Both the position numbers and the translations under genes were made by a program. Under the pieces are notes generated by a model that saw only the letters and a program-made list of their open reading frames with translations, was not told the DNA's origin and made no database searches. Positions 1 through 64,000 of a stretch of DNA of 64,000 nt are shown piece by piece. Source of the DNA: Chryseobacterium sp. LJ668 (GTDB lineage: Bacteria; Bacteroidota; Bacteroidia; Flavobacteriales; Weeksellaceae); NCBI RefSeq assembly GCF_019613955.1, contig NZ_CP080443.1:2341001-2405000 (forward strand), given 5' to 3'. The first letter of the stretch is position 1. Each line of letters starts with the position of its first letter.

Positions 1-296
1 GCAAAATCTGTTTCATCAACATAATAATCCTTCGCAAAAGCATTTCCCATATCATTCAGATTATATTCGGAAAACTTTCCTTCTAAGGCCTCGATGACAA
101 AATCTGCACCGGTTATTTCGCGTTTTTTTAGACTTTTAATTTTATTTTCGTGGGCTTCATTAAGCTCATTGGAATATAAACTATTGTTGATACACCAATT
201 CAGGAACATTCCGGTATGTGTTGCGCTGTTCTTTTCGGGGAGCCCTTCGGGAAAATCTTCGCTATGGTGCCATGAAGCATCATCATAAGTAGTCAT
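1..296 (-). CDS. DUF7832 domain protein, N-terminal part (runs off the left edge)
   Basis: The minus strand reads an open frame from the ATG at 296 to the window edge with no stop. The N-terminus reads MTTYDDASWHHSEDFPEGLP and continues with a GMFLNWCI segment. That combination of a YDDASWH start, an acidic FPE stretch and a TH(T)GMFL block is how I recognise the DUF7832 family. No function is known for the family and I see no catalytic motif or signal peptide, so it is probably cytosolic. It is divergent from cinA, sharing a 118-base intergenic region. About 98 codons are visible and the C-terminus is missing. Confidence 0.7.
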   Translation of the reverse strand, partial: MTTYDDASWHHSEDFPEGLPEKNSATHTGMFLNWCINNSLYSNELNEAHENKIKSLKKREITGADFVIEALEGKFSEYNLNDMGNAFAKDYYVDETDF

Positions 297-414
297 AATC
301 ATTATTATAGTTGCAGACAGTTCAAATCAAAGATATAAAAAATCATTTTCTTTTGCTTACCACAAAGATTTTAGCGTCATTTGTAATGAATTTTTTCTCT
401 CAAAAATCAAAAGT

Positions 415-1665
415 ATGCAAAACGCAGTTCTTATCACCATTGGTGACGAAATTCTTTCTGGAAATACCGTTGATACCAATTCAAATTTCATTGCTACGGA
501 GCTCAAAAATATAGGAATAAAAGTTGTACAGATTTTCACCATTTCAGACGAGATTGAAATTATCAAAAATACATTGAAATCTGCCTTTGAATTGGGCAAT
601 TTGGTTATTACTACAGGCGGTTTAGGACCAACAAGAGATGATAAAACCAAGAAAGCTTTAGCCGAGTTTTTTGATGACGAAATTGCTTTGGATGATGTCA
701 CTTTTAAACATCTTAGATCATACATGGAAAAACGAGGCCGCATCGAAATCTTAGAAAGAAACCGCGAGCAGGCTTTCGTGCCTACAAAATCCAAAGTTTT
801 TCAAAATCATTACGGCACTGCACCTTGTATGATGATGGAACAGGACGGGAAATTATCTTTTAGTTTACCCGGTGTGCCTTATGAAGTAAAGCCTTTGATT
901 AAAGATCAGATTGTTCCTTTTTTAAAAGATAAATTTAACCTGAATTTTATTACAACGAGAATTGTTTCTGTAGTGGGTATTCCAGAGAGCATTTTAGCAG
1001 ACCAAATTGAAAACTGGGAGTTGTCTTTGCCTGAAAACCTTGCCCTTTCATATCTTCCAGTCGGAACAAGAGTGAAATTGAGGTTGACTGCAACGGGAAC
1101 AGATGATAATGTATTGCAAAGCCAGTTAGAAGAAGAAATTCAAAAATTGATTCCGATCATCGGAGATAATATCATAGCTACCTCAGAAGATAAAATTGAA
1201 AAGATTTTAGGCGAAATTCTAAGCCGAAAAAAGCTTACGATTTCAATGGCAGAAAGCTGTACCGGCGGACAGTTATCGCTTCTGTTAACTGCAATTCCCG
1301 GGAGTTCAAAATATTTTTTCGGAGGCGTCGTTGCGTACGAAACTCAGAAAAAAATCGACCTTTTGAACGTTTCCGAAAGTTCAGTAGAACGCTTTACAGT
1401 TGTGAGCGAAGAGGTCTCAAGTGAAATGGCTAAAGGCTGTCAGAATTTATTTAAAACGGATATTGCACTTTCCACTACAGGAGTTGCCGGCCCCGGAAAA
1501 GGAGAAGATGGTAAAGAAGTTGGTCTGGTTTATTATACGATCAGAGTCAAAAATGAATCTGAAACTTTCAAACTATTTCTCCCGCATCTGGAAAGACAGG
1601 ATTTTATTTATTTTGTCTCTCAGAAAATCATTCAGGATTTGGTAGGAATTTTAATTCGAAAATAA
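415..1665 (+). CDS. cinA: CinA family nicotinamide-nucleotide amidase
   Basis: A 416-residue protein of the usual two-domain CinA length. Residues about 4-170 form the MoaB/MogA-like molybdopterin-binding fold (ITIGDEILSGNTVDTNS near the start, then TGGLGPTRDD). Residues about 258-410 form the CinA amidase domain with the SMAESCTGG motif and TTGVAGPGKGEDGKEVG. By family knowledge the C-terminal domain deamidates nicotinamide mononucleotide in pyridine nucleotide recycling, and the N-terminal domain may act on ADP-ribose. It is a single gene, followed by an AT-rich gap and the M13 peptidases. The ATG at 415 gives the standard N-terminus. Confidence 0.95.
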   Translation: MQNAVLITIGDEILSGNTVDTNSNFIATELKNIGIKVVQIFTISDEIEIIKNTLKSAFELGNLVITTGGLGPTRDDKTKKALAEFFDDEIALDDVTFKHLRSYMEKRGRIEILERNREQAFVPTKSKVFQNHYGTAPCMMMEQDGKLSFSLPGVPYEVKPLIKDQIVPFLKDKFNLNFITTRIVSVVGIPESILADQIENWELSLPENLALSYLPVGTRVKLRLTATGTDDNVLQSQLEEEIQKLIPIIGDNIIATSEDKIEKILGEILSRKKLTISMAESCTGGQLSLLLTAIPGSSKYFFGGVVAYETQKKIDLLNVSESSVERFTVVSEEVSSEMAKGCQNLFKTDIALSTTGVAGPGKGEDGKEVGLVYYTIRVKNESETFKLFLPHLERQDFIYFVSQKIIQDLVGILIRK

Positions 1666-1772
1666 AAAAAATAAATTATTATTTTTTTGAAAAATCCGAT
1701 TCATAAAATAAATTAACTTTCTCGTAACAAAATTTAAATTAAATATACATATTATATAAAATTATTATTAGA

Positions 1773-3800
1773 ATGAAAAAATTAACTCTTTCTTTGGCTT
1801 TATTAGCTGGGATAGGTTCACAAACAGTGAACGCACAAGCTACAGATAAAGGTCTGGATCTTAGCTTGATGGATAAATCAGTTCGTCCACAAGATGATTT
1901 TTACAATTATGTGAGCGGAACTTGGATGAAAACTGCTAAAATTCCTTCTGATAAACCAACTTGGGGAAGCTTCAACAAACTGGCTGATGATACAGACAAC
2001 AGTTCGATGACGATTTTAAATTCTCTTCTGAAAGACAAATTTGCAGACGGAAGTGAAGGTAAAAAAATCCAGGATCTGTACGCAACGTACATGAATATGG
2101 AGAAAAGAAATGCAGACGGAATCAAACCTATTCAGGCAAACATCAACAAAATTGATGCAATTAAGACTCTTGCAGATCTTCAGAATTATTTTATTTCTGT
2201 AACGAAAGACGGAGAAAATACATTGTACGGATGGGGAATTGATGCAGATCTTAAAGATTCTAAGATGAATGCTGTCTACTTAGGCAATGCATCTTTAGGT
2301 TTAGGAAGAGATTATTACCAAAAGGTAAACGAAAAAAATACAGAAGCTCTTGCTGAATATCAAAAATATGTAGCTTCAATGTTGACAGAATTGGGCTATA
2401 AAAATGCTGATGCAGCTGCAAAAGGTATCGTAGATTACGAGAAAAGTATTGCGAAAACTTATCTTACCAACGAGCAGAGCCGTGATAATACGCTTCAGTA
2501 CAACCCAAGAACAATGGCTGAGCTTAAGACATTGGTAAAAGGTGTTGATATTCCTGCTTATCTTAAAAAAGTAGGAGTAAATACTGATAAAGTGATCATC
2601 GGAGAAATTGGATACTACAAAGATTTCGACAAATTGGTGAGCGCTCAGAATCTTCCTGTAATTAAGGATTATTTGAAATTCCACATGATTCACGGAAGTG
2701 CTTCTTACTTAAGTGAAAAACTGGGAGACATGAGATTCGCTTTCTACGGAAAATATCTTAGAGGTCAGCAAGAGCAGAGAGCTTTAAACAAGAGAGGATA
2801 TGAATTGATCAACGGATCTTTGGGTGAAGCTTTCGGTAAATTGTACGTTGAAAAATATTTCCCTGCTGAAGCTAAAGCTCAGATGGTTGAGTTGATCGAT
2901 TATTTAAAGAAAAGTTTTGCAGTTCATATCAATAATTTAGCTTGGATGTCTTCTACAACGAAGGTAAAAGCAACAGAAAAGCTGAATAAATTTACTGTGA
3001 AAGTTGCTTATCCGGATAAATGGAAAGATTATTCAAAATTAAATGTGGTTTCTGAAGCAAAAGGAGGGAATTTATATTCAAACCTTCAGAACCTTTCAGA
3101 ATGGCAATACAATAAAGATTTAGCTAAAATCGGACAACCGGTTGATAAATCTGAATGGGGAATGACTCCACAGACTGTAAACGCTTATTATAATCCGGTA
3201 AATAACGAGATTGTTTTCCCTGCTGCTATTCTTCAGCCGCCTTTCTTTAATCCTAAAGCTGATGCTGCAGTGAATTTTGGAGGAATTGGCGCAGTAATCG
3301 GTCACGAAATGAGCCATGGGTTTGATGATTCTGGAGCACAGTTTGATGCGGAGGGTAATTTGGTTGACTGGTGGACGCCGGAAGATAAAGCCAACTTCGA
3401 AAAGGCAACAAAGGCTTTGGCAGGTCAATATGACAAATATGAGCCGGTTAAAGGAACTTTCGTCAACGGAACTTTTACAAACGGAGAAAATATTGCTGAC
3501 CTTGGTGGTGTAAATATCGCTTATGATGCTTTGCAGATGTATTTAAAAGATAAAGGAAATCCAGGTGTAATCAGTGGTTATACTCAGGATCAGAGATTCT
3601 TCTTAAGCTGGGCAACCGTTTGGAGAACTTTATCAAGCGAAAAATATATGGTAAACCAAGTAAAAACAGATCCGCACTCTCCTGGTTACTTCAGAAGTTT
3701 CGGACCGTTAACCAACGTTGATGCTTTCTACAAAGCATTTGATGTAAAACCTGGTGACAAATTATACAAAAAACCGGAAGACAGAATTAAAATCTGGTAA
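1773..3800 (+). CDS. M13 family zinc metallopeptidase (PepO/neprilysin-like), secreted
   Basis: A 675-residue protein with a cleavable signal peptide (MKKLTLSLALLAGIGSQTVNAQ). The N-terminal M13 domain follows, with the typical VRPQDDFYNYVSGTWMKT opening. The catalytic part carries HEMSH at about 511-515 (two zinc histidines and the catalytic Glu) and GENIADLGG (third zinc ligand Glu about 572). NAYYNPVNNEIVFPAAILQPP is the usual substrate-cleft strand. The C-terminus ends in RIKIW, typical of the family. It probably cleaves peptides in the periplasm or outside the cell. It is adjacent to and closely similar to the next gene, so the pair is a tandem duplication. Confidence 0.95.
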   Translation: MKKLTLSLALLAGIGSQTVNAQATDKGLDLSLMDKSVRPQDDFYNYVSGTWMKTAKIPSDKPTWGSFNKLADDTDNSSMTILNSLLKDKFADGSEGKKIQDLYATYMNMEKRNADGIKPIQANINKIDAIKTLADLQNYFISVTKDGENTLYGWGIDADLKDSKMNAVYLGNASLGLGRDYYQKVNEKNTEALAEYQKYVASMLTELGYKNADAAAKGIVDYEKSIAKTYLTNEQSRDNTLQYNPRTMAELKTLVKGVDIPAYLKKVGVNTDKVIIGEIGYYKDFDKLVSAQNLPVIKDYLKFHMIHGSASYLSEKLGDMRFAFYGKYLRGQQEQRALNKRGYELINGSLGEAFGKLYVEKYFPAEAKAQMVELIDYLKKSFAVHINNLAWMSSTTKVKATEKLNKFTVKVAYPDKWKDYSKLNVVSEAKGGNLYSNLQNLSEWQYNKDLAKIGQPVDKSEWGMTPQTVNAYYNPVNNEIVFPAAILQPPFFNPKADAAVNFGGIGAVIGHEMSHGFDDSGAQFDAEGNLVDWWTPEDKANFEKATKALAGQYDKYEPVKGTFVNGTFTNGENIADLGGVNIAYDALQMYLKDKGNPGVISGYTQDQRFFLSWATVWRTLSSEKYMVNQVKTDPHSPGYFRSFGPLTNVDAFYKAFDVKPGDKLYKKPEDRIKIW

Positions 3801-3810
3801 TCAATATCAC

Positions 3811-3838
3811 AACCGTTCAGAAATGAGCGGTTTTTTTA
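3811..3838 (+). terminator. Intrinsic terminator after the first M13 gene
   Basis: AACCGTTC and GAGCGGTT pair in an 8-bp stem with one G-U around a 6-base loop, followed by seven T. It starts 11 bases after the stop codon. Confidence 0.85.
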
Positions 3839-3859
3839 TGAATACAAATAATTTAAAAT

Positions 3860-3897
3860 CAACAACTAACAACTAATAACCAACAACTAACAACTAA
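3860..3897 (+). repeat. Two-copy 17-bp direct repeat
   Basis: CAACAACTAACAACTAA occurs at 3860-3876 and again at 3881-3897, a 21-base period. It lies between the first M13 terminator and the second M13 gene. A related CCAACAACTA stretch lies near 61200. It is probably simple-sequence intergenic filler. No function is evident. Confidence 0.7.
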
Positions 3898-3966
3898 AGC
3901 AATCATTCTTATTTAACATAAATTCATATATTTGATCAAACTGAATTACAATTTAAACTTATTAGA

Positions 3967-6060
3967 ATGAAAAAGATAAATATTGCGGTACTTGCATTTT
4001 CAGGTATTGTATTTTTAAATTCTTGCGGAACAACAAAAACTATGGAAGCTCCTAAAACCGAAACAGCAGTGGTAGCAGAAGAACCTGTGAAACAGGAAGT
4101 AAAAGAAGAAGGAATCAATCTTTCTTATATAGACAAAACGGTTCGTCTACAGGATGATTTCTTTAATTACGTCAACGGAAATTGGGTGAAAACCACCCAG
4201 ATCCCGTCTGATAAAGCAAGTTGGGGGTCTTTCAATGCACTGAGAGAGAATGTAGATGACGCTTCTTTAAGTATTTTAAATAAAATTATAACGGAGAAGT
4301 ATGGGGAAGGTTCCGAAGGTCAGAAAATACAAAATCTGTATGCCTCATTTATGGATGTCAGCAAAAGAAATGCGGACGGTTTAAATCCTATTAAAGGAGA
4401 TCTTGCAAAAATTGATGCCATCAAAAATGTGAACGATCTGCAGAAATATCTTTTAGAAGCAACAAGATTGGGTGACAATTCCCTTTATGGCTGGAGAGTA
4501 AGTGCAGACCTGAAAAATTCTAAGATGAATGCGGTATATTTGGGTGGTCCTGATCTTGGTTTAGGGAGAGATTATTACCAGAAAGTAAATGATGCCAACA
4601 CCAAAACTTTAGCGGAATATCAGAAATACGTAGCACAGCTATTCGGCGTTTTAGGATACAAAAATTCTGATGCTGCAGCAAAAAATATTGTTGATTTTGA
4701 AAAACAGCTCGCCAGCTATTTATTGACACTAGAGCAAAACAGAGATGCGAATTTAAGATACAATCCTAAAAACGTGTCTGAATTGCCTGGATTGGTAAAA
4801 AATGTAAATCTTGCAAAATATCTGAATGAGGCAGGTGTAAATACTGATAAAGTGATTGTTGGTGAGATGAAATATTACCAGAATATGGATCAGATCATCA
4901 ATCAGAAAAATATTCCATTATTGAAAGATTATCTTAAATATCATGTCATCAATGGAAACGCAAGCAACCTGGGTGAAAGTTTAGACAATATCCGCTTCGA
5001 TTTTTATTCTAAATATCTTCAGGGTCAAAAAGAACAGCGAGCGATGGATAAGAGAGGTTTAGCTTTGGTAAACGGAGTTCTTGGCGAAGCTTTCGGTAAA
5101 TTGTATGTGGATGAATATTTCACTCCGGAATCTAAACAGCAAATGGAAATCTACATCGATTACATTTTAAAATCATTTAAAAACCACATCGCTGAAATGG
5201 ATTGGATGTCTCCGGAAACCAAGGTAAAGGCTCAGGAAAAACTCTCCAAATTCACAGTCAAAATCGCCTATCCCGATCAGTGGAAAGATTATTCTAAATT
5301 AAAAGTAGAAGCTCCGGCTCAAGGTGCGACTTTATATTCAAACTTACAGAATGTTTCTGCATGGCAGTATGAAAAAAGTCTTGAAAAAGTAGGAAAACCA
5401 GTCGATAAAACAGAGTGGGGAATGTCTCCTCAAACAGTTAATGCCTATTACAGCGGTTCAAACAACGAAATCGTTTTTCCTGCCGCGATTCTTCAGCCAC
5501 CTTTTTACAATCCTAAAGCGGATGCGGCTGTTAATTTTGGCGGCATAGGTGCTGTAATCGGTCACGAGATTTCCCATGGTTTTGATGACAGCGGCTCAAG
5601 ATTCGATGGTGACGGAAATCTGAATAACTGGTGGACCGAGCAGGATCGTAAGAATTTTGACGCAAAAGTGGCGCAGCTTGCAGCTCAGTACAATGCTTAC
5701 GAACCGGTAAAGGGAAGTTTCGTTAACGGCAAATTCACAAGCGGAGAAAATATCGGTGATTTAGGTGGAGTAGCCGTGGCTTATGACGCACTTCAAATGT
5801 ATTTAAAAGATAAAGGAAATCCGGGATTGATCAGCGGATTCAATCAGGATCAGAGATTTTTCTTAAGCTGGGCTACAGTCTGGAGAACGAAATCTACCGA
5901 TCAGTACATGATGAATCAGGTGAAAACTGATCCGCATTCACCGGGATATTTCAGAGCATTCGGTCCTTTGGTTAATCAGGACAGCTTTATAAAAGCCTTT
6001 GATATCAAACCCGGAGATAAGCTGTATAAAGCTCCGGAAGAGAGAATTAAAATCTGGTAA
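3967..6060 (+). CDS. M13 family zinc metallopeptidase, predicted lipoprotein
   Basis: A 697-residue paralogue of the preceding gene. Its N-terminus is a lipoprotein signal with lipobox FLNSC, lipidated Cys at residue 20. A charged Glu/Lys-rich linker of about 30 residues follows, then the same VRLQDDFFNYVNGNWVKT opening. HEISH lies at about 533-537 and GENIGDLGG supplies the third zinc ligand. The C-terminus again ends RIKIW. The main difference from its neighbour is the membrane anchor, so one enzyme is probably soluble in the periplasm and this one tethered to a membrane. A terminator separates the two genes, so they may be transcribed independently. Confidence 0.94.
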   Translation: MKKINIAVLAFSGIVFLNSCGTTKTMEAPKTETAVVAEEPVKQEVKEEGINLSYIDKTVRLQDDFFNYVNGNWVKTTQIPSDKASWGSFNALRENVDDASLSILNKIITEKYGEGSEGQKIQNLYASFMDVSKRNADGLNPIKGDLAKIDAIKNVNDLQKYLLEATRLGDNSLYGWRVSADLKNSKMNAVYLGGPDLGLGRDYYQKVNDANTKTLAEYQKYVAQLFGVLGYKNSDAAAKNIVDFEKQLASYLLTLEQNRDANLRYNPKNVSELPGLVKNVNLAKYLNEAGVNTDKVIVGEMKYYQNMDQIINQKNIPLLKDYLKYHVINGNASNLGESLDNIRFDFYSKYLQGQKEQRAMDKRGLALVNGVLGEAFGKLYVDEYFTPESKQQMEIYIDYILKSFKNHIAEMDWMSPETKVKAQEKLSKFTVKIAYPDQWKDYSKLKVEAPAQGATLYSNLQNVSAWQYEKSLEKVGKPVDKTEWGMSPQTVNAYYSGSNNEIVFPAAILQPPFYNPKADAAVNFGGIGAVIGHEISHGFDDSGSRFDGDGNLNNWWTEQDRKNFDAKVAQLAAQYNAYEPVKGSFVNGKFTSGENIGDLGGVAVAYDALQMYLKDKGNPGLISGFNQDQRFFLSWATVWRTKSTDQYMMNQVKTDPHSPGYFRAFGPLVNQDSFIKAFDIKPGDKLYKAPEERIKIW

Positions 6061-6084
6061 AAAATTATTAAATCCTTAATATCT

Positions 6085-6111
6085 AAAACGCATCTTTTGG
6101 TGCGTTTTTTT
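6085..6111 (+). terminator. Intrinsic terminator after the second M13 gene
   Basis: AAAACGCATC pairs with GGTGCGTTTT (10 bp, one G-U) around a TTTT loop and runs into a T tract. It lies 24 bases after the stop codon. Confidence 0.85.
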
Positions 6112-6298
6112 ATTTAATTTTCATAGCTTAGTGATTGCAAAATAGGATTTCATATTTCATTATCAATGATAAATTGATTTATTTAAAGAAAAATCTTTAC
6201 AAAATTTTGTATGTTACAGTTTTTTTATAAATTTAAACAATGGATTGGTCAATATTTTGCTAATCCAAACCAAATCAACAATCTCAAAAAATAATAAT

Positions 6299-6745
6299 AT
6301 GGCAATGTTTAATTATGGTGTTGGCGGAAACGAAGTTAAGGTAGACGCTAATGAAGCTATTCAGGAAATTCAGGAAAACAAATCACTCATCGTAAGCCAG
6401 CTTACAACTGATGAAACGTATGTTCCTGAAATCGTAACAGGACTGAAAACTGTTGACGATGTTTTCAGGCATTTTCAACCCTCTGTCGCCGTACAGCATG
6501 AGACAGAAGATGGGAATGTAGTAGAAGAAGAATTTCGTTTTCAGAATCTTGCAGACTTCACGCCCAAAAATCTTGTTCAGAAATCAGACTATCTTCAGAA
6601 GCTCAGCATGGAGCAGGAGCAGTACAATAAAATTGTACGCCAGTTGAAAACCAATAAAATTCTGCGTAATATGCTTGAAAATGAGCACTCCAGAGCTGCT
6701 TTTATAGAAGCATTAAAGGACGTGGCACAAGAACTTGAAAAATAA
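6299..6745 (+). CDS. tssB: Type VI secretion contractile sheath small subunit, Bacteroidetes type (TssB)
   Basis: A 148-residue protein counted from the ATG at 6299; an upstream extension in frame lacks a good start context. The middle and C-terminal part follow the TssB pattern: VPEIVTGLKTVDDVFRHFQP, then FRFQNLADFTPKNLVQKSDY, then a helical LRNML...RAAFIEALKDV end. By family knowledge TssB pairs with TssC to build the contractile tube of a type VI secretion system; in Bacteroidetes this is the T6SS-iii subtype. It is followed 22 bases later by tssC, so the two are co-transcribed. No signal peptide, as expected for a cytoplasmic sheath protein. None of the other T6SS genes is in the window. 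Confidence 0.85.
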   Translation: MAMFNYGVGGNEVKVDANEAIQEIQENKSLIVSQLTTDETYVPEIVTGLKTVDDVFRHFQPSVAVQHETEDGNVVEEEFRFQNLADFTPKNLVQKSDYLQKLSMEQEQYNKIVRQLKTNKILRNMLENEHSRAAFIEALKDVAQELEK

Positions 6746-6767
6746 TTAAATACCTACACAAAATATC

Positions 6768-8129
6768 ATGGATAGCAAATTACAGGCAGCAGAAAGCCAA
6801 CAGCATAATCAACAGCAGCAGACAGGCAAACCAAAAGGAAATCCTGTAGAAGAATTAAATAAAATCGGAGGCTTTGGCTTTATTGAATCTGTCGTAGACG
6901 GAATCGCCAATATGAATCCCACCAGAAAAGCAAGAAAAGAAATTTTCCTGAACGACGCCAATAAATCTGAGGAGAGAAAAGAACTGCTTCAGAAAATCAA
7001 TCTCTGGGTTGAGCTTTTAAGCACCAATGAGCCTGCAGAAAAAATGGCTGAAACGTGTAAAAATAAAGCACAACAAGCAGAGCAAAATCTTAAATTAAAC
7101 CTGAAAAACAGTTTGGATGCCATTCGTCAGTTAGAAACTTCTTACAGAACGGTGGCTCAGTTTTATAAAAATACCGAATTAGATAAGGTAGACAACGTTA
7201 GTATTGTTAATGCAACATTAGAGCAAGTTTCAGATTTAGATAATCCTTTATTTATTGACGCAGTTGCAGAAGAATTTAAGCAGTATTATGACCGTTTAGA
7301 TTTGAGAGATAACTATTCCATCCTTGCGATTCCCGGATATTTAGGCTCAAACAAAGTGATTGAAAAGTGGGCGAAAATCTGTAACGAAAACAAAGTAATG
7401 ATGGTTACCGATTTTGCCAATCTTGATAAACCGGATGACGTAGTAGACTTATTCCATTCAGCAAATCTTACAGGCGGTGAACTTCACAGAAGTAATGTTA
7501 TCATGACGTGTAACTGGTTAATTGGAAGAGGAAAAGCTGAAGAAGTAGGTGAAGAAGAAAACGTAGAGCTTCCGCCGTCCACTTCATTGGCAGGAAAAAT
7601 CCATAAAACTTTAATGTCTCAGGTTGCTGCCGGTAAAAAGCACGGTAATATCAACGAAGTAGATGCCGTAAAATTTGAACTGAAAAAAAGCGAGATCTCT
7701 CAATTAGAAAAAATGGGTCTTGTTCCGATGGTCAACGAATATGGTAAAATAATGGCATTTTCTGCCAAAACGTTGTTTACTGGTGATAATATTGGTCTTC
7801 AAACGTACTCAGTAGTCCGTGTCTTTGATTATGTAACCAAAGTTTTATTAGACTTCCTGAACCGAAGAGCTTTTGAAAACTGGAATGCCAAAAATGAAGA
7901 TGACTTGAGAAAGCAGATTGTTACGTTCTTAGATGGCATCAAAGGAGCTGATAAATTAATTGAAAAATTCAAAATTGTTCGATTTGAGCAGGATAAAGTA
8001 AATAAAGACAGAGTCTGGCTGGATATTCGTCTGACACCTTATTTCCCAACTAAAAGTTTTGTTATTAAGCTTGACGGTCACAAAGGAGACGATGGTAACG
8101 AGTGGGATGCTGAATATATTCAGGATTAA
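6768..8129 (+). CDS. tssC: Type VI secretion contractile sheath large subunit, DUF5458 family (TssC)
   Basis: A 453-residue protein matching what I know of the DUF5458 family, the Bacteroidetes TssC. A Gln-rich N-terminus of about 25 residues is followed by a GGFGFIESVVDGIANMNPTR segment. The core has NYSILAIPGYLGSNKVIEKW and a GLVPMVNEYGKIMAFSAKT strand region. The C-terminus is YFPTKSFVIKLDGHKGDD. It should assemble with TssB into the sheath that contracts to drive the Hcp tube. The pair forms a two-gene operon closed by a terminator. It could also belong to another contractile system, but the DUF5458 pattern favours T6SS. Confidence 0.87.
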   Translation: MDSKLQAAESQQHNQQQQTGKPKGNPVEELNKIGGFGFIESVVDGIANMNPTRKARKEIFLNDANKSEERKELLQKINLWVELLSTNEPAEKMAETCKNKAQQAEQNLKLNLKNSLDAIRQLETSYRTVAQFYKNTELDKVDNVSIVNATLEQVSDLDNPLFIDAVAEEFKQYYDRLDLRDNYSILAIPGYLGSNKVIEKWAKICNENKVMMVTDFANLDKPDDVVDLFHSANLTGGELHRSNVIMTCNWLIGRGKAEEVGEEENVELPPSTSLAGKIHKTLMSQVAAGKKHGNINEVDAVKFELKKSEISQLEKMGLVPMVNEYGKIMAFSAKTLFTGDNIGLQTYSVVRVFDYVTKVLLDFLNRRAFENWNAKNEDDLRKQIVTFLDGIKGADKLIEKFKIVRFEQDKVNKDRVWLDIRLTPYFPTKSFVIKLDGHKGDDGNEWDAEYIQD

Positions 8130-8149
8130 TTCTCTCCGACAAAAATATA

Positions 8150-8178
8150 AACCGATGCGTCAAAACATCGGTTTTTTT
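8150..8178 (+). terminator. Intrinsic terminator after tssC
   Basis: AACCGATG pairs with CATCGGTT around an 8-base loop and is followed by T residues, about 20 bases after the tssC stop. It closes the tssBC unit. Confidence 0.85.
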
Positions 8179-8205
8179 CTGTACATTAATTATAAAAAGA
8201 ATGTG

Positions 8206-8670
8206 ATGAAAAAAGGTATATTGATTTTATCATTTACAGGATTACTATTTTCAGGCTGCGAAAAAAAATATGAGCGTCCCGACCAATATAATGTTGATCT
8301 TTTCCAAAACGAGCGTGGAGCAAACAAAGCATATGTAATGAATAAAGAAGAGTCTTTTGAGGCCAGTACATTGGTTTTGGGTACGTCAGATCTTGCTCTT
8401 ACAGACAGTTCAAAAGGTCGCGGTAAAAGTTTTTTTATTTATAAAATTAAATCAGGTGAGGTTTTGAAAACCACTCGAGATTCTGTGGTGAATTTTCCGC
8501 TCAGGTTTATATCAAATCAGAAATTACAGTTTAAAAAAGAAAATAATGATTCAGTGTATGTTTACTTAGAAACTTTGAAAGGGTATAAAATGATCGGCGA
8601 AGAATTAAACATCAAATATCAATGGCTGAAGGCGGCGCCGATATATAAATTTGAGAACCAGCAGAAATAA
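8206..8670 (+). CDS. Hypothetical lipoprotein
   Basis: I chose the ATG at 8206 because it starts a clean lipoprotein signal, MKKGILILSFTGLLFSGC; the frame is open further upstream but runs through the tssC terminator. The mature protein is about 136 residues, polar and beta-rich in appearance, with no motif I recognise. It lies between tssC and mutY, separated from tssC by a terminator and from mutY by 32 bases, so it may be co-transcribed with mutY. Function unknown; probably anchored in a membrane on its periplasmic face. Confidence 0.7.
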   Translation: MKKGILILSFTGLLFSGCEKKYERPDQYNVDLFQNERGANKAYVMNKEESFEASTLVLGTSDLALTDSSKGRGKSFFIYKIKSGEVLKTTRDSVVNFPLRFISNQKLQFKKENNDSVYVYLETLKGYKMIGEELNIKYQWLKAAPIYKFENQQK

Positions 8671-8702
8671 TTACCTTTGTATTCATAAAATCAGCCACTT
8701 TT

Positions 8703-9749
8703 TTGGATAATAACAATAGAAAATCAGACTTTCTTCATATCGGAACCCAACTTTTGAAGTGGTATGATAAGAATGCACGAGATTTACCTTTCAGAAGTAC
8801 AAAAGATCCCTATAAAATCTGGATTTGCGAGATCGTTTTCCAGCAGACACGCATCGCTCAGGGACTCAACCATTACAATAATTTTATCAAAAGATTTCCC
8901 GATGTACAAACTTTAGCAGATGCTAAAGAAGATGAAGTTTTGCTCTATTGGAAAGGTTTAGGTTATTATTCCAGAGCCATTAATATTCATAAAGCTGCGC
9001 AACAGATCATCAATGATTATGATGGAATTTTTCCTTCTGAATATGACGAAATTTTAAAATTAAAAGGAGTCGGCAAATATACGGCAGCTGCAGTTTCAAG
9101 TATTTGTTTTGATGGTAAAATTCCCGCTGTTGACGGAAATTTCTACCGGGTTCTGAGCCGGGTTTTTGCGGATGATTTTGATGTTTCCAATTCGAAAGCT
9201 TTTAATTATTTTTCAGAATTGGCACATTTGATCATGCCGGAAAATGTGGGAGATTTTAATCAGGCGATGATGGATCTTGGTTCTGAAATCTGCAAACCCA
9301 GAAATCCGCTTTGTGGAGAATGTCCTTTAAATAAGGATTGTTTGGCATTTTCATTAAACAAAATTTCAAAATTTCCTGTAAAAACAAAGAAAGTAAAAGC
9401 GACAGATTTAGAATTAAAATACTATTTCGTTCACAGAAACGGAGAATTTTTAATTCAACAAAGAAAAGATGACTTCATCTGGAAAAAACTATTTGAATTT
9501 CCGCTTGAAATTTCAGATGAATTAATTCCTTTCATTAAGAGTGCCAAAACTATCAATCACAAACTGACCCACAAAAATTTATTTATAAAAATATTTAATG
9601 TTGAAGTAGATTCAGAACAGGCCTGGAAAAATTTTACTTTTCAAAATGATTACATGATCACCAATGTTGAAAATTCGCATGAAAGGTCGTTTCCGAAACC
9701 TTTGGAAAATTATATTCAAAATTATGAGGTGGCATATAAGTTTTTATAA
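8703..9749 (+). CDS. mutY: A/G-specific adenine DNA glycosylase MutY
   Basis: A 348-residue protein. The HhH-GPD fold is clear: the catalytic-Glu region WICEIVFQQTRIAQG, the helix-hairpin-helix LKGVGKYTAAAV, and VDGNFYRVLSR with the catalytic Asp. The iron-sulfur loop C-x6-C-x2-C-x5-C reads CKPRNPLCGECPLNKDC. The C-terminal NUDIX-like domain begins around residue 230. MutY removes adenine mispaired with 8-oxoguanine. The start is a TTG at 8703; no ATG lies close enough to the conserved N-terminus. In related flavobacteria mutY is followed by ssb, gldE and gldD; here only gldD follows. Confidence 0.95.
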   Translation: MDNNNRKSDFLHIGTQLLKWYDKNARDLPFRSTKDPYKIWICEIVFQQTRIAQGLNHYNNFIKRFPDVQTLADAKEDEVLLYWKGLGYYSRAINIHKAAQQIINDYDGIFPSEYDEILKLKGVGKYTAAAVSSICFDGKIPAVDGNFYRVLSRVFADDFDVSNSKAFNYFSELAHLIMPENVGDFNQAMMDLGSEICKPRNPLCGECPLNKDCLAFSLNKISKFPVKTKKVKATDLELKYYFVHRNGEFLIQQRKDDFIWKKLFEFPLEISDELIPFIKSAKTINHKLTHKNLFIKIFNVEVDSEQAWKNFTFQNDYMITNVENSHERSFPKPLENYIQNYEVAYKFL

Positions 9750-9848
9750 TAATACAAAACAGGGAATTATAATTCAAAACTCGTTGAAATGCTGAAATTT
9801 GTGTCCTAAAATATAAAACGCAAGTTCTACCAAGTCAAATGTAATTTG

Positions 9849-9856
9849 TATTTTTG
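9849..9856 (+). promoter_or_regulatory. Candidate -7 element (TATTTTTG) before gldD
   Basis: TATTTTTG fits the Bacteroidetes TAnnTTTG consensus and ends four bases before the gldD ATG. I see no clear -33 TTTG at the expected distance. If used, the transcript would have almost no leader. Confidence 0.4.
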
Positions 9857-9860
9857 CAAA

Positions 9861-10418
9861 ATGATTAGAAAAGTCATTTTTATTTTTACTTCATTGCTTC
9901 TGATATCTTGTGAGAAAGAGACTCAACCGAAACCTTATGGCGAGCTGAGATTAGAATATCCCATACCAAAATATCAGAAATTTGAGAAAAACTGTTCATA
10001 TACTTTTGAATATTCAGATTTTGCCACTATCGCAGATGCAAAAAAGCCATGCTGGTATTATATGAACTATCCGAAGATGAAAGCGAAAATCTTTTTAACC
10101 TATTACCCGGTACAGGGTGATTTTGCAGATCATGTGAAAGAAGCGGAGAAGATGGTATATGAGCATACTATCAAAGCAAGTTCAATTGATGCAAAATCTT
10201 TTCAATACCCGGAAAGAAAAGTTTATGGAAATTTTTATGAACTGAAAGGGCAGAGTGCTTCTAATCTTCAGTTTTACGCTACAGACAGTACAAAACATTT
10301 TGTAACTGCTTATTTATATTTTGACACCAGACCAAAGCCCGATTCTCTGGCACCGGCAGTTGATTATATCAAAAAAGATATCATGCACATGCTGGATACT
10401 TTTGAATGGAAAAATTAG
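9861..10418 (+). CDS. gldD: Gliding motility lipoprotein GldD
   Basis: A 185-residue protein from the ATG at 9861, with a lipoprotein signal MIRKVIFIFTSLLLISC. PKPYGELRLEYPIPKY directly after it is the GldD hallmark. The middle has CWYYMNYPKMKAKIFLTYYP and the end DYIKKDIMHMLDTFEW. In Flavobacterium GldD is required for gliding and type IX secretion and is usually encoded beside gldE. The mutY neighbour agrees with the conserved mutY-(ssb-gldE)-gldD order, with the middle two genes missing here. Many Chryseobacterium-like species do not glide, so the role may be in secretion or envelope function. Confidence 0.85.
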   Translation: MIRKVIFIFTSLLLISCEKETQPKPYGELRLEYPIPKYQKFEKNCSYTFEYSDFATIADAKKPCWYYMNYPKMKAKIFLTYYPVQGDFADHVKEAEKMVYEHTIKASSIDAKSFQYPERKVYGNFYELKGQSASNLQFYATDSTKHFVTAYLYFDTRPKPDSLAPAVDYIKKDIMHMLDTFEWKN

Positions 10419-10486
10419 AACTTTAACAAAATACATATGGCATCGTAAGATTCCATATGACCATTAAAAAAAATATAAAAATACAT

Positions 10487-11407
10487 ATGAAACTTTTAGT
10501 TGTAGGAAGTGTTGCATTCGACGCAATAGAAACACCATTTGGTAAAACAGACAAAATTTTAGGAGGAGCTGCCACATATATTGGAATCACTGCATCAGTG
10601 ATGGGAGTAAAATCCGGGATTGTTTCTGTTGTAGGAGGTGATTTTCCGCAGGAGCATTTAGATATGTTTTCGAAAAGAGATATCAACATTGAAGGACTGG
10701 AGATCGTGAAAGAAGGAAAAACTTTTTTCTGGTCCGGGAAATACCATAATGACTTAAATACAAGAGATACACTGGCAACTGAGGTGAATGTTCTCGAGAA
10801 TTTCGACCCTAAAATTCCTCAATCTATGCAAGATGCAGAGATTTTGTTACTAGGGAATCTTCATCCCGGTGTTCAATTATCAGTTCTTGAAAAAATGAAT
10901 CAGCGTCCTCAACTGGTAATTTTGGACACTATGAATTTCTGGATGGATTCTGCAATGGATATTTTGATAGATATGATTGCTAAAACTGACGTGATCAGCA
11001 TCAATGATGAAGAGGCAAGACAACTTTCCGGTGAGTATTCTTTGGTGAAAGCAGCGAAAAAGATTCATACCATGGGTCCCAAGTTTGTCATCATCAAAAA
11101 AGGAGAGCACGGTGCCATTCTTTTCCACGATGATAAAATATTTGCGATACCGGCACTTCCGTTAGAAGAGGTATTCGATCCGACGGGTGCAGGAGATACT
11201 TTTGCAGGAGGTTTTGCAGCTTATCTGGCTAAAAAAGGAACGTTCGATTTTGAAACAATGAAGTCTGCATTGATTGTAGGTTCTGCGATGGCTTCTTTCA
11301 CCGTAGAAAAATTCGGGACAGAAAGAATTGAAGAAGTTACCGAAGCTGATATGCATGCAAGACTAAAGCAATTCAAAGAATTAACAACTTTTGATGTGAA
11401 GCTATAA
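10487..11407 (+). CDS. PfkB-family sugar/nucleoside kinase
   Basis: 306 residues from the ATG at 10487; an in-frame ATG ten codons upstream precedes the conserved MKLLVVGSVAFDAIETPFG start and is less likely. PfkB signatures are the N-terminal GGAATYIGITAS glycine pair and the C-terminal DPTGAGDTFAGGF, which forms the anion hole with the catalytic Asp. The family phosphorylates ribose, fructose, adenosine and related substrates; the exact substrate cannot be read from the sequence. Soluble, cytoplasmic. It follows gldD by about 70 bases and precedes the PpiC gene, which has its own promoter-like element. Confidence 0.85.
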   Translation: MKLLVVGSVAFDAIETPFGKTDKILGGAATYIGITASVMGVKSGIVSVVGGDFPQEHLDMFSKRDINIEGLEIVKEGKTFFWSGKYHNDLNTRDTLATEVNVLENFDPKIPQSMQDAEILLLGNLHPGVQLSVLEKMNQRPQLVILDTMNFWMDSAMDILIDMIAKTDVISINDEEARQLSGEYSLVKAAKKIHTMGPKFVIIKKGEHGAILFHDDKIFAIPALPLEEVFDPTGAGDTFAGGFAAYLAKKGTFDFETMKSALIVGSAMASFTVEKFGTERIEEVTEADMHARLKQFKELTTFDVKL

Positions 11408-11444
11408 TAATTAGAGCTTTTTTAAGAAATATTTATAATAAAAA

Positions 11445-11477
11445 ATTGAGTGTAATTCGTTAAGAATTCTAAATTTG
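11445..11477 (+). promoter_or_regulatory. Candidate promoter of the PpiC/SurA-like gene
   Basis: TTG at 11446-11448 and TAAATTTG at 11470-11477, 21 bases apart, fit the Bacteroidetes -33/-7 arrangement. The -7 element lies 21 bases before the ATG at 11499. Confidence 0.5.
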
Positions 11478-11498
11478 CAACTCGTTTAAAATAGTAAA

Positions 11499-12866
11499 AT
11501 GATAAATAAATTAAAAATCGCTTTTCTTTTTGGGATTTTTGCTGTGTTGTTTTCAACAAAAGTAAATGCTCAGCTAAAGCAAGGTCAGTTGATAGACGGT
11601 ATTGCGGCTGTGATCGGCGATGAAATTGTTCTGGAATCTGACGTGGATGAGCAGATGAATTATGCAAAACAGCAGGGTGCAGGAGCCGCAGATAAATGTG
11701 ATTTCCTGGAAAATCTGATCAATAACAAATTTCTAGTTTTTGAAGCTAAAAAAGATACGCTGATTGAAAACCGTTCTGCCGCGATCAAAGAACAGGCAAA
11801 TGCAAAATACAGCCAGCTGCTTTCTCAGTTTCCTGACGAAAAATCAATGTTAACGGCTTATAAATTCAGAACCGGGTATGAAATGAAAAATGCTATCGAA
11901 AAAATAGATACAGATACCTATTACGGACAAGCAAAATACCAACGAATTACAGAAAAAGCTGACGTTACACCAAATGAAGTGACAGATTTTTATAATTTAT
12001 ACAAATCTCAGTTACCTGAAATAAAAGATGAGGTTTCTCTTTCACAAATTGTAATGAATCCGAAATTGACTGAAGCTCACAAGGATGAATTGATCAATAA
12101 ACTGAAAAAAATCAAGCAGGATATTGCGGGAGGAGAAAGTTTTGAAAGCCAGGCAAGAATATATTCTGAAGATCCGGGTTCTGCACCCAACGGTGGTCTG
12201 ATGAAAAATGTTTATAAGGGTCAGATGGTAAAACCTTTTGAAGCAGCTGCTTTAAATTTACAGGAAGGTGAAATTTCAGATCCTGTGGAGTCAGAGTTTG
12301 GATACCACATTATTCAGCTGGTGAAAAAATCAGGAAAAGTGTATGATGCAAGACACATTCTTTTGATGGCAACGCCTACGGTTGAAGAAATTACCACAGC
12401 CAAAAAAAAATTAGACAGTATCAGAGGATTGATCTTAGCGGAGAAAATAACTTTTAAAGATGCTTCATTTAAATTTTCTGATGATAAAAGAACAAAATTC
12501 AACGCCGGAGTTATTCCCGGAGCAGATGGTTCAAATAAAATTGAAAGAGAAAGTATTCCGGGAACGATCAGTTATGAATTGGCTGGTTTAAACAAAGGTG
12601 ATATCACTACAGCTTTCGATGACGAAGACGAAAGAAAAAGAAAAGTCGTAAAGATTGTGAAAATTGAAGACGTGATACCTTCCCATCAAATTACATTAGA
12701 AACTGATTACGACAGAATTAAACAGATGGCGCTCAATAAGAAGAGAAACGAGATGATTGAAAAATATGTCAGTTCAAAAATTTCAACCACCTTTATTTCC
12801 ATCGACGGTCGATATGACACTTGTAAATTCAAAGGAAACTGGAAAAAAGAATCCATCAAAAAATAA
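11499..12866 (+). CDS. SurA/PpiC-like periplasmic peptidylprolyl isomerase
   Basis: A 455-residue protein with a signal peptide (MINKLKIAFLFGIFAVLFSTKVNAQ). An N-terminal SurA-like chaperone segment starts IDGIAAVIGDEIVLESDVD. The first parvulin domain spans roughly 175-275 (EVSLSQIVMNPK...ESEFGYHIIQLVKKSG) and a second begins near 282 (YDARHILLMATP), with KFNAGVIPGADGS inside it. It should assist folding of outer-membrane proteins in the periplasm. It follows the PfkB gene by 91 bases and is closed by a strong terminator. Confidence 0.9.
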   Translation: MINKLKIAFLFGIFAVLFSTKVNAQLKQGQLIDGIAAVIGDEIVLESDVDEQMNYAKQQGAGAADKCDFLENLINNKFLVFEAKKDTLIENRSAAIKEQANAKYSQLLSQFPDEKSMLTAYKFRTGYEMKNAIEKIDTDTYYGQAKYQRITEKADVTPNEVTDFYNLYKSQLPEIKDEVSLSQIVMNPKLTEAHKDELINKLKKIKQDIAGGESFESQARIYSEDPGSAPNGGLMKNVYKGQMVKPFEAAALNLQEGEISDPVESEFGYHIIQLVKKSGKVYDARHILLMATPTVEEITTAKKKLDSIRGLILAEKITFKDASFKFSDDKRTKFNAGVIPGADGSNKIERESIPGTISYELAGLNKGDITTAFDDEDERKRKVVKIVKIEDVIPSHQITLETDYDRIKQMALNKKRNEMIEKYVSSKISTTFISIDGRYDTCKFKGNWKKESIKK

Positions 12867-12871
12867 AATCA

Positions 12872-12901
12872 AAACCTTCAGAAATCTGGAGGTTTTTTTT
12901 T
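12872..12901 (+). terminator. Intrinsic terminator after the PpiC gene
   Basis: AAACCTTCAGA pairs with TCTGGAGGTTT (11 bp, one G-U) with a tight loop and nine T residues. Confidence 0.88.
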
Positions 12902-12957
12902 ATGCAAAAATCTTTCGCAGTATCTTTTAGATTCTATGTTTTTAGTATTTTTACAGT

Positions 12958-13947
12958 ATGAGCAATTTTATAGATTTCAATTCGGCAAAAAAACTTCACG
13001 AGATGCAGGAAAGCAAAAATAGAATTTCAGAACTTTTTGATATCAAGTACCCCATTATTCAGGCGGGTATGATCTGGCATTCTGGTTGGAGATTGGCTTC
13101 TGCCGTTTCCAATTGTGGCGGTTTAGGATTAATTGGTGCAGGAAGTATGTATCCGGATGTTTTGCGAGAGAATATTCAGAAATGCAGAAAAGCGACAGAC
13201 AAGCCTTTTGGGGTGAATGTACCCATGCTGTATCCGAATTTGGATGAGGTGATTAAGATTATTCTGGAAGAACGCGTAAAAATCGTTTTTACATCTGCCG
13301 GAAATCCCAAAACTTACACAGAAGCATTACAGAAAGAAGGATTAAAAGTAGCTCATGTAGTCTCGTCTACTAAGTTTGCCATAAAATGTGAAGATGCCGG
13401 AGTAGATGCTGTCGTAGCTGAAGGGTTTGAAGCCGGAGGTCACAACGGAAGAGATGAAACTACCACATTCTGTCTTATTCCGAATGTTAAAAAACATATC
13501 TCGAAGCCGCTTATCGCAGCTGGCGGAATTGCTTTAGGTTCTCAGATGAAAGCTGCGATGATATTAGGTGCTGACGGCGTTCAAATCGGAAGTCGTTTTG
13601 CTGCCACCATTGAAGCAAGCGCCCATGAAAACTGGAAAAGAAAAATTACCGAACTGAATGAAGGTGACACCCATTTAACTTTAAAAGAATTAGCTCCTGT
13701 AAGATTGGTTAAAAATAAATTCTTCAATGAATTGGAAGATATCTATAACGTTGGCCGAAATTCTGAATCATTGATTGCCGCTCTGGGAAGAGCAAGAGCA
13801 AAAAAAGGAATGTTTGAAGGTGATATGGAAGAGGGTGAACTTGAAATCGGACAGGTCTCAGCTTTGATTGATGAGGTGCTGTCTGTGGAAGCGGTTTTTG
13901 CCAATCTTTTGAAAGAGTTTGAAGAAACAAAAATGCCCAAATTCTGA
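12958..13947 (+). CDS. Nitronate monooxygenase / FabK-like flavoprotein
   Basis: A 329-residue TIM-barrel flavoprotein. After a 25-residue lead, the family opening YPIIQAGMIW is followed by ASAVSNCGGLGLIGAGSM. FMN-binding glycine motifs appear in VVAEGFEAGGHNG (with the usual His) and PLIAAGGIALGSQMKAAMILGADGVQIGSRF. The family includes nitronate monooxygenases and FabK enoyl-ACP reductases, and sequence alone does not settle which. The gene stands alone between the PpiC terminator and a convergent HD gene. The ATG at 12958 lies closely after a TATTTTTA element, so the leader is probably very short. Confidence 0.85.
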   Translation: MSNFIDFNSAKKLHEMQESKNRISELFDIKYPIIQAGMIWHSGWRLASAVSNCGGLGLIGAGSMYPDVLRENIQKCRKATDKPFGVNVPMLYPNLDEVIKIILEERVKIVFTSAGNPKTYTEALQKEGLKVAHVVSSTKFAIKCEDAGVDAVVAEGFEAGGHNGRDETTTFCLIPNVKKHISKPLIAAGGIALGSQMKAAMILGADGVQIGSRFAATIEASAHENWKRKITELNEGDTHLTLKELAPVRLVKNKFFNELEDIYNVGRNSESLIAALGRARAKKGMFEGDMEEGELEIGQVSALIDEVLSVEAVFANLLKEFEETKMPKF

Positions 13948-14052
13948 AATTTGGAAAGCCAAAAAATCTCCTTCTCTGGAGTGTGGCAAAAATTCAAAGA
14001 ATTTTTGCTGTATGATTAAACATATCTATTGTTAAGGAAAAACTTTTAAGAT

Positions 14053-14670
14053 TTACAAACTTTTTAACTCAAGCTCAATATTTCTCCTCGCCTGAGTTTC
14101 ATACTTCTCCCTAAAATATTCAGTTTTAAAAATACCTTCCAGCTCCAGAAAATGCTGTAAAACTTTCTTTCTCTCTGGTTTATAAAGAAAATCAGGATAA
14201 ATGGAATATTCTTTCCTGATCTCCTTTGTGTAATTTAGATAGGATTGAGAATTTTTTCCAAGTATGGATAAATCGGCATCCAGTAAATAATTAATGTCAA
14301 CATTTTCAGATTTTTGATGAGATTTCGTTGCTAAAATCTGTTTTGTAACTTCTGCAGTTACAGTCTCGTTTACATCTATTTGTTGAAGTCTGCATTCTGC
14401 AAAATCTGCGCTTTTTTCTTCATTCAGTTTTGATGTTGCATCATAAATTATATCATGATAAAAAACTGAAAATGAGATTGTATCAAAATTCAAAATTTTA
14501 TCTTTTACCAATTCCAGTTCAGAAAACATATTTTCCAAATGAATTAGAGTATGATAATGTCTTCCTTTTCCAGAATATTTTTTTTCAATTTCTGTCCAAA
14601 GATGATCAGTTAAAGTATCGTTATCAAAAAATAGGAGACAAAGGCTTGTGAAATTTTCTTTCAGACCCAT
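14053..14670 (-). CDS. HD-superfamily metal-dependent phosphohydrolase-like protein
   Basis: A 205-residue soluble protein. RHYHTLIHLENM near residue 38 and FYHDIIYD near residue 70 give the His and His-Asp pairs expected of the small HD proteins (COG4339-like), with KSADFAE shortly after. A second DADLSILG stretch near residue 130 supplies the last Asp. Such proteins probably hydrolyse phosphate esters, but no substrate is known. It is encoded just downstream of the rhodanese gene on the same strand (21 bases between) and is probably co-transcribed with it. Confidence 0.8.
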   Translation of the reverse strand: MGLKENFTSLCLLFFDNDTLTDHLWTEIEKKYSGKGRHYHTLIHLENMFSELELVKDKILNFDTISFSVFYHDIIYDATSKLNEEKSADFAECRLQQIDVNETVTAEVTKQILATKSHQKSENVDINYLLDADLSILGKNSQSYLNYTKEIRKEYSIYPDFLYKPERKKVLQHFLELEGIFKTEYFREKYETQARRNIELELKSL

Positions 14671-14691
14671 GATATTAAAATAAAAAGGAAC

Positions 14692-14991
14692 TTAAAAAGT
14701 TCCTTGATTTGCTTCTAAATGTGCCTTTAATTCAGACCATCCGCCACCGTTATAACCTTCCTTCAAACCCTCAGATTGAAGAAGGTCTAGAGCTTTGCCG
14801 CTTCTGTTTCCGCTTCTGCAAAATAAAACTACAGGCTTCGTAATAGACAAAATTTCTTCTTTTCTATCTTCTACTTCACCTAGAGGTATATTTTGGGCAC
14901 CATCTATATGTCCGTCCATTTCAAGCTCCATAGGCTCGCGAACATCGATTAAATGGTAATTTCCTGATTTTAAAACTTCTGCTAATGACAT
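14692..14991 (-). CDS. Single-domain rhodanese-like protein
   Basis: 99 residues, the length of a stand-alone rhodanese domain. It has the N-terminal YHLIDVREPMELEMDGHIDGAQNIPLG pattern (CH2A-like) and the active-site loop VVLFCRSGNRSG with the catalytic cysteine. The likely role is sulfur transfer or thiol handling in the cytosol; there is no signal peptide. It is divergent from queG with about 108 bases between. Confidence 0.9.
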   Translation of the reverse strand: MSLAEVLKSGNYHLIDVREPMELEMDGHIDGAQNIPLGEVEDRKEEILSITKPVVLFCRSGNRSGKALDLLQSEGLKEGYNGGGWSELKAHLEANQGTF

Positions 14992-15079
14992 AATATTTGA
15001 TTTATTTTAAAGTTAATGATTAAATGGAGCATGAAAAATTTCAAGACTCCCAAATCCTAACAAATTTATAAAATAATCT

Positions 15080-15087
15080 TAGTTTTG
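15080..15087 (+). promoter_or_regulatory. Candidate -7 element (TAGTTTTG) before queG
   Basis: TAGTTTTG matches TAnnTTTG and lies 12 bases before the ATG at 15100. No clear -33 partner was found. Confidence 0.4.
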
Positions 15088-15099
15088 CAATGTAAAATT

Positions 15100-16047
15100 A
15101 TGAATTCAACTGCCGAAAAATATTCTCAATTGATAAAAGCTAAAGCTAAAAGTTTTGGTTTTCAGGATTGTGGAATTTCCAAAGCAGATTTTTTGGAAGA
15201 AGATGCTCATCATCTGGAAAGCTGGCTGAATAATAATTACCATGGCGAAATGAAATATATGGAAAATCATTTTGACAAACGCCTGGATCCCAGATTATTG
15301 GTAGAAGGCTCGAAATCGGTGATTTCTCTTTCTTATAATTATTTCCCTGAAGAGAAAATTTCAGCTTTAGACAATTTTAAAATTTCAAAGTATGCCTATG
15401 CAGAAGATTATCATGAGGTTATAAAAGATATTCTTCGTGAGCTTGTTTTGGAGCTACACCAGGAAATCGGCGATTTTGCATTTAGAGTTTTTGTAGATTC
15501 TGCACCGGTTATGGAACGGAGCTGGGCTAAAAAATCAGGCATCGGCTGGGTTGGGAAAAATTCTAATTTAATTACCAAGCAAAGCGGCTCGTTTTACTTT
15601 TTGGCCGAGATAATCTGTGATTTAGATTTAATTCCGGATCATGCAGCGAGAGATCACTGCGGAAGCTGCACAAAATGTATTGACGCTTGCCCTACAGATG
15701 CCATTGTTTCTGATAAAATAGTTGATGGGAGTAAATGTATTTCTTATGCCACGATAGAGCTTAAAGATCAGATTCCTGATTATTTTAAAGACAAAATGGA
15801 AGACTGGATGTTCGGCTGTGATATTTGCCAGGATGTCTGCCCTTGGAATCGTTTTTCTTCGCCAAATCTTCAGACAAAGTTTAAACCTAATGAATTATTA
15901 AAAAATTTCAAAAAAGGTGAATGGAAAGAATTGACTCAAGAACTGTTTGTGGAAATATTCAGAAAGTCACCAGTAAAGCGAACTAAATTTGCGGGTTTGA
16001 AGAGAAATATTGAATTTTTAGACCGGTCTTCAGAAAAATTGAAGTAA
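15100..16047 (+). CDS. queG: Epoxyqueuosine reductase QueG
   Basis: 315 residues from the ATG at 15100; the frame also opens at a TTG five codons upstream, inside the likely promoter element. Two [4Fe-4S] cluster motifs are present: [12 protein letters not shown] near residue 187 and [11 protein letters not shown] near residue 245. The conserved [23 protein letters not shown] cobalamin-site region precedes them. QueG reduces epoxyqueuosine to queuosine at position 34 of tRNAs. The protein ends soon after the second cluster region, the short form without the C-terminal HEAT repeats found in some homologues. It is followed by a non-coding stretch. Confidence 0.95.
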
Positions 16048-16402
16048 AATGTAACGGTGGAAATATCTATTCGGAAATTTTAGTTTCCAAAAAATAGAGA
16101 GGATAATTTACCATCTTTAAAATTGTATTTTAAAGAAATTAAAGATTTAACCGGTAAAAATGTAAAAAGCCTTTCCTACAAAGAAAACCGACTTTTAAAA
16201 AAACGTCATCTTAAAAAAATCAACGTTTTTTCTGAGTTCTTTTAGGCGCTGTTTTTACTCTTAATTTAAATCTCTTTTGGGATTTCTGGTTTTTGTGCAT
16301 ATTTGTGAGAGTTTGTTGACTAAATTTACTGATATTTCAGAATAAAACAAATACTTTTACGAAAAATTCATTATTAAATTTTATTCATTGACAATCAAAA
16401 AT
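16048..16402. other. Intergenic region after queG with a possible gene remnant
   Basis: No complete gene. On the plus strand 16084-16245 is an open frame without ATG. It ends in a Lys-rich stretch (LSYKENRLLKKRHLKK) and a TAG, and looks more protein-like than its surroundings; it could be the tail of a decayed gene. Inside it AAAAAACGT (about 16198-16206) and ACGTTTTTT (about 16223-16231) form an inverted repeat that may terminate queG transcription. The rest is AT-rich and featureless. Confidence 0.4.
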
Positions 16403-17086
16403 ATGAGTTTCAAAATTATATTGATCTACGTTTTAAAATCGCTGGGAATAATTATCGGAATAATTGTACTGTATGCAGTTTTGGGATTTTTACTTCCTTT
16501 CATCGAAGTTTCTGCAAAAGATGATAATGAGAAAAAAGAAATTCCAATTTATATTTATACCAATGGAGTTCACACAGATATTGTAATGCCTGTAAAGAAC
16601 GAGCTTCAGGATTGGAGTGCTAAAATTCCATTTTCAAATACAACTTCTAAAAATACTGACTACAATTATGTAGGAATAGGATGGGGTGACAAAGGTTTTT
16701 ATCTTGATACACCGACATGGGCAGACCTGAAATTTTCTACTGCCGTGAAAGCCGCATTTTGGCTGAGCGAATCTGCGATGCACACCTCGTTTTATAAAAC
16801 AATGACAGAAGCCTCAGATTGCAAAAAAATAATGATCAGCAAAACGCAGTATCAGAATTTGGTAAAATTTGTTGATGCTAAATTTGATAAAGATCAGAAT
16901 GGAAACTATATTTTAGTTCCTACCAATGCTGTCTACAGTGATAATGATGCTTTTTACGACGCAAAAGGACGTTACAGCTTTCTTGATACCTGTAATACCT
17001 GGGCGAATAATGCTTTAAAATCAGCCGGGCAAAAAGCAGCACTCTGGACACCTACTGACTACGGTATCTTCATCCATTACAAGTAA
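16403..17086 (+). CDS. TIGR02117/DUF2459 family membrane-anchored protein
   Basis: 227 residues from the ATG at 16403; a TTG five codons upstream is the alternative. One N-terminal membrane helix (residues about 5-30, IILIYVLKSLGIIIGIIVLY) anchors a periplasmic domain. The DUF2459 landmarks are YIYTNGVHTDIVMP, YNYVGIGWGDKGFYLDTPTW, ESAMHTSFY and the C-terminal YSFLDTCNTWANNALKSAG. The His and Cys in these blocks could form a Cys-His pair of an NlpC/P60-like fold, but that is inference and the family has no proven function. Monocistronic. Confidence 0.85.
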   Translation: MSFKIILIYVLKSLGIIIGIIVLYAVLGFLLPFIEVSAKDDNEKKEIPIYIYTNGVHTDIVMPVKNELQDWSAKIPFSNTTSKNTDYNYVGIGWGDKGFYLDTPTWADLKFSTAVKAAFWLSESAMHTSFYKTMTEASDCKKIMISKTQYQNLVKFVDAKFDKDQNGNYILVPTNAVYSDNDAFYDAKGRYSFLDTCNTWANNALKSAGQKAALWTPTDYGIFIHYK

Positions 17087-17533
17087 TCTTTTGAGAATTC
17101 TTTGATTAACATTTTAGAAAAGCCCAAATATGAATATAGTTAGACGAAAGAGAAAGCAAATGAGGCTCTTAAATTGTAAAATAAATTTGAATACTATTTA
17201 TCATCATCAGGAGCAATAATTCAAATAATCTAAAACATGATTGTTGTCATTTTATAAAAAATATCTATATCGTCTTATTTATGCGAATAGTTTATTAAGT
17301 TTCACAAAGCGAGCTTTTTACATCAGTAAAAAGCTTTTATTTTTTAATTGAATTTAACATTTCAACTATTTAAATGTTCATTGTTCATATTTTGGTATGC
17401 ATGTTGCAAGTACGATTGCACGTATGATAATTTCTCATAGCAGAATATCACGAATGTCTGATATTTTCAGAGGAATAGAGTAGCAATACTTAATATTTAA
17501 ATCTTAACTATTAAACAATTAAAAAAATAATAT
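17087..17533. other. 447-base intergenic region upstream of ompA
   Basis: No convincing gene on either strand. It holds an isolated terminator-like hairpin (17312-17346), and near 17394-17430 a GC-mixed block that could contain the ompA promoter. That would leave a leader of roughly 100 bases before the OmpA start at 17534. The best -7 match is only TACGATTG, one mismatch from TAnnTTTG, so I do not call it separately. Confidence 0.5.
17312..17346 (+). terminator. Orphan terminator-like hairpin
   Basis: AGCTTTTTAC and GTAAAAAGCT form a perfect 10-bp stem around an ATCA loop, followed by a T-rich tract. It lies 226 bases past the DUF2459 stop, with no recognisable gene between. It ends either a long 3' untranslated region or a small RNA. 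Confidence 0.6.
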
Positions 17534-18997
17534 ATGAAACTAAGTTTAGCAATTTTTTCATTAGCTCTTGCTATGCCTGCTTCAATCATGGCACAAGACA
17601 GTTTGCAGGTATCATCTACCGGTGAATATCCAAACACATTTAGTTCTGGTTCTGCCAATGTAAGCCCTTTCACTCAACAATCTAAAAGATTTAATGATTG
17701 GTCTGTATCTTTTGGTGCAGGTGTACCTTTGGTGCAGTCTGCAGATCTTACATCAATCAAAAATGGTAACGGTAAAAATCTTATCGGTTATTCTGCTTAT
17801 GTAAGTATTGATAAGGCAATTACGCATGCATTTGGTATTAATCTACAGTATGACCGTGGAGAAACTAGACAGGGATGGTTTAACACAAAAGATGCCGCTC
17901 CCGCTAATGCATCAATAAACAGACAAGAAGGTGCAAGAACACAGTATGATGCGATCTCAATTTTAGGAGATATTAACTTTTCTAATTTAATGAGACGTGT
18001 AGATAATAAATCTCCTTACAGATGGGCATTACATGGTTATGCTGGTATAGGTGCAATGGCGTACAAAGCTTATTTGAAAGATGAGTTCGGACAAAGATTA
18101 ATGACAGAAATCAAACCTTTCAAAACGCAGTCGTTCTTCGGACAGGCTGGTGCAGGTTTGAAATACAAAATCAATAACAGATTAGACCTTGAAGGTAGAG
18201 TAATGTATGTGGTGACCACAGATGATCATTTTGATGGAGGTGGACAGCAGTACAGTGATATCAATAGAAGAGAAGATCAGGTATCAGATAATTTCTTCAA
18301 TGCAACTTTAGGATTATCTGTAAAGTTAGGAAAGCATGAGTCGCACTTGATGTGGCATGACCCTTTGCAGGAAATCTATTATAAATTGGATGTTCTGGCA
18401 GAGAAAAATCAGGATATTGATGTTTGTAAAGCTGGTGATGCAGATAACGATGGAGTTTGTGACGATTGGGACAGACAACTGGATACTCCTGCTGGTGCAA
18501 GAGTTGACGGAGCAGGTGTTGCATTGGATGTTGATCTAGACGGAGTAATCGATTTATACGATAAGTGTGTAACTGTTCCAGGACCGGTAGAAAACAATGG
18601 TTGTCCTACCACTACAACATCTAGTAATTCAGGGACTGTAACAGAAGCTGAAACAAAATTAGACGGAATCGAATTTGATTTAAATTCAGACAGAATTTTA
18701 CCTTCAAATACACCAATTCTTAATAATGCCGTTAACTATATCAATACATCAAACGGTGCTTTTACAGTTATCGGAACTACAGATACCAGAGGTTCTGAGG
18801 CTTACAATCAGAATTTATCTGAAAAAAGAGCAAACAGCGTAAAGGATTATCTTGTCAAAAATGGAGTAGAGTCTACAAAGCTAGATGCATTGGGAAGAGG
18901 AAAAAAAGATTTGAAATATCCTGAATGTGATCCTGCTACTAAGTGTCCTGAATGGAAAAACAGAGCTAACAGAAGGGTTTATTTTGAAGCTAAATAA
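17534..18997 (+). CDS. OmpA-family outer-membrane protein with TSP3 repeats
   Basis: A 487-residue protein. A signal peptide (MKLSLAIFSLALAMPASIMAQ) is followed by an N-terminal beta-barrel of about 270 residues. A calcium-binding thrombospondin type 3 segment at about 298-355 has DADNDGVCDDWD and DVDLDGVIDLYDKC. A C-terminal OmpA/MotB peptidoglycan-binding domain has FDLNSDRILPSN and TDTRGSEAYNQNLSEKRANSV. It links the outer membrane to the cell wall and is likely abundant. It is monocistronic, with a long upstream region and a very strong terminator. Confidence 0.93.
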   Translation: MKLSLAIFSLALAMPASIMAQDSLQVSSTGEYPNTFSSGSANVSPFTQQSKRFNDWSVSFGAGVPLVQSADLTSIKNGNGKNLIGYSAYVSIDKAITHAFGINLQYDRGETRQGWFNTKDAAPANASINRQEGARTQYDAISILGDINFSNLMRRVDNKSPYRWALHGYAGIGAMAYKAYLKDEFGQRLMTEIKPFKTQSFFGQAGAGLKYKINNRLDLEGRVMYVVTTDDHFDGGGQQYSDINRREDQVSDNFFNATLGLSVKLGKHESHLMWHDPLQEIYYKLDVLAEKNQDIDVCKAGDADNDGVCDDWDRQLDTPAGARVDGAGVALDVDLDGVIDLYDKCVTVPGPVENNGCPTTTTSSNSGTVTEAETKLDGIEFDLNSDRILPSNTPILNNAVNYINTSNGAFTVIGTTDTRGSEAYNQNLSEKRANSVKDYLVKNGVESTKLDALGRGKKDLKYPECDPATKCPEWKNRANRRVYFEAK

Positions 18998-19012
18998 TAA
19001 GGCTTTTAATTA

Positions 19013-19058
19013 TATAAACAAATACAGTCACGCAATTGCGTGACTGTATTTGTTTATA
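19013..19058. terminator. 46-bp perfect palindrome, shared bidirectional terminator
   Basis: The two 23-base halves are exact reverse complements with no spacer, centred between 19035 and 19036 (ACGCAA/TTGCGT at the middle). It lies between the convergent ompA and exonuclease III genes. Its outer arms are AT-rich and its core GC-rich, so it can terminate both transcripts. Confidence 0.85.
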
Positions 19059-19073
19059 ACAGTTGCGTTTTAA

Positions 19074-19844
19074 TCATTTCAGTTCGATCCATGTTGGAGC
19101 ATGATCACTGCTTTTATCCCAGCCCCGTACGTATTTATCAACTCCGGCATTCAATAAATCAGCAGACAGGTAAGGACTCAGCAAAATATGATCAAGCCTT
19201 ATCCCGGCATTCCGGTCGTAAGCATGGTAAAGGTAATCCCAAAACGTAAAGATCTGCTCGTTGGGGAAAATCTTTCTCAAAGAGTCCGTCCATCCTTTTT
19301 TCTGCATATCCTGAAAGGCTTTTCTTACTTCTTGTCTATATAACGCATCGTTCTCCCATTTTTCAGGTTTATAAACATCTATTTCGGAAGGTATAATATT
19401 AAAATCACCAATAAGAATTGCAGGAAGTTCCATTTTAATGAGCTGGTTGGTTCTTTTTTTAAACCGCTTGATCCATGAAAGTTTATAATCGAACTTAGGT
19501 CCCGGGTAAGGATTGCCGTTGGGAAGGTAAAGACAGCAAATCACTTTTTGATCAATAATTGCTTCAATATATCGGCTTTGAAAATCTTCTGCATCACCCG
19601 GGAGAGTATTCTGCACCTCCTGTATTTCATGATTTTTTGAAAGAATAGCTACTCCGTTCCAACTTTTTTGCCCCTTCCATATTGCATGGTAACCTGCCGC
19701 ATTGATTTCATCTACAGGAAATTTTTCCTGTGGACATTTTAGTTCCTGCAGACACACGATATCTGGTTTTGATTCTTTAAGCCATCGTAGCAAAACAGGA
19801 AGTCTACCGTTGACTCCATTAACGTTATAAGTTGCTATTTTCAT
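19074..19844 (-). CDS. xth: Exodeoxyribonuclease III (AP endonuclease family 1)
   Basis: 256 residues from the ATG at 19844. The start MKIATYNVNGVNGRLPVLL is the family's standard opening; an in-frame extension of 13 codons upstream is unlikely to be coding. Catalytic motifs are LQELKCP (metal Glu), YLPNGNP, ILIGDFNIIP (Asp and Asn) and, near the C-terminus, RLDHILLSP and SSDHAPTWIEL (His). It cleaves abasic sites and degrades 3' ends in DNA base-excision repair. Single gene, convergent with ompA across the palindromic terminator. Confidence 0.95.
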   Translation of the reverse strand: MKIATYNVNGVNGRLPVLLRWLKESKPDIVCLQELKCPQEKFPVDEINAAGYHAIWKGQKSWNGVAILSKNHEIQEVQNTLPGDAEDFQSRYIEAIIDQKVICCLYLPNGNPYPGPKFDYKLSWIKRFKKRTNQLIKMELPAILIGDFNIIPSEIDVYKPEKWENDALYRQEVRKAFQDMQKKGWTDSLRKIFPNEQIFTFWDYLYHAYDRNAGIRLDHILLSPYLSADLLNAGVDKYVRGWDKSSDHAPTWIELK

Positions 19845-20121
19845 ATTTGATTTTCCAATTGTTGAATATAATACATCCGACAAAGATTATTCCACAGCAA
19901 TAAAAAATTGAAAGGATAATTACAAGTGATTTATAAAATGAAATTTATTTATCATCCGCCAAACTTTATGATTGTTTATGGTTTTTACATTTATTTGATT
20001 TGATTAAAAAAATCAAAATAATGGGATTTGAAATAGTTTGTAAAAATTCATATTTTTTCCTTTCGAAATAAACCTTGTGGCATAAATTCTGTAATACAAG
20101 CACAAAATCAAAAATAAAACT

Positions 20122-20544
20122 ATGGATACGATCAATGTAAAGGTAGCTTTTTGCACGCAATGTAAAGGATATTATGCAGCAACTTCAGTTAGAAAAGAAG
20201 ATAATAACCACCCTGAAATAATTGATCATTATTTTTATCATGGTGAACCGCACTTTACATTAAACAGTCGCTTATTTGATAAAAATACCCAATATTTAAA
20301 TACTGACATCCGTATTATTAAATTATCTGAACATCAAGTATCAGATCATCAACATTGCTGTTGCCTAAAGGAAATAAAAACATTAAAAACTGTTACAAAA
20401 AAAACCCCACAGAAAGATAGCAAAACTGAAATAAACCCTGAGAAATCTGAAATAGAATCTGATGTGTACTTCAAAGATTTATATTATACGTATGATAACT
20501 TTCATGGCTTTACAAGACCAGTAAGCCGTTCTATTTCAGCTTAA
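20122..20544 (+). CDS. Hypothetical protein with CxxC and Cys-rich segments
   Basis: A 140-residue soluble protein I do not recognise. CTQCKGYYAA near residue 11 is a possible half zinc knuckle, and a His/Cys-rich stretch HQHCCCLKE near residue 75 could complete it. A Lys/Glu-rich low-complexity linker covers about 85-115. The last 25 residues are aromatic (LYYTYDNFHGF). No membrane segment. It stands alone, followed by a hairpin terminator and tRNA-Leu on the other strand. Probably restricted to close relatives. Confidence 0.65.
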   Translation: MDTINVKVAFCTQCKGYYAATSVRKEDNNHPEIIDHYFYHGEPHFTLNSRLFDKNTQYLNTDIRIIKLSEHQVSDHQHCCCLKEIKTLKTVTKKTPQKDSKTEINPEKSEIESDVYFKDLYYTYDNFHGFTRPVSRSISA

Positions 20545-20579
20545 GATTAAATACTGTTTTCACAAAAAAATTAAATAAA

Positions 20580-20613
20580 AAAACCTCTGAGATCTATTGA
20601 TATCAGAGGTTTT
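20580..20613. terminator. Bidirectional terminator between the hypothetical gene and tRNA-Leu
   Basis: AAACCTCTGA pairs with TCAGAGGTTT around a 12-base loop, with A residues on the left and T residues on the right. It can end both the plus-strand hypothetical gene and the minus-strand tRNA transcript. Confidence 0.8.
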
Positions 20614-20616
20614 CAG

Positions 20617-20698
20617 TACCCGGTACCAGAATCGAACTGGTACATCTTGCGATACTAGAGTTTGAGTCTAGCGCGTCTACCAATTCCGCCAACCGGGC
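20617..20698 (-). tRNA. tRNA-Leu, anticodon CAA
   Basis: Read on the minus strand, the 82-base molecule starts GCCCGGTTGGCGG and its acceptor closes with ACCGGGT plus discriminator A. The anticodon arm is CTAGA-CTCAAAC-TCTAG, giving anticodon CAA for UUG codons. The T arm is ACCAG-TTCGATT-CTGGT. A longer variable region between them is expected for a class II leucine tRNA. No CCA end is encoded. Confidence 0.95.
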
Positions 20699-20766
20699 TT
20701 ACTTTAAATTGGTGTGCAAATATAGAAACTTTTTTTAATCTTCAAAAACTTTTTATACACTTTTCT

Positions 20767-21534
20767 CTAAAATTCTATTTCCAAACCATCGTATGCAAGG
20801 TGCATTCCTTGGGGAAGTAACTTATCTTCAACTTCATGCAGCCCAAAGTGGTGGCTGATATGGGTTAAAAATAATTTCTTAGGTTTTAGTTCTTCAAATA
20901 ATTTAATCACGTCTGGTAAAACAAAATGAGCAGGATGCGGATCAAACTTTCGGATACAGTTTAGAACCAACACATCTAAATTTTGTAATTTCTCCTTTTC
21001 AGTTTCAGAAATAAAACCGGCATCTGTAATATAAGCTACGTTTTTAAATTTATATCCAAAAACTGTTATTTTGTAATGTAAGACCTCAACAGGAGTGATT
21101 TCTAGACCTAAAACTTCAAATGGTTTATTGTCAATTGTATGTAAATCAAAAGCAGGAGCTCCCGGATATCTTTCATCTGCAAATGCATAGGGAAAACGCC
21201 CTTTGACTTCATTTCCAACTCTTTCGCTGCAATATAGCGGCATGTTTTTTCCACTTTTGAAAATCAGGGGGCGCATATCGTCAAGACCTATCACATGATC
21301 GTTATGTTCATGCGTAAGAAGAGCGATGTCAATATGATTTTCATTGTTGATCAGCATCTGCTGTCTGAAATCGGGACCGCAGTCGATGAGAATTTTTTTA
21401 TTTTCATCGGTTGTTACCATTACAGATGCTCTGAAACGATTGTCTTTCGGATTTTGGGACAGACAGACCTCGCAGGTGCAGCCAATTACTGGGACGCCTT
21501 GAGAAGTTCCGGTTCCTAAAAATTTCAACTTCAT
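20767..21534 (-). CDS. MBL-fold metallo-hydrolase (PhnP/RNase Z-like)
   Basis: A 255-residue metallo-beta-lactamase-fold protein. The zinc motif is LLTHEHNDHVIGLDD. N-terminal LGTGTSQGVPVIGCTCEVC has the Cys-x-Cys-x2-Cys cluster seen in PhnP-like phosphodiesterases. LIDCGPDFRQQM precedes the His motif, and ITDAGF and FLTHISHHFG supply the later metal ligands. It probably hydrolyses a cyclic phosphodiester or similar substrate; which one is not visible. No phn genes lie nearby. It is divergent from the next gene with 54 bases between. Confidence 0.88.
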   Translation of the reverse strand: MKLKFLGTGTSQGVPVIGCTCEVCLSQNPKDNRFRASVMVTTDENKKILIDCGPDFRQQMLINNENHIDIALLTHEHNDHVIGLDDMRPLIFKSGKNMPLYCSERVGNEVKGRFPYAFADERYPGAPAFDLHTIDNKPFEVLGLEITPVEVLHYKITVFGYKFKNVAYITDAGFISETEKEKLQNLDVLVLNCIRKFDPHPAHFVLPDVIKLFEELKPKKLFLTHISHHFGLHEVEDKLLPQGMHLAYDGLEIEF

Positions 21535-21588
21535 TTTGTTTTGAGGTTGGTTTAATTTTGGTAAATTTACGAAAAATTTAATGTCCTA

Positions 21589-23016
21589 ATGTATCAGAAA
21601 CTAACTCCTAAACAAAAAGCATTAACAATAAATCTTGATCCTACTATTTATGGTACTTTCGCAGAAATCGGAGCAGGACAGGAAACTGTGCGACACTTTT
21701 TTAGAGCAGGAGGAGCTTCCGGTACAATTGCTAAGGCCATGTCTGCATATGATAAAGACTTTAGTGATGCAATCTACGGAAAGGAGGTAAGAAACCGATA
21801 TGTGACCCAAAACAGACTTCGAAAAATGCTTCGGTACGAAGTTGCACTGATTGAAGAAAGGATTTCCAGAGAAAACAGCCCGAACAGAAAATTTTTTTCC
21901 TATGCCAATACCGTTACTACTATTAATTTTGATAAAACCGTAAAAGGCCACGGCTGGGTAGGAATTCGTTTTCAGATCAAGGAAAATGAAGATTACAATG
22001 AGGTGGTGATTCATGTAAAATTCAAAGAAAATGATGCTACTTTGCAGCAGGAAACCCTTGGTAATTTAGGTGTTAATCTTATTTTTGGTGCATTTACTTA
22101 TTTTGATAACCCGAGAAGGCTGATTGAATCTTTGTATGATGATGTAGCTACAGACAATCTGGAGATTGATATGATCGATTTTAGCGGTCCTGCTTTTGCT
22201 TATGTCGACAACAGATTGATGTCTTTGCAGTTGGTTAAGAATAATATGACCGATGCAGTGATTTTTAATTCTGAAGGTAATAATATGCTTCCGGCAGATG
22301 TTTTATACAAAAAAAATATTTTTGCCGTTAGAGGAAGTTTCAGGCCGGTAACAAAAGTAAATATTGATATGCTCCGCAATGGAATGGATATGTTTCTGAA
22401 AGATGCTATCTGTACACAGGAAGAAACGGAAGTTCTCATTGAAATTACCATCTCAAACCTTCGTGCAGACGGAGATATTGATGAGAGGGATTTCCTCGAC
22501 AGAGTAGATGTACTTGGTAAATTAGGGTATACGGTAATCATTTCTAATTTCTCAGAATATTACAGGCTGATCGACTATTTCTCTCACTATACGAATGGCG
22601 ACATTGGTGTCGCGATGGGTGTAAACAATATGTTGATGGTATTTGATGAAAAATATTATAAAGACTTGTCTGGTGGAATTTTGGAAGCATTCGGTAAGTT
22701 TTTCCGTAATGGAATGAGAGTCTATCTGTATCCTTACAAAGATCCCGAAACCCACGAATTATTAGATTCTGATAACCTTAAAGTGGAAGAAAGTCTGAAA
22801 GAATTGTATAAATATTTCAAGCTCAACAACCGTATTGTAGACATAAAAAATTATAATCCGGAGTTTTTGGAGATTTATTCAAGAGAAATACTGAGAAAAA
22901 TAGCCTGCAATATAAGCGGCTGGGAAAATCAGGTACCGGATGGTGTGGCTGAGATGATAAAAGAAAGAGGAATGTTCGGTTACAAACAGGAGCTTTCTCT
23001 AAAACAATTTTCTTAA
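21589..23016 (+). CDS. Conserved Bacteroidetes protein of unknown function
   Basis: A 475-residue soluble protein without signal peptide or membrane helices. The N-terminal LNLDPTIYGTFAEIGAGQETVRHFF-type block and the GGASGTIAKAMSAYDK loop are glycine-rich and look functional. The middle has IEITISNLRADGDIDERDFLDRV. I recall close relatives in Bacteroidetes and cyanobacteria under misleading names such as nicotinate-nucleotide adenylyltransferase or TonB-related. It has no HxGH nucleotidyltransferase motif and no beta-barrel features, so I reject both names. The next gene follows after 13 bases, suggesting an operon with the GAF protein. Confidence 0.7.
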   Translation: MYQKLTPKQKALTINLDPTIYGTFAEIGAGQETVRHFFRAGGASGTIAKAMSAYDKDFSDAIYGKEVRNRYVTQNRLRKMLRYEVALIEERISRENSPNRKFFSYANTVTTINFDKTVKGHGWVGIRFQIKENEDYNEVVIHVKFKENDATLQQETLGNLGVNLIFGAFTYFDNPRRLIESLYDDVATDNLEIDMIDFSGPAFAYVDNRLMSLQLVKNNMTDAVIFNSEGNNMLPADVLYKKNIFAVRGSFRPVTKVNIDMLRNGMDMFLKDAICTQEETEVLIEITISNLRADGDIDERDFLDRVDVLGKLGYTVIISNFSEYYRLIDYFSHYTNGDIGVAMGVNNMLMVFDEKYYKDLSGGILEAFGKFFRNGMRVYLYPYKDPETHELLDSDNLKVEESLKELYKYFKLNNRIVDIKNYNPEFLEIYSREILRKIACNISGWENQVPDGVAEMIKERGMFGYKQELSLKQFS

Positions 23017-23029
23017 AACAAATTATAAA

Positions 23030-23479
23030 ATGTCTGAATTAAAAAAAAGACTTTCGTCTATTCTTGAAAGTCCAAAACATAATACCGAAGAGAAACTTGA
23101 AAAAGTTTGTCATTTGCTGGATCAGGAAATTTCGTATTTCAACTGGACTGGTTTTTATTTCAAAAACGGAGATAAAGATGAGTTAAAGTTAGGTCCTTAC
23201 GTTGGTGCAGAAACCGATCACATTATTATTCCTTACGGAAAAGGGATTTGCGGACAGGTTGCAGTTTCAAACGAAACATTCATCGTACCTGATGTGCATT
23301 TGCAGGATAATTATTTGAGCTGTTCAATTGATACGAAAGCTGAAATTGTAGTTCCTATTTTCAAAAACGGTGAAAATATCGGTCAGATCGACATAGATTC
23401 TCACACCATCGATCCTTTCACAAAAGAAGATTTAGAATTGCTGGAATGGCTTTGTAATGAAGTTTCCAAGATTTTATAA
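23030..23479 (+). CDS. GAF-domain protein, probable free methionine-(R)-sulfoxide reductase
   Basis: A 149-residue single GAF domain. YFNWTGFYFK, GKGICGQVAVS and SCSIDTKAEIVVPI match the fRMsr pattern. Cys74 and Cys98 are 24 residues apart, the same spacing as the E. coli Cys94 and catalytic Cys118. The equivalent of Cys84 is absent. By family knowledge it would reduce free methionine-R-sulfoxide with thioredoxin. It follows the preceding gene by 13 bases and is closed by a terminator. Confidence 0.8.
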   Translation: MSELKKRLSSILESPKHNTEEKLEKVCHLLDQEISYFNWTGFYFKNGDKDELKLGPYVGAETDHIIIPYGKGICGQVAVSNETFIVPDVHLQDNYLSCSIDTKAEIVVPIFKNGENIGQIDIDSHTIDPFTKEDLELLEWLCNEVSKIL

Positions 23480-23500
23480 TTTTAAAATTTAAAATACATC

Positions 23501-23527
23501 AACTCTGACGAAAATCAGAGTTTTTTT
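23501..23527 (+). terminator. Intrinsic terminator after the GAF gene
   Basis: AACTCTGA pairs with TCAGAGTT around a CGAAAA loop and is followed by T residues. Confidence 0.85.
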
Positions 23528-23549
23528 ATGCTTAAATATTCAATAAAAC

Positions 23550-24278
23550 TTAATGATTAAATTCAGAAATCAATTGCTTAAAATAATCCTCGCATTTCGC
23601 AATATGCGTTCCGTACCAGGAAAACGCTTCTCCATCAACGATGATTATTTTTTTTTCAGGATAAAACTCTTTAAGTTCTTCGATATGTTTCTCTTTAAAA
23701 GGAAAAGGTTCTGACGAAAGCATGATGACATCCGCTTCTGCTAGATCTTCAACCTGAATTTCAGGATAACGGGTTTGATTCTTAAATATATTTTCAAAAC
23801 CTATTTCCGAAAGAATATGATGAATAAAAGTATCTGAACCAACCGTCATATAAGGATTTTTCCAGATCAGATAAGCTGCTTTTATTTTAGAATTTATTTT
23901 TGCCTTATTGAGAACTTCATATATTTTTAGATTGAAAATCTGTGCTCTTTCTTCTTTATTAAAAAGTAAGCCTAAATTTTTAACCAAATAATAATTATCT
24001 TCAATCGTTTCGGTATTGTAAACAATCACTTTAAAATGCTGCATCAATTCGTCAACCTGTTCTTTGACGTTTTCTTCTTTATTTGCTAAAATCAAATCGG
24101 GTTTTAAAGCTTTTATTTTCTCAATATTCAGGTTTTTTGTTCCACCGATAATTTCTGCATTTTTTACTTTTTCTTCCGGATGAATGCAGAATTTGGTTCT
24201 TCCGATAACCTCTTTTTCGGTTAATCCCAAGTCAAATAAGGCTTCAGTGATCGAAGGTACAAGAGAAATGACTTTCAT
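23550..24278 (-). CDS. BtuF-like helical-backbone metal receptor protein, no signal peptide
   Basis: A 242-residue protein with the periplasmic-binding-protein type III fold. VISLVPSITEALFDLGL is the family start and GRTKFCIHP and IGGTKNLNIEKI follow. The central LIWKNPYMTVGSDTFIHHIL region is shared with cobalamin and siderophore-binding proteins. It lacks any signal sequence or lipobox, unlike transport receptors, so it may be cytosolic or misnamed by homology. No ABC permease or ATPase gene is adjacent. The substrate is unknown. It lies 21 bases downstream of mgtE on the same strand. Confidence 0.8.
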   Translation of the reverse strand: MKVISLVPSITEALFDLGLTEKEVIGRTKFCIHPEEKVKNAEIIGGTKNLNIEKIKALKPDLILANKEENVKEQVDELMQHFKVIVYNTETIEDNYYLVKNLGLLFNKEERAQIFNLKIYEVLNKAKINSKIKAAYLIWKNPYMTVGSDTFIHHILSEIGFENIFKNQTRYPEIQVEDLAEADVIMLSSEPFPFKEKHIEELKEFYPEKKIIIVDGEAFSWYGTHIAKCEDYFKQLISEFNH

Positions 24279-24299
24279 TATTTTAGACTTTGCTTAAAA

Positions 24300-25622
24300 T
24301 TACAAAAGTTTTCCGGTTAAGAAAAGCCCGGCAATCGTAAAGTAAATAATAAGTCCCGTTACATCTACCAATGTTGCAACAAATGGGGCAGAAGAAGTAG
24401 CAGGGTCAAGATTGAATTTTTTAAGGATAAAAGGAACCATAGAACCGGATAAAGTTCCCCAAAGTACAATCATAGACAGCGACATCCCGGCGCTCAGCGC
24501 AATAAAAAACCAGTAATCTCCATAATCAAACCAGCCCATTCTGTGCCATATCATAATTCTGAAAAATCCGATAACTCCAAGAAATGTTCCTAAAATCAAG
24601 CCTGTTACCAATTCTTTTTTCATTACAACCCACCAGTCTTTAATAGTAATTTCCTGAAGTGCCATTGCACGGATGATTAGCGTTGCTGCCTGTGAACCAG
24701 AATTTCCGCCGCTTGATATAATTAGAGGAATGAAAAGAGCCAAAACAACTGCTTTTTCAATTTCGTTTTCATAATATCCCATTACTGAGGCGGTAATTAG
24801 TTGAAGAAAGAATAAAACAATCAACCAGAGACCTCTTTTTTTGATCATCTCAAACCAATGCGTCTGAATATAGGGATCATCTAAAGCTTCTACCCCTCCG
24901 AACTTTTGAATATCTTCGGTATTTTGAGATTCAATCTGATCTAAAATATCATCAATGGTTACAATTCCCACCAAAACTCCCGCTTCCGTGATGATTGGAA
25001 GCGCTGTACGATCATATTTTTCAAAATAGGTAACGGCATCTTCTTTGGAAGTTGTGGTTTTGATAGCAACAAACTGATTGTCGGTAAGATCAGAAACCAA
25101 AGTATCTTCTTCAACAAGAAGTAAACTGCCCAATGCCAAATCGTCAATCAGGCGGTTTCTTTCATCTACAACATATAAATGATTGATGGTTTCTACTCTT
25201 TTACCTACTTTTTTGATCTGCTGCAGACACCTTTTTACCGTCCATTCTTTTCTTATCTGAATGTAATAAGGTGTCATCAGACGCGCAATAGAATCAGAAT
25301 CGTAGCCCAAAAGTTTTAAAGCAATTCTTCTTTCTTGTGGATTAAGGTGATTGATAGAATACTTGATCAATTCGTCCGGAAAATCCTCAAAAAGTGCAGT
25401 CCTGTCATCAGGAGTCATCGCATTCAGAATTTCTGAAACATCGTCACTACCGATGCTTCGGATGGTTTCTTCTTGAAAATCGGGGTCTAAATGCGAAAAG
25501 ACGTCTGCTTTGTATTCTTTCGGAACTTTCAGGAAAGCCAACAGCCTTTCATCAGCAGGAAGTTCGCTAAGTCTTTCGGCAATATCGGCTGGGTTAAAAG
25601 TAAGTTCGTCTGTGTAATTCAA
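24300..25622 (-). CDS. mgtE: Magnesium transporter MgtE
   Basis: A 440-residue protein from a TTG at 25622 ([18 protein letters not shown]). An in-frame TTG 11 codons further upstream lies beyond a TATTTTTG element that probably belongs to the promoter, so I prefer the shorter form. The N-terminal domain has repeated helices ([29 protein letters not shown]). Two CBS domains follow at about 120-250, and five membrane helices with the conserved [15 protein letters not shown] pore motif fill the C-terminal half. It conducts Mg2+ across the inner membrane, gated by its cytosolic domains. Confidence 0.93.
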
Positions 25623-25641
25623 AACTGAATTTTTTGATATG

Positions 25642-25649
25642 CAAAAATA
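25642..25649 (-). promoter_or_regulatory. Candidate -7 element (TATTTTTG) for mgtE
   Basis: On the minus strand TATTTTTG precedes the chosen TTG start by 19 bases and fits TAnnTTTG. No clear -33 partner was found. Confidence 0.4.
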
Positions 25650-25705
25650 ATTCAAATTTTCAAGAAAAAGAGAACGATAACATTAAATTAAGAATTTATT
25701 AAAGC

Positions 25706-26263
25706 TTAAAAACCGGCTTCAGATGAGGGTTTCTGTTTTCTCAGTTCTTTCAGAATGATTTTCATAGCGCCGTTCGCTCCGATCTTAATTGAATTTTCTG
25801 CAGAACCGAGAAGACGCATATTTTTGCGATAGGTATCATAGTCAGAGGATGCGATGAAGTTTCCCTCTGCGTCAAAAAGCTTCATACTCACCACAACCTG
25901 ATTAGAGAAAACATATTTCCCTAATCCTACTTTGAAATACTTCACTTTTGGAACAACTACGAAGTCAGCGTCATTGTTTTTACTATATTCTGAAATGGTT
26001 TTAGAATCGATGCTGTCATAAGAAACCTGCACTTCAGATCTCAGCATTTTGTTTTTCCTGAACCCACTTACTTTATTAGAAACAGCACTGAAAAATGCAT
26101 TATTGGTAGGTTCTTTTATTTCTTCAAGATCAGGCTCTACTTCAGGATTGAAGTAAAGGATTTTCTTTATTTTATCAGCATTATGAAGTTTCTGTGCTTT
26201 TACAGAAGAAATACTGATGATAAATACAGTAGAGATAAGTGTAAAAAATAAGATTTTTTTCAT
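25706..26263 (-). CDS. Hypothetical exported protein
   Basis: A 185-residue protein with a signal peptide (MKKILFFTLISTVFIISISSVKAQ). The mature part has alternating strands (DADFVVVPKVKYFKVG, QVVVSMKLFDAEGNFIASS), which is reminiscent of small periplasmic LpoB/GNA1162-like domains, but I cannot assign a family. There is no lipobox. Single gene, divergent from rpsO. Confidence 0.7.
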   Translation of the reverse strand: MKKILFFTLISTVFIISISSVKAQKLHNADKIKKILYFNPEVEPDLEEIKEPTNNAFFSAVSNKVSGFRKNKMLRSEVQVSYDSIDSKTISEYSKNNDADFVVVPKVKYFKVGLGKYVFSNQVVVSMKLFDAEGNFIASSDYDTYRKNMRLLGSAENSIKIGANGAMKIILKELRKQKPSSEAGF

Positions 26264-26277
26264 GTCTTTGTCAACTG

Positions 26278-26285
26278 CAAAAATA
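26278..26285 (-). promoter_or_regulatory. Candidate -7 element (TATTTTTG) for the exported protein
   Basis: TATTTTTG on the minus strand lies 14 bases before the ATG at 26263. A TATG at the -33 distance is only a partial match. Confidence 0.4.
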
Positions 26286-26370
26286 CTGTCTTTTAATGGG
26301 ATGGCATAATTTTATTAAGAAATTTTTAACATATTTTTCTATCATTTTTAATCTATGCAATCGATAATGT

Positions 26371-26401
26371 TTTGCGGTATAAGAAAATAGTTGTACTTTT
26401 G
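26371..26401 (+). promoter_or_regulatory. Promoter of rpsO
   Basis: TTTG at 26371-26374 and TACTTTTG at 26394-26401 are separated by 19 bases, an exact match to the Bacteroidetes housekeeping promoter consensus. The predicted transcript start leaves a leader of about 30 bases before the ATG at 26437. Confidence 0.8.
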
Positions 26402-26436
26402 CACCCGTTACATAATAATCATTAAACAATATTGGA

Positions 26437-26706
26437 ATGTACTTAACAACAGAAAAAAAAGCAGAAATTTTCGCAAAACATGGAAAATCTGCACAAGACA
26501 CAGGAAGTGCTGAAGGACAAGTTGCACTTTTTACTTTCAGAATCAATCATTTATCTCAGCATTTGAAGGCTAACCGTCATGACTTTGCTACTGAGAGATC
26601 TTTGGTAAAATTAGTAGGTAAAAGAAAAAGTTTGTTAGATTACCTTAAAAACAAGGATATCACAAGATATAGAGCAATTATTGCTGAACTTGGATTAAGA
26701 AAATAA
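26437..26706 (+). CDS. rpsO: 30S ribosomal protein S15
   Basis: 89 residues, the standard S15 length. It has the DTGSAEGQVALFTFRINHLSQHL core and the C-terminal LVGKRKSLLDYLKNKD rRNA-binding region. S15 binds the central domain of 16S rRNA early in small-subunit assembly. It has its own promoter and terminator; pnp, its usual operon partner in many bacteria, lies 1.5 kb downstream and is separated by a pagL-like gene. Confidence 0.97.
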   Translation: MYLTTEKKAEIFAKHGKSAQDTGSAEGQVALFTFRINHLSQHLKANRHDFATERSLVKLVGKRKSLLDYLKNKDITRYRAIIAELGLRK

Positions 26707-26730
26707 TCTATAAGATTTCCAAAAATAAAA

Positions 26731-26760
26731 AAGCAGCTTCGCAAGAAGTTGCTTTTTTTT
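26731..26760 (+). terminator. Intrinsic terminator after rpsO
   Basis: AAGCAGCTTC pairs with GAAGTTGCTT (one G-U) around GCAA and continues into a run of T. Confidence 0.88.
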
Positions 26761-26801
26761 GTATGATAGTCAATAATTTTTAATTGATATCACTCTATTA
26801 G

Positions 26802-26831
26802 GTTGTTTTAAAATGAGAATATTTACATTTG
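26802..26831 (+). promoter_or_regulatory. Promoter of the PagL-like gene
   Basis: TTG at 26803-26805 and TACATTTG at 26824-26831 are 18 bases apart, fitting the -33/-7 consensus. It supports transcription just before the TTG start at 26848. Confidence 0.65.
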
Positions 26832-26847
26832 CTTTTTTTTAATTTAA

Positions 26848-28047
26848 TTGAAAGATTTGAGATATTTTTACTTCTATTTACTTTTGTGTATATCAACATT
26901 CTCTTTTTCTCAAGAATTAGATACGATTCCAAAATCTAATCTGCAGGGTACGATAAGTATGCAATTCGGGAAGTTTTTAGGAACCAATGACTATCTAAAA
27001 ACACTTAAACATCGAGAATTTATTGGTGCTTCTGCAGAACTCACTGTACAAACTGATGGTAGCCAAGAATGGCACAAGAGATTTGGGAGACCTTACTATG
27101 GCGGAGGTATTGTAGCTTTTGATTACCTTAAAAATAGTGATATGGGAAAACCTTTTGCCGTTTACGGAACCTTTGGCGGAGTTATTAAAGAAACACCAAC
27201 TCATGCCTGGAATTATGAAACAAGTGCTGGTTTTGCTTTCAATTGGACTCCATATGATTTGAAAAAAGAATATATTAATCAAACTTTTGGTTCATCTGTA
27301 AGTATCTATATTAATTTCGGGGCTAATTATAAATACTATTTAGGAAAGCATTTTGACTTAGGTTTAGGCTTAAACTTTAATCATTTTTCCAACGGAGCTT
27401 TAAAACTTCCGAACAAGGGAATGAATACTTTTTCTCCGAAACTTTCCCTGACTTATCATTTTGATGAAAGACAATTTGCTCCACACGATTCATTGTCAGT
27501 ATTTGATAAATATTCTACGCTGGATGTGAATTTTTTTGGAGGTGTGAGACATTCTATTTTTTACGGAAAAGATCCCGGATTTGAAAATTTTGATGTGGAT
27601 ATGATTAGGAAATTTGAAGGCAAATACTATCAGAACTGGGGAGTAGAAACGGTGTATCACAGACAAGTTACCTATAAATCATCTCTTGGATTGGGAATTG
27701 GTGTGATGTACGATGAAGATTACAATCATAGGTTTTATCAGGATAAGAATGGAGTAATCCAAAGCACAAGAAGATTTACAAAAGACAATCTTTTGCTGAA
27801 TATCTTCCCTTCTTACCGCCTATCAATTTCAAAATTTGCGATTCAGGTTCAACCGGGATTTTATTTATTTAAAAAAGAATTCGACCGACGTTATGATAAA
27901 ACTATTTTTTATCAGAGAATTGGTTTTCAGTATACCGTTGGGAAAAACTTGTTAGTAGGAATCGCATTGAGATCTTTCAAATTTCACAAAGCTGATTATA
28001 TTGAATGGAGGCTCGGATATAGAATTTTCACTAAGAAAAACGGCTAA
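26848..28047 (+). CDS. PagL-like outer-membrane lipid A deacylase (acyloxyacyl hydrolase family)
   Basis: A 399-residue protein starting at TTG 26848; stops upstream leave no ATG option. The signal peptide (YFYFYLLLCISTFSFSQ) is followed by a first beta-barrel domain that contains LGLNFNHFSNGALKLPNKG. The HFSNG there matches the PagL active site (His and Ser). The second half is another strand-rich barrel with VNFFGGVRHSIFYGK. PagL enzymes remove the 3-O acyl chain of lipid A in the outer membrane. The protein is about twice PagL length, as in other Bacteroidetes members. Confidence 0.8.
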   Translation: MKDLRYFYFYLLLCISTFSFSQELDTIPKSNLQGTISMQFGKFLGTNDYLKTLKHREFIGASAELTVQTDGSQEWHKRFGRPYYGGGIVAFDYLKNSDMGKPFAVYGTFGGVIKETPTHAWNYETSAGFAFNWTPYDLKKEYINQTFGSSVSIYINFGANYKYYLGKHFDLGLGLNFNHFSNGALKLPNKGMNTFSPKLSLTYHFDERQFAPHDSLSVFDKYSTLDVNFFGGVRHSIFYGKDPGFENFDVDMIRKFEGKYYQNWGVETVYHRQVTYKSSLGLGIGVMYDEDYNHRFYQDKNGVIQSTRRFTKDNLLLNIFPSYRLSISKFAIQVQPGFYLFKKEFDRRYDKTIFYQRIGFQYTVGKNLLVGIALRSFKFHKADYIEWRLGYRIFTKKNG

Positions 28048-28113
28048 AAATTTTAAATTTAATAAAGATTTTTACCTGCAAAACTTTAAATATTATATTT
28101 AAAACAAAAACAG

Positions 28114-28121
28114 TAAATTTG
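28114..28121 (+). promoter_or_regulatory. Candidate -7 element (TAAATTTG) for pnp
   Basis: TAAATTTG fits TAnnTTTG and lies 67 bases before the pnp ATG. The expected -33 TTTG is not visible in the AT-rich upstream sequence. Confidence 0.45.
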
Positions 28122-28188
28122 CACCACATTTTTAGACGAAATATCAATAATTAAAGCGCTCAATACGGAGTGCAACACAAAACAATTT

Positions 28189-30405
28189 ATGAGTATACCT
28201 CAAGCAATTACAGAAACGATCATTCTTGCAGACGGCAGAGAGATCACAATCGAAACAGGAAAACTGGCGAAACAAGCTGACGGTTCTGTTGTCGTAAAAA
28301 TTGGCGGAACAATGCTTTTAGCAACTGTTGTAGCCAGCAAAGAAGCAAAAGATGGTGTAGATTTCTTACCATTGACAGTAGATTACAGAGAAAAATTCTA
28401 CGCAGGCGGAAAAATCCCCGGAAACTTTTTCAGAAGAGAAGCGAGGCCATCTGATCAGGAAATCCTGACGATGCGTTTGGTAGACAGAGTTCTAAGACCA
28501 TTATTTCCTGAGGATTTCCATGCGGAGGTTCAGGTGATGATTTCATTGATTTCTTATGACGGACAGTCAATTCCTGACGATTTAGCAGGTCTTGCAGCTT
28601 CGGCAGCGATCGCAATCACTGATATTCCTTTTAACGGACCAATGTCTGAAGTAAGAGTAGTAAGAATTGACGGAAAATTAGCTGTGAATCCTAATTATGA
28701 AGATCTTAAATTAGCTGACCTTGACATTATGGTGGGTGCAACGAAAGATTCTATCGTAATGGTGGAAGGTGAGATGAAAGAGATCTCTGAAGCAGAAATG
28801 CTTGAAGCGATTCAGTTTGCTCATGTTGAAATCAAAAAACAAGTAGAAGCTCAGGAAAGATTAGCTGAAAAAGTAGGCAAATCTTTACCAAAAAGAGAAT
28901 ACAGCCACGAAAATCACGATGAAGCTATCCGTGAGAAAGTATGGAAAGAAACCTACGATAAAGTATACGAAGTAGCAAAAATTCCTTCAGGAAAAGAGGA
29001 GAGAGGTGAAAAATTCAAAGCTGTTTTGGCTGAATTTTTATCTCAATATGTAGAACACGCTGAAGAATTAGAAAGAGTAACTCCTTTCGCTAAAGTATAT
29101 TTCCATGATGTGGAAAAAGAAGCGATGCGTCAGATGATTTTGAATGATAAAATCCGTCTTGATGGTCGTGATCCTCAGACAATTCGTCCGATCTGGAGCG
29201 AAATCGATTATTTACCGGGAGCTCACGGTTCTGCAATTTTCACAAGAGGTGAAACTCAGTCTTTAACTGCTGTAACTTTAGGTTCAGTAAAGGATGCGAA
29301 CATGGTAGACAGCGTAATGGTAAACTACGATGAAAGATTCTTCTTACATTATAACTTCCCTCCGTTCTCAACTGGTGAAGCAAGACCTTTGAGAGGAACT
29401 TCAAGAAGAGAAGTGGGTCACGGAAACCTGGCTCAGAGAGCTTTAGCAAACATGATCCCGGAAGAAAATCCTTACACCATCCGTATTGTTTCTGATATTT
29501 TGGAATCCAACGGTTCATCTTCAATGGCGACTGTTTGCGCAGGAACTTTAGCATTGATGGATGCGGGTGTTCAAATCAAGAAACCGGTTTCAGGGATTGC
29601 AATGGGATTGGTAACTGATGTAAAATCAGGGAAATTCACTGTACTTTCTGATATCTTGGGTGATGAAGATCACTTAGGAGATATGGACTTTAAAGTAACC
29701 GGAACCGCAGACGGAATCACCGCTTGCCAAATGGATATCAAAGTTCAGGGATTGTCTATGGAAATTATGGAAAAAGCGCTTCTACAGGCTAGAGACGGAA
29801 GATTACATATTCTTGATAAATTGAATGAAACGATTTCTGCACCAAGAGAAGACGTGAAACCTCACGCTCCGAAAATGGTAATGCTAGAAATTTCTAAAGA
29901 TTTCATCGGTGCGGTTATCGGACCTGGTGGAAAAATCATTCAGCAAATGCAGAAAGATACGGATACCGTTATCGCCATTGAAGAAGTTGGTGAAATCGGT
30001 AGAATCGAAATTTCAGGTGTTAGCAGAGAGAAAATCAACGAAGCGATTGCAAGAATCAACGAGATTACTTTTGTACCGACTGTAGGTGAAGTTTACCAAG
30101 GTAAAGTAGTGAAAGTAATGGATTTTGGAGCATTCGTGGCGATTGCTAAAGGTACTGAAGGTTTACTTCATATCTCTGAAATCGAATGGGCTCGTCTTGA
30201 TAAAGTTCCTTACAAAGAAGGTGACGAAGTTGAGGTGAAATTTATGGGTTATGATGACCGTAAAAAAATGAAGCTTTCAAGAAAAGTTTTATTACCGAGA
30301 CCAGAAAGACCGGCTCCAAAACCGAGAAATGAAGCTAATGTAAATCCTGAAGGTAAAGACCAACCAGGTGAGCACAAGCCTTTGAACGAACCACAACAGG
30401 ACTAA
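28189..30405 (+). CDS. pnp: Polyribonucleotide nucleotidyltransferase (PNPase)
   Basis: A 738-residue protein with the full PNPase layout. Two RNase PH domains (first about 10-230, second about 310-550, with [22 protein letters not shown] and [20 protein letters not shown]) flank an all-helical linker. A KH domain has [14 protein letters not shown] at about 580, and an S1 domain runs about 640-710. It degrades RNA phosphorolytically from the 3' end. A Pro-rich tail of about 30 residues follows the S1 domain. Monocistronic with its own terminator. Confidence 0.97.
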
Positions 30406-30420
30406 TCGTCCAGTATATAG

Positions 30421-30446
30421 AATCCCTCTTTTGAGGGATTTTTTTT
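30421..30446 (+). terminator. Intrinsic terminator after pnp
   Basis: AATCCCTC pairs with GAGGGATT around TTTT and is followed by T residues. Confidence 0.88.
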
Positions 30447-30488
30447 GCTTTAAATTTAATTATCTTTAAAAACCTAAAAATTTTATAA

Positions 30489-30839
30489 ATGAAAAAACTT
30501 TTTATTCTTTTACTCATTGCGTTATCAGCTTTAAGTTTTGCTCAGACCGTCAATGATGTTCCGTTGAAAGATATAGACGTAGATTACGTTCAGATCATCG
30601 GTACAGGTCGTTCTTTAAGTACCAAGGTTAATGTTGAAATCGATTTCGGGCAGGAAACCAAATCTATCTCATTTAAAAAGGGAACCAACATCAAAGACGA
30701 AAGAGGCCGCAACGTAAAATTCAACTCAATGATGGATGCGCTGAACTTTATGTCTGCCAACGGATATGCCTTTCAGTTTGCTTATACCACAAATGACGAG
30801 AAAGATCAGTCTGTTTATTACATTTTAAAAAAGAAATAA
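30489..30839 (+). CDS. Small secreted hypothetical protein
   Basis: 116 residues with a signal peptide (MKKLFILLLIALSALSFAQ). The mature 97 residues are mixed alpha/beta with VDYVQIIGTGRSLSTKVNVEIDFGQ and a YAFQFAYTT strand. No motif identifies a function. Single gene between the pnp terminator and the convergent outer-membrane receptor. Confidence 0.75.
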   Translation: MKKLFILLLIALSALSFAQTVNDVPLKDIDVDYVQIIGTGRSLSTKVNVEIDFGQETKSISFKKGTNIKDERGRNVKFNSMMDALNFMSANGYAFQFAYTTNDEKDQSVYYILKKK

Positions 30840-30864
30840 AAAAACCACTGAAATTTCAGTGGTT
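30838..30864 (-). terminator. Terminator of the outer-membrane receptor operon
   Basis: AACCACTGAAA/TTTCAGTGGTT is a perfect 22-bp palindrome at 30843-30864. On the minus strand it is followed by a run of T (30844 down to 30838), so it primarily ends the marR-receptor transcript. It may also slow the convergent small gene. Confidence 0.8.
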
Positions 30865-30887
30865 GATAGTTAATTGTTAAATATGGT

Positions 30888-33308
30888 TTATCCATTCCCG
30901 ATTCTCTGCTTAAGATCATCTGCGCCACCTGTTTTTCTCGGCTGCCCGTTTTTAGACGAGCCAAAATTGTAGGTGTAAGAGAGTGTTGCAACACGGGTTT
31001 CTCTTCTCACTACAAAATTTTCTATGTAATTTGAATACACATTTTTGGCTTCCGGATTACTTGTATAGAAAACATCATTGAAGGAGAATTTAAGTGTACT
31101 GTTGTTTTTAAATTTCTTCTGCGCACCTATGTTCAGATACCAGTTGGGTTTCAGATTCATATAAGCATATACTTCTCTCGCTCTGTAGTTTCCTGTAAGC
31201 TCTGCGGTAAAGCCGTTTCCTAGCTTAAATGAATTGATGCTGTTTACATTAAAGGTAAAGTTTCCCTGATTTTTAATGGATGTATCAGCAATATTTCCGG
31301 TGTAACTTCCGTAGTAGAAATTGGCACTGTTGTTCATATCCCACCATTTTGTAACTTTTACAGGCGCAATCAGGTATAATCCTAAATATGATGCGGAGCT
31401 TAAATTATCATTGGTCTGCACGACAACTATATTGCCATTTTCAACTGTAGGTTTTAAAACATCAGTAATATTATCTGAAGTTTTGCTGTAGCTTAACGTC
31501 GCAAAATATTTATTGTTAAAACTATAGGTAAATTCATAATTCATTGTGGTTTGCGGATTGAGATCCGGGTTTCCCGCCTTATATGTTGTAGGATCAAGGT
31601 AAAATTTGAATGGGTTGAGCTGATTATAGCTTGGTCTTGTAATTCTCCGGCTGAAATTGATTTCCAGATTGTTTTTTTCATTTAAATCATAAGAAAATAC
31701 AGCACTTGGGAATAGCTGAGTGTAATTTTTTCTGTTAATCTGATTGGTTGTTAATTGAGTTCCCGTCACATTGGTGTTCTCCATTCTTAAACCAAAATTA
31801 GCGCTGAATTTCTCCCATTTTTTAGAAACATTGCCATACACAGCATTGATGTTTTCTTCATAGATAAAATGATTGGTTTTATTGGTGTCGATGACGGATG
31901 ATCCGGTGCTTGCATCAAAGAATTGCATATCGTTATCGGCTTTTACAAAACTCGTTTTCACGCCGCTTTCTAATTTCCATTTATTTTTAAATGCTTTGGT
32001 AAGATCAGATTTTAAAGAGAAAATATTCAGTTTACCGTTGATATCGCCTTTCAAAATGTCCAAATTTCTGAGGCTTCCGTCGATATCATATATTCTTGTG
32101 TCAAAGTTTTGCAGTGAGGTATTCGAATAATTGATATAATCAAAATCAGTCGTTATTTCTGAACCCAGAGAATCGATGGTATATTTATGATTAAGGTTGA
32201 GTGAAACATTTTTCCAGTGATCTTTTGAACGGTTCTGGCTTGTAAATGTGCTTTCCGGCAGACTGTTGCTTCCTAAAACAGTGCTTGAGTTGTCACCTTT
32301 AGGATCAAATTTGTTGCTCACAAAACCTATGGAAAAGCCAAGTACATTCTTATCGTTCAGATAATAATCCATACCCGTTTTGGCGATATGATTCCGGAAA
32401 TTATACTTTAGAAAATTGTCCTGAAGATATGTTTTTTGAAGGGTTTGGTTGTCATCATAGAAATTTCGATCAAGCATCAGGTGATTAAAAAATTCTCTAT
32501 AGGCGAAACTGTAGTTGGCAAAAAAATTCACTTTTTTGTTTCTGTGATTGATGCTGAAATTATTATTATTCTTGATATATCTTCCGGTTCCCAAAGCCAC
32601 GGAAGCGCTTCCGTTGGTGCCTTTTCGCTGGTCTTTTTTTAATTTGATATTGATAATCGAAGTTCCTGCCGCATCATATTTTGAGGAAGGATTGGTGATG
32701 AATTCTACTTTTTCGACACTTGATGAAGGGATCCCGCGGAGATAATTAGCAAGATCACTTCCTGTCATTGGTGTATTTTTTCCGTCGATCTGTACCAACA
32801 GGTTTCCTTTCCCTCGGAGGCTGATATTGTCATTCCCATCAATATTCACTCCCGGAGCTTTTTCTAAAACTTCAAAGGCTGAATTTCCTGTCGCTGCAAT
32901 GCTGTTCTCTACATTCAGGATCATTTTTCCGTCCTGTCTTTCGATGTAGGGCTTTGCTTTGGTCATCGTAACGCCTTCAATCAGCTTTTCTTTAAGTTCA
33001 ATTTTCGGAAGTACCTTGTTTTCAGCTAAAGAAATACTTTCAGACCGGTAAACTTCGGCACCGTTTTCATTAATTTTCAGATAATAATTTCCATTTCTCA
33101 GATCGCTGAAATCGAATTTCCCGTTCTTATCAGGAATTTCCGTTTTAACTAATTTGTCTTCAGAATTAAACAAATTGATTTCTACAAGATGAGTCTTCCC
33201 GGAATTGATGTTTCCCGAAAGTGAAAAGTTCTCTACATTCTGTGCAGAAAGCTTTGTGCTGAACATCGAGATCAGCCAAACAAAAATGAATAAAAATATT
33301 CTGGCCAT
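30888..33308 (-). CDS. Outer-membrane beta-barrel receptor (TonB-dependent-receptor-like)
   Basis: An 806-residue protein. It has a signal peptide to about residue 22, then a carboxypeptidase-regulatory-like domain (about 25-105). A plug-like domain at about 110-225 has NVENSIAATGNSAFEVLEKAPGV-type sequence and VQIDGKNTPM. A large barrel of the outer-membrane beta-barrel family (PF14905-like) follows, ending in SYTYNFGSS before a short Gly-rich tail. These proteins resemble TonB receptors, but the last residue is not the usual Phe of the classic barrel. The substrate is unknown. It is co-transcribed with a MarR regulator only five bases upstream. Confidence 0.87.
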   Translation of the reverse strand: MARIFLFIFVWLISMFSTKLSAQNVENFSLSGNINSGKTHLVEINLFNSEDKLVKTEIPDKNGKFDFSDLRNGNYYLKINENGAEVYRSESISLAENKVLPKIELKEKLIEGVTMTKAKPYIERQDGKMILNVENSIAATGNSAFEVLEKAPGVNIDGNDNISLRGKGNLLVQIDGKNTPMTGSDLANYLRGIPSSSVEKVEFITNPSSKYDAAGTSIINIKLKKDQRKGTNGSASVALGTGRYIKNNNNFSINHRNKKVNFFANYSFAYREFFNHLMLDRNFYDDNQTLQKTYLQDNFLKYNFRNHIAKTGMDYYLNDKNVLGFSIGFVSNKFDPKGDNSSTVLGSNSLPESTFTSQNRSKDHWKNVSLNLNHKYTIDSLGSEITTDFDYINYSNTSLQNFDTRIYDIDGSLRNLDILKGDINGKLNIFSLKSDLTKAFKNKWKLESGVKTSFVKADNDMQFFDASTGSSVIDTNKTNHFIYEENINAVYGNVSKKWEKFSANFGLRMENTNVTGTQLTTNQINRKNYTQLFPSAVFSYDLNEKNNLEINFSRRITRPSYNQLNPFKFYLDPTTYKAGNPDLNPQTTMNYEFTYSFNNKYFATLSYSKTSDNITDVLKPTVENGNIVVVQTNDNLSSASYLGLYLIAPVKVTKWWDMNNSANFYYGSYTGNIADTSIKNQGNFTFNVNSINSFKLGNGFTAELTGNYRAREVYAYMNLKPNWYLNIGAQKKFKNNSTLKFSFNDVFYTSNPEAKNVYSNYIENFVVRRETRVATLSYTYNFGSSKNGQPRKTGGADDLKQRIGNG

Positions 33309-33313
33309 TGTGT

Positions 33314-33760
33314 TTATTTTTTTGAATTAATACAATTTTGTGTAATTTTTATGAGTGTAGAATTCATCACTTCCAGTTCAGCTGCAGAAATATTTTCTAA
33401 TGCTGTTTTTCTGTTATTTTCTACGAGATTCTGTACTTCTTTGATGATCTTTTTCCCTGTATCTGTGACTTCAAGATTGGTTTTTCTACGGTCTTTAGCA
33501 TGAGCAGTTCTGGATATAAATTCTGATTTTACCAGCAGATCAATAATTCTGGTTACCGATGCATTGTCTTTAAATACCAGATCTCCGATTTCGTTTTGCG
33601 TAATGCCAGGATTTTCAAGAATTGATTTTATGGTTAACCATTGATCGATTGTAATCTTAAAACCATTGGCTTTTAGTTGTTGTTGCGCATAATTTCTATA
33701 GGTCCTTATTGCTTTATCGATATTGTAAAAGATGATTGAATCTAATTTTTCCATTGCCAT
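33314..33760 (-). CDS. MarR-family transcriptional regulator
   Basis: 148 residues. The winged-helix DNA-binding region runs from about residue 45 to 105 and has GITQNEIGDLVFKDNASVTRIIDLLVKSEFI and a basic wing AKDRRKTNLEVTDTGK. The N- and C-terminal helices form the dimer interface. It should repress or activate its own operon, which includes the outer-membrane receptor immediately downstream. Inverted repeats lie directly upstream of the start. Start at 33760, with a second in-frame ATG two codons later. Confidence 0.9.
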   Translation of the reverse strand: MAMEKLDSIIFYNIDKAIRTYRNYAQQQLKANGFKITIDQWLTIKSILENPGITQNEIGDLVFKDNASVTRIIDLLVKSEFISRTAHAKDRRKTNLEVTDTGKKIIKEVQNLVENNRKTALENISAAELEVMNSTLIKITQNCINSKK

Positions 33761-33774
33761 ATATTTGTAGTGTA

Positions 33775-33801
33775 TGATTAATCAATTATTGATATGTCAA
33801 T
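33775..33801. promoter_or_regulatory. Candidate MarR operator
   Basis: Two inverted repeats lie just upstream of the marR start: TGATTAATCA (33775-33784, perfect) and ATTGATATGTCAAT (33788-33801, five-base arms). Their spacing of about one helical turn suggests a MarR dimer site overlapping the promoter. Inferred from position; no binding evidence. Confidence 0.45.
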
Positions 33802-34329
33802 GAATAAGTTGTCTGTTTTTTATTTTTGTTACAATTGCAGAATAAATTTTTTTAAATATTTTAAAGCTGCCATAAACTACAGTTGTAACAGATTGCTTAA
33901 AAAGAAAATAATCTGAAATTCAAATAATTAATGAAATTTATCGTATATTTGTATTATAATTAAGAAGAAGGTTTCTGCTTTTCTTACACTGTAACAGTTG
34001 AGAATACTCTTTATCCCTCAGTTTTCTTTATTCTGACTGCCGTCTTTTCACTTTTATTTCTCTAAGTTAATATCTGTGCCGGCAAATGAATCACCACAAC
34101 TGAACCAAACAGATATCTTTTACTTTTTTTCAGAAAGTAGAATGGTTCCACAATCAGACAAACTTTCTGGTAACGATCATTAATTGTTTTGAATTGATGA
34201 TCTGAATGCAACGGATCATCAGAAGAATTCAATAAGAATCTTTTTATGAAAATCAACAATACTCTTTGATGAATACTGGAAAATCATCAGAATTTAAAAT
34301 CAAGAATAACAATTAATATACAATAATAT
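33802..34329. other. Long upstream region of the cold-shock-domain gene
   Basis: No open frame here looks real on either strand. A TATATTTG element at 33944-33951 is the best -7 candidate for the downstream gene. If used, the transcript would carry a leader of about 370 bases before the ATG at 34330. The stretch 33965-34250 is pyrimidine-rich, with short alternating complementary pieces such as ACTGTAACAGTT near 33990. Confidence 0.45.
33944..33951 (+). promoter_or_regulatory. Candidate -7 element (TATATTTG) for the cold-shock-domain gene
   Basis: TATATTTG fits TAnnTTTG and is the only good match in the upstream region. There is no clear -33 TTTG. Confidence 0.4.
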
Positions 34330-34764
34330 ATGGCGGATTCTTTCTCAAAAAAAGAAAACTTTAAGAAAAAATTACAGAAGCAAAAGGAAAAAGCGATACG
34401 TCGCGAAGACCGAAAAAACACCAATGACAAAGGAAAAAGTCTTGATGATATGATCATGTATGTAGATGCAAACGGTCAGTTAACAAGTACGCCTCCTGAT
34501 AACTCTAATGCAGAGGCTATCAATTTGGATAATATTCAGTTGGGTGCAGCTCCTATTCAGGAGGAAGATCCAATCAAATCTGGTATCGTTACATTCTTCA
34601 GCGACAAGGGTTACGGTTTCATCACAGAAGACAATTCTAAAGAAAACGTATTCTTCCACAGCAATAACTGTGTAGATATCATCAAGAAAGGAAACAAAGT
34701 GTCTTTCGAAAAAGAAAGATCACCAAAAGGTTTCTCTGCGATCAATATTAAAATCATCAGATAG
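34330..34764 (+). CDS. Cold-shock-domain protein with basic N-terminal extension
   Basis: 144 residues. The C-terminal 65 form a cold-shock domain: SGIVTFFSDKGYGFITEDNS (RNP1-like) and ENVFFHSNN (RNP2-like), then GNKVSFEKERSPKGFSAINI. The N-terminal 80 residues carry a Lys-rich stretch (KKLQKQKEKAIRREDRKN) and an acidic linker, longer than classical CspA (about 70 residues). It probably binds single-stranded RNA and acts as an RNA chaperone. A long untranslated leader, common for cold-shock genes, seems to precede it. Confidence 0.9.
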   Translation: MADSFSKKENFKKKLQKQKEKAIRREDRKNTNDKGKSLDDMIMYVDANGQLTSTPPDNSNAEAINLDNIQLGAAPIQEEDPIKSGIVTFFSDKGYGFITEDNSKENVFFHSNNCVDIIKKGNKVSFEKERSPKGFSAINIKIIR

Positions 34765-34789
34765 TTTTTTAAAACTATATATAAAAACA

Positions 34790-34819
34790 AACCGCTTCAG
34801 TGATGAGGCGGTTTTTTTT
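34790..34819 (+). terminator. Intrinsic terminator after the cold-shock gene
   Basis: AACCGCTTC pairs with GAGGCGGTT (one G-U) and is followed by eight T. Confidence 0.88.
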
Positions 34820-34820
34820 G

Positions 34821-35879
34821 TTATGTATAAAGATTTTCTCTTATTTCTACTAAAATTTTTGTTGTTTTTTCTAAACCCGGATATTCTGGAAGTGTAGATG
34901 TTGCATGATAATATTCGATCGACTGAATCAACCCTTCGGCTTTTTGCATAACAGCTTCATATGGCCAATTTCCGGCTTTGATATCTAATAATTCATCACG
35001 ATTTTCTACACGGATGTTTAATGAATTGGTTTTAAAAATCTGTTCGCAAGACTGCAAAAGACGAATCGTATGCATCATATTTTTGCTGTCGTAGTTTTGT
35101 CCGTGATGTTGATTGACGTTGTATCGATCTTCATTTCGCTCGGAAACCCACTTCCAATATTCACGATAATCTTTGCAGTACGTGGAGTAGGCATCGAGGT
35201 TGCAAAACAAATAGGCAGCAGGTTTTTCCTCTTTCGGGACAGATGATACAGAAACCTGATTGGCTTCTTCATTTTGGATAATTCCTTTATAGTTTAAATC
35301 TCCCGATTCGTTGTAGAAAAGCGCAAACATGCCTTTGGTATTATCAATGCTGACCAAACCGCATTTTTCCTGAACTTTTCCGTTTTCTGAAAGCCATTTT
35401 TTCAACGAAACCGAACCTTGATTATACAAAACATAACAAAAATCGAGAATGGATTTTCTTTCTTTATCGATAGGATTCAGGATTTTTTTGTTGAGTCCTT
35501 TTGCTTTTTTGATCTGCGAAATTGCGTAACCTGCAAAGGTATCTTTACATAATTTGGAAAGAAAATCTTCAGGTTTCAGTACATCCATCAACGGATTTTT
35601 ATGCTGAATGCAGTCTTCCGGACTTGCCAGAATTTCCAGAATATTCGGATTGTTTTTCTGTAGCAATTCTACGAATCTCCCAATCTCATAATACGAAATA
35701 TCATTGGTCTCATTTGAAATCTGCGGAATATAGTTTAAGCCAAAAAAATCTTCTTTTGGTAAATAATACACTCCCCGAATATCTGTATCCGAGTTTTCCG
35801 TTGCGAGTCCGAAAGAGCGGCTGCCGGAGATGGTTTCGAGGAGGGTGAGGTTGTGGGATTTTATATATAAGATATCCAT
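34821..35879 (-). CDS. RlaP/YcgL-type nucleotidyltransferase (second copy in the RNA-repair cluster)
   Basis: A 352-residue DNA polymerase beta-like nucleotidyltransferase. LLETISGSRSFGLATENSDTDIRG has the GS motif and the paired catalytic acids (DTD), and PNILEILASPEDC is the typical follow-on of the PF10127 (RlaP, COG3541) family. The C-terminal half is helical, probably the substrate-binding part. By family knowledge these enzymes are linked with RtcB in RNA repair. It is the last gene of a seven-gene minus-strand cluster, starting one base after the stop of the preceding small gene. Confidence 0.85.
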   Translation of the reverse strand: MDILYIKSHNLTLLETISGSRSFGLATENSDTDIRGVYYLPKEDFFGLNYIPQISNETNDISYYEIGRFVELLQKNNPNILEILASPEDCIQHKNPLMDVLKPEDFLSKLCKDTFAGYAISQIKKAKGLNKKILNPIDKERKSILDFCYVLYNQGSVSLKKWLSENGKVQEKCGLVSIDNTKGMFALFYNESGDLNYKGIIQNEEANQVSVSSVPKEEKPAAYLFCNLDAYSTYCKDYREYWKWVSERNEDRYNVNQHHGQNYDSKNMMHTIRLLQSCEQIFKTNSLNIRVENRDELLDIKAGNWPYEAVMQKAEGLIQSIEYYHATSTLPEYPGLEKTTKILVEIRENLYT

Positions 35880-35880
35880 T

Positions 35881-36072
35881 CTATGTATAAATTACTTCGC
35901 CAACTTTAGCATTTTTTAGTCTTTCAATTATTTCTAATCCATGTTCATGATTATTACATGGAATTATTAATTTATTGGGTGGATTTTTAATTCCATTTAT
36001 AACAGCATAATTTCCTGCCATCATCACTTGAATTTTCAAAGTTCCAAGTATTTTAGGTTTAATGATTCTCAT
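35881..36072 (-). CDS. Small unknown protein in the RNA-repair cluster
   Basis: 63 residues, basic, with MRIIKPKILGTLKIQVMMAG at the N-terminus, PPNKLIIPCNNHEHGLEII in the middle and a GEVIY end. No known motif. Its start overlaps the previous gene's stop by one base (TAATG) and its stop is one base before the next start. The tight packing argues that it is a real, co-translated gene. Function unknown. Confidence 0.7.
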   Translation of the reverse strand: MRIIKPKILGTLKIQVMMAGNYAVINGIKNPPNKLIIPCNNHEHGLEIIERLKNAKVGEVIYT

Positions 36073-36548
36073 TAATGATTCTTTTTGTTTACTAATTTTT
36101 TCCGTTTCTTCAAAGCTAAATTTTCAAGAAAAATTAACAGTTTTTTGAATTGTAGTTTCCATTCCTCTGTTTCTTTTTCAGTGAAGTACAATTCTGAAGT
36201 TCCTTCCACAGAAATAAAGTATGATTTTCCATTCCAATTTAAGAAAATTTGTTGTGCAGAAATATCACTAATGTAAAGTCCTGTATCAAATGAATATTCG
36301 GAGAAAGAAAATTCATTTTTATCAATATATTCTAAAAAGTTCCAAATTGTTTTTGGAATTTCTTCTAAAATTTCCTGTTGTTCTTCTAGTTGAAAACCAG
36401 AGTAATACAAATTTACTTTTTTGAAGTCTTTTATAAGCAATTCAAACCCATAAAGATGCTCAGTAAAACCATCCCCAAAAGAATAGGCGAAAATATATTC
36501 TTTCTGAAGTCTTAGTTCTTCATTTTCGTATACTCTGAATTGCATCAT
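36072..36548 (-). CDS. Unknown protein in the RNA-repair cluster
   Basis: 158 residues, acidic and aromatic (FAYSFGDGFTEHLYGFELL, NFLEYIDKNEFSFSEYSFDT) with a very basic tail (LALKKRKKLVNKKNH). No signal peptide or membrane helix. The aromatic-acidic profile resembles small immunity-type proteins, but this is only an impression. It overlaps the following 63-residue gene by one base and lies 51 bases after the preceding gene. Confidence 0.7.
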   Translation of the reverse strand: MMQFRVYENEELRLQKEYIFAYSFGDGFTEHLYGFELLIKDFKKVNLYYSGFQLEEQQEILEEIPKTIWNFLEYIDKNEFSFSEYSFDTGLYISDISAQQIFLNWNGKSYFISVEGTSELYFTEKETEEWKLQFKKLLIFLENLALKKRKKLVNKKNH

Positions 36549-36599
36549 AAGTAATTTTAGGATTAAATTAGAATTTTTCTTTTTGCAAAAATGCTCTTA

Positions 36600-37103
36600 T
36601 TAGTTTTCAATATCTTTGAGTATGTCATCAAGATCTTTATCATCTTCATATTTATTAGAATAGTCAATTTCTATACAGCTAACTATTTCTGATGCTTCCT
36701 GAAGAGTTATTTCTGGAAATATTTTTCTTAATAATCCAATAGCCACAATTAATCTTTTTCCTTTGGACAAAGCATAATAAATGATGTCGATAGGATTTTT
36801 TTTGTGATATTGTAAATTGCGTATTTTGTCATAAAGAGCATAATTATCATTTTTAAAAGCTATTTCAAATTCTTCTTCCGGAAAATTAAACAAATCATCT
36901 TGAAAATCATGAAGGCTTTTGTATTTTGTAGTTCCGATAATCATTATTTCTTTTGCTTCTACTAATGATAATTTTGGAAACAGTTTTCTAATGCTAAGAA
37001 TTATTTTTAAAGGTGTTTCACCTTTTTTTTCAAAATCCTTTACTAAATCAAAAATATTTTTGTCTTGAAGCTTTAATAACTTATATTTAAAGGAGTTGTC
37101 CAT
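36600..37103 (-). CDS. Unknown protein with two L7/L12 C-terminal-like repeats
   Basis: 167 residues from the ATG at 37103; an in-frame extension upstream would overlap the ATP-grasp gene and is unlikely. An internal repeat is visible: LKIILSIRKLFPKLSLVEAKEI at about 32-53 and LIVAIGLLRKIFPEITLQEASEI at about 118-140. Both follow the pattern of the ribosomal L7/L12 C-terminal helices (K-x2-I-K-x-[VI]-R-x-L-x-L-x-EAK). The C-terminus is acidic. It may dock on a translation factor-like partner. Function unknown. Confidence 0.65.
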   Translation of the reverse strand: MDNSFKYKLLKLQDKNIFDLVKDFEKKGETPLKIILSIRKLFPKLSLVEAKEIMIIGTTKYKSLHDFQDDLFNFPEEEFEIAFKNDNYALYDKIRNLQYHKKNPIDIIYYALSKGKRLIVAIGLLRKIFPEITLQEASEIVSCIEIDYSNKYEDDKDLDDILKDIEN

Positions 37104-37122
37104 TCTATTCTTTCTTAATAAT

Positions 37123-37854
37123 TTAATTTTTAATACAACTCTCCACAATTACCTCCAAAGCCTTTTCCGCATCACAAGCATACAAACCCGAACACCAAGC
37201 AGGATTCGCTTCAATCAAAGCCCAACCTTTTCCTTTGATAATTCCAAAGTCAATAACGATAGCGTTGGGAAGTGTAGATGAATATTTTTGAATAAAATCT
37301 TTAAAAAATCCAAACAATTCTTTTTGCTCGGTTTCAGAAAGCGGATTCGTGTCAAACGCATTGTTTCGCCAATAAGAAGAATAAGTTTTTATTTCATTAT
37401 TTAAAACGAAACATCTCACTTCAAGCTCCCATTCCACAACTTGTGAGATGAAAACCATACTTTCGAGATCTAAAGAATCAAAACCTTTGATATCCGTTAC
37501 TTTATCGAAAACTCCGGCTTTAAAGCTTTTAAAATCAGAACATTTAATGAATATATTTTCTTCGTTCACAAAATCTTTCAATTGACCATAAGAAATTTTA
37601 CGTTTGGTAAATTGCTCTAAAATTTCTGCGAGCCAATTATCTTTTGGTTTTGTTAATGTCAGATTGCATTGTTCAGCAACAATTTCCGCATAAATATCTT
37701 CACCATAAACCGCAATTACATCATCCCGAAATTCTTCAGGAACATTCCATTTTGCATTGAAACGATTCAATTCATAAGGAGAAATGATGGATGCTTTTTT
37801 AAGGTTGTTGCTGTCTTCCGTGTATATGGGAGAGAGGGCGATTATATTTTTCAT
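37123..37854 (-). CDS. ATP-grasp enzyme, R2K-type (DUF4343-like)
   Basis: 243 residues with an ATP-grasp C-terminal part: EWELEVRCFVLNNEIKTYSSYW, then AIVIDFGIIKGKGWALIEANPAW, which holds the metal-binding Asp, Glu and Asn. The N-terminal 100 residues are the pre-ATP-grasp part. I place it in the R2K clade (PF14243) by the WELEVRCF and EANPAW blocks. ATP-grasp enzymes form amide or related bonds using ATP; its substrate is unknown. It lies 16 bases after the nucleotidyltransferase gene. Confidence 0.8.
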   Translation of the reverse strand: MKNIIALSPIYTEDSNNLKKASIISPYELNRFNAKWNVPEEFRDDVIAVYGEDIYAEIVAEQCNLTLTKPKDNWLAEILEQFTKRKISYGQLKDFVNEENIFIKCSDFKSFKAGVFDKVTDIKGFDSLDLESMVFISQVVEWELEVRCFVLNNEIKTYSSYWRNNAFDTNPLSETEQKELFGFFKDFIQKYSSTLPNAIVIDFGIIKGKGWALIEANPAWCSGLYACDAEKALEVIVESCIKN

Positions 37855-37870
37855 GTGTTGTTTTTTTATT

Positions 37871-40272
<2,402 letters not shown>

Positions 40273-40308
40273 TTATTTTGATTATTTTTGAAATTAATTA
40301 TTAACAAC

Positions 40309-40386
40309 GTCATTGCGAGGACCAAAGCAATCTATCGTTGGGATTGTTTTCCCGCAGTACCGCGAGAGGCTGTTCCTCGCAATGAC
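40309..40386. repeat. Inverted-repeat element (GTCATTGCGAGG type)
   Basis: GTCATTGCGAGG (40309-40320) and CCTCGCAATGAC (40375-40386) are perfect 12-bp inverted arms of a 78-bp element. The interior (CCAAAGCAATC...) matches the widespread CGTCATTGCGAGG-family intergenic repeat that I know from many genomes. It lies between rtcB and the HopJ gene, and has the look of a palindromic mobile repeat. Confidence 0.75.
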
Positions 40387-40400
40387 AAAAAACATAAAAT

Positions 40401-40736
40401 ATGGTATTTGAACAATTAGGGAAATTACATGAAGAAATTCAGTTTAAAGAGGTCATTACATTGATTGACGAAAATTATGATTTCACACCGACAAAATTCA
40501 CCAACGGAAATGCAGTCAATGAAGCAGATCAGAATAATGGATCATGCAAAATTTTCGGTTTTGCGAAATTGAATGATTTGTCGAAAGAAGATACTTTAAA
40601 CCTTTTCGGGGAATTTTACAGGGATGATGTCCTGAAAAATCCTGATGGAAAAGACCATCAGAATATCAGAAACTTTATAGAATTCGGTTGGGATGGGGTT
40701 TCTTTTGAAGGTGAGGCTTTGAAGAAAAGAGAGTAA
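40401..40736 (+). CDS. HopJ-type protein
   Basis: 111 residues matching the HopJ family (PF08888): FTPTKFTNGNAVNEADQNNGSCK, then SKEDTLNLFGEFYRDDVL and a C-terminal DHQNIRNFIEFGWDGVSFEG. The name derives from plant-pathogen type III effectors, but homologues are common in non-pathogens as housekeeping-like proteins of unknown role. No secretion signal. It sits between the inverted repeat and the WYL regulator gene. Confidence 0.85.
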   Translation: MVFEQLGKLHEEIQFKEVITLIDENYDFTPTKFTNGNAVNEADQNNGSCKIFGFAKLNDLSKEDTLNLFGEFYRDDVLKNPDGKDHQNIRNFIEFGWDGVSFEGEALKKRE

Positions 40737-40847
40737 GAGCGATAAATTATTTTTTAACCATGCCGTCTAAATTTTTCTTGAAAATTTATCCACCCTTCCG
40801 TAGGAGGGAATTTTTATAAAACTTCATTTCAACTTCAAACTACTATT

Positions 40848-41870
40848 ATGTCATCCAATAAAAACGCGCTCATTCGCTACAAAACACTAGATAAATGCCT
40901 GAAAAATAAGTATAAGCAGTATACTCTGGAAGATTTGATGGATGAATGTTCTGAAGCACTGTTCGAGTTTGAAGGAAAAGAATCTTTTGTGAGCAAACGG
41001 ACCGTACAGCTTGATCTTCAGAATATGCGGAGTGAAAAATTCGGGTATGAAGCACCGATTGAGGTTTACGAAAGGAAATATTACCGCTACAGCGATCCTG
41101 ATTACAGTATTCATCAAATTTCTGTCAATGAAAATGATCTGAAAGCGATGAATAATGCGGTGCAGATTTTAAAGCAGTTTAAGGATTTTTCGATGTTTAA
41201 GGAGATGAATGGTGTGATTCAAAAACTGGAAGATTCAATCCATGCGACAAACCAAAAATCAATTATTCATTTAGATAAAAATGAGCAGCTTAGAGGTTTA
41301 GAACATATTGATATTTTGTATGAAAGTGTTTTAAATAAGAAAGCTCTAAGAATTACCTATAAAAGTTTTAAAGCGAAAAAGGAAAATATTCTGACTGTTC
41401 ATCCTCAGTTATTGAAAGAATATAATAACCGTTGGTTTTTGATTTGCTGGCATAAAAATGCAATTTATAATCTCGCTTTAGACCGAATTGAGAACATTCA
41501 AGCAGACGAAAAAATAGAGTATATTGATAAAGATTTTGATGCAGACCGATATTTTGGCGAAGTAATAGGAGCAACGGTATCAGAAACACAGCGTCCCCAA
41601 AATGTTATATTCATTGTAGATTCTAAACATGCTCCCTATGTGAAAACCAAACCTTTTCATCATTCTCAGGAGATTATGAGTGAAGATGAAAACGGAACGG
41701 TTTTTAAAATTTGTGTACAGCTGAATTTTGAGTTAGAAAGAATGATTTTGGGCATGGGTGAATTTCTTACAGTTTTAGCCCCCAGAAAACTTAAACGGAG
41801 GATCGCTAAAAGTTTGAGAATTGCCAATGCAAACTATCAGGATGAAAAGAACTCTATTGATTCCCTATAA
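40848..41870 (+). CDS. WYL-domain transcriptional regulator
   Basis: 340 residues. The N-terminal winged helix-turn-helix is within about 1-95 (NALIRYKTLDKCLKNKYKQY, SFVSKRTVQLDLQNMRSE). The WYL domain follows at about 155-250: LRITYKSFKAKKENILTVHP and YNNRWFLICWHKNAIYNLALDRIENI. A C-terminal WCX extension ends in LTVLAPRKLKRRIAKSL. WYL proteins sense nucleic acid or nucleotide ligands in many defence and repair loci. It is divergent from rtcB with HopJ between, and is the likely regulator of the cluster. Confidence 0.9.
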   Translation: MSSNKNALIRYKTLDKCLKNKYKQYTLEDLMDECSEALFEFEGKESFVSKRTVQLDLQNMRSEKFGYEAPIEVYERKYYRYSDPDYSIHQISVNENDLKAMNNAVQILKQFKDFSMFKEMNGVIQKLEDSIHATNQKSIIHLDKNEQLRGLEHIDILYESVLNKKALRITYKSFKAKKENILTVHPQLLKEYNNRWFLICWHKNAIYNLALDRIENIQADEKIEYIDKDFDADRYFGEVIGATVSETQRPQNVIFIVDSKHAPYVKTKPFHHSQEIMSEDENGTVFKICVQLNFELERMILGMGEFLTVLAPRKLKRRIAKSLRIANANYQDEKNSIDSL

Positions 41871-41930
41871 TTTTCTAGATCCAAAAATAATATGGCGCAG
41901 AAATTGTAATGATCTTGAAAAATAAATAGT

Positions 41931-42062
41931 ATGAAGTCAAGAATATTAAAAGCAGTATTGGCAATGGTTGTTCCCCTTGTCATTGAATATGTCATCAAGA
42001 AAGTTACAGCAAAAAAAGATGACGTGAAGGATCCGAATAGACAGATTCCATCACCACACTAA
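41931..42062 (+). CDS. Small 43-residue membrane-associated peptide
   Basis: An ATG at 41931 opens MKSRILKAVLAMVVPLVIEY and continues for 43 residues to a TAA at 42060-42062, with a basic/acidic tail (VTAKKDDVKDPNRQ) and HPS-like end. One hydrophobic segment of about 14 residues suggests membrane association. It is followed within 20 bases by a good terminator, which supports expression. Function unknown. Confidence 0.55.
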   Translation: MKSRILKAVLAMVVPLVIEYVIKKVTAKKDDVKDPNRQIPSPH

Positions 42063-42077
42063 TAATTAGTTATTTTC

Positions 42078-42104
42078 AGCCTTACAGTTTTGTAAGGCTT
42101 TTTT
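42078..42104 (+). terminator. Intrinsic terminator after the 43-residue peptide gene
   Basis: AGCCTTACA pairs with TGTAAGGCT around GTTT and runs into T residues. It ends directly before the convergent DUF1501 gene. Confidence 0.85.
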
Positions 42105-43293
42105 ATATAAAATCATACACGCCGTTTTTCCAGCCCAGAACTTTTGAGGAATCGGCATTCAACCAGTTTTTAAGAACGGTTGCGTAGACTTTCCTGAAAT
42201 CTTCAGTATATATCAAATCACCCTCGTTCAGATTTTGAAGATCGGGAAGGGTATTCAGAATTCCCTTCTTTTTTAATCCGCCGCTGATAAAAAACATCTG
42301 ATTGGCCGTTCCGTGGTCAGTTCCTTTGCTTGCATTTTGGGCAACACGTCTTCCGAATTCCGAAAAAGTCATTAATAAAATATCATTAAACAATCCGTTA
42401 GCTTTCATATCGGCAACAAAAGACTTTACTGCGTCGTTGATTTCTCCGAATAACTTTTGCTGTCTTTCATTTTGATTGACATGAGTGTCGAAACTTCCAA
42501 TTGAAAGATAATAAACCTGTGTATTGATGTCTGATTTTATCAACGAGGAAACAGTTTTAAAATCTTTCCCCAATTTAGAATTCGGGTACTCCTGGGTCGA
42601 CTTTTTTGCTTTGCTTTTTTCAAAAATATAGTCTGCATTATTGATGGTCGCTCCGAGCGTTTTGTACAAATACGAAACGGTTTCATCATCGTGATGATGG
42701 TCATTTTGTGATAATGATTTAAAATATTTTTCCTGACTCGTCTGATACAGTTTTTTTGGATCTTTAAAGGCAAATGCTTTGTTATTTTCCCCTTTTAAAG
42801 CCAGACTCAGCATATCATCAACTTCCAGAGCCTGCGTTGGATGCTCACATCTGTAACATTCTTCATCCAAAAATCTTCCCAGCCATCCTGTTTCAAGAAA
42901 TTCGTCACTTTTACTTGCAGAATGCCAAATATCCATACTTCTAAAATGTGATTTGTCAGGATTTGGGTAACCAACATTATTCATCAGAGAAAGCTCGCCA
43001 CTATCGAACAATTCTTTGAAATAAGACAAAGCTGGATTGATTCCTGTTTCGTCATTCAGTGGCAAAGAGTCATTAATCGCAATAGTGCTTCTTTCTTTAA
43101 AATAGAAATCATTTTTGGTCGGAATAATGGTGTTTAACCCATCATTTCCGCCTGTAAACTGCAGGATAATCAGTATTTTTTGGCTTGGGTTCAGCGCATT
43201 GTCCAAAGTCATTGATTGTAGGAAATTCGGAACAAACAATGAAGCTGTTGCCAATGAACTGATCTTTAAAAAGTCTCTTCTTTTGATAATCAT
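42103..43293 (-). CDS. DUF1501 family exported protein
   Basis: 396 residues with a Tat-like leader (KRRDFLKISSLATASLFV). The body has QFTGGNDGLNTIIP, NVGYPNPDKSHFRSMDIWHSAS and a C-terminal TFSEFGRRVAQNASKGTDHGTANQMF motif, all typical of DUF1501, which is a sulfatase/phosphatase-like fold. It is in the same operon as a DUF1800 gene 44 bases upstream, the usual pairing in Bacteroidetes. The substrate is unknown. Confidence 0.9.
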   Translation of the reverse strand: MIIKRRDFLKISSLATASLFVPNFLQSMTLDNALNPSQKILIILQFTGGNDGLNTIIPTKNDFYFKERSTIAINDSLPLNDETGINPALSYFKELFDSGELSLMNNVGYPNPDKSHFRSMDIWHSASKSDEFLETGWLGRFLDEECYRCEHPTQALEVDDMLSLALKGENNKAFAFKDPKKLYQTSQEKYFKSLSQNDHHHDDETVSYLYKTLGATINNADYIFEKSKAKKSTQEYPNSKLGKDFKTVSSLIKSDINTQVYYLSIGSFDTHVNQNERQQKLFGEINDAVKSFVADMKANGLFNDILLMTFSEFGRRVAQNASKGTDHGTANQMFFISGGLKKKGILNTLPDLQNLNEGDLIYTEDFRKVYATVLKNWLNADSSKVLGWKNGVYDFI

Positions 43294-43337
43294 AATTTCT
43301 TTGCTTAGATTAATTAAAACTAATTTTCTCTAACTTC

Positions 43338-44711
43338 TCACATCAACTGATATTCCGGTGTTGACATCAGATTGATGACATTCATTTTGATGCTTTGATC
43401 AGAAAATTGTTTAACAGTGTTCATATCCAAAGATTCGGAGTTCACAATGAGATAATCTTCCGCTTTTTTCTGCGTTAAAGCTTTATCAACCTGATCCCAG
43501 TTTATAATAATGTTTGGGTTTTTAAAACTTTTATTCAAAGCTTCTCTCGACTTCATTCCCATATCCATATCATCATCTTCTTTTGCAGAGTATTCCATTG
43601 GTCGCAATCCGGACCAAATTTGCGGGATCTGAAGCCGCAGCATTAAGGTCGAACTGTCGATCCAGGATTTTCCGTTTGGCCAGCCTGCGACATTAGGTGG
43701 GTAAAGCAACATCTGACCCAAAAGTTTTTGATAAACAGTGATGTTTTCAGGATTTTGAATTTCCATCGGCAGCATTCTCATCATTCCGGCAAATAGTTCT
43801 GTGGGAGATTTTATTCTGTTTCCAATATTTTTTTTATCATAAAACCAGGAACTGGAAAAAATTTCGGTCATCAGTTTTTTGATGTCATATCCTGACTGAT
43901 AAAAATTTTCGCTGAGGTTTTTTATAATTTTTAAATCAGGTTTTTCATTCACGAAGAAAGTATAAATCTTTGCTGTAATGAATTCCGCTGTTGCTTTTTG
44001 CTCTAAAATAATATTCAGAATATCATCACCAGTAAAATTTCCTGTTTTTCCAAGGAAAGTTTTTGTTCCTTCGTCATGAAGTTTTTTTCTCTCAACAAAA
44101 TATCCTTCTTTGTCATAACCCCAACCAGTAAAAGCTCTTGCGGCTTCCCGAATGTCTTTTTCTGTATAATTTCCTCTTCCTATTGTAAACAGTTCCATCA
44201 CTTCGCGGGCGAAATTCTCATTCGGATGGTCTTTTTTATTTTGCTGATTGTTCAGAAAGCTGAGCATTGCAGGAGACCGGCTCACTTCAAACAATAACTC
44301 TTTAAAATTTCCCAGAGATTTTTCACGGATCACATTAAGAAGCTGCTTATTAAATTTCGGATTGTTGATTCTTGTAGCAAAATGGCCGTGCCAGAAAAAA
44401 GCCATTTTTTCTCTGAGTTGCTCATTGCTTGTGGTTAATTTTTTAAGAAAATTGAGGTTGAGCTCATTATTCTGCTTCTGGTTGACTTTCTGAATTTCTC
44501 TTCTCCGTTCAGCATTGGCTTTAGGATCATTATATTCTAACTGTTCAATATCGGGAGTTGTATAGGTGACAGGAGAGAAGCTTTCTTCATTGAAAATTTC
44601 CTTCAAAATCATCTTGATGTTTTTATTTTTAAGGTCCTCAACTTGTTCAATTCCCGGCCCGAAGCCTGCCCGCCAAAGAAGATGTTTGTTATTGATCAAT
44701 GAAGCAATCAT
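43338..44711 (-). CDS. DUF1800 family protein
   Basis: 457 residues. HLLWRAGFGPGIEQVEDL at the N-terminus, WHGHFATRI, NENFAREVMELFTIGRGNYTE, and RAFTGWGYD are DUF1800 hallmarks, and the C-terminal part holds LLYPPNVAGWPNGKSWID. No clear signal peptide is seen, but the paired DUF1501 protein is exported. The pair probably works together on an extracellular polymer or in envelope maintenance; the function is not established. Confidence 0.9.
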   Translation of the reverse strand: MIASLINNKHLLWRAGFGPGIEQVEDLKNKNIKMILKEIFNEESFSPVTYTTPDIEQLEYNDPKANAERRREIQKVNQKQNNELNLNFLKKLTTSNEQLREKMAFFWHGHFATRINNPKFNKQLLNVIREKSLGNFKELLFEVSRSPAMLSFLNNQQNKKDHPNENFAREVMELFTIGRGNYTEKDIREAARAFTGWGYDKEGYFVERKKLHDEGTKTFLGKTGNFTGDDILNIILEQKATAEFITAKIYTFFVNEKPDLKIIKNLSENFYQSGYDIKKLMTEIFSSSWFYDKKNIGNRIKSPTELFAGMMRMLPMEIQNPENITVYQKLLGQMLLYPPNVAGWPNGKSWIDSSTLMLRLQIPQIWSGLRPMEYSAKEDDDMDMGMKSREALNKSFKNPNIIINWDQVDKALTQKKAEDYLIVNSESLDMNTVKQFSDQSIKMNVINLMSTPEYQLM

Positions 44712-44948
44712 AGTCCTGATTTTGTTTTTTGATGATTATATGGAGAAGAGGTTAAAGTATATAAACAAATATTAATAATTATTTATTTTCCGCTTGCGTA
44801 AAGTTAAACAACTATTTAATAAATATAAAATATAATAGATTGATTTTCATTATTTTGTGAAATTGGTTAAGCTCGAAGCTCCTTTATCTGAGGTGTTTTG
44901 GCATGATTTTTACATCTCACACTTCAGTAAAATTAAAAAATCAGAGTT

Positions 44949-45512
44949 ATGAAAATGTTTAAGAAAGCTATTTTAGGAGCAGGAATTTTAACGGCAGGTT
45001 TGGTGAGTGCACAGAGTGCAATGATGAATAATATGATTAAAGTAGGTGCAACGGCAGGTATCGCTGTACCTTCTGATAACCTTTCAGCGGCAGTAGGAGT
45101 AGATGTAGCATATCAGAATCTTATCACTCCGGGATTTGGTTTGGGTATTGCTACAGGTTATACTCATTATTTTGGTAAAGATAACAACGGATATGACAAT
45201 AATGATGTAGGCGTAGTTCCGGTAGCGGCACTATTCAGAATTTATCCTAAACAGACAGGTTTTTACTTCGGGGCAGACCTTGGGTACGGGTTTTTGGTAG
45301 GCGATGACAGAGTGGCTACCAATTCTACAGCAAGCAGACCAGATGGTGGTTTTTATTTGAAACCGGAGATCGGATATCACAACAGAGATTGGAATTTCTT
45401 CTTGCAGTATCAGAAAGTATTTTCTGGAAGCAACGGTGATGTAGCGGGTCAGGATTATAATGTGGGAAGCATCGGAGCAGGATTTTCTTACAACATTCCT
45501 TTAGGGAAATAA
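44949..45512 (+). CDS. Outer-membrane beta-barrel protein, small
   Basis: 187 residues with a signal peptide (FKKAILGAGILTAGLVSAQ) and eight or so amphipathic strands. Strand patterns are IKVGATAGIAVPSDN, PGFGLGIATGYTHYFG, GFYFGADLGYGFLVG and NFFLQYQKVF. The last strand, IGAGFSYNIPLGK, fits a small OmpX/OmpA-like barrel. The N-terminus also offers an in-frame start two codons later. No partner gene is adjacent. Function unknown. Confidence 0.8.
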   Translation: MKMFKKAILGAGILTAGLVSAQSAMMNNMIKVGATAGIAVPSDNLSAAVGVDVAYQNLITPGFGLGIATGYTHYFGKDNNGYDNNDVGVVPVAALFRIYPKQTGFYFGADLGYGFLVGDDRVATNSTASRPDGGFYLKPEIGYHNRDWNFFLQYQKVFSGSNGDVAGQDYNVGSIGAGFSYNIPLGK

Positions 45513-45602
45513 TTTAAATGGATATAATTAGTTATTAGCCAAACCTTTTCGAGATTTTGAAAAGGTTTTCTTCTACCTAGCGAAAATTACCAAAACAATT
45601 AT

Positions 45603-45610
45603 TATATTTG
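45603..45610 (+). promoter_or_regulatory. Candidate -7 element (TATATTTG) before glucokinase
   Basis: TATATTTG fits TAnnTTTG and lies 15 bases before the ATG at 45626. No -33 partner is seen. Confidence 0.4.
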
Positions 45611-45625
45611 ATAAAATTAGCGATT

Positions 45626-46681
45626 ATGAACTTAAATCCAAAATTTCCACTTTTTTTACCAGGAGTAAAAAACAGCAGTAACGATAATGTTTCGATCATT
45701 GGTGCCAACCTTCGTGAAGATGTTACTACGATCGCTTATTATGTCTCAGGTAACGGTGGAATCGAAACTAAAATACAAAAAAATTATCCTACCAAAGAAT
45801 ATACCTCTTTTTCTGACATTCTTTCAAAATTTATTCAGGATGAGCAGCTGGAAAATATACAGCGTCTAGGCGTTTCTGTTCCCGGACCGGTTTTGGATGG
45901 TAAAAGTAATCCCGCAAGATTAGGTTGGAGCTTAGATTCTGAAGAATATAAAAATACTTTCGGTTTCGAAATTGTAGATATGCTGAATGATCAGGAAGCT
46001 TCTGCCTATGGTATTGCACTTCTGGAAGATAGCGATCTTGATGTAATTTACAGCAGCGGTCATCCGGAAAAAGGAAATGTAGCCATTTTAGCTCCTGGAA
46101 ACGGATTGGGCGAAGCGGGATATTTCTTTGACGGAAAATATTTAAGACCTTTCGCAACAGAAGGCGGTCATTCGGAATTCTCTCCGAGAACAACGGTTGA
46201 AGTGGAGTTTTACCAGTTTTTAAATAATATATACGGAATTGTAAGTTGGGAAAATGTTCTTTCGAAAACAGGACTGTTTAATATTTACCGCTTTTTAAGA
46301 GACGTTAAAAGACATCCTGAACCGGAGTGGCTTGCAGAAAAAATAAGCAACGGAAATGGTGATTTCACAGAAGAAATCTTTAAAGCTGCTGTAGAAGAGG
46401 ATGTGATGATTTGTAAAATTGCTTTGGATACCTTTATAGAATTTTTGGCAAGAGAGGCGAATAACCTGACTTTAAAGTTGAAAGCTACCGGTGGATTATG
46501 GATTACCGGTGATATTCCGCAGATTATCCGACAATATATTGATAAAGGTAAATTCTACGAAAAATTTAAAATTAGTGATAAAATGGAAGATATGCTAAAA
46601 AATATTCCGATTTATCTCATCAATACAGACAGTACAAGTATCAATGGTGCTGCACTGTATACCGCTTATTATAAAGACTAA
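45626..46681 (+). CDS. glk: Glucokinase
   Basis: 351 residues from the ATG at 45626 (MNLNPKFPLFLPGV); the frame is also open from a TTG inside the probable promoter. The N-terminal phosphate loop is IIGANLREDVTTIAYY. GVSVPGPVLDGKSNPARLGW, VDMLNDQEASAYGI (catalytic Asp) and LAPGNGLGEAGYF match bacterial glucokinase (Glk). It phosphorylates glucose to glucose-6-phosphate. No sugar transport gene is adjacent. Confidence 0.87.
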   Translation: MNLNPKFPLFLPGVKNSSNDNVSIIGANLREDVTTIAYYVSGNGGIETKIQKNYPTKEYTSFSDILSKFIQDEQLENIQRLGVSVPGPVLDGKSNPARLGWSLDSEEYKNTFGFEIVDMLNDQEASAYGIALLEDSDLDVIYSSGHPEKGNVAILAPGNGLGEAGYFFDGKYLRPFATEGGHSEFSPRTTVEVEFYQFLNNIYGIVSWENVLSKTGLFNIYRFLRDVKRHPEPEWLAEKISNGNGDFTEEIFKAAVEEDVMICKIALDTFIEFLAREANNLTLKLKATGGLWITGDIPQIIRQYIDKGKFYEKFKISDKMEDMLKNIPIYLINTDSTSINGAALYTAYYKD

Positions 46682-46689
46682 AATTACAG

Positions 46690-46713
46690 CTCCGAAGAAA
46701 TTCGGAGTTTTTT
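46690..46713 (+). terminator. Intrinsic terminator after glk
   Basis: CTCCGAA pairs with TTCGGAG around GAAA and continues into T residues. Confidence 0.85.
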
Positions 46714-46785
46714 ATGCTTCATTTTAATTTTAAAATTATTTGTGATAATTGATGTAGATCAATGAAAACTACTGATTAAGATAAT

Positions 46786-46793
46786 TACATTTG
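46786..46793 (+). promoter_or_regulatory. Candidate -7 element (TACATTTG) for the first YceI gene
   Basis: TACATTTG fits TAnnTTTG and lies 31 bases before the ATG at 46825. A canonical -33 TTTG is absent. Confidence 0.45.
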
Positions 46794-46824
46794 CAGCATT
46801 AAATAATTAAATAAATTTTTATTC

Positions 46825-47391
46825 ATGAAAAAAATGTTCTTATTAGCAGTTGTAGCCAGCGGCTTGGCTTTCGGTCAATCAAAAAAAGTAGTAACATCAG
46901 ATGTTCACTGGTGGGGTTATAAAGTTGCTAAAACCGAATCTAGCTCTCACAACGGTACGGTGAAAGTAAAATCTGGAAACATGATCATGAAAGGAAATGA
47001 GCTTGTAGGAGGTGATTTCGTTTTGGATATGACTTCTATCAACGCGACAGATCTTTCAGGAGAATACCAAGGTAAATTAAACGGACACCTTAAAAACGGA
47101 GATTTCTTCGAAGTTGAAAAATTTCCATCAGCAAGTTTTAAAATTACTTCTGTAAAGAAAAACAGTGATAAAGTGTACAACAAATTGGTAACAGGAAATC
47201 TTACCGTAAAAGGAAAAACAAGCCCGGTTTCTTTCCCTGCGAAAGTGAGCTATGCAAATGGAGTAGTAAGCTTAGAATCAAATAAATTCTCTTTCGACAG
47301 ACAAAAATTTGACGTAGCTTACAAATCTACAATGAAAGATGTTTTTGTGAAAGATGATATCGATATGCTTGTAAAAGTGACTGCGAAATAA
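46825..47391 (+). CDS. YceI family periplasmic lipocalin-like protein
   Basis: 188 residues with a short signal peptide (MKKMFLLAVVASGLAFGQ). The YceI barrel signatures are VHWWGYKVAKTESSSHNGTVKV at the start, GGDFVLDMTSINATDLSGEYQ in the middle and the KFSFDRQKFDVAY end. By family knowledge YceI binds an isoprenoid or similar amphiphile in the periplasm. A paralogue follows directly after a terminator. Confidence 0.9.
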   Translation: MKKMFLLAVVASGLAFGQSKKVVTSDVHWWGYKVAKTESSSHNGTVKVKSGNMIMKGNELVGGDFVLDMTSINATDLSGEYQGKLNGHLKNGDFFEVEKFPSASFKITSVKKNSDKVYNKLVTGNLTVKGKTSPVSFPAKVSYANGVVSLESNKFSFDRQKFDVAYKSTMKDVFVKDDIDMLVKVTAK

Positions 47392-47412
47392 ATTATTCAA
47401 AAAAATATTGTT

Positions 47413-47440
47413 AAAAGTGTAGAAGTTCTACACTTTTTTT
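47413..47440 (+). terminator. Intrinsic terminator after the first YceI gene
   Basis: AAAAGTGTAG and CTACACTTTT pair around a short loop and continue into a long T run. It separates the two YceI genes. Confidence 0.85.
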
Positions 47441-47469
47441 TATTTTTGTTGAATTGTAAATAAAAAAGA

Positions 47470-48081
47470 ATGAAAAGATTATTATTGTTTGTGATGATGT
47501 GTTTGAGCATATCATTTGTATTTGCTCAAAAAAAAGGAGATAAAATTTCAAAAGTGGTTTCTTCTGAAATTAAATGGTGGGGACATAAGGTTGTAAAAAC
47601 CAAAGCTTCTTCTCACTATGGAAGCTTAAAACTGAAAAGCGGAAAATTCAATTTTGATAAAACAGTTTTTGTAGACGGCGAGTTTGTGATCGATATGAGA
47701 AGTTTGGTTGTTGCTGATCTTTCCGGTGCTGACCAGGTGAAACTGACCAATGAATTGAAAGGAACTAATTTCTTCGAGGTAAAAAAATTCCCTACGGCTA
47801 AATTTCACTTGAAAAAGATTATTCCGTTGGCAAACAGCGAGTACAATTCTACCATCGTTGGTGATATTACGATCAAAGGGATCAGAAAAACAATTTCTTT
47901 CCCTGCAAATGCTCATATTACACAGTTTACGGTAGAGATTGAATCTTCAGTATTCTCGTTAAACAGAAAGGATTTCAGAATTTTCTATCAGAATTCTTTG
48001 AAAGATTATTTCATCAAAGACGAGATGGATATTCAGTTTAAAGTTTCAACTCAGAAAGTTGACAACGAAAGACCTTTATAG
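47470..48081 (+). CDS. YceI family protein, second copy
   Basis: 203 residues, paralogous to the preceding gene. It has a signal peptide (MKRLLLFVMMCLSISFVFAQ), IKWWGHKVVKTKASSHYGSLKL at the start and GEFVIDMRSLVVADLSGADQ in the middle. The C-terminal SVFSLNRKDFRIFYQ matches the KFSFDRQKF block of its neighbour with substitutions. Lys-rich insertions make it longer. It may bind a different lipid. Own promoter or read-through not determined. Confidence 0.88.
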   Translation: MKRLLLFVMMCLSISFVFAQKKGDKISKVVSSEIKWWGHKVVKTKASSHYGSLKLKSGKFNFDKTVFVDGEFVIDMRSLVVADLSGADQVKLTNELKGTNFFEVKKFPTAKFHLKKIIPLANSEYNSTIVGDITIKGIRKTISFPANAHITQFTVEIESSVFSLNRKDFRIFYQNSLKDYFIKDEMDIQFKVSTQKVDNERPL

Positions 48082-48103
48082 GTTAAAATTTTCATAAATC
48101 ATC

Positions 48104-48137
48104 ATGCACAGCTTTTCTTAAGTTGTGCATTTTTTTA
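48104..48137 (+). terminator. Intrinsic terminator after the second YceI gene
   Basis: ATGCACAGCTT pairs with AAGTTGTGCAT (one G-U) around TTCTT and runs into seven T. Confidence 0.85.
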
Positions 48138-48201
48138 TTTTAGTACGAGGAAATTGATTTGTAAAAATATAATAGCAAATAACAGTAATTCTAAAACGTT
48201 G

Positions 48202-48241
48202 TTGACTCTGCTGAGTGAAATCGAAGATTCGATGAAGTCAA
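48202..48241. repeat. Possible dispersed intergenic repeat
   Basis: TTGACT (48202-48207) and AGTCAA (48236-48241) are inverted around a GAAATCGAAGATTCGAT core. The block CTCTGCTGAGTGAAATCGAAG resembles the intergenic repeats seen in related genomes, where sequences such as GACTCCGCTCAGTC recur. It lies in an otherwise empty 245-base gap after the YceI terminator. Confidence 0.35.
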
Positions 48242-48326
48242 AACGCTTTTGCAAATTTAAAAACAGGTAGTATTAAAAAAATCTTAGCGAATGTTGCGTT
48301 TAAACGATAAACTGATAAAATAGAAA

Positions 48327-48968
48327 ATGAAAATATATGTAGTAAGCGGTTTGGGAGCAGATTTTAAAGTTTTAGAAAAGCTGAAATTTCCCGAGCAGCA
48401 TGAAGTTGTTTTTATAAACTGGATGATCCCCGAGATCAATGAAAGTTTTGCTGATTATGTAGGAAGAATGGCTGAAAAGATAGATGATACCGAACCTTTT
48501 TATTTATTGGGGTATTCTTTTGGCGGAATTATAGTGCAGGAGCTGAATGCCCTAAAGCCTGCCGAAAAAGTAGTTATCATGGGAAGTATCAAATCGGATA
48601 AGGAAAAGTCACGGTTGATTAAAATGGGGGAAGTGACAAAAATTCCAAAATACTTACCAATCGGTTTTTTCAATGATCAGACTTCAGTTTTTTATGCAAG
48701 ACTGAGAAAGTTCTTTGATCCGAAAAACCCTAAGGTTATTGAATATTTTCAGGTACGGGATCCATACTATTTGAAATGGTCAGTAGAAAGAATTTCAGAA
48801 TGGAAATTTGAAGAAAATCCAAACGTAATACAAATTTTAGGAGATCGCGATATCGTTTTCCCGATAAAAAATTCCAGGCCCAACTATATTATTAAAGGTG
48901 GCACCCATCTTTTTCCGGCAACAAAGTATAAAGAAGTTTCCGCCTTATTGCATAAAATTTTTGTTTAA
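48327..48968 (+). CDS. Alpha/beta hydrolase
   Basis: 213 residues, a minimal alpha/beta hydrolase fold. The nucleophile elbow is LLGYSFGGIIVQEL (Ser in GYSFG). An N-terminal strand begins YVVSGLGADFKVL. NVIQILGDRDIVFP supplies the acid and GGTHLFP the catalytic His. No lid domain is obvious. Substrate unknown, cytosolic. It stands alone between the YceI pair and amt. Confidence 0.85.
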   Translation: MKIYVVSGLGADFKVLEKLKFPEQHEVVFINWMIPEINESFADYVGRMAEKIDDTEPFYLLGYSFGGIIVQELNALKPAEKVVIMGSIKSDKEKSRLIKMGEVTKIPKYLPIGFFNDQTSVFYARLRKFFDPKNPKVIEYFQVRDPYYLKWSVERISEWKFEENPNVIQILGDRDIVFPIKNSRPNYIIKGGTHLFPATKYKEVSALLHKIFV

Positions 48969-49036
48969 TTATAAATTGACCCCTATTTTATGACGGGTTA
49001 ATTTTATTTAATTACTAATTTATTAATTTTTATACT

Positions 49037-49044
49037 TAATTTTG
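49037..49044 (+). promoter_or_regulatory. Candidate -7 element (TAATTTTG) for amt
   Basis: TAATTTTG fits TAnnTTTG and lies 21 bases before the ATG at 49066; no -33 partner is visible. Confidence 0.4.
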
Positions 49045-49065
49045 TTGGGGATAAAATAAAAAATA

Positions 49066-50412
49066 ATGAAATTAGGTTTAAAATGGAAAGTCTCTTTTGC
49101 AATAATTTCTTTAGTAGCCATTGGCGGTCTTTTCTGGAAGCCTAGTGTCGATTTCCCAAACAGCGGAGATTTTTTAGGTGAAGAAAGTATCGTTGGTTCA
49201 GATGTAGCCTGGATCTTGGCTGCAGCCGGACTCGTGCTTCTCATGACTCCCGGACTATCATTTTTCTACGGCGGAATGGTTGGCAAAAAAAACATGATTT
49301 CTACCATGCTGCAAAGCTTTATCGCATTAGGTGTTATTTCAATTTTGTGGATTGTTGTCGGTTTCTCATTATCATTCGGAGATTCTCTCGGTTTTGAAAT
49401 TGATGGTGAACATTATGGAATAATTGGCAACCCATTGACCTATCCGTTTTTTAATCATGTGAGCGTATATCCGCACAAAACAATGGCTTCCACAATTCCT
49501 TTCATATTATTTGCATTGTTCCAAATGAAATTTGCGGTGATTACACCGGCTTTAATTACGGGTTCGTTTGCAGAAAGAGTGAGATTTATATCTTATCTTT
49601 TATTCATGGTACTTTTCAGTCTTTTCATTTATACACCTTTGTGTCACATGGTTTGGCATCCGGAAGGTCTTTTAAATAAATTTTTCGGGATTAAAGATTT
49701 TGCGGGTGGAACTGTAGTCCATATGAGTGCAGGTTTTGCGGCTTTGGCAGGTGCAATTGTTTTAGGAAGAAGAAAAAATCCGCATCATGAACCTTCGAAT
49801 ATTCCCTATGTGATTTTAGGAACCGGAATGCTTTGGTTTGGCTGGTTCGGCTTTAATGCCGGTTCGGCTTTAAGTGCCAATGCAACAGCAGCAATTGCTT
49901 TTGGGACCACAACGATAGCTTCGGCATCTGCAATGATGACGTGGATTTTCTTTGACAGAATCAACGGCAGAAAAGTATCCGCTTTAGGAGCGTGTATTGG
50001 AGCAGTTGTCGGTTTAGTAGCAATTACTCCGGGCTGTGGTTTCGTATCAATTCAGGAGAGTCTGTTCATCGGTTTTATTTCTGCGATCGTCTCTAATGTA
50101 ATGCTGAACTGGAAAGCTTTAAAGAAAATAGACGATACTTTAGACGTTTTTGCCTGTCATGGAGTGGGAGGTATCATGGGAATGATTCTTACCGCAATAT
50201 TTGCGCACGGCGAAAATGCAAGCCTTCTTCACGGCGGAATCGGAGTTTTTACTCATCACATGATAGCACTAATTTTAGTTTCGGTATTCACATTTTTCGG
50301 ATCCCTGCTTTTATATAAACTCACTAATTGCATTATAACGCTCAGGGTTTCTGGAGAATCAGAAAATATAGGATTAGATATGTCTCAACATGAGGAGAGT
50401 TTGAGATGGTAA
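49066..50412 (+). CDS. amt: Ammonium transporter Amt
   Basis: A 448-residue protein with eleven or so membrane helices. The first strongly hydrophobic segment (about 9-23) may be a signal sequence. Conserved landmarks are LMTPGLSFFYGGMVGKKN, AFAERVRF-like FAERVRFISYLL, VVHMSAGFAALAGA (first pore His in HMSAG), AITPGCGFV and CHGVGGIMG (second pore His). It passes ammonium or ammonia across the inner membrane. No PII protein gene (glnK) is adjacent, which is unusual. Confidence 0.95.
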   Translation: MKLGLKWKVSFAIISLVAIGGLFWKPSVDFPNSGDFLGEESIVGSDVAWILAAAGLVLLMTPGLSFFYGGMVGKKNMISTMLQSFIALGVISILWIVVGFSLSFGDSLGFEIDGEHYGIIGNPLTYPFFNHVSVYPHKTMASTIPFILFALFQMKFAVITPALITGSFAERVRFISYLLFMVLFSLFIYTPLCHMVWHPEGLLNKFFGIKDFAGGTVVHMSAGFAALAGAIVLGRRKNPHHEPSNIPYVILGTGMLWFGWFGFNAGSALSANATAAIAFGTTTIASASAMMTWIFFDRINGRKVSALGACIGAVVGLVAITPGCGFVSIQESLFIGFISAIVSNVMLNWKALKKIDDTLDVFACHGVGGIMGMILTAIFAHGENASLLHGGIGVFTHHMIALILVSVFTFFGSLLLYKLTNCIITLRVSGESENIGLDMSQHEESLRW

Positions 50413-50439
50413 TATCTTTAATTAATGGCAGTTTTATTT

Positions 50440-50521
50440 GGGCAGCTTTACCGCCTTCCACTCCCGCTTTTTTACCTCCGCTTCGCTCCGGCAAAAAGAG
50501 CTCCGTTCAAGTCGGGCTGCG
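50440..50521. repeat. Flavobacterial intergenic repeat, hairpin type
   Basis: A GC-rich block in an AT-rich gap, starting GGGCAGCTTTACCG and ending GTCGGGCTGCG. The ends contain GCAGC and GCTGC as inverted arms, and the middle pairs GCTTTTTT with AAAAAGAGC across CTCCGCTTCGCTCCGG. I recall this GGGCAGCTTT...GGCTGCG element as recurring in Chryseobacterium-like genomes. It is unlike its neighbourhood in base composition. Confidence 0.6.
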
Positions 50522-50621
50522 AAATTTGTCAAGAGCTCAAAACCGTTTAAAAAAATAAAATTTGGAGCTACGAAAAGGTGGGAAACCTTGTTTTACATTA
50601 CATTCTTTAAAATTTAACCTG

Positions 50622-50629
50622 TATATTTG
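50622..50629 (+). promoter_or_regulatory. Candidate -7 element (TATATTTG) for L-serine dehydratase
   Basis: TATATTTG fits TAnnTTTG and lies 25 bases before the ATG at 50655. No clear -33 partner. Confidence 0.45.
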
Positions 50630-50654
50630 CTTTTCATGAAAATGGAAATAAAGT

Positions 50655-52073
50655 ATGGAGTCAATATCGGTTTTTGAGATTATTAAGGTGGGAATTGGCC
50701 CTTCCAGTTCGCATACCATGGGACCCTGGAATGCTGCTTCAGCATTTATAAGAATTATAAAAAGAGAGAGATCTATCGATGAGGTAACAGAAGTTTTTCT
50801 GGAATTCTTCGGCTCACTTGCCAAAACAGGGATCGGTCACGGTACAGATATCGCCGGAATGTTAGGTCTGAACGGAGAAGATTTCAAAACCATCAATACT
50901 TCAAAGATCGATGAAAAAATAGAATTCATCAAGCAAAGTCAGATTTTGAATTTAGGAGGTGAAAGAGAGATTCCATTTATTTACGGGCATCATTTGATTC
51001 TAAATAAATCTAAGACCTTAGATTTTCATCCGAACGGAATGATCTTTAAAGCAATTTTTGAAGACGGAACCGAGCTAGTGCAAGATTTTTATTCTGTAGG
51101 AGGAGGTTTTATTGCGAGCCAGGAAAAAAACTCAATTGAAAAACAGTGTGTTCGTACTTTATATCCTTGCCATCACGGCTCAGATATTGCAAAATATTGT
51201 GAGAAATTGGGTTTTGATAAAGTATCAGATCTTATTTTGATCAACGAAGAAAGCTGGAGAAGTCAGGAAGAAACGAGAAAAGAAGCCTTATACATCTGGG
51301 AAAATATCAAAGAATGCATTTATAAAGGTGTCAATAAAGAGGGCATTTTACCCGGCGGTCTCAATGTAACGCGAAGAGCTGCCGGAATCAACAGAAAACT
51401 CTTGGGCGATAAAATTTATAAGAATAAAGAAGAATGGTTTCAGCAGGTTGTTGATGCCGAAGAAAACTTTACGAATATCAACAAATGGATTTCGTGTTTC
51501 GCACTTGCAGTCAATGAGGAAAATGCAAGTTTCGGGCGTATCATCACTGCGCCAACAAACGGTGCAAGTGGAGTAATCCCGGCTGTTTTAATGTATGCGC
51601 AGGCATTCACTCCACATACAAGTGAAGATGACATTGTGAGATTTTTACTGGTTGCAGGAGAAATAGGAACTTTATTTAAGAAAAATGCAACCATCTCGGC
51701 GGCAATGGGCGGTTGTCAGGCAGAAGTTGGGGTATCGTCAGCAATGGCTGCGGCAGGCTTGACAGAAATCTTGGGCGGAAGCGTCGGACAGGTGTTGATG
51801 GCTGCAGAAATTGCCATGGAACATCATTTAGGGTTAACGTGCGACCCGATCAAAGGATTGGTGCAGATTCCTTGTATCGAAAGAAATACAATGGGCGCCA
51901 TGAAAGCAATTACAGCAGCAAATATCGCGTTAGAAAGTGATCCTGCTAAAGCAAAAGTGAGTCTGGATCAGGTCATTCAAACCATGTGGGAAACCGCTTT
52001 ATCGATGAGTGACAGATTTAAAGAAACTTCTGAAGGCGGTTTGGCAATTGCTGTAAATGTTCCGGAATGTTAA
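50655..52073 (+). CDS. sdaA: L-serine ammonia-lyase, iron-sulfur type
   Basis: 472 residues, a single-chain fusion of the beta (about 1-160) and alpha (about 180-465) domains. The start has KVGIGPSSSHTMGPWNAA, the substrate-loop motif. The alpha domain has GGLNVTRRAAGI, then APTNGASGVIPAVLMY and GGCQAEVGVSSAMAAAGL, with CDPIKGLVQIPCIERN, whose cysteines ligate the [4Fe-4S] cluster. It deaminates L-serine to pyruvate and ammonia. The adjacent amt gene handles ammonia, but the two are probably separate units. Confidence 0.95.
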   Translation: MESISVFEIIKVGIGPSSSHTMGPWNAASAFIRIIKRERSIDEVTEVFLEFFGSLAKTGIGHGTDIAGMLGLNGEDFKTINTSKIDEKIEFIKQSQILNLGGEREIPFIYGHHLILNKSKTLDFHPNGMIFKAIFEDGTELVQDFYSVGGGFIASQEKNSIEKQCVRTLYPCHHGSDIAKYCEKLGFDKVSDLILINEESWRSQEETRKEALYIWENIKECIYKGVNKEGILPGGLNVTRRAAGINRKLLGDKIYKNKEEWFQQVVDAEENFTNINKWISCFALAVNEENASFGRIITAPTNGASGVIPAVLMYAQAFTPHTSEDDIVRFLLVAGEIGTLFKKNATISAAMGGCQAEVGVSSAMAAAGLTEILGGSVGQVLMAAEIAMEHHLGLTCDPIKGLVQIPCIERNTMGAMKAITAANIALESDPAKAKVSLDQVIQTMWETALSMSDRFKETSEGGLAIAVNVPEC

Positions 52074-52109
52074 AATAAATAAAAGTCATGGTTGCAAACC
52101 TCAGGATTT

Positions 52110-52967
52110 TCATAATATTCTAGGATTGTCTAAGATTTGCCTTATTTTGTTTGCATTTTCAATCAGTTCTCCTAAATATTCATAGTCTTCTTTTTCTAAA
52201 GCGGATTTAAATTTTCTGAGCTGAAAGATATGCTCATTCAAAACATCCAGTACATTTTCTTTATTTTGCTTAAAAATAGGAACCCACATTTCGGGATGAG
52301 ATTTGGCCAGACGTACGGTACTTGAAAAACCCGAACTCGCCAATTGAAAAATTGTTTCTTCTTCTTTTTCTTTCTCCAAAACGGTATTGGCAAGCGCGTA
52401 AGAGGTGATGTGTGAAATATGGGAAATGTAAGCGGTATGTATATCGTGGGCTTCGGCGTCCATATACATTAAATGCATATCCAGATTTTCAGCGAGATTT
52501 CGAACTATATTTAATGCATCTTCAGCAGAAACTTCAGAGTTACAAATTACTCCCGCTCTTCCTGAAAAACTATTGGCAGTTGCGGATTTGGGACCATTAT
52601 TTTCTGTTCCCCACATAGGGTGAAAGGCGACAAATCTTGATCTTTTCGGATGGTTTTTCACTGATTCTACAATTCCCGATTTTGTAGAACCTACATCCAT
52701 AACGGTTTGTGAATCTGAAATTAAATCTAAAACTTTCGGTAAAATCTTTCTTGCCGCATCTACAGGAATAGCAATAATAATTAAATCTGAATTGTTTATT
52801 CCGTATTTCAAATCTGCCTTCGCATCAATAATGTCTAAAGCCAATGCATCTTGTAAATTATCTATACTATGATCAATTCCGTAGATGAAATCGGCCCATT
52901 TTTTCTCTTTTAATTTTAAGGCGATGGAACCTCCAATTAATCCTACACCAATTATACTAATCTTCAT
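52110..52967 (-). CDS. tyrA: Prephenate dehydrogenase (tyrosine biosynthesis)
   Basis: 285 residues from the ATG at 52967 (MKISIIGVGLIGGSIALKL, Rossmann fold with GxGxxG). Other motifs are GIDHSIDNLQDAL, LIIIAIPVDA, VMDVGSTKSGI and FVAFHPMWGTENNGP (substrate-binding His). A C-terminal helical domain covers about 170-285. An in-frame extension of 20 codons upstream runs through a terminator hairpin, which I interpret as the attenuator, so the shorter start is correct. It oxidatively decarboxylates prephenate to 4-hydroxyphenylpyruvate. No ACT domain is present. Confidence 0.92.
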   Translation of the reverse strand: MKISIIGVGLIGGSIALKLKEKKWADFIYGIDHSIDNLQDALALDIIDAKADLKYGINNSDLIIIAIPVDAARKILPKVLDLISDSQTVMDVGSTKSGIVESVKNHPKRSRFVAFHPMWGTENNGPKSATANSFSGRAGVICNSEVSAEDALNIVRNLAENLDMHLMYMDAEAHDIHTAYISHISHITSYALANTVLEKEKEEETIFQLASSGFSSTVRLAKSHPEMWVPIFKQNKENVLDVLNEHIFQLRKFKSALEKEDYEYLGELIENANKIRQILDNPRIL

Positions 52968-52984
52968 TTTTTTTAATTTATAAA

Positions 52985-53011
52985 TAAAAAACCCCGTCCG
53001 CGGACGAGGTT
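52985..53011 (-). promoter_or_regulatory. Attenuator terminator in front of tyrA
   Basis: On the minus strand AACCTCGTCC pairs with GGACGGGGTT (10 bp, one G-U) around GC, followed by a U run. It ends 18 bases before the tyrA ATG. A strong terminator immediately upstream of its own gene is the mark of attenuation, not of an upstream gene's end; no other minus-strand gene ends here. Confidence 0.8.
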
Positions 53012-53033
53012 TGGTGTTATGTAACAAGAATCT

Positions 53034-53090
53034 CTATCCCAAATCTGAGTTGAAAATTCTATAATAATATGTTTTGTTTTTGCTAATCAC
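53034..53090 (-). CDS. Tyrosine leader peptide (tyrA attenuator)
   Basis: An 18-codon frame starting GTG at 53090 and ending TAG at 53036-53034 reads MISKNKTYYYRIFNSDLG, with three consecutive Tyr codons (TAT) at 53069-53061. It is immediately upstream of the tyrA terminator. TTTGG (53043-53039), after the Tyr codons, can pair with CCAAA (53014-53010), which overlaps the left arm of the terminator. Thus stalling at Tyr codons would free the antiterminator and open tyrA. GTG is the only plausible start in frame; a second short frame (53119-53087, MKLKITIFAL) ends overlapping it by two bases and might couple translation. Confidence 0.65.
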   Translation of the reverse strand: MISKNKTYYYRIFNSDLG

Positions 53091-53169
53091 AAAGCGAAGA
53101 TAGTAATTTTTAATTTCATTATTAAAATTGAATATTTACCTTCTAAGAAAATTGATCATTGACCCGTTG

Positions 53170-55449
53170 TTAAGGATTGCTGATAATCAATGTTGAAGGA
53201 ATATCCGAAAGCCAAAGACTTTTCGAATCTATCAAGCCACGCCAGCTTTTTTTGCTGATCAGCATGAGGTCCTGACCGTTCAGAAATTCTTTTTCGATTT
53301 TCTTTTCATTGTATAATGTAATGTGATTAGGTGCCACTTGCTCAATACTTCTAATAAGTTCTTTTACTTCGATGTTGCTTCTGATTTGGCCGGCAACGTC
53401 CAAAATAATAATCTGAGAATTGTTATTATTGATCAATCTTTTAGCATATTCAAGCAAATAAAAATCGCTTAGATTAAAGATCGGTACAAACACTTTTTCT
53501 GCTGAGGTAAATTGTTTTTCAACCAAAACCCCAACCGGAATATTTGTTTTATCTAAAATCTGAAGGGTAAAATCGTCAAATGGAGAATTGTTAAATATAT
53601 AACTTTTCCCTTTTACTGTATTCAACAACTTTTCAGGGTTTATTATTTTTGTGGTAAACCCTAAAAGACGTCCTAATAAACTGCCTTCATACATTGATTT
53701 TCCGAGCATTATAAGCAGCAAATCGTAATTTCCTTTATTTGAAATGCTGGTAAGATCACTTTCAATATCGGTTGACGCTTTGAAAAATGTAGTGACTTCA
53801 ACGTGTAGGTCATTTGATGTTTCTATCACGCTTTTAAACTGCTCATTTTCATACTCATCTATTTCGTAGGTATGCATCTCGTCAACAGGAGCAATATTCA
53901 TCGCGGTAATACTTTTGTTACCATTCATTTTGTGCGTGAAATTATTGGCTAATCTCAGAAGCGTACTTCCGGATTCAGGATTATCAAAAGATAGTAGAAC
54001 GCGGTATTTAGAATCATTTTCATCGTTGATCTCGTCCGGATCTTTTTTAGATTTAAACATGTAATTGATAAAATCTAACGCAGGTCCCGTCATGAATGTG
54101 GTAAATAATGCCATAATTACCATCATTGCAAAGATTTCGGGGCTTAAAACACCCAGATCATATCCGATATTTAATACAATTAGTTCCATCAAACCTCTGG
54201 TATTCATCAATGCACCGATTGTCAGACTTTCCTTCCAGTTGATTCCGAGGAATTTGGCAGTTAAAGCACTTCCTGCAAATTTCCCAACGACAGCCACCAA
54301 TATAATTGCTCCTGCGGTCACCCACAAGTGTCCCTCATTTAATAATCCGATTTGTGTTCTAAGTCCGGTAAATACAAAGAAAAGTGGTAGTAATAGAACT
54401 AAAGCAACATCTTCTATTTTATCAATAAATAATGATCTGAACTTTGCATTTTCAGGCATAATTGCACCGGCCATAAATGCCCCGAATAAGGCATGAATCC
54501 CAATTACTTCTGTTGCGTAGGCTGATAAAATCAAAGTCAGAAAGAAAATAGCAACCATCGGTTTATTGATGGTATTTTTTTCTGCCTGCAGGTCTCCGAT
54601 TCTTTTTAAAAAGGGTCTGACGATTTTTATCATTAGAAAAACATACCCTATTGCCATCAAAATGACGTAGATCGAGCTGGCAAAAGATCCTGCTTTTACG
54701 ATGGCAATCACTGCTGCCAAAATACACCAGGCCGTAATATCATCGGCCGCTGCACAAGTGATCACGATGGTCCCTAATTTTGTTTTCTGTAGATTTCTTT
54801 CCTGAACAATTCTTGCTAAAACAGGAAATGCAGTAATACTCATTGCAATGGCAATAAATAACGCGAATGAAGTAAACTGAACGCCGTCCGGAGCAAATTC
54901 CTGATAAATAAAATAGGAAAGTCCGATACCTAGAGCAAAGGGAATAATAATACTTGCATGGCTGATGACAACTGCATCGTGTGCTTTCTTTCTTAAAACA
55001 CTCAGATCAAGCTCCATTCCTACGATATACATGAAAAGGATTAATCCGATCTGGCTTAAAAACTGGAGATTTCCCAATGATTCTTTAGGAAAAAGAAATG
55101 CAGAAAATTCTGGAAAATACATCCCTAAAAGTGAAGGCCCGAGAATAATCCCGGCAATCATCTCACCGATAACGCTTGGTTGTTTTATTTTGATACATAT
55201 CCAGCCTAAGAGTCTTGCTGCAAGAATAATGGTGACAATCTGGGCTAATAATAATGCTAGAGGATGATGAAGGTTAGTCTGAAATGAATCTGCAAAATTA
55301 TCCCACGTAGAGCCGCTATTTGTTTTCACAATGATATCTTCACCAGCTTCAAGTGTCTGTCCCTGTATCATAAACCAATACATCAGGCATGAGAAAACTG
55401 CGATGGTGACAATATAAAAGATAATATTTCTGTACTTTGCCAAATTCAT
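53170..55449 (-). CDS. Cation:proton antiporter, CPA2 type, with C-terminal UspA-like domains
   Basis: 759 residues from the ATG at 55449; the frame extends seven codons to a TTG. One N-terminal helix and a periplasmic loop precede a Na+/H+ exchanger domain of about twelve helices (residues about 65-440), with QPSVIGEMIAGIILGPSLLG and AADDITAWCILA (the antiporter DD pair). The soluble C-terminal part (about 460-755) looks like two USP-like domains (YRVLLSFDNPESGSTLLRLA, KVFVPIFNLSDFYLLEYA). It exchanges K+ or Na+ for H+ across the inner membrane. Confidence 0.9.
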   Translation of the reverse strand: MNLAKYRNIIFYIVTIAVFSCLMYWFMIQGQTLEAGEDIIVKTNSGSTWDNFADSFQTNLHHPLALLLAQIVTIILAARLLGWICIKIKQPSVIGEMIAGIILGPSLLGMYFPEFSAFLFPKESLGNLQFLSQIGLILFMYIVGMELDLSVLRKKAHDAVVISHASIIIPFALGIGLSYFIYQEFAPDGVQFTSFALFIAIAMSITAFPVLARIVQERNLQKTKLGTIVITCAAADDITAWCILAAVIAIVKAGSFASSIYVILMAIGYVFLMIKIVRPFLKRIGDLQAEKNTINKPMVAIFFLTLILSAYATEVIGIHALFGAFMAGAIMPENAKFRSLFIDKIEDVALVLLLPLFFVFTGLRTQIGLLNEGHLWVTAGAIILVAVVGKFAGSALTAKFLGINWKESLTIGALMNTRGLMELIVLNIGYDLGVLSPEIFAMMVIMALFTTFMTGPALDFINYMFKSKKDPDEINDENDSKYRVLLSFDNPESGSTLLRLANNFTHKMNGNKSITAMNIAPVDEMHTYEIDEYENEQFKSVIETSNDLHVEVTTFFKASTDIESDLTSISNKGNYDLLLIMLGKSMYEGSLLGRLLGFTTKIINPEKLLNTVKGKSYIFNNSPFDDFTLQILDKTNIPVGVLVEKQFTSAEKVFVPIFNLSDFYLLEYAKRLINNNNSQIIILDVAGQIRSNIEVKELIRSIEQVAPNHITLYNEKKIEKEFLNGQDLMLISKKSWRGLIDSKSLWLSDIPSTLIISNP

Positions 55450-55550
55450 GATTCCGTTATTTGAGTGCAAATTTGAAAAGAATAAAACTATATACTGTAT
55501 TGATTTCTTTTAAATGTAATGAATCTTCTGAAAAATGTAATGAAACACTG

Positions 55551-56273
55551 TCACTTATTGGCAAACGCTTCCATTAAAGTATTTTTATATGTTTCACCGA
55601 TCTGCATTTTTAAAAAATGCTGTTGATCTAAAGCAATATTTGTAATAATCTCTTGTGTTGATAAAACTTTTATTGCAGAAATCGCAATGATTTCCTTTTT
55701 ATTAACCTGGGCAAAATCTTTAGAAGGCAGCATCTCTAGAAGTGACTTGAAATTAAGATTTTTCAGTACAATGGCAGAATGATCCTTAAGGGTGACTTCT
55801 TTATCGCGGCTGTCTATTTCAGAAGTTTTGATGTAAGCAATCTGCTCTGTGAAAATCAAGGTCTTGCCGATATTGGTATTCCATTCTATAAAATCTCTCT
55901 TCACAGAATTGGCGTTGATCTGCTTCACTTTTTCAAATGCCTGAATCAATCTTTCCTTTTTAATAGGCTTCCGTACGTAATCGACTACATTCAGGTCAAA
56001 AGCCTCTGCAGCATATTCTTTATAAGCTGTTGTAAAGATGATTTTCTTTGAATCTGAAATCAATTCTGCTACCTGAAGACCGTTTATTCCCGGCATTTCA
56101 ATATCTAAAATGCAGACGTTGCAGTCGAGATGATCAATTTCGCTCAGGAAAATTTTAGGATCATTAAAAGCCTTTATCACTTCTACGTTTTCTATTTGCT
56201 CGCACAGAAGTTTCAGATAGCTGATGGCTAAAATTTCATCATCTAATATAACGCACTTTATCGTAGAACTCAC
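55551..56273 (-). CDS. LytTR response regulator
   Basis: 240 residues. A receiver domain runs 1-120 (CVILDDEILA acidic pocket, phospho-Asp in VCILDIEMPGINGL, TTAYKEYAAEAF and the conserved Lys in YVRKPIKKERL). A LytTR DNA-binding domain covers about 135-235 (EQIAYIKTSEIDSRDKEVTL, FAQVNKKEIIAI). It overlaps the sensor kinase gene by 35 bases, so translation is coupled. It is expected to activate a promoter with LytTR repeats. Confidence 0.9.
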   Translation of the reverse strand: MSSTIKCVILDDEILAISYLKLLCEQIENVEVIKAFNDPKIFLSEIDHLDCNVCILDIEMPGINGLQVAELISDSKKIIFTTAYKEYAAEAFDLNVVDYVRKPIKKERLIQAFEKVKQINANSVKRDFIEWNTNIGKTLIFTEQIAYIKTSEIDSRDKEVTLKDHSAIVLKNLNFKSLLEMLPSKDFAQVNKKEIIAISAIKVLSTQEIITNIALDQQHFLKMQIGETYKNTLMEAFANK

Positions 56274-57012
56274 CTAAATTTATTTTTAATTCTGCTGTGA
56301 AGATACCGTTTTTTGAACTTCTGTTGAGATCGTAAAAATTGTTATAGATCATTTTTAAGCGTTGATCCAGAGACTGGCTACCAAAACCGCTTTTTTCTTT
56401 TTCCAGAACATTTTTTAATGATGCTTTATTGGTGACCTTCATTGTAAAAATTCTGTTTTCTAACTCGAGATGAATAGCAATAAAAGAATCTTGGGCCAGA
56501 AAATCTGTGTGTTTGAAGGCATTTTCTATCAAATCAACAGAAATCAACGGAGCAAAAACTTTTTCTTCGTAAATGGGATCTGTCTTGTCTATTTTAGATT
56601 TAATTCTGAAATCAAAAAGCGGGTTGATTTTAATTTTATTGATTTCAATAAGGCTTAATGCAAAGCTGAATTCTTCTTTTGGGCTTACAAATTTGTTGTT
56701 GCTTTCGTAAAGAATATAATCAAGCACATTAGCCAGCTTATCCAGCGACATGTAGGTTTGATAGGCGTGTGATTGTACAGAATTCAGAATATTTTTAAAA
56801 AGATGAGGATTCAGTTTGGTGCCGATATGTTCCAGCTGAACTTCGTTTAATCGCTGTTCGATCAGTTTGTTGGTTTCTGAAAGTTTAGCATTTTTTTTTC
56901 TGAAGCTTTGATTTCGGCTGAATAAATAAATACTTACAGTGACTAAAATAAAGATAGCAAAAACTCCAACGAAAATCAGATAATCGTGAATCATGTAGTA
57001 ATTGCCGTCCAT
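56239..57012 (-). CDS. LytS-type sensor histidine kinase
   Basis: 257 residues with one N-terminal membrane helix (IFVGVFAIFILVTVSIYLF) and a short cytosolic coiled coil. The kinase core is the His_kinase domain: LEHIGTKLNPHLFKNILNSVQ, with the phosphorylated His in NPHLFKN. The ATP lid carries VDLIENAFKHTDF and EKSGFGSQSLDQRL. There is no periplasmic sensor domain, so the input is intramembrane or cytosolic. The gene for its response regulator overlaps its 3' end. Confidence 0.9.
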   Translation of the reverse strand: MDGNYYMIHDYLIFVGVFAIFILVTVSIYLFSRNQSFRKKNAKLSETNKLIEQRLNEVQLEHIGTKLNPHLFKNILNSVQSHAYQTYMSLDKLANVLDYILYESNNKFVSPKEEFSFALSLIEINKIKINPLFDFRIKSKIDKTDPIYEEKVFAPLISVDLIENAFKHTDFLAQDSFIAIHLELENRIFTMKVTNKASLKNVLEKEKSGFGSQSLDQRLKMIYNNFYDLNRSSKNGIFTAELKINLGEFYDKVRYIR

Positions 57013-57022
57013 CGCAGTGAGA

Positions 57023-57394
57023 TTATTTTATTTTTTTTAAGCCTAATAATCGGGTTTCCTCAGCACATTTTTCGAAAGTAACTTCGTAGCGCGGTTTATT
57101 GTCAGGATATGAAATCAGATAGTCGGGGCAAGGTTGTTTCTGAGCATGGCTTCTGTCAAAATCTACTTTTCCTTTTGTGATGATGCTGTCTTTTACAAAT
57201 TTTTCATCGACTTGTAAGGCATTCATGTCAGCTTTAAAGCTTTCAGAAAATTTAAAATCTTTAGAAAGAGTTTCGGCGATTACACGGCTGTTGGGTAAAT
57301 ATCCGCTGCAACTCACGCCTTTTTTATTAAGAACAAAAAATACAATAATTAGCCCCGGAACGAGCCCAATTAGAAAGAATTTGATTTTTTTCAT
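57023..57394 (-). CDS. Membrane-anchored hypothetical protein
   Basis: 123 residues with one N-terminal membrane helix (FFLIGLVPGLIIVFFVL) followed by GVSCSGYLPNSRV. The remainder is soluble, with VDFDRSHAQKQPCPDYLI near the end and two further cysteines (Cys-Pro-Asp and EKCAEE). It is probably periplasmic. It lies 10 bases upstream of the sensor kinase and 19 after alanine dehydrogenase on the same strand, so all may be one transcript. Function unknown. Confidence 0.75.
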   Translation of the reverse strand: MKKIKFFLIGLVPGLIIVFFVLNKKGVSCSGYLPNSRVIAETLSKDFKFSESFKADMNALQVDEKFVKDSIITKGKVDFDRSHAQKQPCPDYLISYPDNKPRYEVTFEKCAEETRLLGLKKIK

Positions 57395-57413
57395 ACCTGG
57401 ATCGGCAATTTCA

Positions 57414-58607
57414 TTAGAAAATTAAAAGATTAATGTCATGATAAGTTAATCCGAAACGGTCACAGATCACCTTTTTGGTATGTCTGCCTTTGTACATGTA
57501 CAGACTTTGCTTCATTTCGTTTTTACGGATCAGCATATTTTCGAAACCGCCTTCAACATCGTAGTTTAAAATATAAGATAAGAAAAAGTTTGAAATTGCT
57601 TTCGTGGTTGTTCTTGGCATTTTTGAGGTCAGATTCGGAAGTCCGCAGTGAATAACACCATGTTTAATAATATAAGGATCATCCATTGTCGTTAACTCTG
57701 AAGTCTCGATCACTTTACCATTATCTATGGCGATATCGATGATCACGCTGCCTTTTTTCATTTTGCAGACCATTTCTTCGGTAACGATTGGCTGCATATT
57801 TGATCTCGGAAGCGCGCCAATCACAACATCGGCACGTCTCAGGCTTTTGCTTAATTCTTTGGGATCGATAATTGAAGTAGGAACTCTGCTGTCAACCAAC
57901 GTGTGCAGTCTTCTCAGTTTTGAAAGTGAATTATCAAAAACTTTTACGCTCGCTCCTAAACCGATGGCAGCTTTTGTAGCAAATTCGCCAACAATTCCAG
58001 CTCCTAAAATCACAACTTCTGTCGGCCGTACTCCGGTGATTCCGCCAAGCATTAAACCATTGGATAAGGCTAGTAATTCTGATGCATATAAAATGGAAAC
58101 CGTACCGGCAATTTCACCGATCAAGCGTACTAACGCCAATTGTTTGTACTCATCTACAATAAATTCAAAGGCAATGGCATTGATTTTTTTCTCTGCGAGT
58201 TTGATAAAATATTCTTTATCTCTTAGATTAATCTGCAGTGCCGAAACTAAATACGTATTCGGTTTAAAATAATCCAGTTCTTCTTCTGTTGGCGGATTGA
58301 CTTTTAAAATTAAATCCTGACTGAATGCTTCTTTGGGATCTTTGGTGATGATCGCTCCCGATTCTGAATATTGGAGATCAGTAAAAAAAGAACCTTGACC
58401 AGCTCCTGATTCTACAATAATTTCATGACCATGTTGTACGAGAACCTGCACTGCGTCTGGTGTTATACAAGTACGTCTTTCGTTGAGACAGGTCTCCTTT
58501 GGGATTCCTATGCTGAATTGCTTTCCTTTTTTAACAATTTCTAACTTTTCCTCCTTTGGCATCAATTCTTCCTCGGAAAAAGGAGTAAAAATATTTGTAC
58601 TACTCAT
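57414..58607 (-). CDS. ald: Alanine dehydrogenase
   Basis: 397 residues. An N-terminal extension of about 25 residues precedes SIGIPKETCLNERRTCITPDAV (Arg and Lys of the substrate site). The Rossmann motif is VVILGAGIVGEFATKAAIGLGA. DVVIGALPRS and VIIDIAIDNG-type segments match the family. It interconverts L-alanine and pyruvate with NAD. It is longer than the usual 370 residues at the N-terminus, as in other Bacteroidetes. It begins a minus-strand run that includes the small membrane protein and the LytS/LytR pair. Confidence 0.9.
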   Translation of the reverse strand: MSSTNIFTPFSEEELMPKEEKLEIVKKGKQFSIGIPKETCLNERRTCITPDAVQVLVQHGHEIIVESGAGQGSFFTDLQYSESGAIITKDPKEAFSQDLILKVNPPTEEELDYFKPNTYLVSALQINLRDKEYFIKLAEKKINAIAFEFIVDEYKQLALVRLIGEIAGTVSILYASELLALSNGLMLGGITGVRPTEVVILGAGIVGEFATKAAIGLGASVKVFDNSLSKLRRLHTLVDSRVPTSIIDPKELSKSLRRADVVIGALPRSNMQPIVTEEMVCKMKKGSVIIDIAIDNGKVIETSELTTMDDPYIIKHGVIHCGLPNLTSKMPRTTTKAISNFFLSYILNYDVEGGFENMLIRKNEMKQSLYMYKGRHTKKVICDRFGLTYHDINLLIF

Positions 58608-58677
58608 TTAAATTTAATTATGACTTACAGAAAATTAAAAATACAATCGATTTCTTAGAACAAAGATACATAAATAT

Positions 58678-59085
58678 TTAGTCGAAACTGATTTCACGGT
58701 TTTCGCCGTTATTGTGAATGCTCATGGTGTGATATTTTAGTCCGTACAGCTCTTCTTCATAAACTTCCGGCCATTCGATGATACACAGGTAAGCATTGTC
58801 GAGGTATTCTTCGATGCCAATATCAAAGACTTCTTCTATATTTTTCAAACGGTAAAGGTCAAAATGATAGACTTTTCCTTTCGGTGTATTATATTCATTT
58901 ACAATAGAGTAGGTAGGTGAATTGACTTCATCTGCACTTCCCAAATTTTTAAGTAAAAACTGCGTAAAGGTAGTTTTCCCGGCACCTAAATTTCCTTTTA
59001 ATAATAAAATCGGATTTTGAAGTTGCGGAATGATTTCTTCTACAACGTTTTGCCAGTCGTCTATATTCTTTATATTAAATTGCAT
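58678..59085 (-). CDS. tsaE: tRNA threonylcarbamoyladenosine biosynthesis ATPase TsaE
   Basis: 135 residues from the ATG at 59085; a GTG five codons upstream is an alternative. The Walker A motif is LLKGNLGAGKTTFTQFLL, followed by SPTYSIVNEY and VYHFDLYRLKNIEE (the family's His-Phe-Asp-x-Tyr-Arg block), then YLCIIEWPEVYEE. It is the ATPase of the TsaBDE complex making t6A at position 37 of ANN-decoding tRNAs. Divergent from dnaG with 77 bases between. Confidence 0.93.
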   Translation of the reverse strand: MQFNIKNIDDWQNVVEEIIPQLQNPILLLKGNLGAGKTTFTQFLLKNLGSADEVNSPTYSIVNEYNTPKGKVYHFDLYRLKNIEEVFDIGIEEYLDNAYLCIIEWPEVYEEELYGLKYHTMSIHNNGENREISFD

Positions 59086-59162
59086 AGAATAATTTGACAC
59101 AAAAATAATTATAAACTATTAGATTTATGTCATGAAACTTCTATTTTCCGTATTTTTACATC

Positions 59163-61133
59163 ATGATTTCCAAGCAGACGATCGATAAAATATTTTCCAC
59201 AATCCGGGTAGAAGAGATTGTGGGCGAATATGTGCAGTTGAAAAGAGCGGGATCCAACTTTAAGGGGCTTAGCCCGTTTCATGATGAAAAGTCGCCGAGT
59301 TTTGTGGTGTCTCCAAGCAAGCAGATCTGGAAAGATTTTTCGACAGGAAAAGGGGGAACTGCCATTTCTTTTTTAATGGAAATCGAAAATTTCACATATC
59401 CTGAAGCACTTCGCCACGCCGCAAAAAAATACGGAATTGAAATTGAAGAAGATCAACGCGAGTTTTCTGAAGAAGCAAAAAATGCACAGTCTGAAAGAGA
59501 TATTCTTTATAAAATCCATGAAATTGCGAACGAATACTTTCAAAATATTTTATGGGAAAATGAAGAAGGCAGATCGATTGGTTTGTCGTACTTCCGGGAG
59601 CGTGAGCTGAAGGATGAGATCATTAAAAAGTTTCAGCTGGGATATTCTCCTGAAAAGAAAAATGCTTTTACGGAATTTGCTTTAGATAAAGGATATTCTA
59701 AAGAGATTTTAGAGAAATCAGGACTTTCGATTTTTCCTGAAAATTCGCCGGCCGGAATTGACCGTTTTCGCGAAAGAGTAATGTTCCCGATCCACAGTTT
59801 TTCAGGAAGAGTATTAGGTTTTGGGGCCAGAATTCTTAAAAATAATATCAAAACTGCCAAATATCTCAACTCCCCCGAAACGGAAATTTATCACAAATCA
59901 AATGTTCTCTATGGTTTAAACCAGGGAAAGCAGGCGATTTCGAGAAAAAATATCTGTCTTTTGGTGGAAGGGTATATGGATGTGATATCGCTTCATCTTT
60001 CAGGAATTGAAAACGTAGTGGCAAGTTCCGGAACTTCTCTTACGACCGAACAGATTAAGTTAATTAAAAGACTTACCGAAAATGTAACCATTCTTTTTGA
60101 CGGGGATAATGCCGGAATCAAAGCGAGTTTCCGAAGCATTGATATGCTGCTGACAGAAGGTATGAATATCCGTGTTCTGCTTTTCCCTGAAGGTGATGAC
60201 CCCGATTCTTTTGCAAGAAAACATCAGGAGGAATACGTTGAAAAATTCATCGAAGATGAAGCAATGGATTTCATCGATTTTAAAGCTGAAATTCTTCTAA
60301 AGGAAGCTGGAAACGACCCCATCAAAAAAGCAGAAGCAATTCGAAATATCGTAAAATCTGTGGGTTTTGTGCAGAATGCGCTGAAAAGAGAAGTTTATTT
60401 AAAGGAAGTTTCCAATAAATTCGGGCTTTCTGAACAGAGTTTGTTTAATGAATTGGATATTCAGAAGCAACTCATTCAAAATCAGACGCCAAGAAGTCAG
60501 CCTAAAGAAAATATTCAGCCAAAGCTTGAAATTGTTCCTAATACTGTCGAACAGATTGATCCTATTTTATTTGATCTTTTAAAACAGGAAAATAGTTTAA
60601 TAAATTTAATGCTGAATTTTGGCGATGTTGTATTGCATAGAGAAAACGATACCAATGAAAAGTACGACATTACCGTCATTGAAGAAATCCTTGATCATTT
60701 TGAAGCAGAAAATTATGAATTTCAGCTTGAATTGAATAAGATCATCACCGACAGCATCAAAGAAGGTATTCAAAATGAAGAACTGAGAAAAGGCAACTTT
60801 TTTGTGACATTTATGGATGAAAATATAACTTCAAAAGTCGTTGACGCCATTATGCCTTTAAATGATCTTGAAAACTGGGCCTCCAGGAATATTTTTCCAC
60901 CAAATTACGGTGATAAAATCAGCAGTCAGGTAGAAGGTGATATTTTGATACATAAATTCAGATATATCGACTATTTGATTAAAAAAGTAAGCGAAGATTT
61001 ACAAAATCACAGCAGTGATGAAACCAGATATTTTGATTCACTCAAAAAAATAACATTGCTAAAACAGGCATCGATGCAGTTGTCAGAGATTTTAGGATAT
61101 TCTCCGATAAAAGGAATTTATGTGAAAAGGTAG
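59163..61133 (+). CDS. dnaG: DNA primase DnaG lacking zinc-finger cysteines
   Basis: 656 residues. The N-terminal zinc-binding region is recognisable but degenerate: SPFHDEKSPSF (His40 kept, Cys replaced by Ser37) and KQIWKDFSTGKGG (both later Cys replaced, by Asp58 and Thr61). The TOPRIM core is intact, with LLVEGYMDVISLHLSGIENVVASSGTSLT, LFDGDNAGIKAS and FPEGDDPDSF supplying the acidic metal ligands. The C-terminal helicase-binding domain is less conserved. Primase makes RNA primers for replication. The zinc loss is discussed as a finding. Confidence 0.93.
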   Translation: MISKQTIDKIFSTIRVEEIVGEYVQLKRAGSNFKGLSPFHDEKSPSFVVSPSKQIWKDFSTGKGGTAISFLMEIENFTYPEALRHAAKKYGIEIEEDQREFSEEAKNAQSERDILYKIHEIANEYFQNILWENEEGRSIGLSYFRERELKDEIIKKFQLGYSPEKKNAFTEFALDKGYSKEILEKSGLSIFPENSPAGIDRFRERVMFPIHSFSGRVLGFGARILKNNIKTAKYLNSPETEIYHKSNVLYGLNQGKQAISRKNICLLVEGYMDVISLHLSGIENVVASSGTSLTTEQIKLIKRLTENVTILFDGDNAGIKASFRSIDMLLTEGMNIRVLLFPEGDDPDSFARKHQEEYVEKFIEDEAMDFIDFKAEILLKEAGNDPIKKAEAIRNIVKSVGFVQNALKREVYLKEVSNKFGLSEQSLFNELDIQKQLIQNQTPRSQPKENIQPKLEIVPNTVEQIDPILFDLLKQENSLINLMLNFGDVVLHRENDTNEKYDITVIEEILDHFEAENYEFQLELNKIITDSIKEGIQNEELRKGNFFVTFMDENITSKVVDAIMPLNDLENWASRNIFPPNYGDKISSQVEGDILIHKFRYIDYLIKKVSEDLQNHSSDETRYFDSLKKITLLKQASMQLSEILGYSPIKGIYVKR

Positions 61134-61299
61134 AAGAATTTATAGTGATAGGATTGCAGTTACTGTATTTTTTATTTAAACTACATCTATAGGCTATCAA
61201 CCAACAACTAGCCAATTTCTGCCAAAAAGTCCTGTAAAATTTTAGGAATAAAAATTGTAAATTACATCTTAGTTAAATTAAAAATATACCAATAGAAAT

Positions 61300-61986
61300 A
61301 TGGACATTAAAAAAGAATTCAGAGATTTCTCTGTAAAGCACTTAGGAAACAGCGGTTTGGCAACCGATCAGTATATGGGAATGTATGGGCCAACAAACCT
61401 TACACCTTATATCATGGAAGAAAGAAGATTAAACGTTGCGCAAATGGACGTTTTCTCTCGTCTGATGATGGATAGAATCATCTTCCTGGGAACAGGAATT
61501 GATGATCAGGTAGCGAATATTGTAACTGCTCAGTTATTATTTTTAGAAAGTTCTGATTCTGCCAAAGATATTCAGATCTATATCAATTCTCCCGGTGGAA
61601 GCGTTTATGCAGGATTGGGAATTTATGACACCATGCAGATCATTAAGCCGGATGTTGCAACAATCTGTACAGGTATTGCCGCTTCAATGGGAGCAGTTTT
61701 ATTGGTTGCAGGTGAAAAAGGTAAGCGCTCTGCGCTAAAGCACTCTCGAGTTATGATTCATCAGCCTTCAGGCGGTGCACAAGGTGTGGCTTCTGATATG
61801 GAAATCAACTTAAGAGAGATGCTGAAACTGAAAAAAGAGCTGTATGACATTATTTCTGAACATTCCGGACAAACTTACGAGTGGGTAGAAAAAGCGTCTG
61901 ACAGAGATTACTGGATGACTTCAACCGAAGCGAAAGATTTTGGAATGGTTGATGAGGTTCTCCAGAGAGCTAAAAAAGAGAAATAA
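61300..61986 (+). CDS. clpP: ATP-dependent Clp protease proteolytic subunit
   Basis: 228 residues. The catalytic Ser is Ser129 in GIAASMGAVLL and the catalytic His is His154 in VMIHQPSGGAQG. DIQIYINSPGGSVYAGLGIYD is the conserved core, and the Asp follows in the C-terminal half. It assembles into a tetradecamer that partners with ClpX or ClpA. The N-terminus is about 30 residues longer than the mature E. coli form and is probably processed. No clpX gene follows; a strong terminator ends the transcript. Confidence 0.95.
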   Translation: MDIKKEFRDFSVKHLGNSGLATDQYMGMYGPTNLTPYIMEERRLNVAQMDVFSRLMMDRIIFLGTGIDDQVANIVTAQLLFLESSDSAKDIQIYINSPGGSVYAGLGIYDTMQIIKPDVATICTGIAASMGAVLLVAGEKGKRSALKHSRVMIHQPSGGAQGVASDMEINLREMLKLKKELYDIISEHSGQTYEWVEKASDRDYWMTSTEAKDFGMVDEVLQRAKKEK

Positions 61987-62003
61987 TTTTTTCATATTAA
62001 AAT

Positions 62004-62040
62004 AAAACCCGGCGCGCCTCGAAGAGGCGCGCCGGGTTTT
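62004..62040. terminator. Strong bidirectional terminator between clpP and tpiA
   Basis: AAAACCCGGCGCGCCTC and GAGGCGCGCCGGGTTTT form a perfect 17-bp GC-rich stem around GAA. The A-tract on the left and T-tract on the right let it serve both convergent genes. Confidence 0.9.
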
Positions 62041-62056
62041 TAGTTTTGCTTTTATA

Positions 62057-62815
62057 TTAATTAAAACCTTCAATAATCTTAGAAAAATCTTCAAGCTTCA
62101 AAGCAGCTCCGCCAATCAATCCACCGTCAATGTCTGGCTGAGAGAAAATTTCTTTTGCATTGTCAGGTTTTACAGAACCGCCGTAAAGGATAGAAACTTC
62201 GTCAGCAACTTCCTGTCCGTATTTTTCAGCAATAAGTCCTCTGATATGGGCGTGAATTTCCTGCGCCTGTTCCGGACTTGCCGTTTCACCGGTTCCGATT
62301 GCCCAAACCGGTTCGTAAGCAATCACTACTTTTTTGATTTCTTCAGCTGAAAGTGTAAAAAGGGCAGTTTCAGTCTGAGTTTTAACTACATCTAAATGTT
62401 GTCCGGCTTTTCTTTGTTCAAGTGTTTCACCATTACAATATATAGGAATTAGGCCTTTATCTAAAGCCAGTTTTACCTTTTTGTTGCAGCTTTCATCGTT
62501 TTCACCGTGGTATTGTCTTCTTTCGGAATGACCAATCAAAGAGCCGTTCACATCAATAGATTCCAGCATATCTGCAGAAAGCTCGCCTGTGTAAGCGCCA
62601 CTTTCGAATTCACTCATATCCTGAGAAAAAACTCCGATTTCTTCTTTTTCAAAGATGTCTTTTGCCATCATTAAGTACAAAGATGGTGGAGCGATCCAAA
62701 CTTCACAGTTGGTATTGTTATCATTTTTATAACTTAGTAACTGAATCATCAATTGTTGAGCATCAATGACGTTTTTGTTCATTTTCCAGTTTCCTGCAAC
62801 TATTTTTCTTCTCAT
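62057..62815 (-). CDS. tpiA: Triosephosphate isomerase
   Basis: 252 residues, standard length. The catalytic residues are in GNWKMNK (Lys), SLIGHSERRQYHGE (His) and VIAYEPVWAIGTG (Glu). The C-terminal phosphate loop is ILYGGSVKPDNAKEI. It interconverts dihydroxyacetone phosphate and glyceraldehyde-3-phosphate in glycolysis. It lies downstream of a TerB-like gene and a BT_3928-family gene on the same strand, a neighbourhood I recall as conserved in flavobacteria. Confidence 0.97.
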   Translation of the reverse strand: MRRKIVAGNWKMNKNVIDAQQLMIQLLSYKNDNNTNCEVWIAPPSLYLMMAKDIFEKEEIGVFSQDMSEFESGAYTGELSADMLESIDVNGSLIGHSERRQYHGENDESCNKKVKLALDKGLIPIYCNGETLEQRKAGQHLDVVKTQTETALFTLSAEEIKKVVIAYEPVWAIGTGETASPEQAQEIHAHIRGLIAEKYGQEVADEVSILYGGSVKPDNAKEIFSQPDIDGGLIGGAALKLEDFSKIIEGFN

Positions 62816-62903
62816 AGTTTTTTATTTTAGAAGTTAGAGATGAGATACTAAAAGTTAGAATCACAGTAGGTTTTAAGCTAACATCTAGTTTCTAAGTTCT
62901 CAA

Positions 62904-63254
62904 TTAATTAATATTCCAAAGATTTTTCAAAAGGGTGTAAAAAGTATGCTCTTCATCACTCACTACATCGTCGGCTTTGATCAAAGTCTTTGCAAACTGT
63001 ATGAAATTTAAGCGTTCTTCTTCTGTAGAATCATCGAAAAAACAACGTCCATGAAATTCAAAATGGCTCTTCCAGTCATTTGGCTGAAGCAAAGCAATGG
63101 TTTCCAGCTCGTTATCTAAATCGATTGTAAAAGGAAATTCGTCAGCAAGATATTGCTGGACCAGCATTCCCTCTTCGGGAGCAAATTCTCCGTCAACAGA
63201 TGAAAGAATCATTAACAGGTGATAACCGGCGATGGATTTATTTGATTTTTGCAT
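62904..63254 (-). CDS. TerB-like small protein
   Basis: 116 residues, acidic and helical. SIAGYHLLMILSSVDGEFAPEEGMLVQQYL resembles the TerB/DjlA N-terminal helices, and FFDDSTEEERLNFIQFAKTLIKADDVVSDEEHTF is the second repeat with Asp-Asp-x-x-Ser-Asp-Glu. TerB-like domains bind metal ions in several settings. There is no tellurite resistance operon here. It is encoded between the BT_3928 gene and tpiA, and is probably co-transcribed with them. Confidence 0.75.
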   Translation of the reverse strand: MQKSNKSIAGYHLLMILSSVDGEFAPEEGMLVQQYLADEFPFTIDLDNELETIALLQPNDWKSHFEFHGRCFFDDSTEEERLNFIQFAKTLIKADDVVSDEEHTFYTLLKNLWNIN

Positions 63255-63325
63255 TTAAATATTGATGTTTAAAATTCTTATTTAAGTTCTGGTTTAAAAG
63301 AAAACTGACTATTCACAATTAACCT

Positions 63326-64000
63326 CTAATCCACATAATTTTTAGCAGGTTGTTTATCTATAATTTTTCCGTGTTGTAAAGTCAGCACAAAAGGATTGCT
63401 TCTTGCAATAGTTTTGATGGCAGTGCCATCCATCATTGCGTTTTTAATAGTCTTAAAAGTAGTGGGAATAGTTGAAATTCCGTAAACAACTGCAGTTTTG
63501 TCTGAATTTGCTTTTGCTTCAACTTTCTGAAGTAAAACGGCAGAAATTTCTTTTGGATGATAAGAAAAAACTAATATTGCTTTTGGCGCATTGATGATTT
63601 CGTCTGTCAAATCAATTCCGGTAGGATCTTCAATTTTGAATTTTACAATTTCAGATTTATACCCTTCTTTGATGAGTTTTGACTCGTTTTTACCCTCTTC
63701 AATCTTCCATGGTGAGCCTTCTTCCCAATATTTGGTCTGATTGATGTAATCATCCTGATTTACTTTTAAAACTTCTCCAGTTTTTGAATTTTTAAGCGAA
63801 TAAAAAGTTTTGTATTCTGAAGGACTTTTTGTGATTTTTTCTTTTTCAGTTTTCAAATCCGTTCCTATTTTATAGTCGCGGAAATCAATGATCGGTTCAT
63901 TCATAATTCCTTGAACCATAATATAAATCATCATTACAGAGAAAATTCCGAATGCGATTGATAAAAATTTATTGTTTTTCGGCTGGATTGAAGTTGTAAC
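63326..64000 (-). CDS. BT_3928-family membrane protein, C-terminal part (runs off the right edge)
   Basis: The minus-strand frame is open through to the window edge. A membrane helix near the edge (KFLSIAFGIFSVMMIYIMVQ) leads into a periplasmic, thioredoxin-like domain: NEPIIDFRDYKIGTDL, VFSYHPKEISAVLLQKVEA and TVVYGIST-like AVVYGISTIP. I identify it as the C-terminal part of the DoxX-like BT_3928 family, and the first membrane helices are missing. A start inside the window at 63934 is possible but would cut the membrane segment, so I treat the gene as partial. Conserved near tpiA in related species. Confidence 0.8.
   Translation of the reverse strand, partial: VTTSIQPKNNKFLSIAFGIFSVMMIYIMVQGIMNEPIIDFRDYKIGTDLKTEKEKITKSPSEYKTFYSLKNSKTGEVLKVNQDDYINQTKYWEEGSPWKIEEGKNESKLIKEGYKSEIVKFKIEDPTGIDLTDEIINAPKAILVFSYHPKEISAVLLQKVEAKANSDKTAVVYGISTIPTTFKTIKNAMMDGTAIKTIARSNPFVLTLQHGKIIDKQPAKNYVD

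Follow-up and report, generated by a model that had tools for sequence, protein, structure and literature searches.

The tyrA gene of Chryseobacterium sp. LJ668 is preceded by a short open reading frame rich in tyrosine codons and by a hairpin of the intrinsic-terminator type, an arrangement that raises the question of whether the supply of tyrosine decides whether the gene is transcribed. We approached this question in the window (the whole stretch of DNA analyzed, 64,000 nucleotides) and in the tyrA loci of related genomes. The original prediction, drawn from the window's letters, was a tyrosine leader peptide that controls tyrA by ribosome-mediated attenuation. Its starting points stand: the 18-codon GTG frame with TAT TAT TAT is on the minus strand upstream of tyrA, and the terminator lies between the two (Table 1). 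In the window the terminator hairpin has 10 pairs and a loop of 4, and it ends 21 bases before the tyrA ATG at 52967. The fold of the whole leader has a z-score of -2.47, with 3 of 200 shuffles equally good. As set out below, the element very probably controls tyrA by ribosome-mediated transcription attenuation, with charged tRNA-Tyr as the signal.

Table 1. Features observed or proposed at the tyrA locus (window positions)
Feature	Position	Strand	Remarks
tyrA, prephenate dehydrogenase, the regulated gene	52110..52967	-	NF006307, 366 bits against a cut-off of 295
-7 promoter box TATCTTCG, consensus TAnnTTTG	53095..53102	-	ends 4 nt before the leader GTG
Leader ORF MISKNKTYYYRIFNSDLG, GTG start, stop TAG, 18 codons	53034..53090	-	119 distinct homologous leaders
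Sensor, three tandem Tyr codons (TAT TAT TAT)	53061..53069	-	
Antiterminator 5' arm GGATAGAG, overlapping the stop codon	53032..53039	-	window fold GGAU.GAG with CUCGUCC
CCTCGTCC, shared as antiterminator 3' arm and terminator 5' arm	53002..53009	-	
Intrinsic terminator, hairpin 53012-52989 and T-rich tail	52979..53012	-	compensatory changes
Possible protector hairpin (1:2 pairing)	53027..53060	-	in many Chryseobacterium-group leader folds

Three sets of tyrA loci were compared. In the genus set tyrA was found in 58 of 59 genomes, and the loci of 30 were used; the named-genome set contributed 80 loci, all from Chryseobacterium except one from a Weeksellaceae MAG; and in the family set (Weeksellaceae, to which NCBI assigns Chryseobacterium) tyrA was found in 114 of 148 genomes, with 110 of the 114 loci read. 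The sets overlap and some genomes occur twice, so the resulting 215 loci represent fewer genomes. A leader was called where a tandem Tyr run lay 35–90 nt before a terminator, or where the variant of locus L134 was present. By this rule 150 of the 215 loci have a leader: 123 of 125 in Chryseobacterium (g1), 20 of 20, 5 of 5 and 2 of 2 in three further genera (g9, g23 and g32, respectively) and 0 of 63 in all others. Conservation across four genera thus extends to the Tyr codons, the terminator and the association with tyrA, and the predicted class of regulation, ribosome-mediated attenuation, is borne out to this extent. Loci L017 and L051, which are the same record from one Chryseobacterium species, lack the whole leader and have a different intergenic region.

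The call rule requires Tyr codons and could therefore hide leaders that have lost them. A covariance model (R1) was built from 53 non-redundant leaders; run over the 65 tyrA loci without a parsed leader, it gave no match at E values up to 1. Loss of the Tyr codons from a leader whose other parts and tyrA are retained, which the original prediction had named as evidence against itself, was accordingly not seen at these loci, and L134 has lost one Tyr codon of three. Under the stricter filters that were applied to R1 searches of more than 40 genomes, strong matches (E 2.2e-8 or better) were found in 80 of 197 family genomes, all belonging to g1, g9, g23 or g32, and the next match had an E value of 5e-4. 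There is one strong match per genome, with the exception of a fragmented assembly that has two (G455), and in the genomes where tyrA was mapped the match lies directly before it. Among 296 genomes of the order, searched under the same filters, every strong match fell inside the Weeksellaceae. Twenty weaker matches were examined as further leaders and resemble ordinary terminators or unrelated stretches. The pattern formed by the antiterminator and terminator arms (seg2..seg3) gave 24 matches in 21 of the 30 genus genomes. By their coordinates, 20 lie at tyrA; the four elsewhere (two in G009, one in G010 and one in G025) were considered as paralogous leaders and look like chance.

At nine leader-less loci of other genera, tyrA lies mostly behind other genes on the same strand. 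Six of these (in g26, g11, g2 and g7) have an alanine dehydrogenase-like gene and a small gene upstream, and one (in g21) has prephenate dehydratase-like and aminotransferase-like genes, the names of these neighbors having been judged from their translations. Separately, some leader-bearing loci have additional DNA between the terminator and tyrA. Six g9 loci (L125, L131, L138, L142, L145 and L152) contain about 60 nt with ATGAAACGCTTTGCGTTC..CATCTGACA, a stretch that could fold into a short hairpin or code for a small peptide, and C. formosense (L055, 2900-3000) has about 90 extra nt between the attenuator terminator and the gene.

Three Tyr codons are present in 118 of the 119 distinct leaders. 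The triplet is TAT TAT TAT in 64, TAT TAT TAC in 51, TAT TAC TAT in 3 and TAT TAT GAC in 1. This last is L134 (g9), in which the third Tyr codon has become Asp and which offers a natural comparison between two sensor codons and three. Within Chryseobacterium, mean pairwise identity among 36 leaders reaches 0.94 in the Tyr codons, 0.83 in the 21 nt that follow them and 0.87 in the -7 box; the 36 remain from a non-redundant g1 set of 40 after L144 and three divergent leaders were set aside. Between genera the peptide shares little, as is evident from MISKNKTYYYRIFNSDLG (window), MKTMNTTYYYAILTLKKD (g9), MKMNNAYYYSNLNDR (g23) and MFNQATYYYELTT (g32): the Tyr triplet is common to them and, in most, so is a preceding Thr or Ala. 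Divergent peptides also occur within g1, in four leaders, for example MKANAQHYYYFSEIVFG (L045).

These patterns of conservation bear on two other roles that the leader might have. One is that, besides attenuation, the terminated leader RNA of about 100 nt or its peptide acts in trans. Such a role is known for the trp leader of S. meliloti, an RNA that begins with the start codon and that acts in trans, as does its peptide (PMC7298713), and the Chryseobacterium-group peptide is conserved beyond what attenuation alone would seem to need. The peptide differs in other genera, however, and we regard an added function in trans as unlikely. The second alternative is that ribosomes are halted by the peptide itself, acting as an arrest peptide, or by free tyrosine as a ligand, and not by the state of tRNA charging. 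Three Tyr residues in so short a peptide, conserved within the Chryseobacterium group, could be read in this way. Against it, the peptides of different genera are unrelated except for the Tyr triplet and, mostly, the residue that precedes it, and known arrest peptides are unlike a peptide that varies so much between genera. We therefore give arrest by the peptide or by free tyrosine very little weight. Stalling for want of charged tRNA-Tyr is the reading that we prefer.

The original prediction built the antiterminator from TTTGG, in the last codons of the leader, and CCAAA, overlapping the terminator. Both halves occur in 1 of the 119 distinct leaders, the window's own, and this pairing is abandoned. 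The alignment of relatives proposed as a check had a divided outcome, with conserved Tyr codons and compensatory changes in the terminator on the one side and the failure of TTTGG/CCAAA to be conserved on the other. A mutually exclusive antiterminator can form, and its position is conserved, but it is made of other elements. The conserved partner of the terminator 5' arm is GGAY, at or overlapping the stop codon, which pairs with GUCC; the site reads GGGC or GGGG in 12 of the 119 leaders. To represent the nascent transcript, we placed a stalled ribosome on the second Tyr codon and folded the RNA downstream of it, with the terminator 3' arm not yet made. Of 53 non-redundant leaders, 50 paired GUCC with the GGAY site, allowing for a shift of one position. 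The probability of the exact register averaged 0.89 and was at least 0.5 in 49 of the 53; three folded in another register. In the window the nascent fold joins GGAU-a-GAG to CUCGUCC with an energy of -6.8 kcal/mol.

In the terminator, 96.2% of cells are paired across the 53 leaders, and its covariation score was reached by none of 500 shuffles. In the antiterminator, 79.6% of cells are paired, against 22–53% for slid partners, although the cutting of A3 at the site favors this register. Its covariation is weak (the score was matched by 49 of 500 shuffles and the percentage paired by 228 of 500) because there is little variation in either arm. GUCC retains its last C in 118 of 119 leaders, even though the terminator base facing this C is A or T in 44 of 119. 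Just outside GGAY, the flanking pair in the 53 leaders is G-U in 31, A-U in 11, G-C in 4 and C-G in 3, and is unpaired in 4; the next pair outward is unpaired in 34 of 53. When flanking pairs were permuted in the non-redundant set, the first did better than its permutations (P 0.004), the second worse (0.987) and the third marginal (0.064); for the 119 distinct leaders the values were 0.0008, 0.998 and 0.0002, figures to be read with the caveat that the anchor rule misplaced some GGGCTAGG leaders.

The energy of the antiterminator is unremarkable. Measured against dinucleotide shuffles, the duplex energy reached P 0.05 or below in none of the 119 leaders, the arm being one base short in many. 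Nascent-fold energies had a mean z of -0.73 against shuffles, 12 of the 53 leaders reaching P ≤ 0.05, and the window's own antiterminator is unexceptional (z +0.33 and +0.12). The nascent folds do make more pairs to the terminator arm than their shuffles, with a mean of 9.5 against 5.8. A protector hairpin was also considered as a conserved part of the leader and was rejected, since it formed in none of nine g9 leaders folded.

The GGAY site lies 18–21 nt from the last Tyr codon in all 119 leaders, whereas relative to the stop codon it ranges over 11 nt, from -4 to +7. The two are arranged as GGA|TAA in most g1 leaders and as GGAT|TAG in g9; in g23 and in one g32 leader the site immediately follows the stop codon, and in L190 it lies 7 nt past the stop. 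Because the distance to the sensor is fixed while the frame and the stop codon move, the RNA site is kept apart from the coding frame. A constant distance fits the geometry of stalling and is hardly explained by coding constraint. A ribosome reaches about 12 nt past its A-site codon. On the distances observed, a ribosome stalled at the Tyr codons would leave the antiterminator arm free and one at the stop codon would cover it. The leaders form a natural series for the mechanics of attenuators in Bacteroidota, in which the distance from sensor to antiterminator is fixed and the stop codon drifts across the site.

A site so constant as RNA might instead be bound directly, by an RNA-binding protein or as part of a tyrosine riboswitch, leaving the ORF an accessory. 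The near invariance of the GGAY site and of CCUCGUCC would suit such an arrangement. Over the leader, however, all Rfam families stay below their cut-offs, and the leader folds are devoid of elaborate aptamer-like structure. T-box elements were likewise not detected, either in the window at the gathering score or in 52900-53200 at E values up to 1. The Tyr codons and the position of the start codon are, moreover, among the most constant features of the element, so a protein or riboswitch is a shade less credible even than an arrest peptide. Elsewhere in the window, at 26394-26439, the S15-Flavobacteria ribosomal protein leader (Rfam RF03161) scores above its cut-off.

The constancy of the start codon extends to its promoter. 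In 117 of 119 leaders exactly 4 nt separate a TAnnTTnG box from the start codon, and in the remaining two the gap is 5 nt, a spacing that is partly built in for those leaders where the box was used to pick among several in-frame starts. The start codon itself is GTG in 103 and ATG in 16. The least probable account of the locus, in which the hairpin serves only to end transcription of the antiporter gene and the short Tyr frame arose by chance, can draw on an antiporter gene that ends upstream on the same strand and on the abundance of terminators here (1 found in 1.7 kb and 1.2 expected from shuffles; a terminator alone at tyrA is no surprise), but it is at odds with a -7 box and leader that are conserved next to DNA at chance identity (0.29 observed and 0.29 expected, 61–100 nt upstream of the leader start in the same 36 g1 leaders) and with a Tyr triplet and a distance to the antiterminator that are kept across genera.

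In F. psychrophilum the sigma-A box is described as lying at -12 to -5, and leaderless mRNAs as making up 5.5% of those examined (PMC9723704). A box that ends 4 nt upstream would by this measure make the start codon +1, and the leader mRNA is probably leaderless. From the parts described above we infer the start site, the stalling, the switching and the physiological direction of the response as follows. Transcription would start at the leader's own start codon, and the first ribosome would initiate on an mRNA that is leaderless. A shortage of charged tRNA-Tyr would stall this ribosome at the Tyr triplet, and the GGAY site, some 20 nt downstream and around the stop codon, would remain free. 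GGAY could then pair with the GUCC of the emerging CCUCGUCC before the terminator 3' arm exists; the terminator would be blocked and tyrA transcribed. When tyrosine is plentiful, the ribosome would get to the stop codon and cover the GGAY site, CCUCGUCC would pair with GGACGGGG, and transcription would stop.

We put at about even the chances of a more specific proposal, that some genera of Weeksellaceae possess a family of tyrosine-only attenuators in which GTG or ATG is at +1 and leaderless initiation is a working part of the device. If this is true, the first ribosome would load once the start codon exits RNA polymerase, with no Shine-Dalgarno step. The tyrA leader would then be a tractable case of leaderless initiation in a flavobacterial group that has been described as lacking Shine-Dalgarno sequences (PMC9723704).

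Two other loci of the LJ668 genome have a similar appearance. A trpE-like gene (L317, C1 near 45422; 415.9 bits, under the TIGR00564 cut-off of 517.7) is preceded by the short frame MFNTSNNFWWWHSNSSSGLKLLSCC, which contains three Trp codons; its ATG comes exactly 4 nt after a -7 box, TACATTTG, and a terminator-like hairpin follows. The gene hisG (L316, C1 near 3090235) is preceded by a His-rich frame, MKPNFLTVHHYHHLC, with tandem His codons and a terminator-like hairpin. Here the -7 box lies 18 nt before the ATG, and the stop codon is followed directly by GACGG, which is complementary to CCGTC of the hairpin's 5' arm. With Trp and His leader frames in the same genome, the Tyr leader is probably one of a set, and the recurrence of the 4-nt spacing between box and start at the trpE-like gene suggests a shared flavobacterial design.

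We also considered whether the leader is linked to loss of the phenylalanine branch. Prephenate dehydratase (PF00800) was not found in the LJ668 genome (G000) or in G183, but 107 of 148 family genomes have it as pheA, among them genomes that bear the leader. A link to loss of pheA was therefore rejected, and the Tyr switch appears to be independent of that gene. No Phe leader was recognized before pheA in six upstream regions. The search for leuA (TIGR00973) in the LJ668 genome was also negative, and auxotrophy of this strain for Phe and Leu is possible.

The best reading of the leader is that it works like a classical ribosome-mediated attenuator, of which it shows the tandem sensor codons, the terminator, the alternative pairing and the geometry. 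In the E. coli trpL and pheL attenuators, an antiterminator and a terminator are mutually exclusive. The leader peptides of these systems are described as containing codons for the end product of the pathway, ahead of a biosynthetic gene (PMC11802643). The tyrA leader is like them in both respects. It differs in that Tyr would be sensed, the start codon is probably +1, the antiterminator arm lies at the stop codon and a conserved protector hairpin is absent. Phe_leader (Rfam RF01859) is the same kind of element and gives a weak match at 52983-53080 (E 0.13); with 22.4 bits against a cut-off of 55, the tyrA leader is not a member of that family. What sets it apart is the amino acid that it would sense, together with its probable +1 start codon. 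No Tyr leader before tyrA was found in searches of the open-access literature; the work of Lopatovskaya et al. 2010, reportedly a comparative study of attenuators, may overlap with ours.

For the leaderless start there is a precedent in the trpL attenuator of S. meliloti (rnTrpL/peTrpL), the RNA of which begins with the leader's start codon (PMC7298713), yet that system senses Trp, is alphaproteobacterial and starts with ATG. Among flavobacteria, "strong clues" for leader-peptide attenuation before amino acid biosynthesis operons, together with TAnnTTTG promoters, have been described in F. psychrophilum; tyrA is absent from the main text of that report, whose account of these leaders names no Tyr leader (PMC9723704). 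Leader-peptide attenuation having already been suggested there, the tyrA leader adds to a known kind. The one Tyr-codon leader peptide that we found described in the open-access literature is AroR of C. glutamicum (Neshat et al. 2014), which is presented as acting by ribosome stalling in aromatic synthesis; its sequence includes Phe-Tyr-Phe, and its control of the aroF operon depends on Phe rather than on Tyr (PMC11802643). The leader described here differs from AroR in having three Tyr codons only and in preceding tyrA. If our reading is true, tyrosine would join the amino acids that are read by leader peptides, at the gene that commits prephenate to tyrosine.
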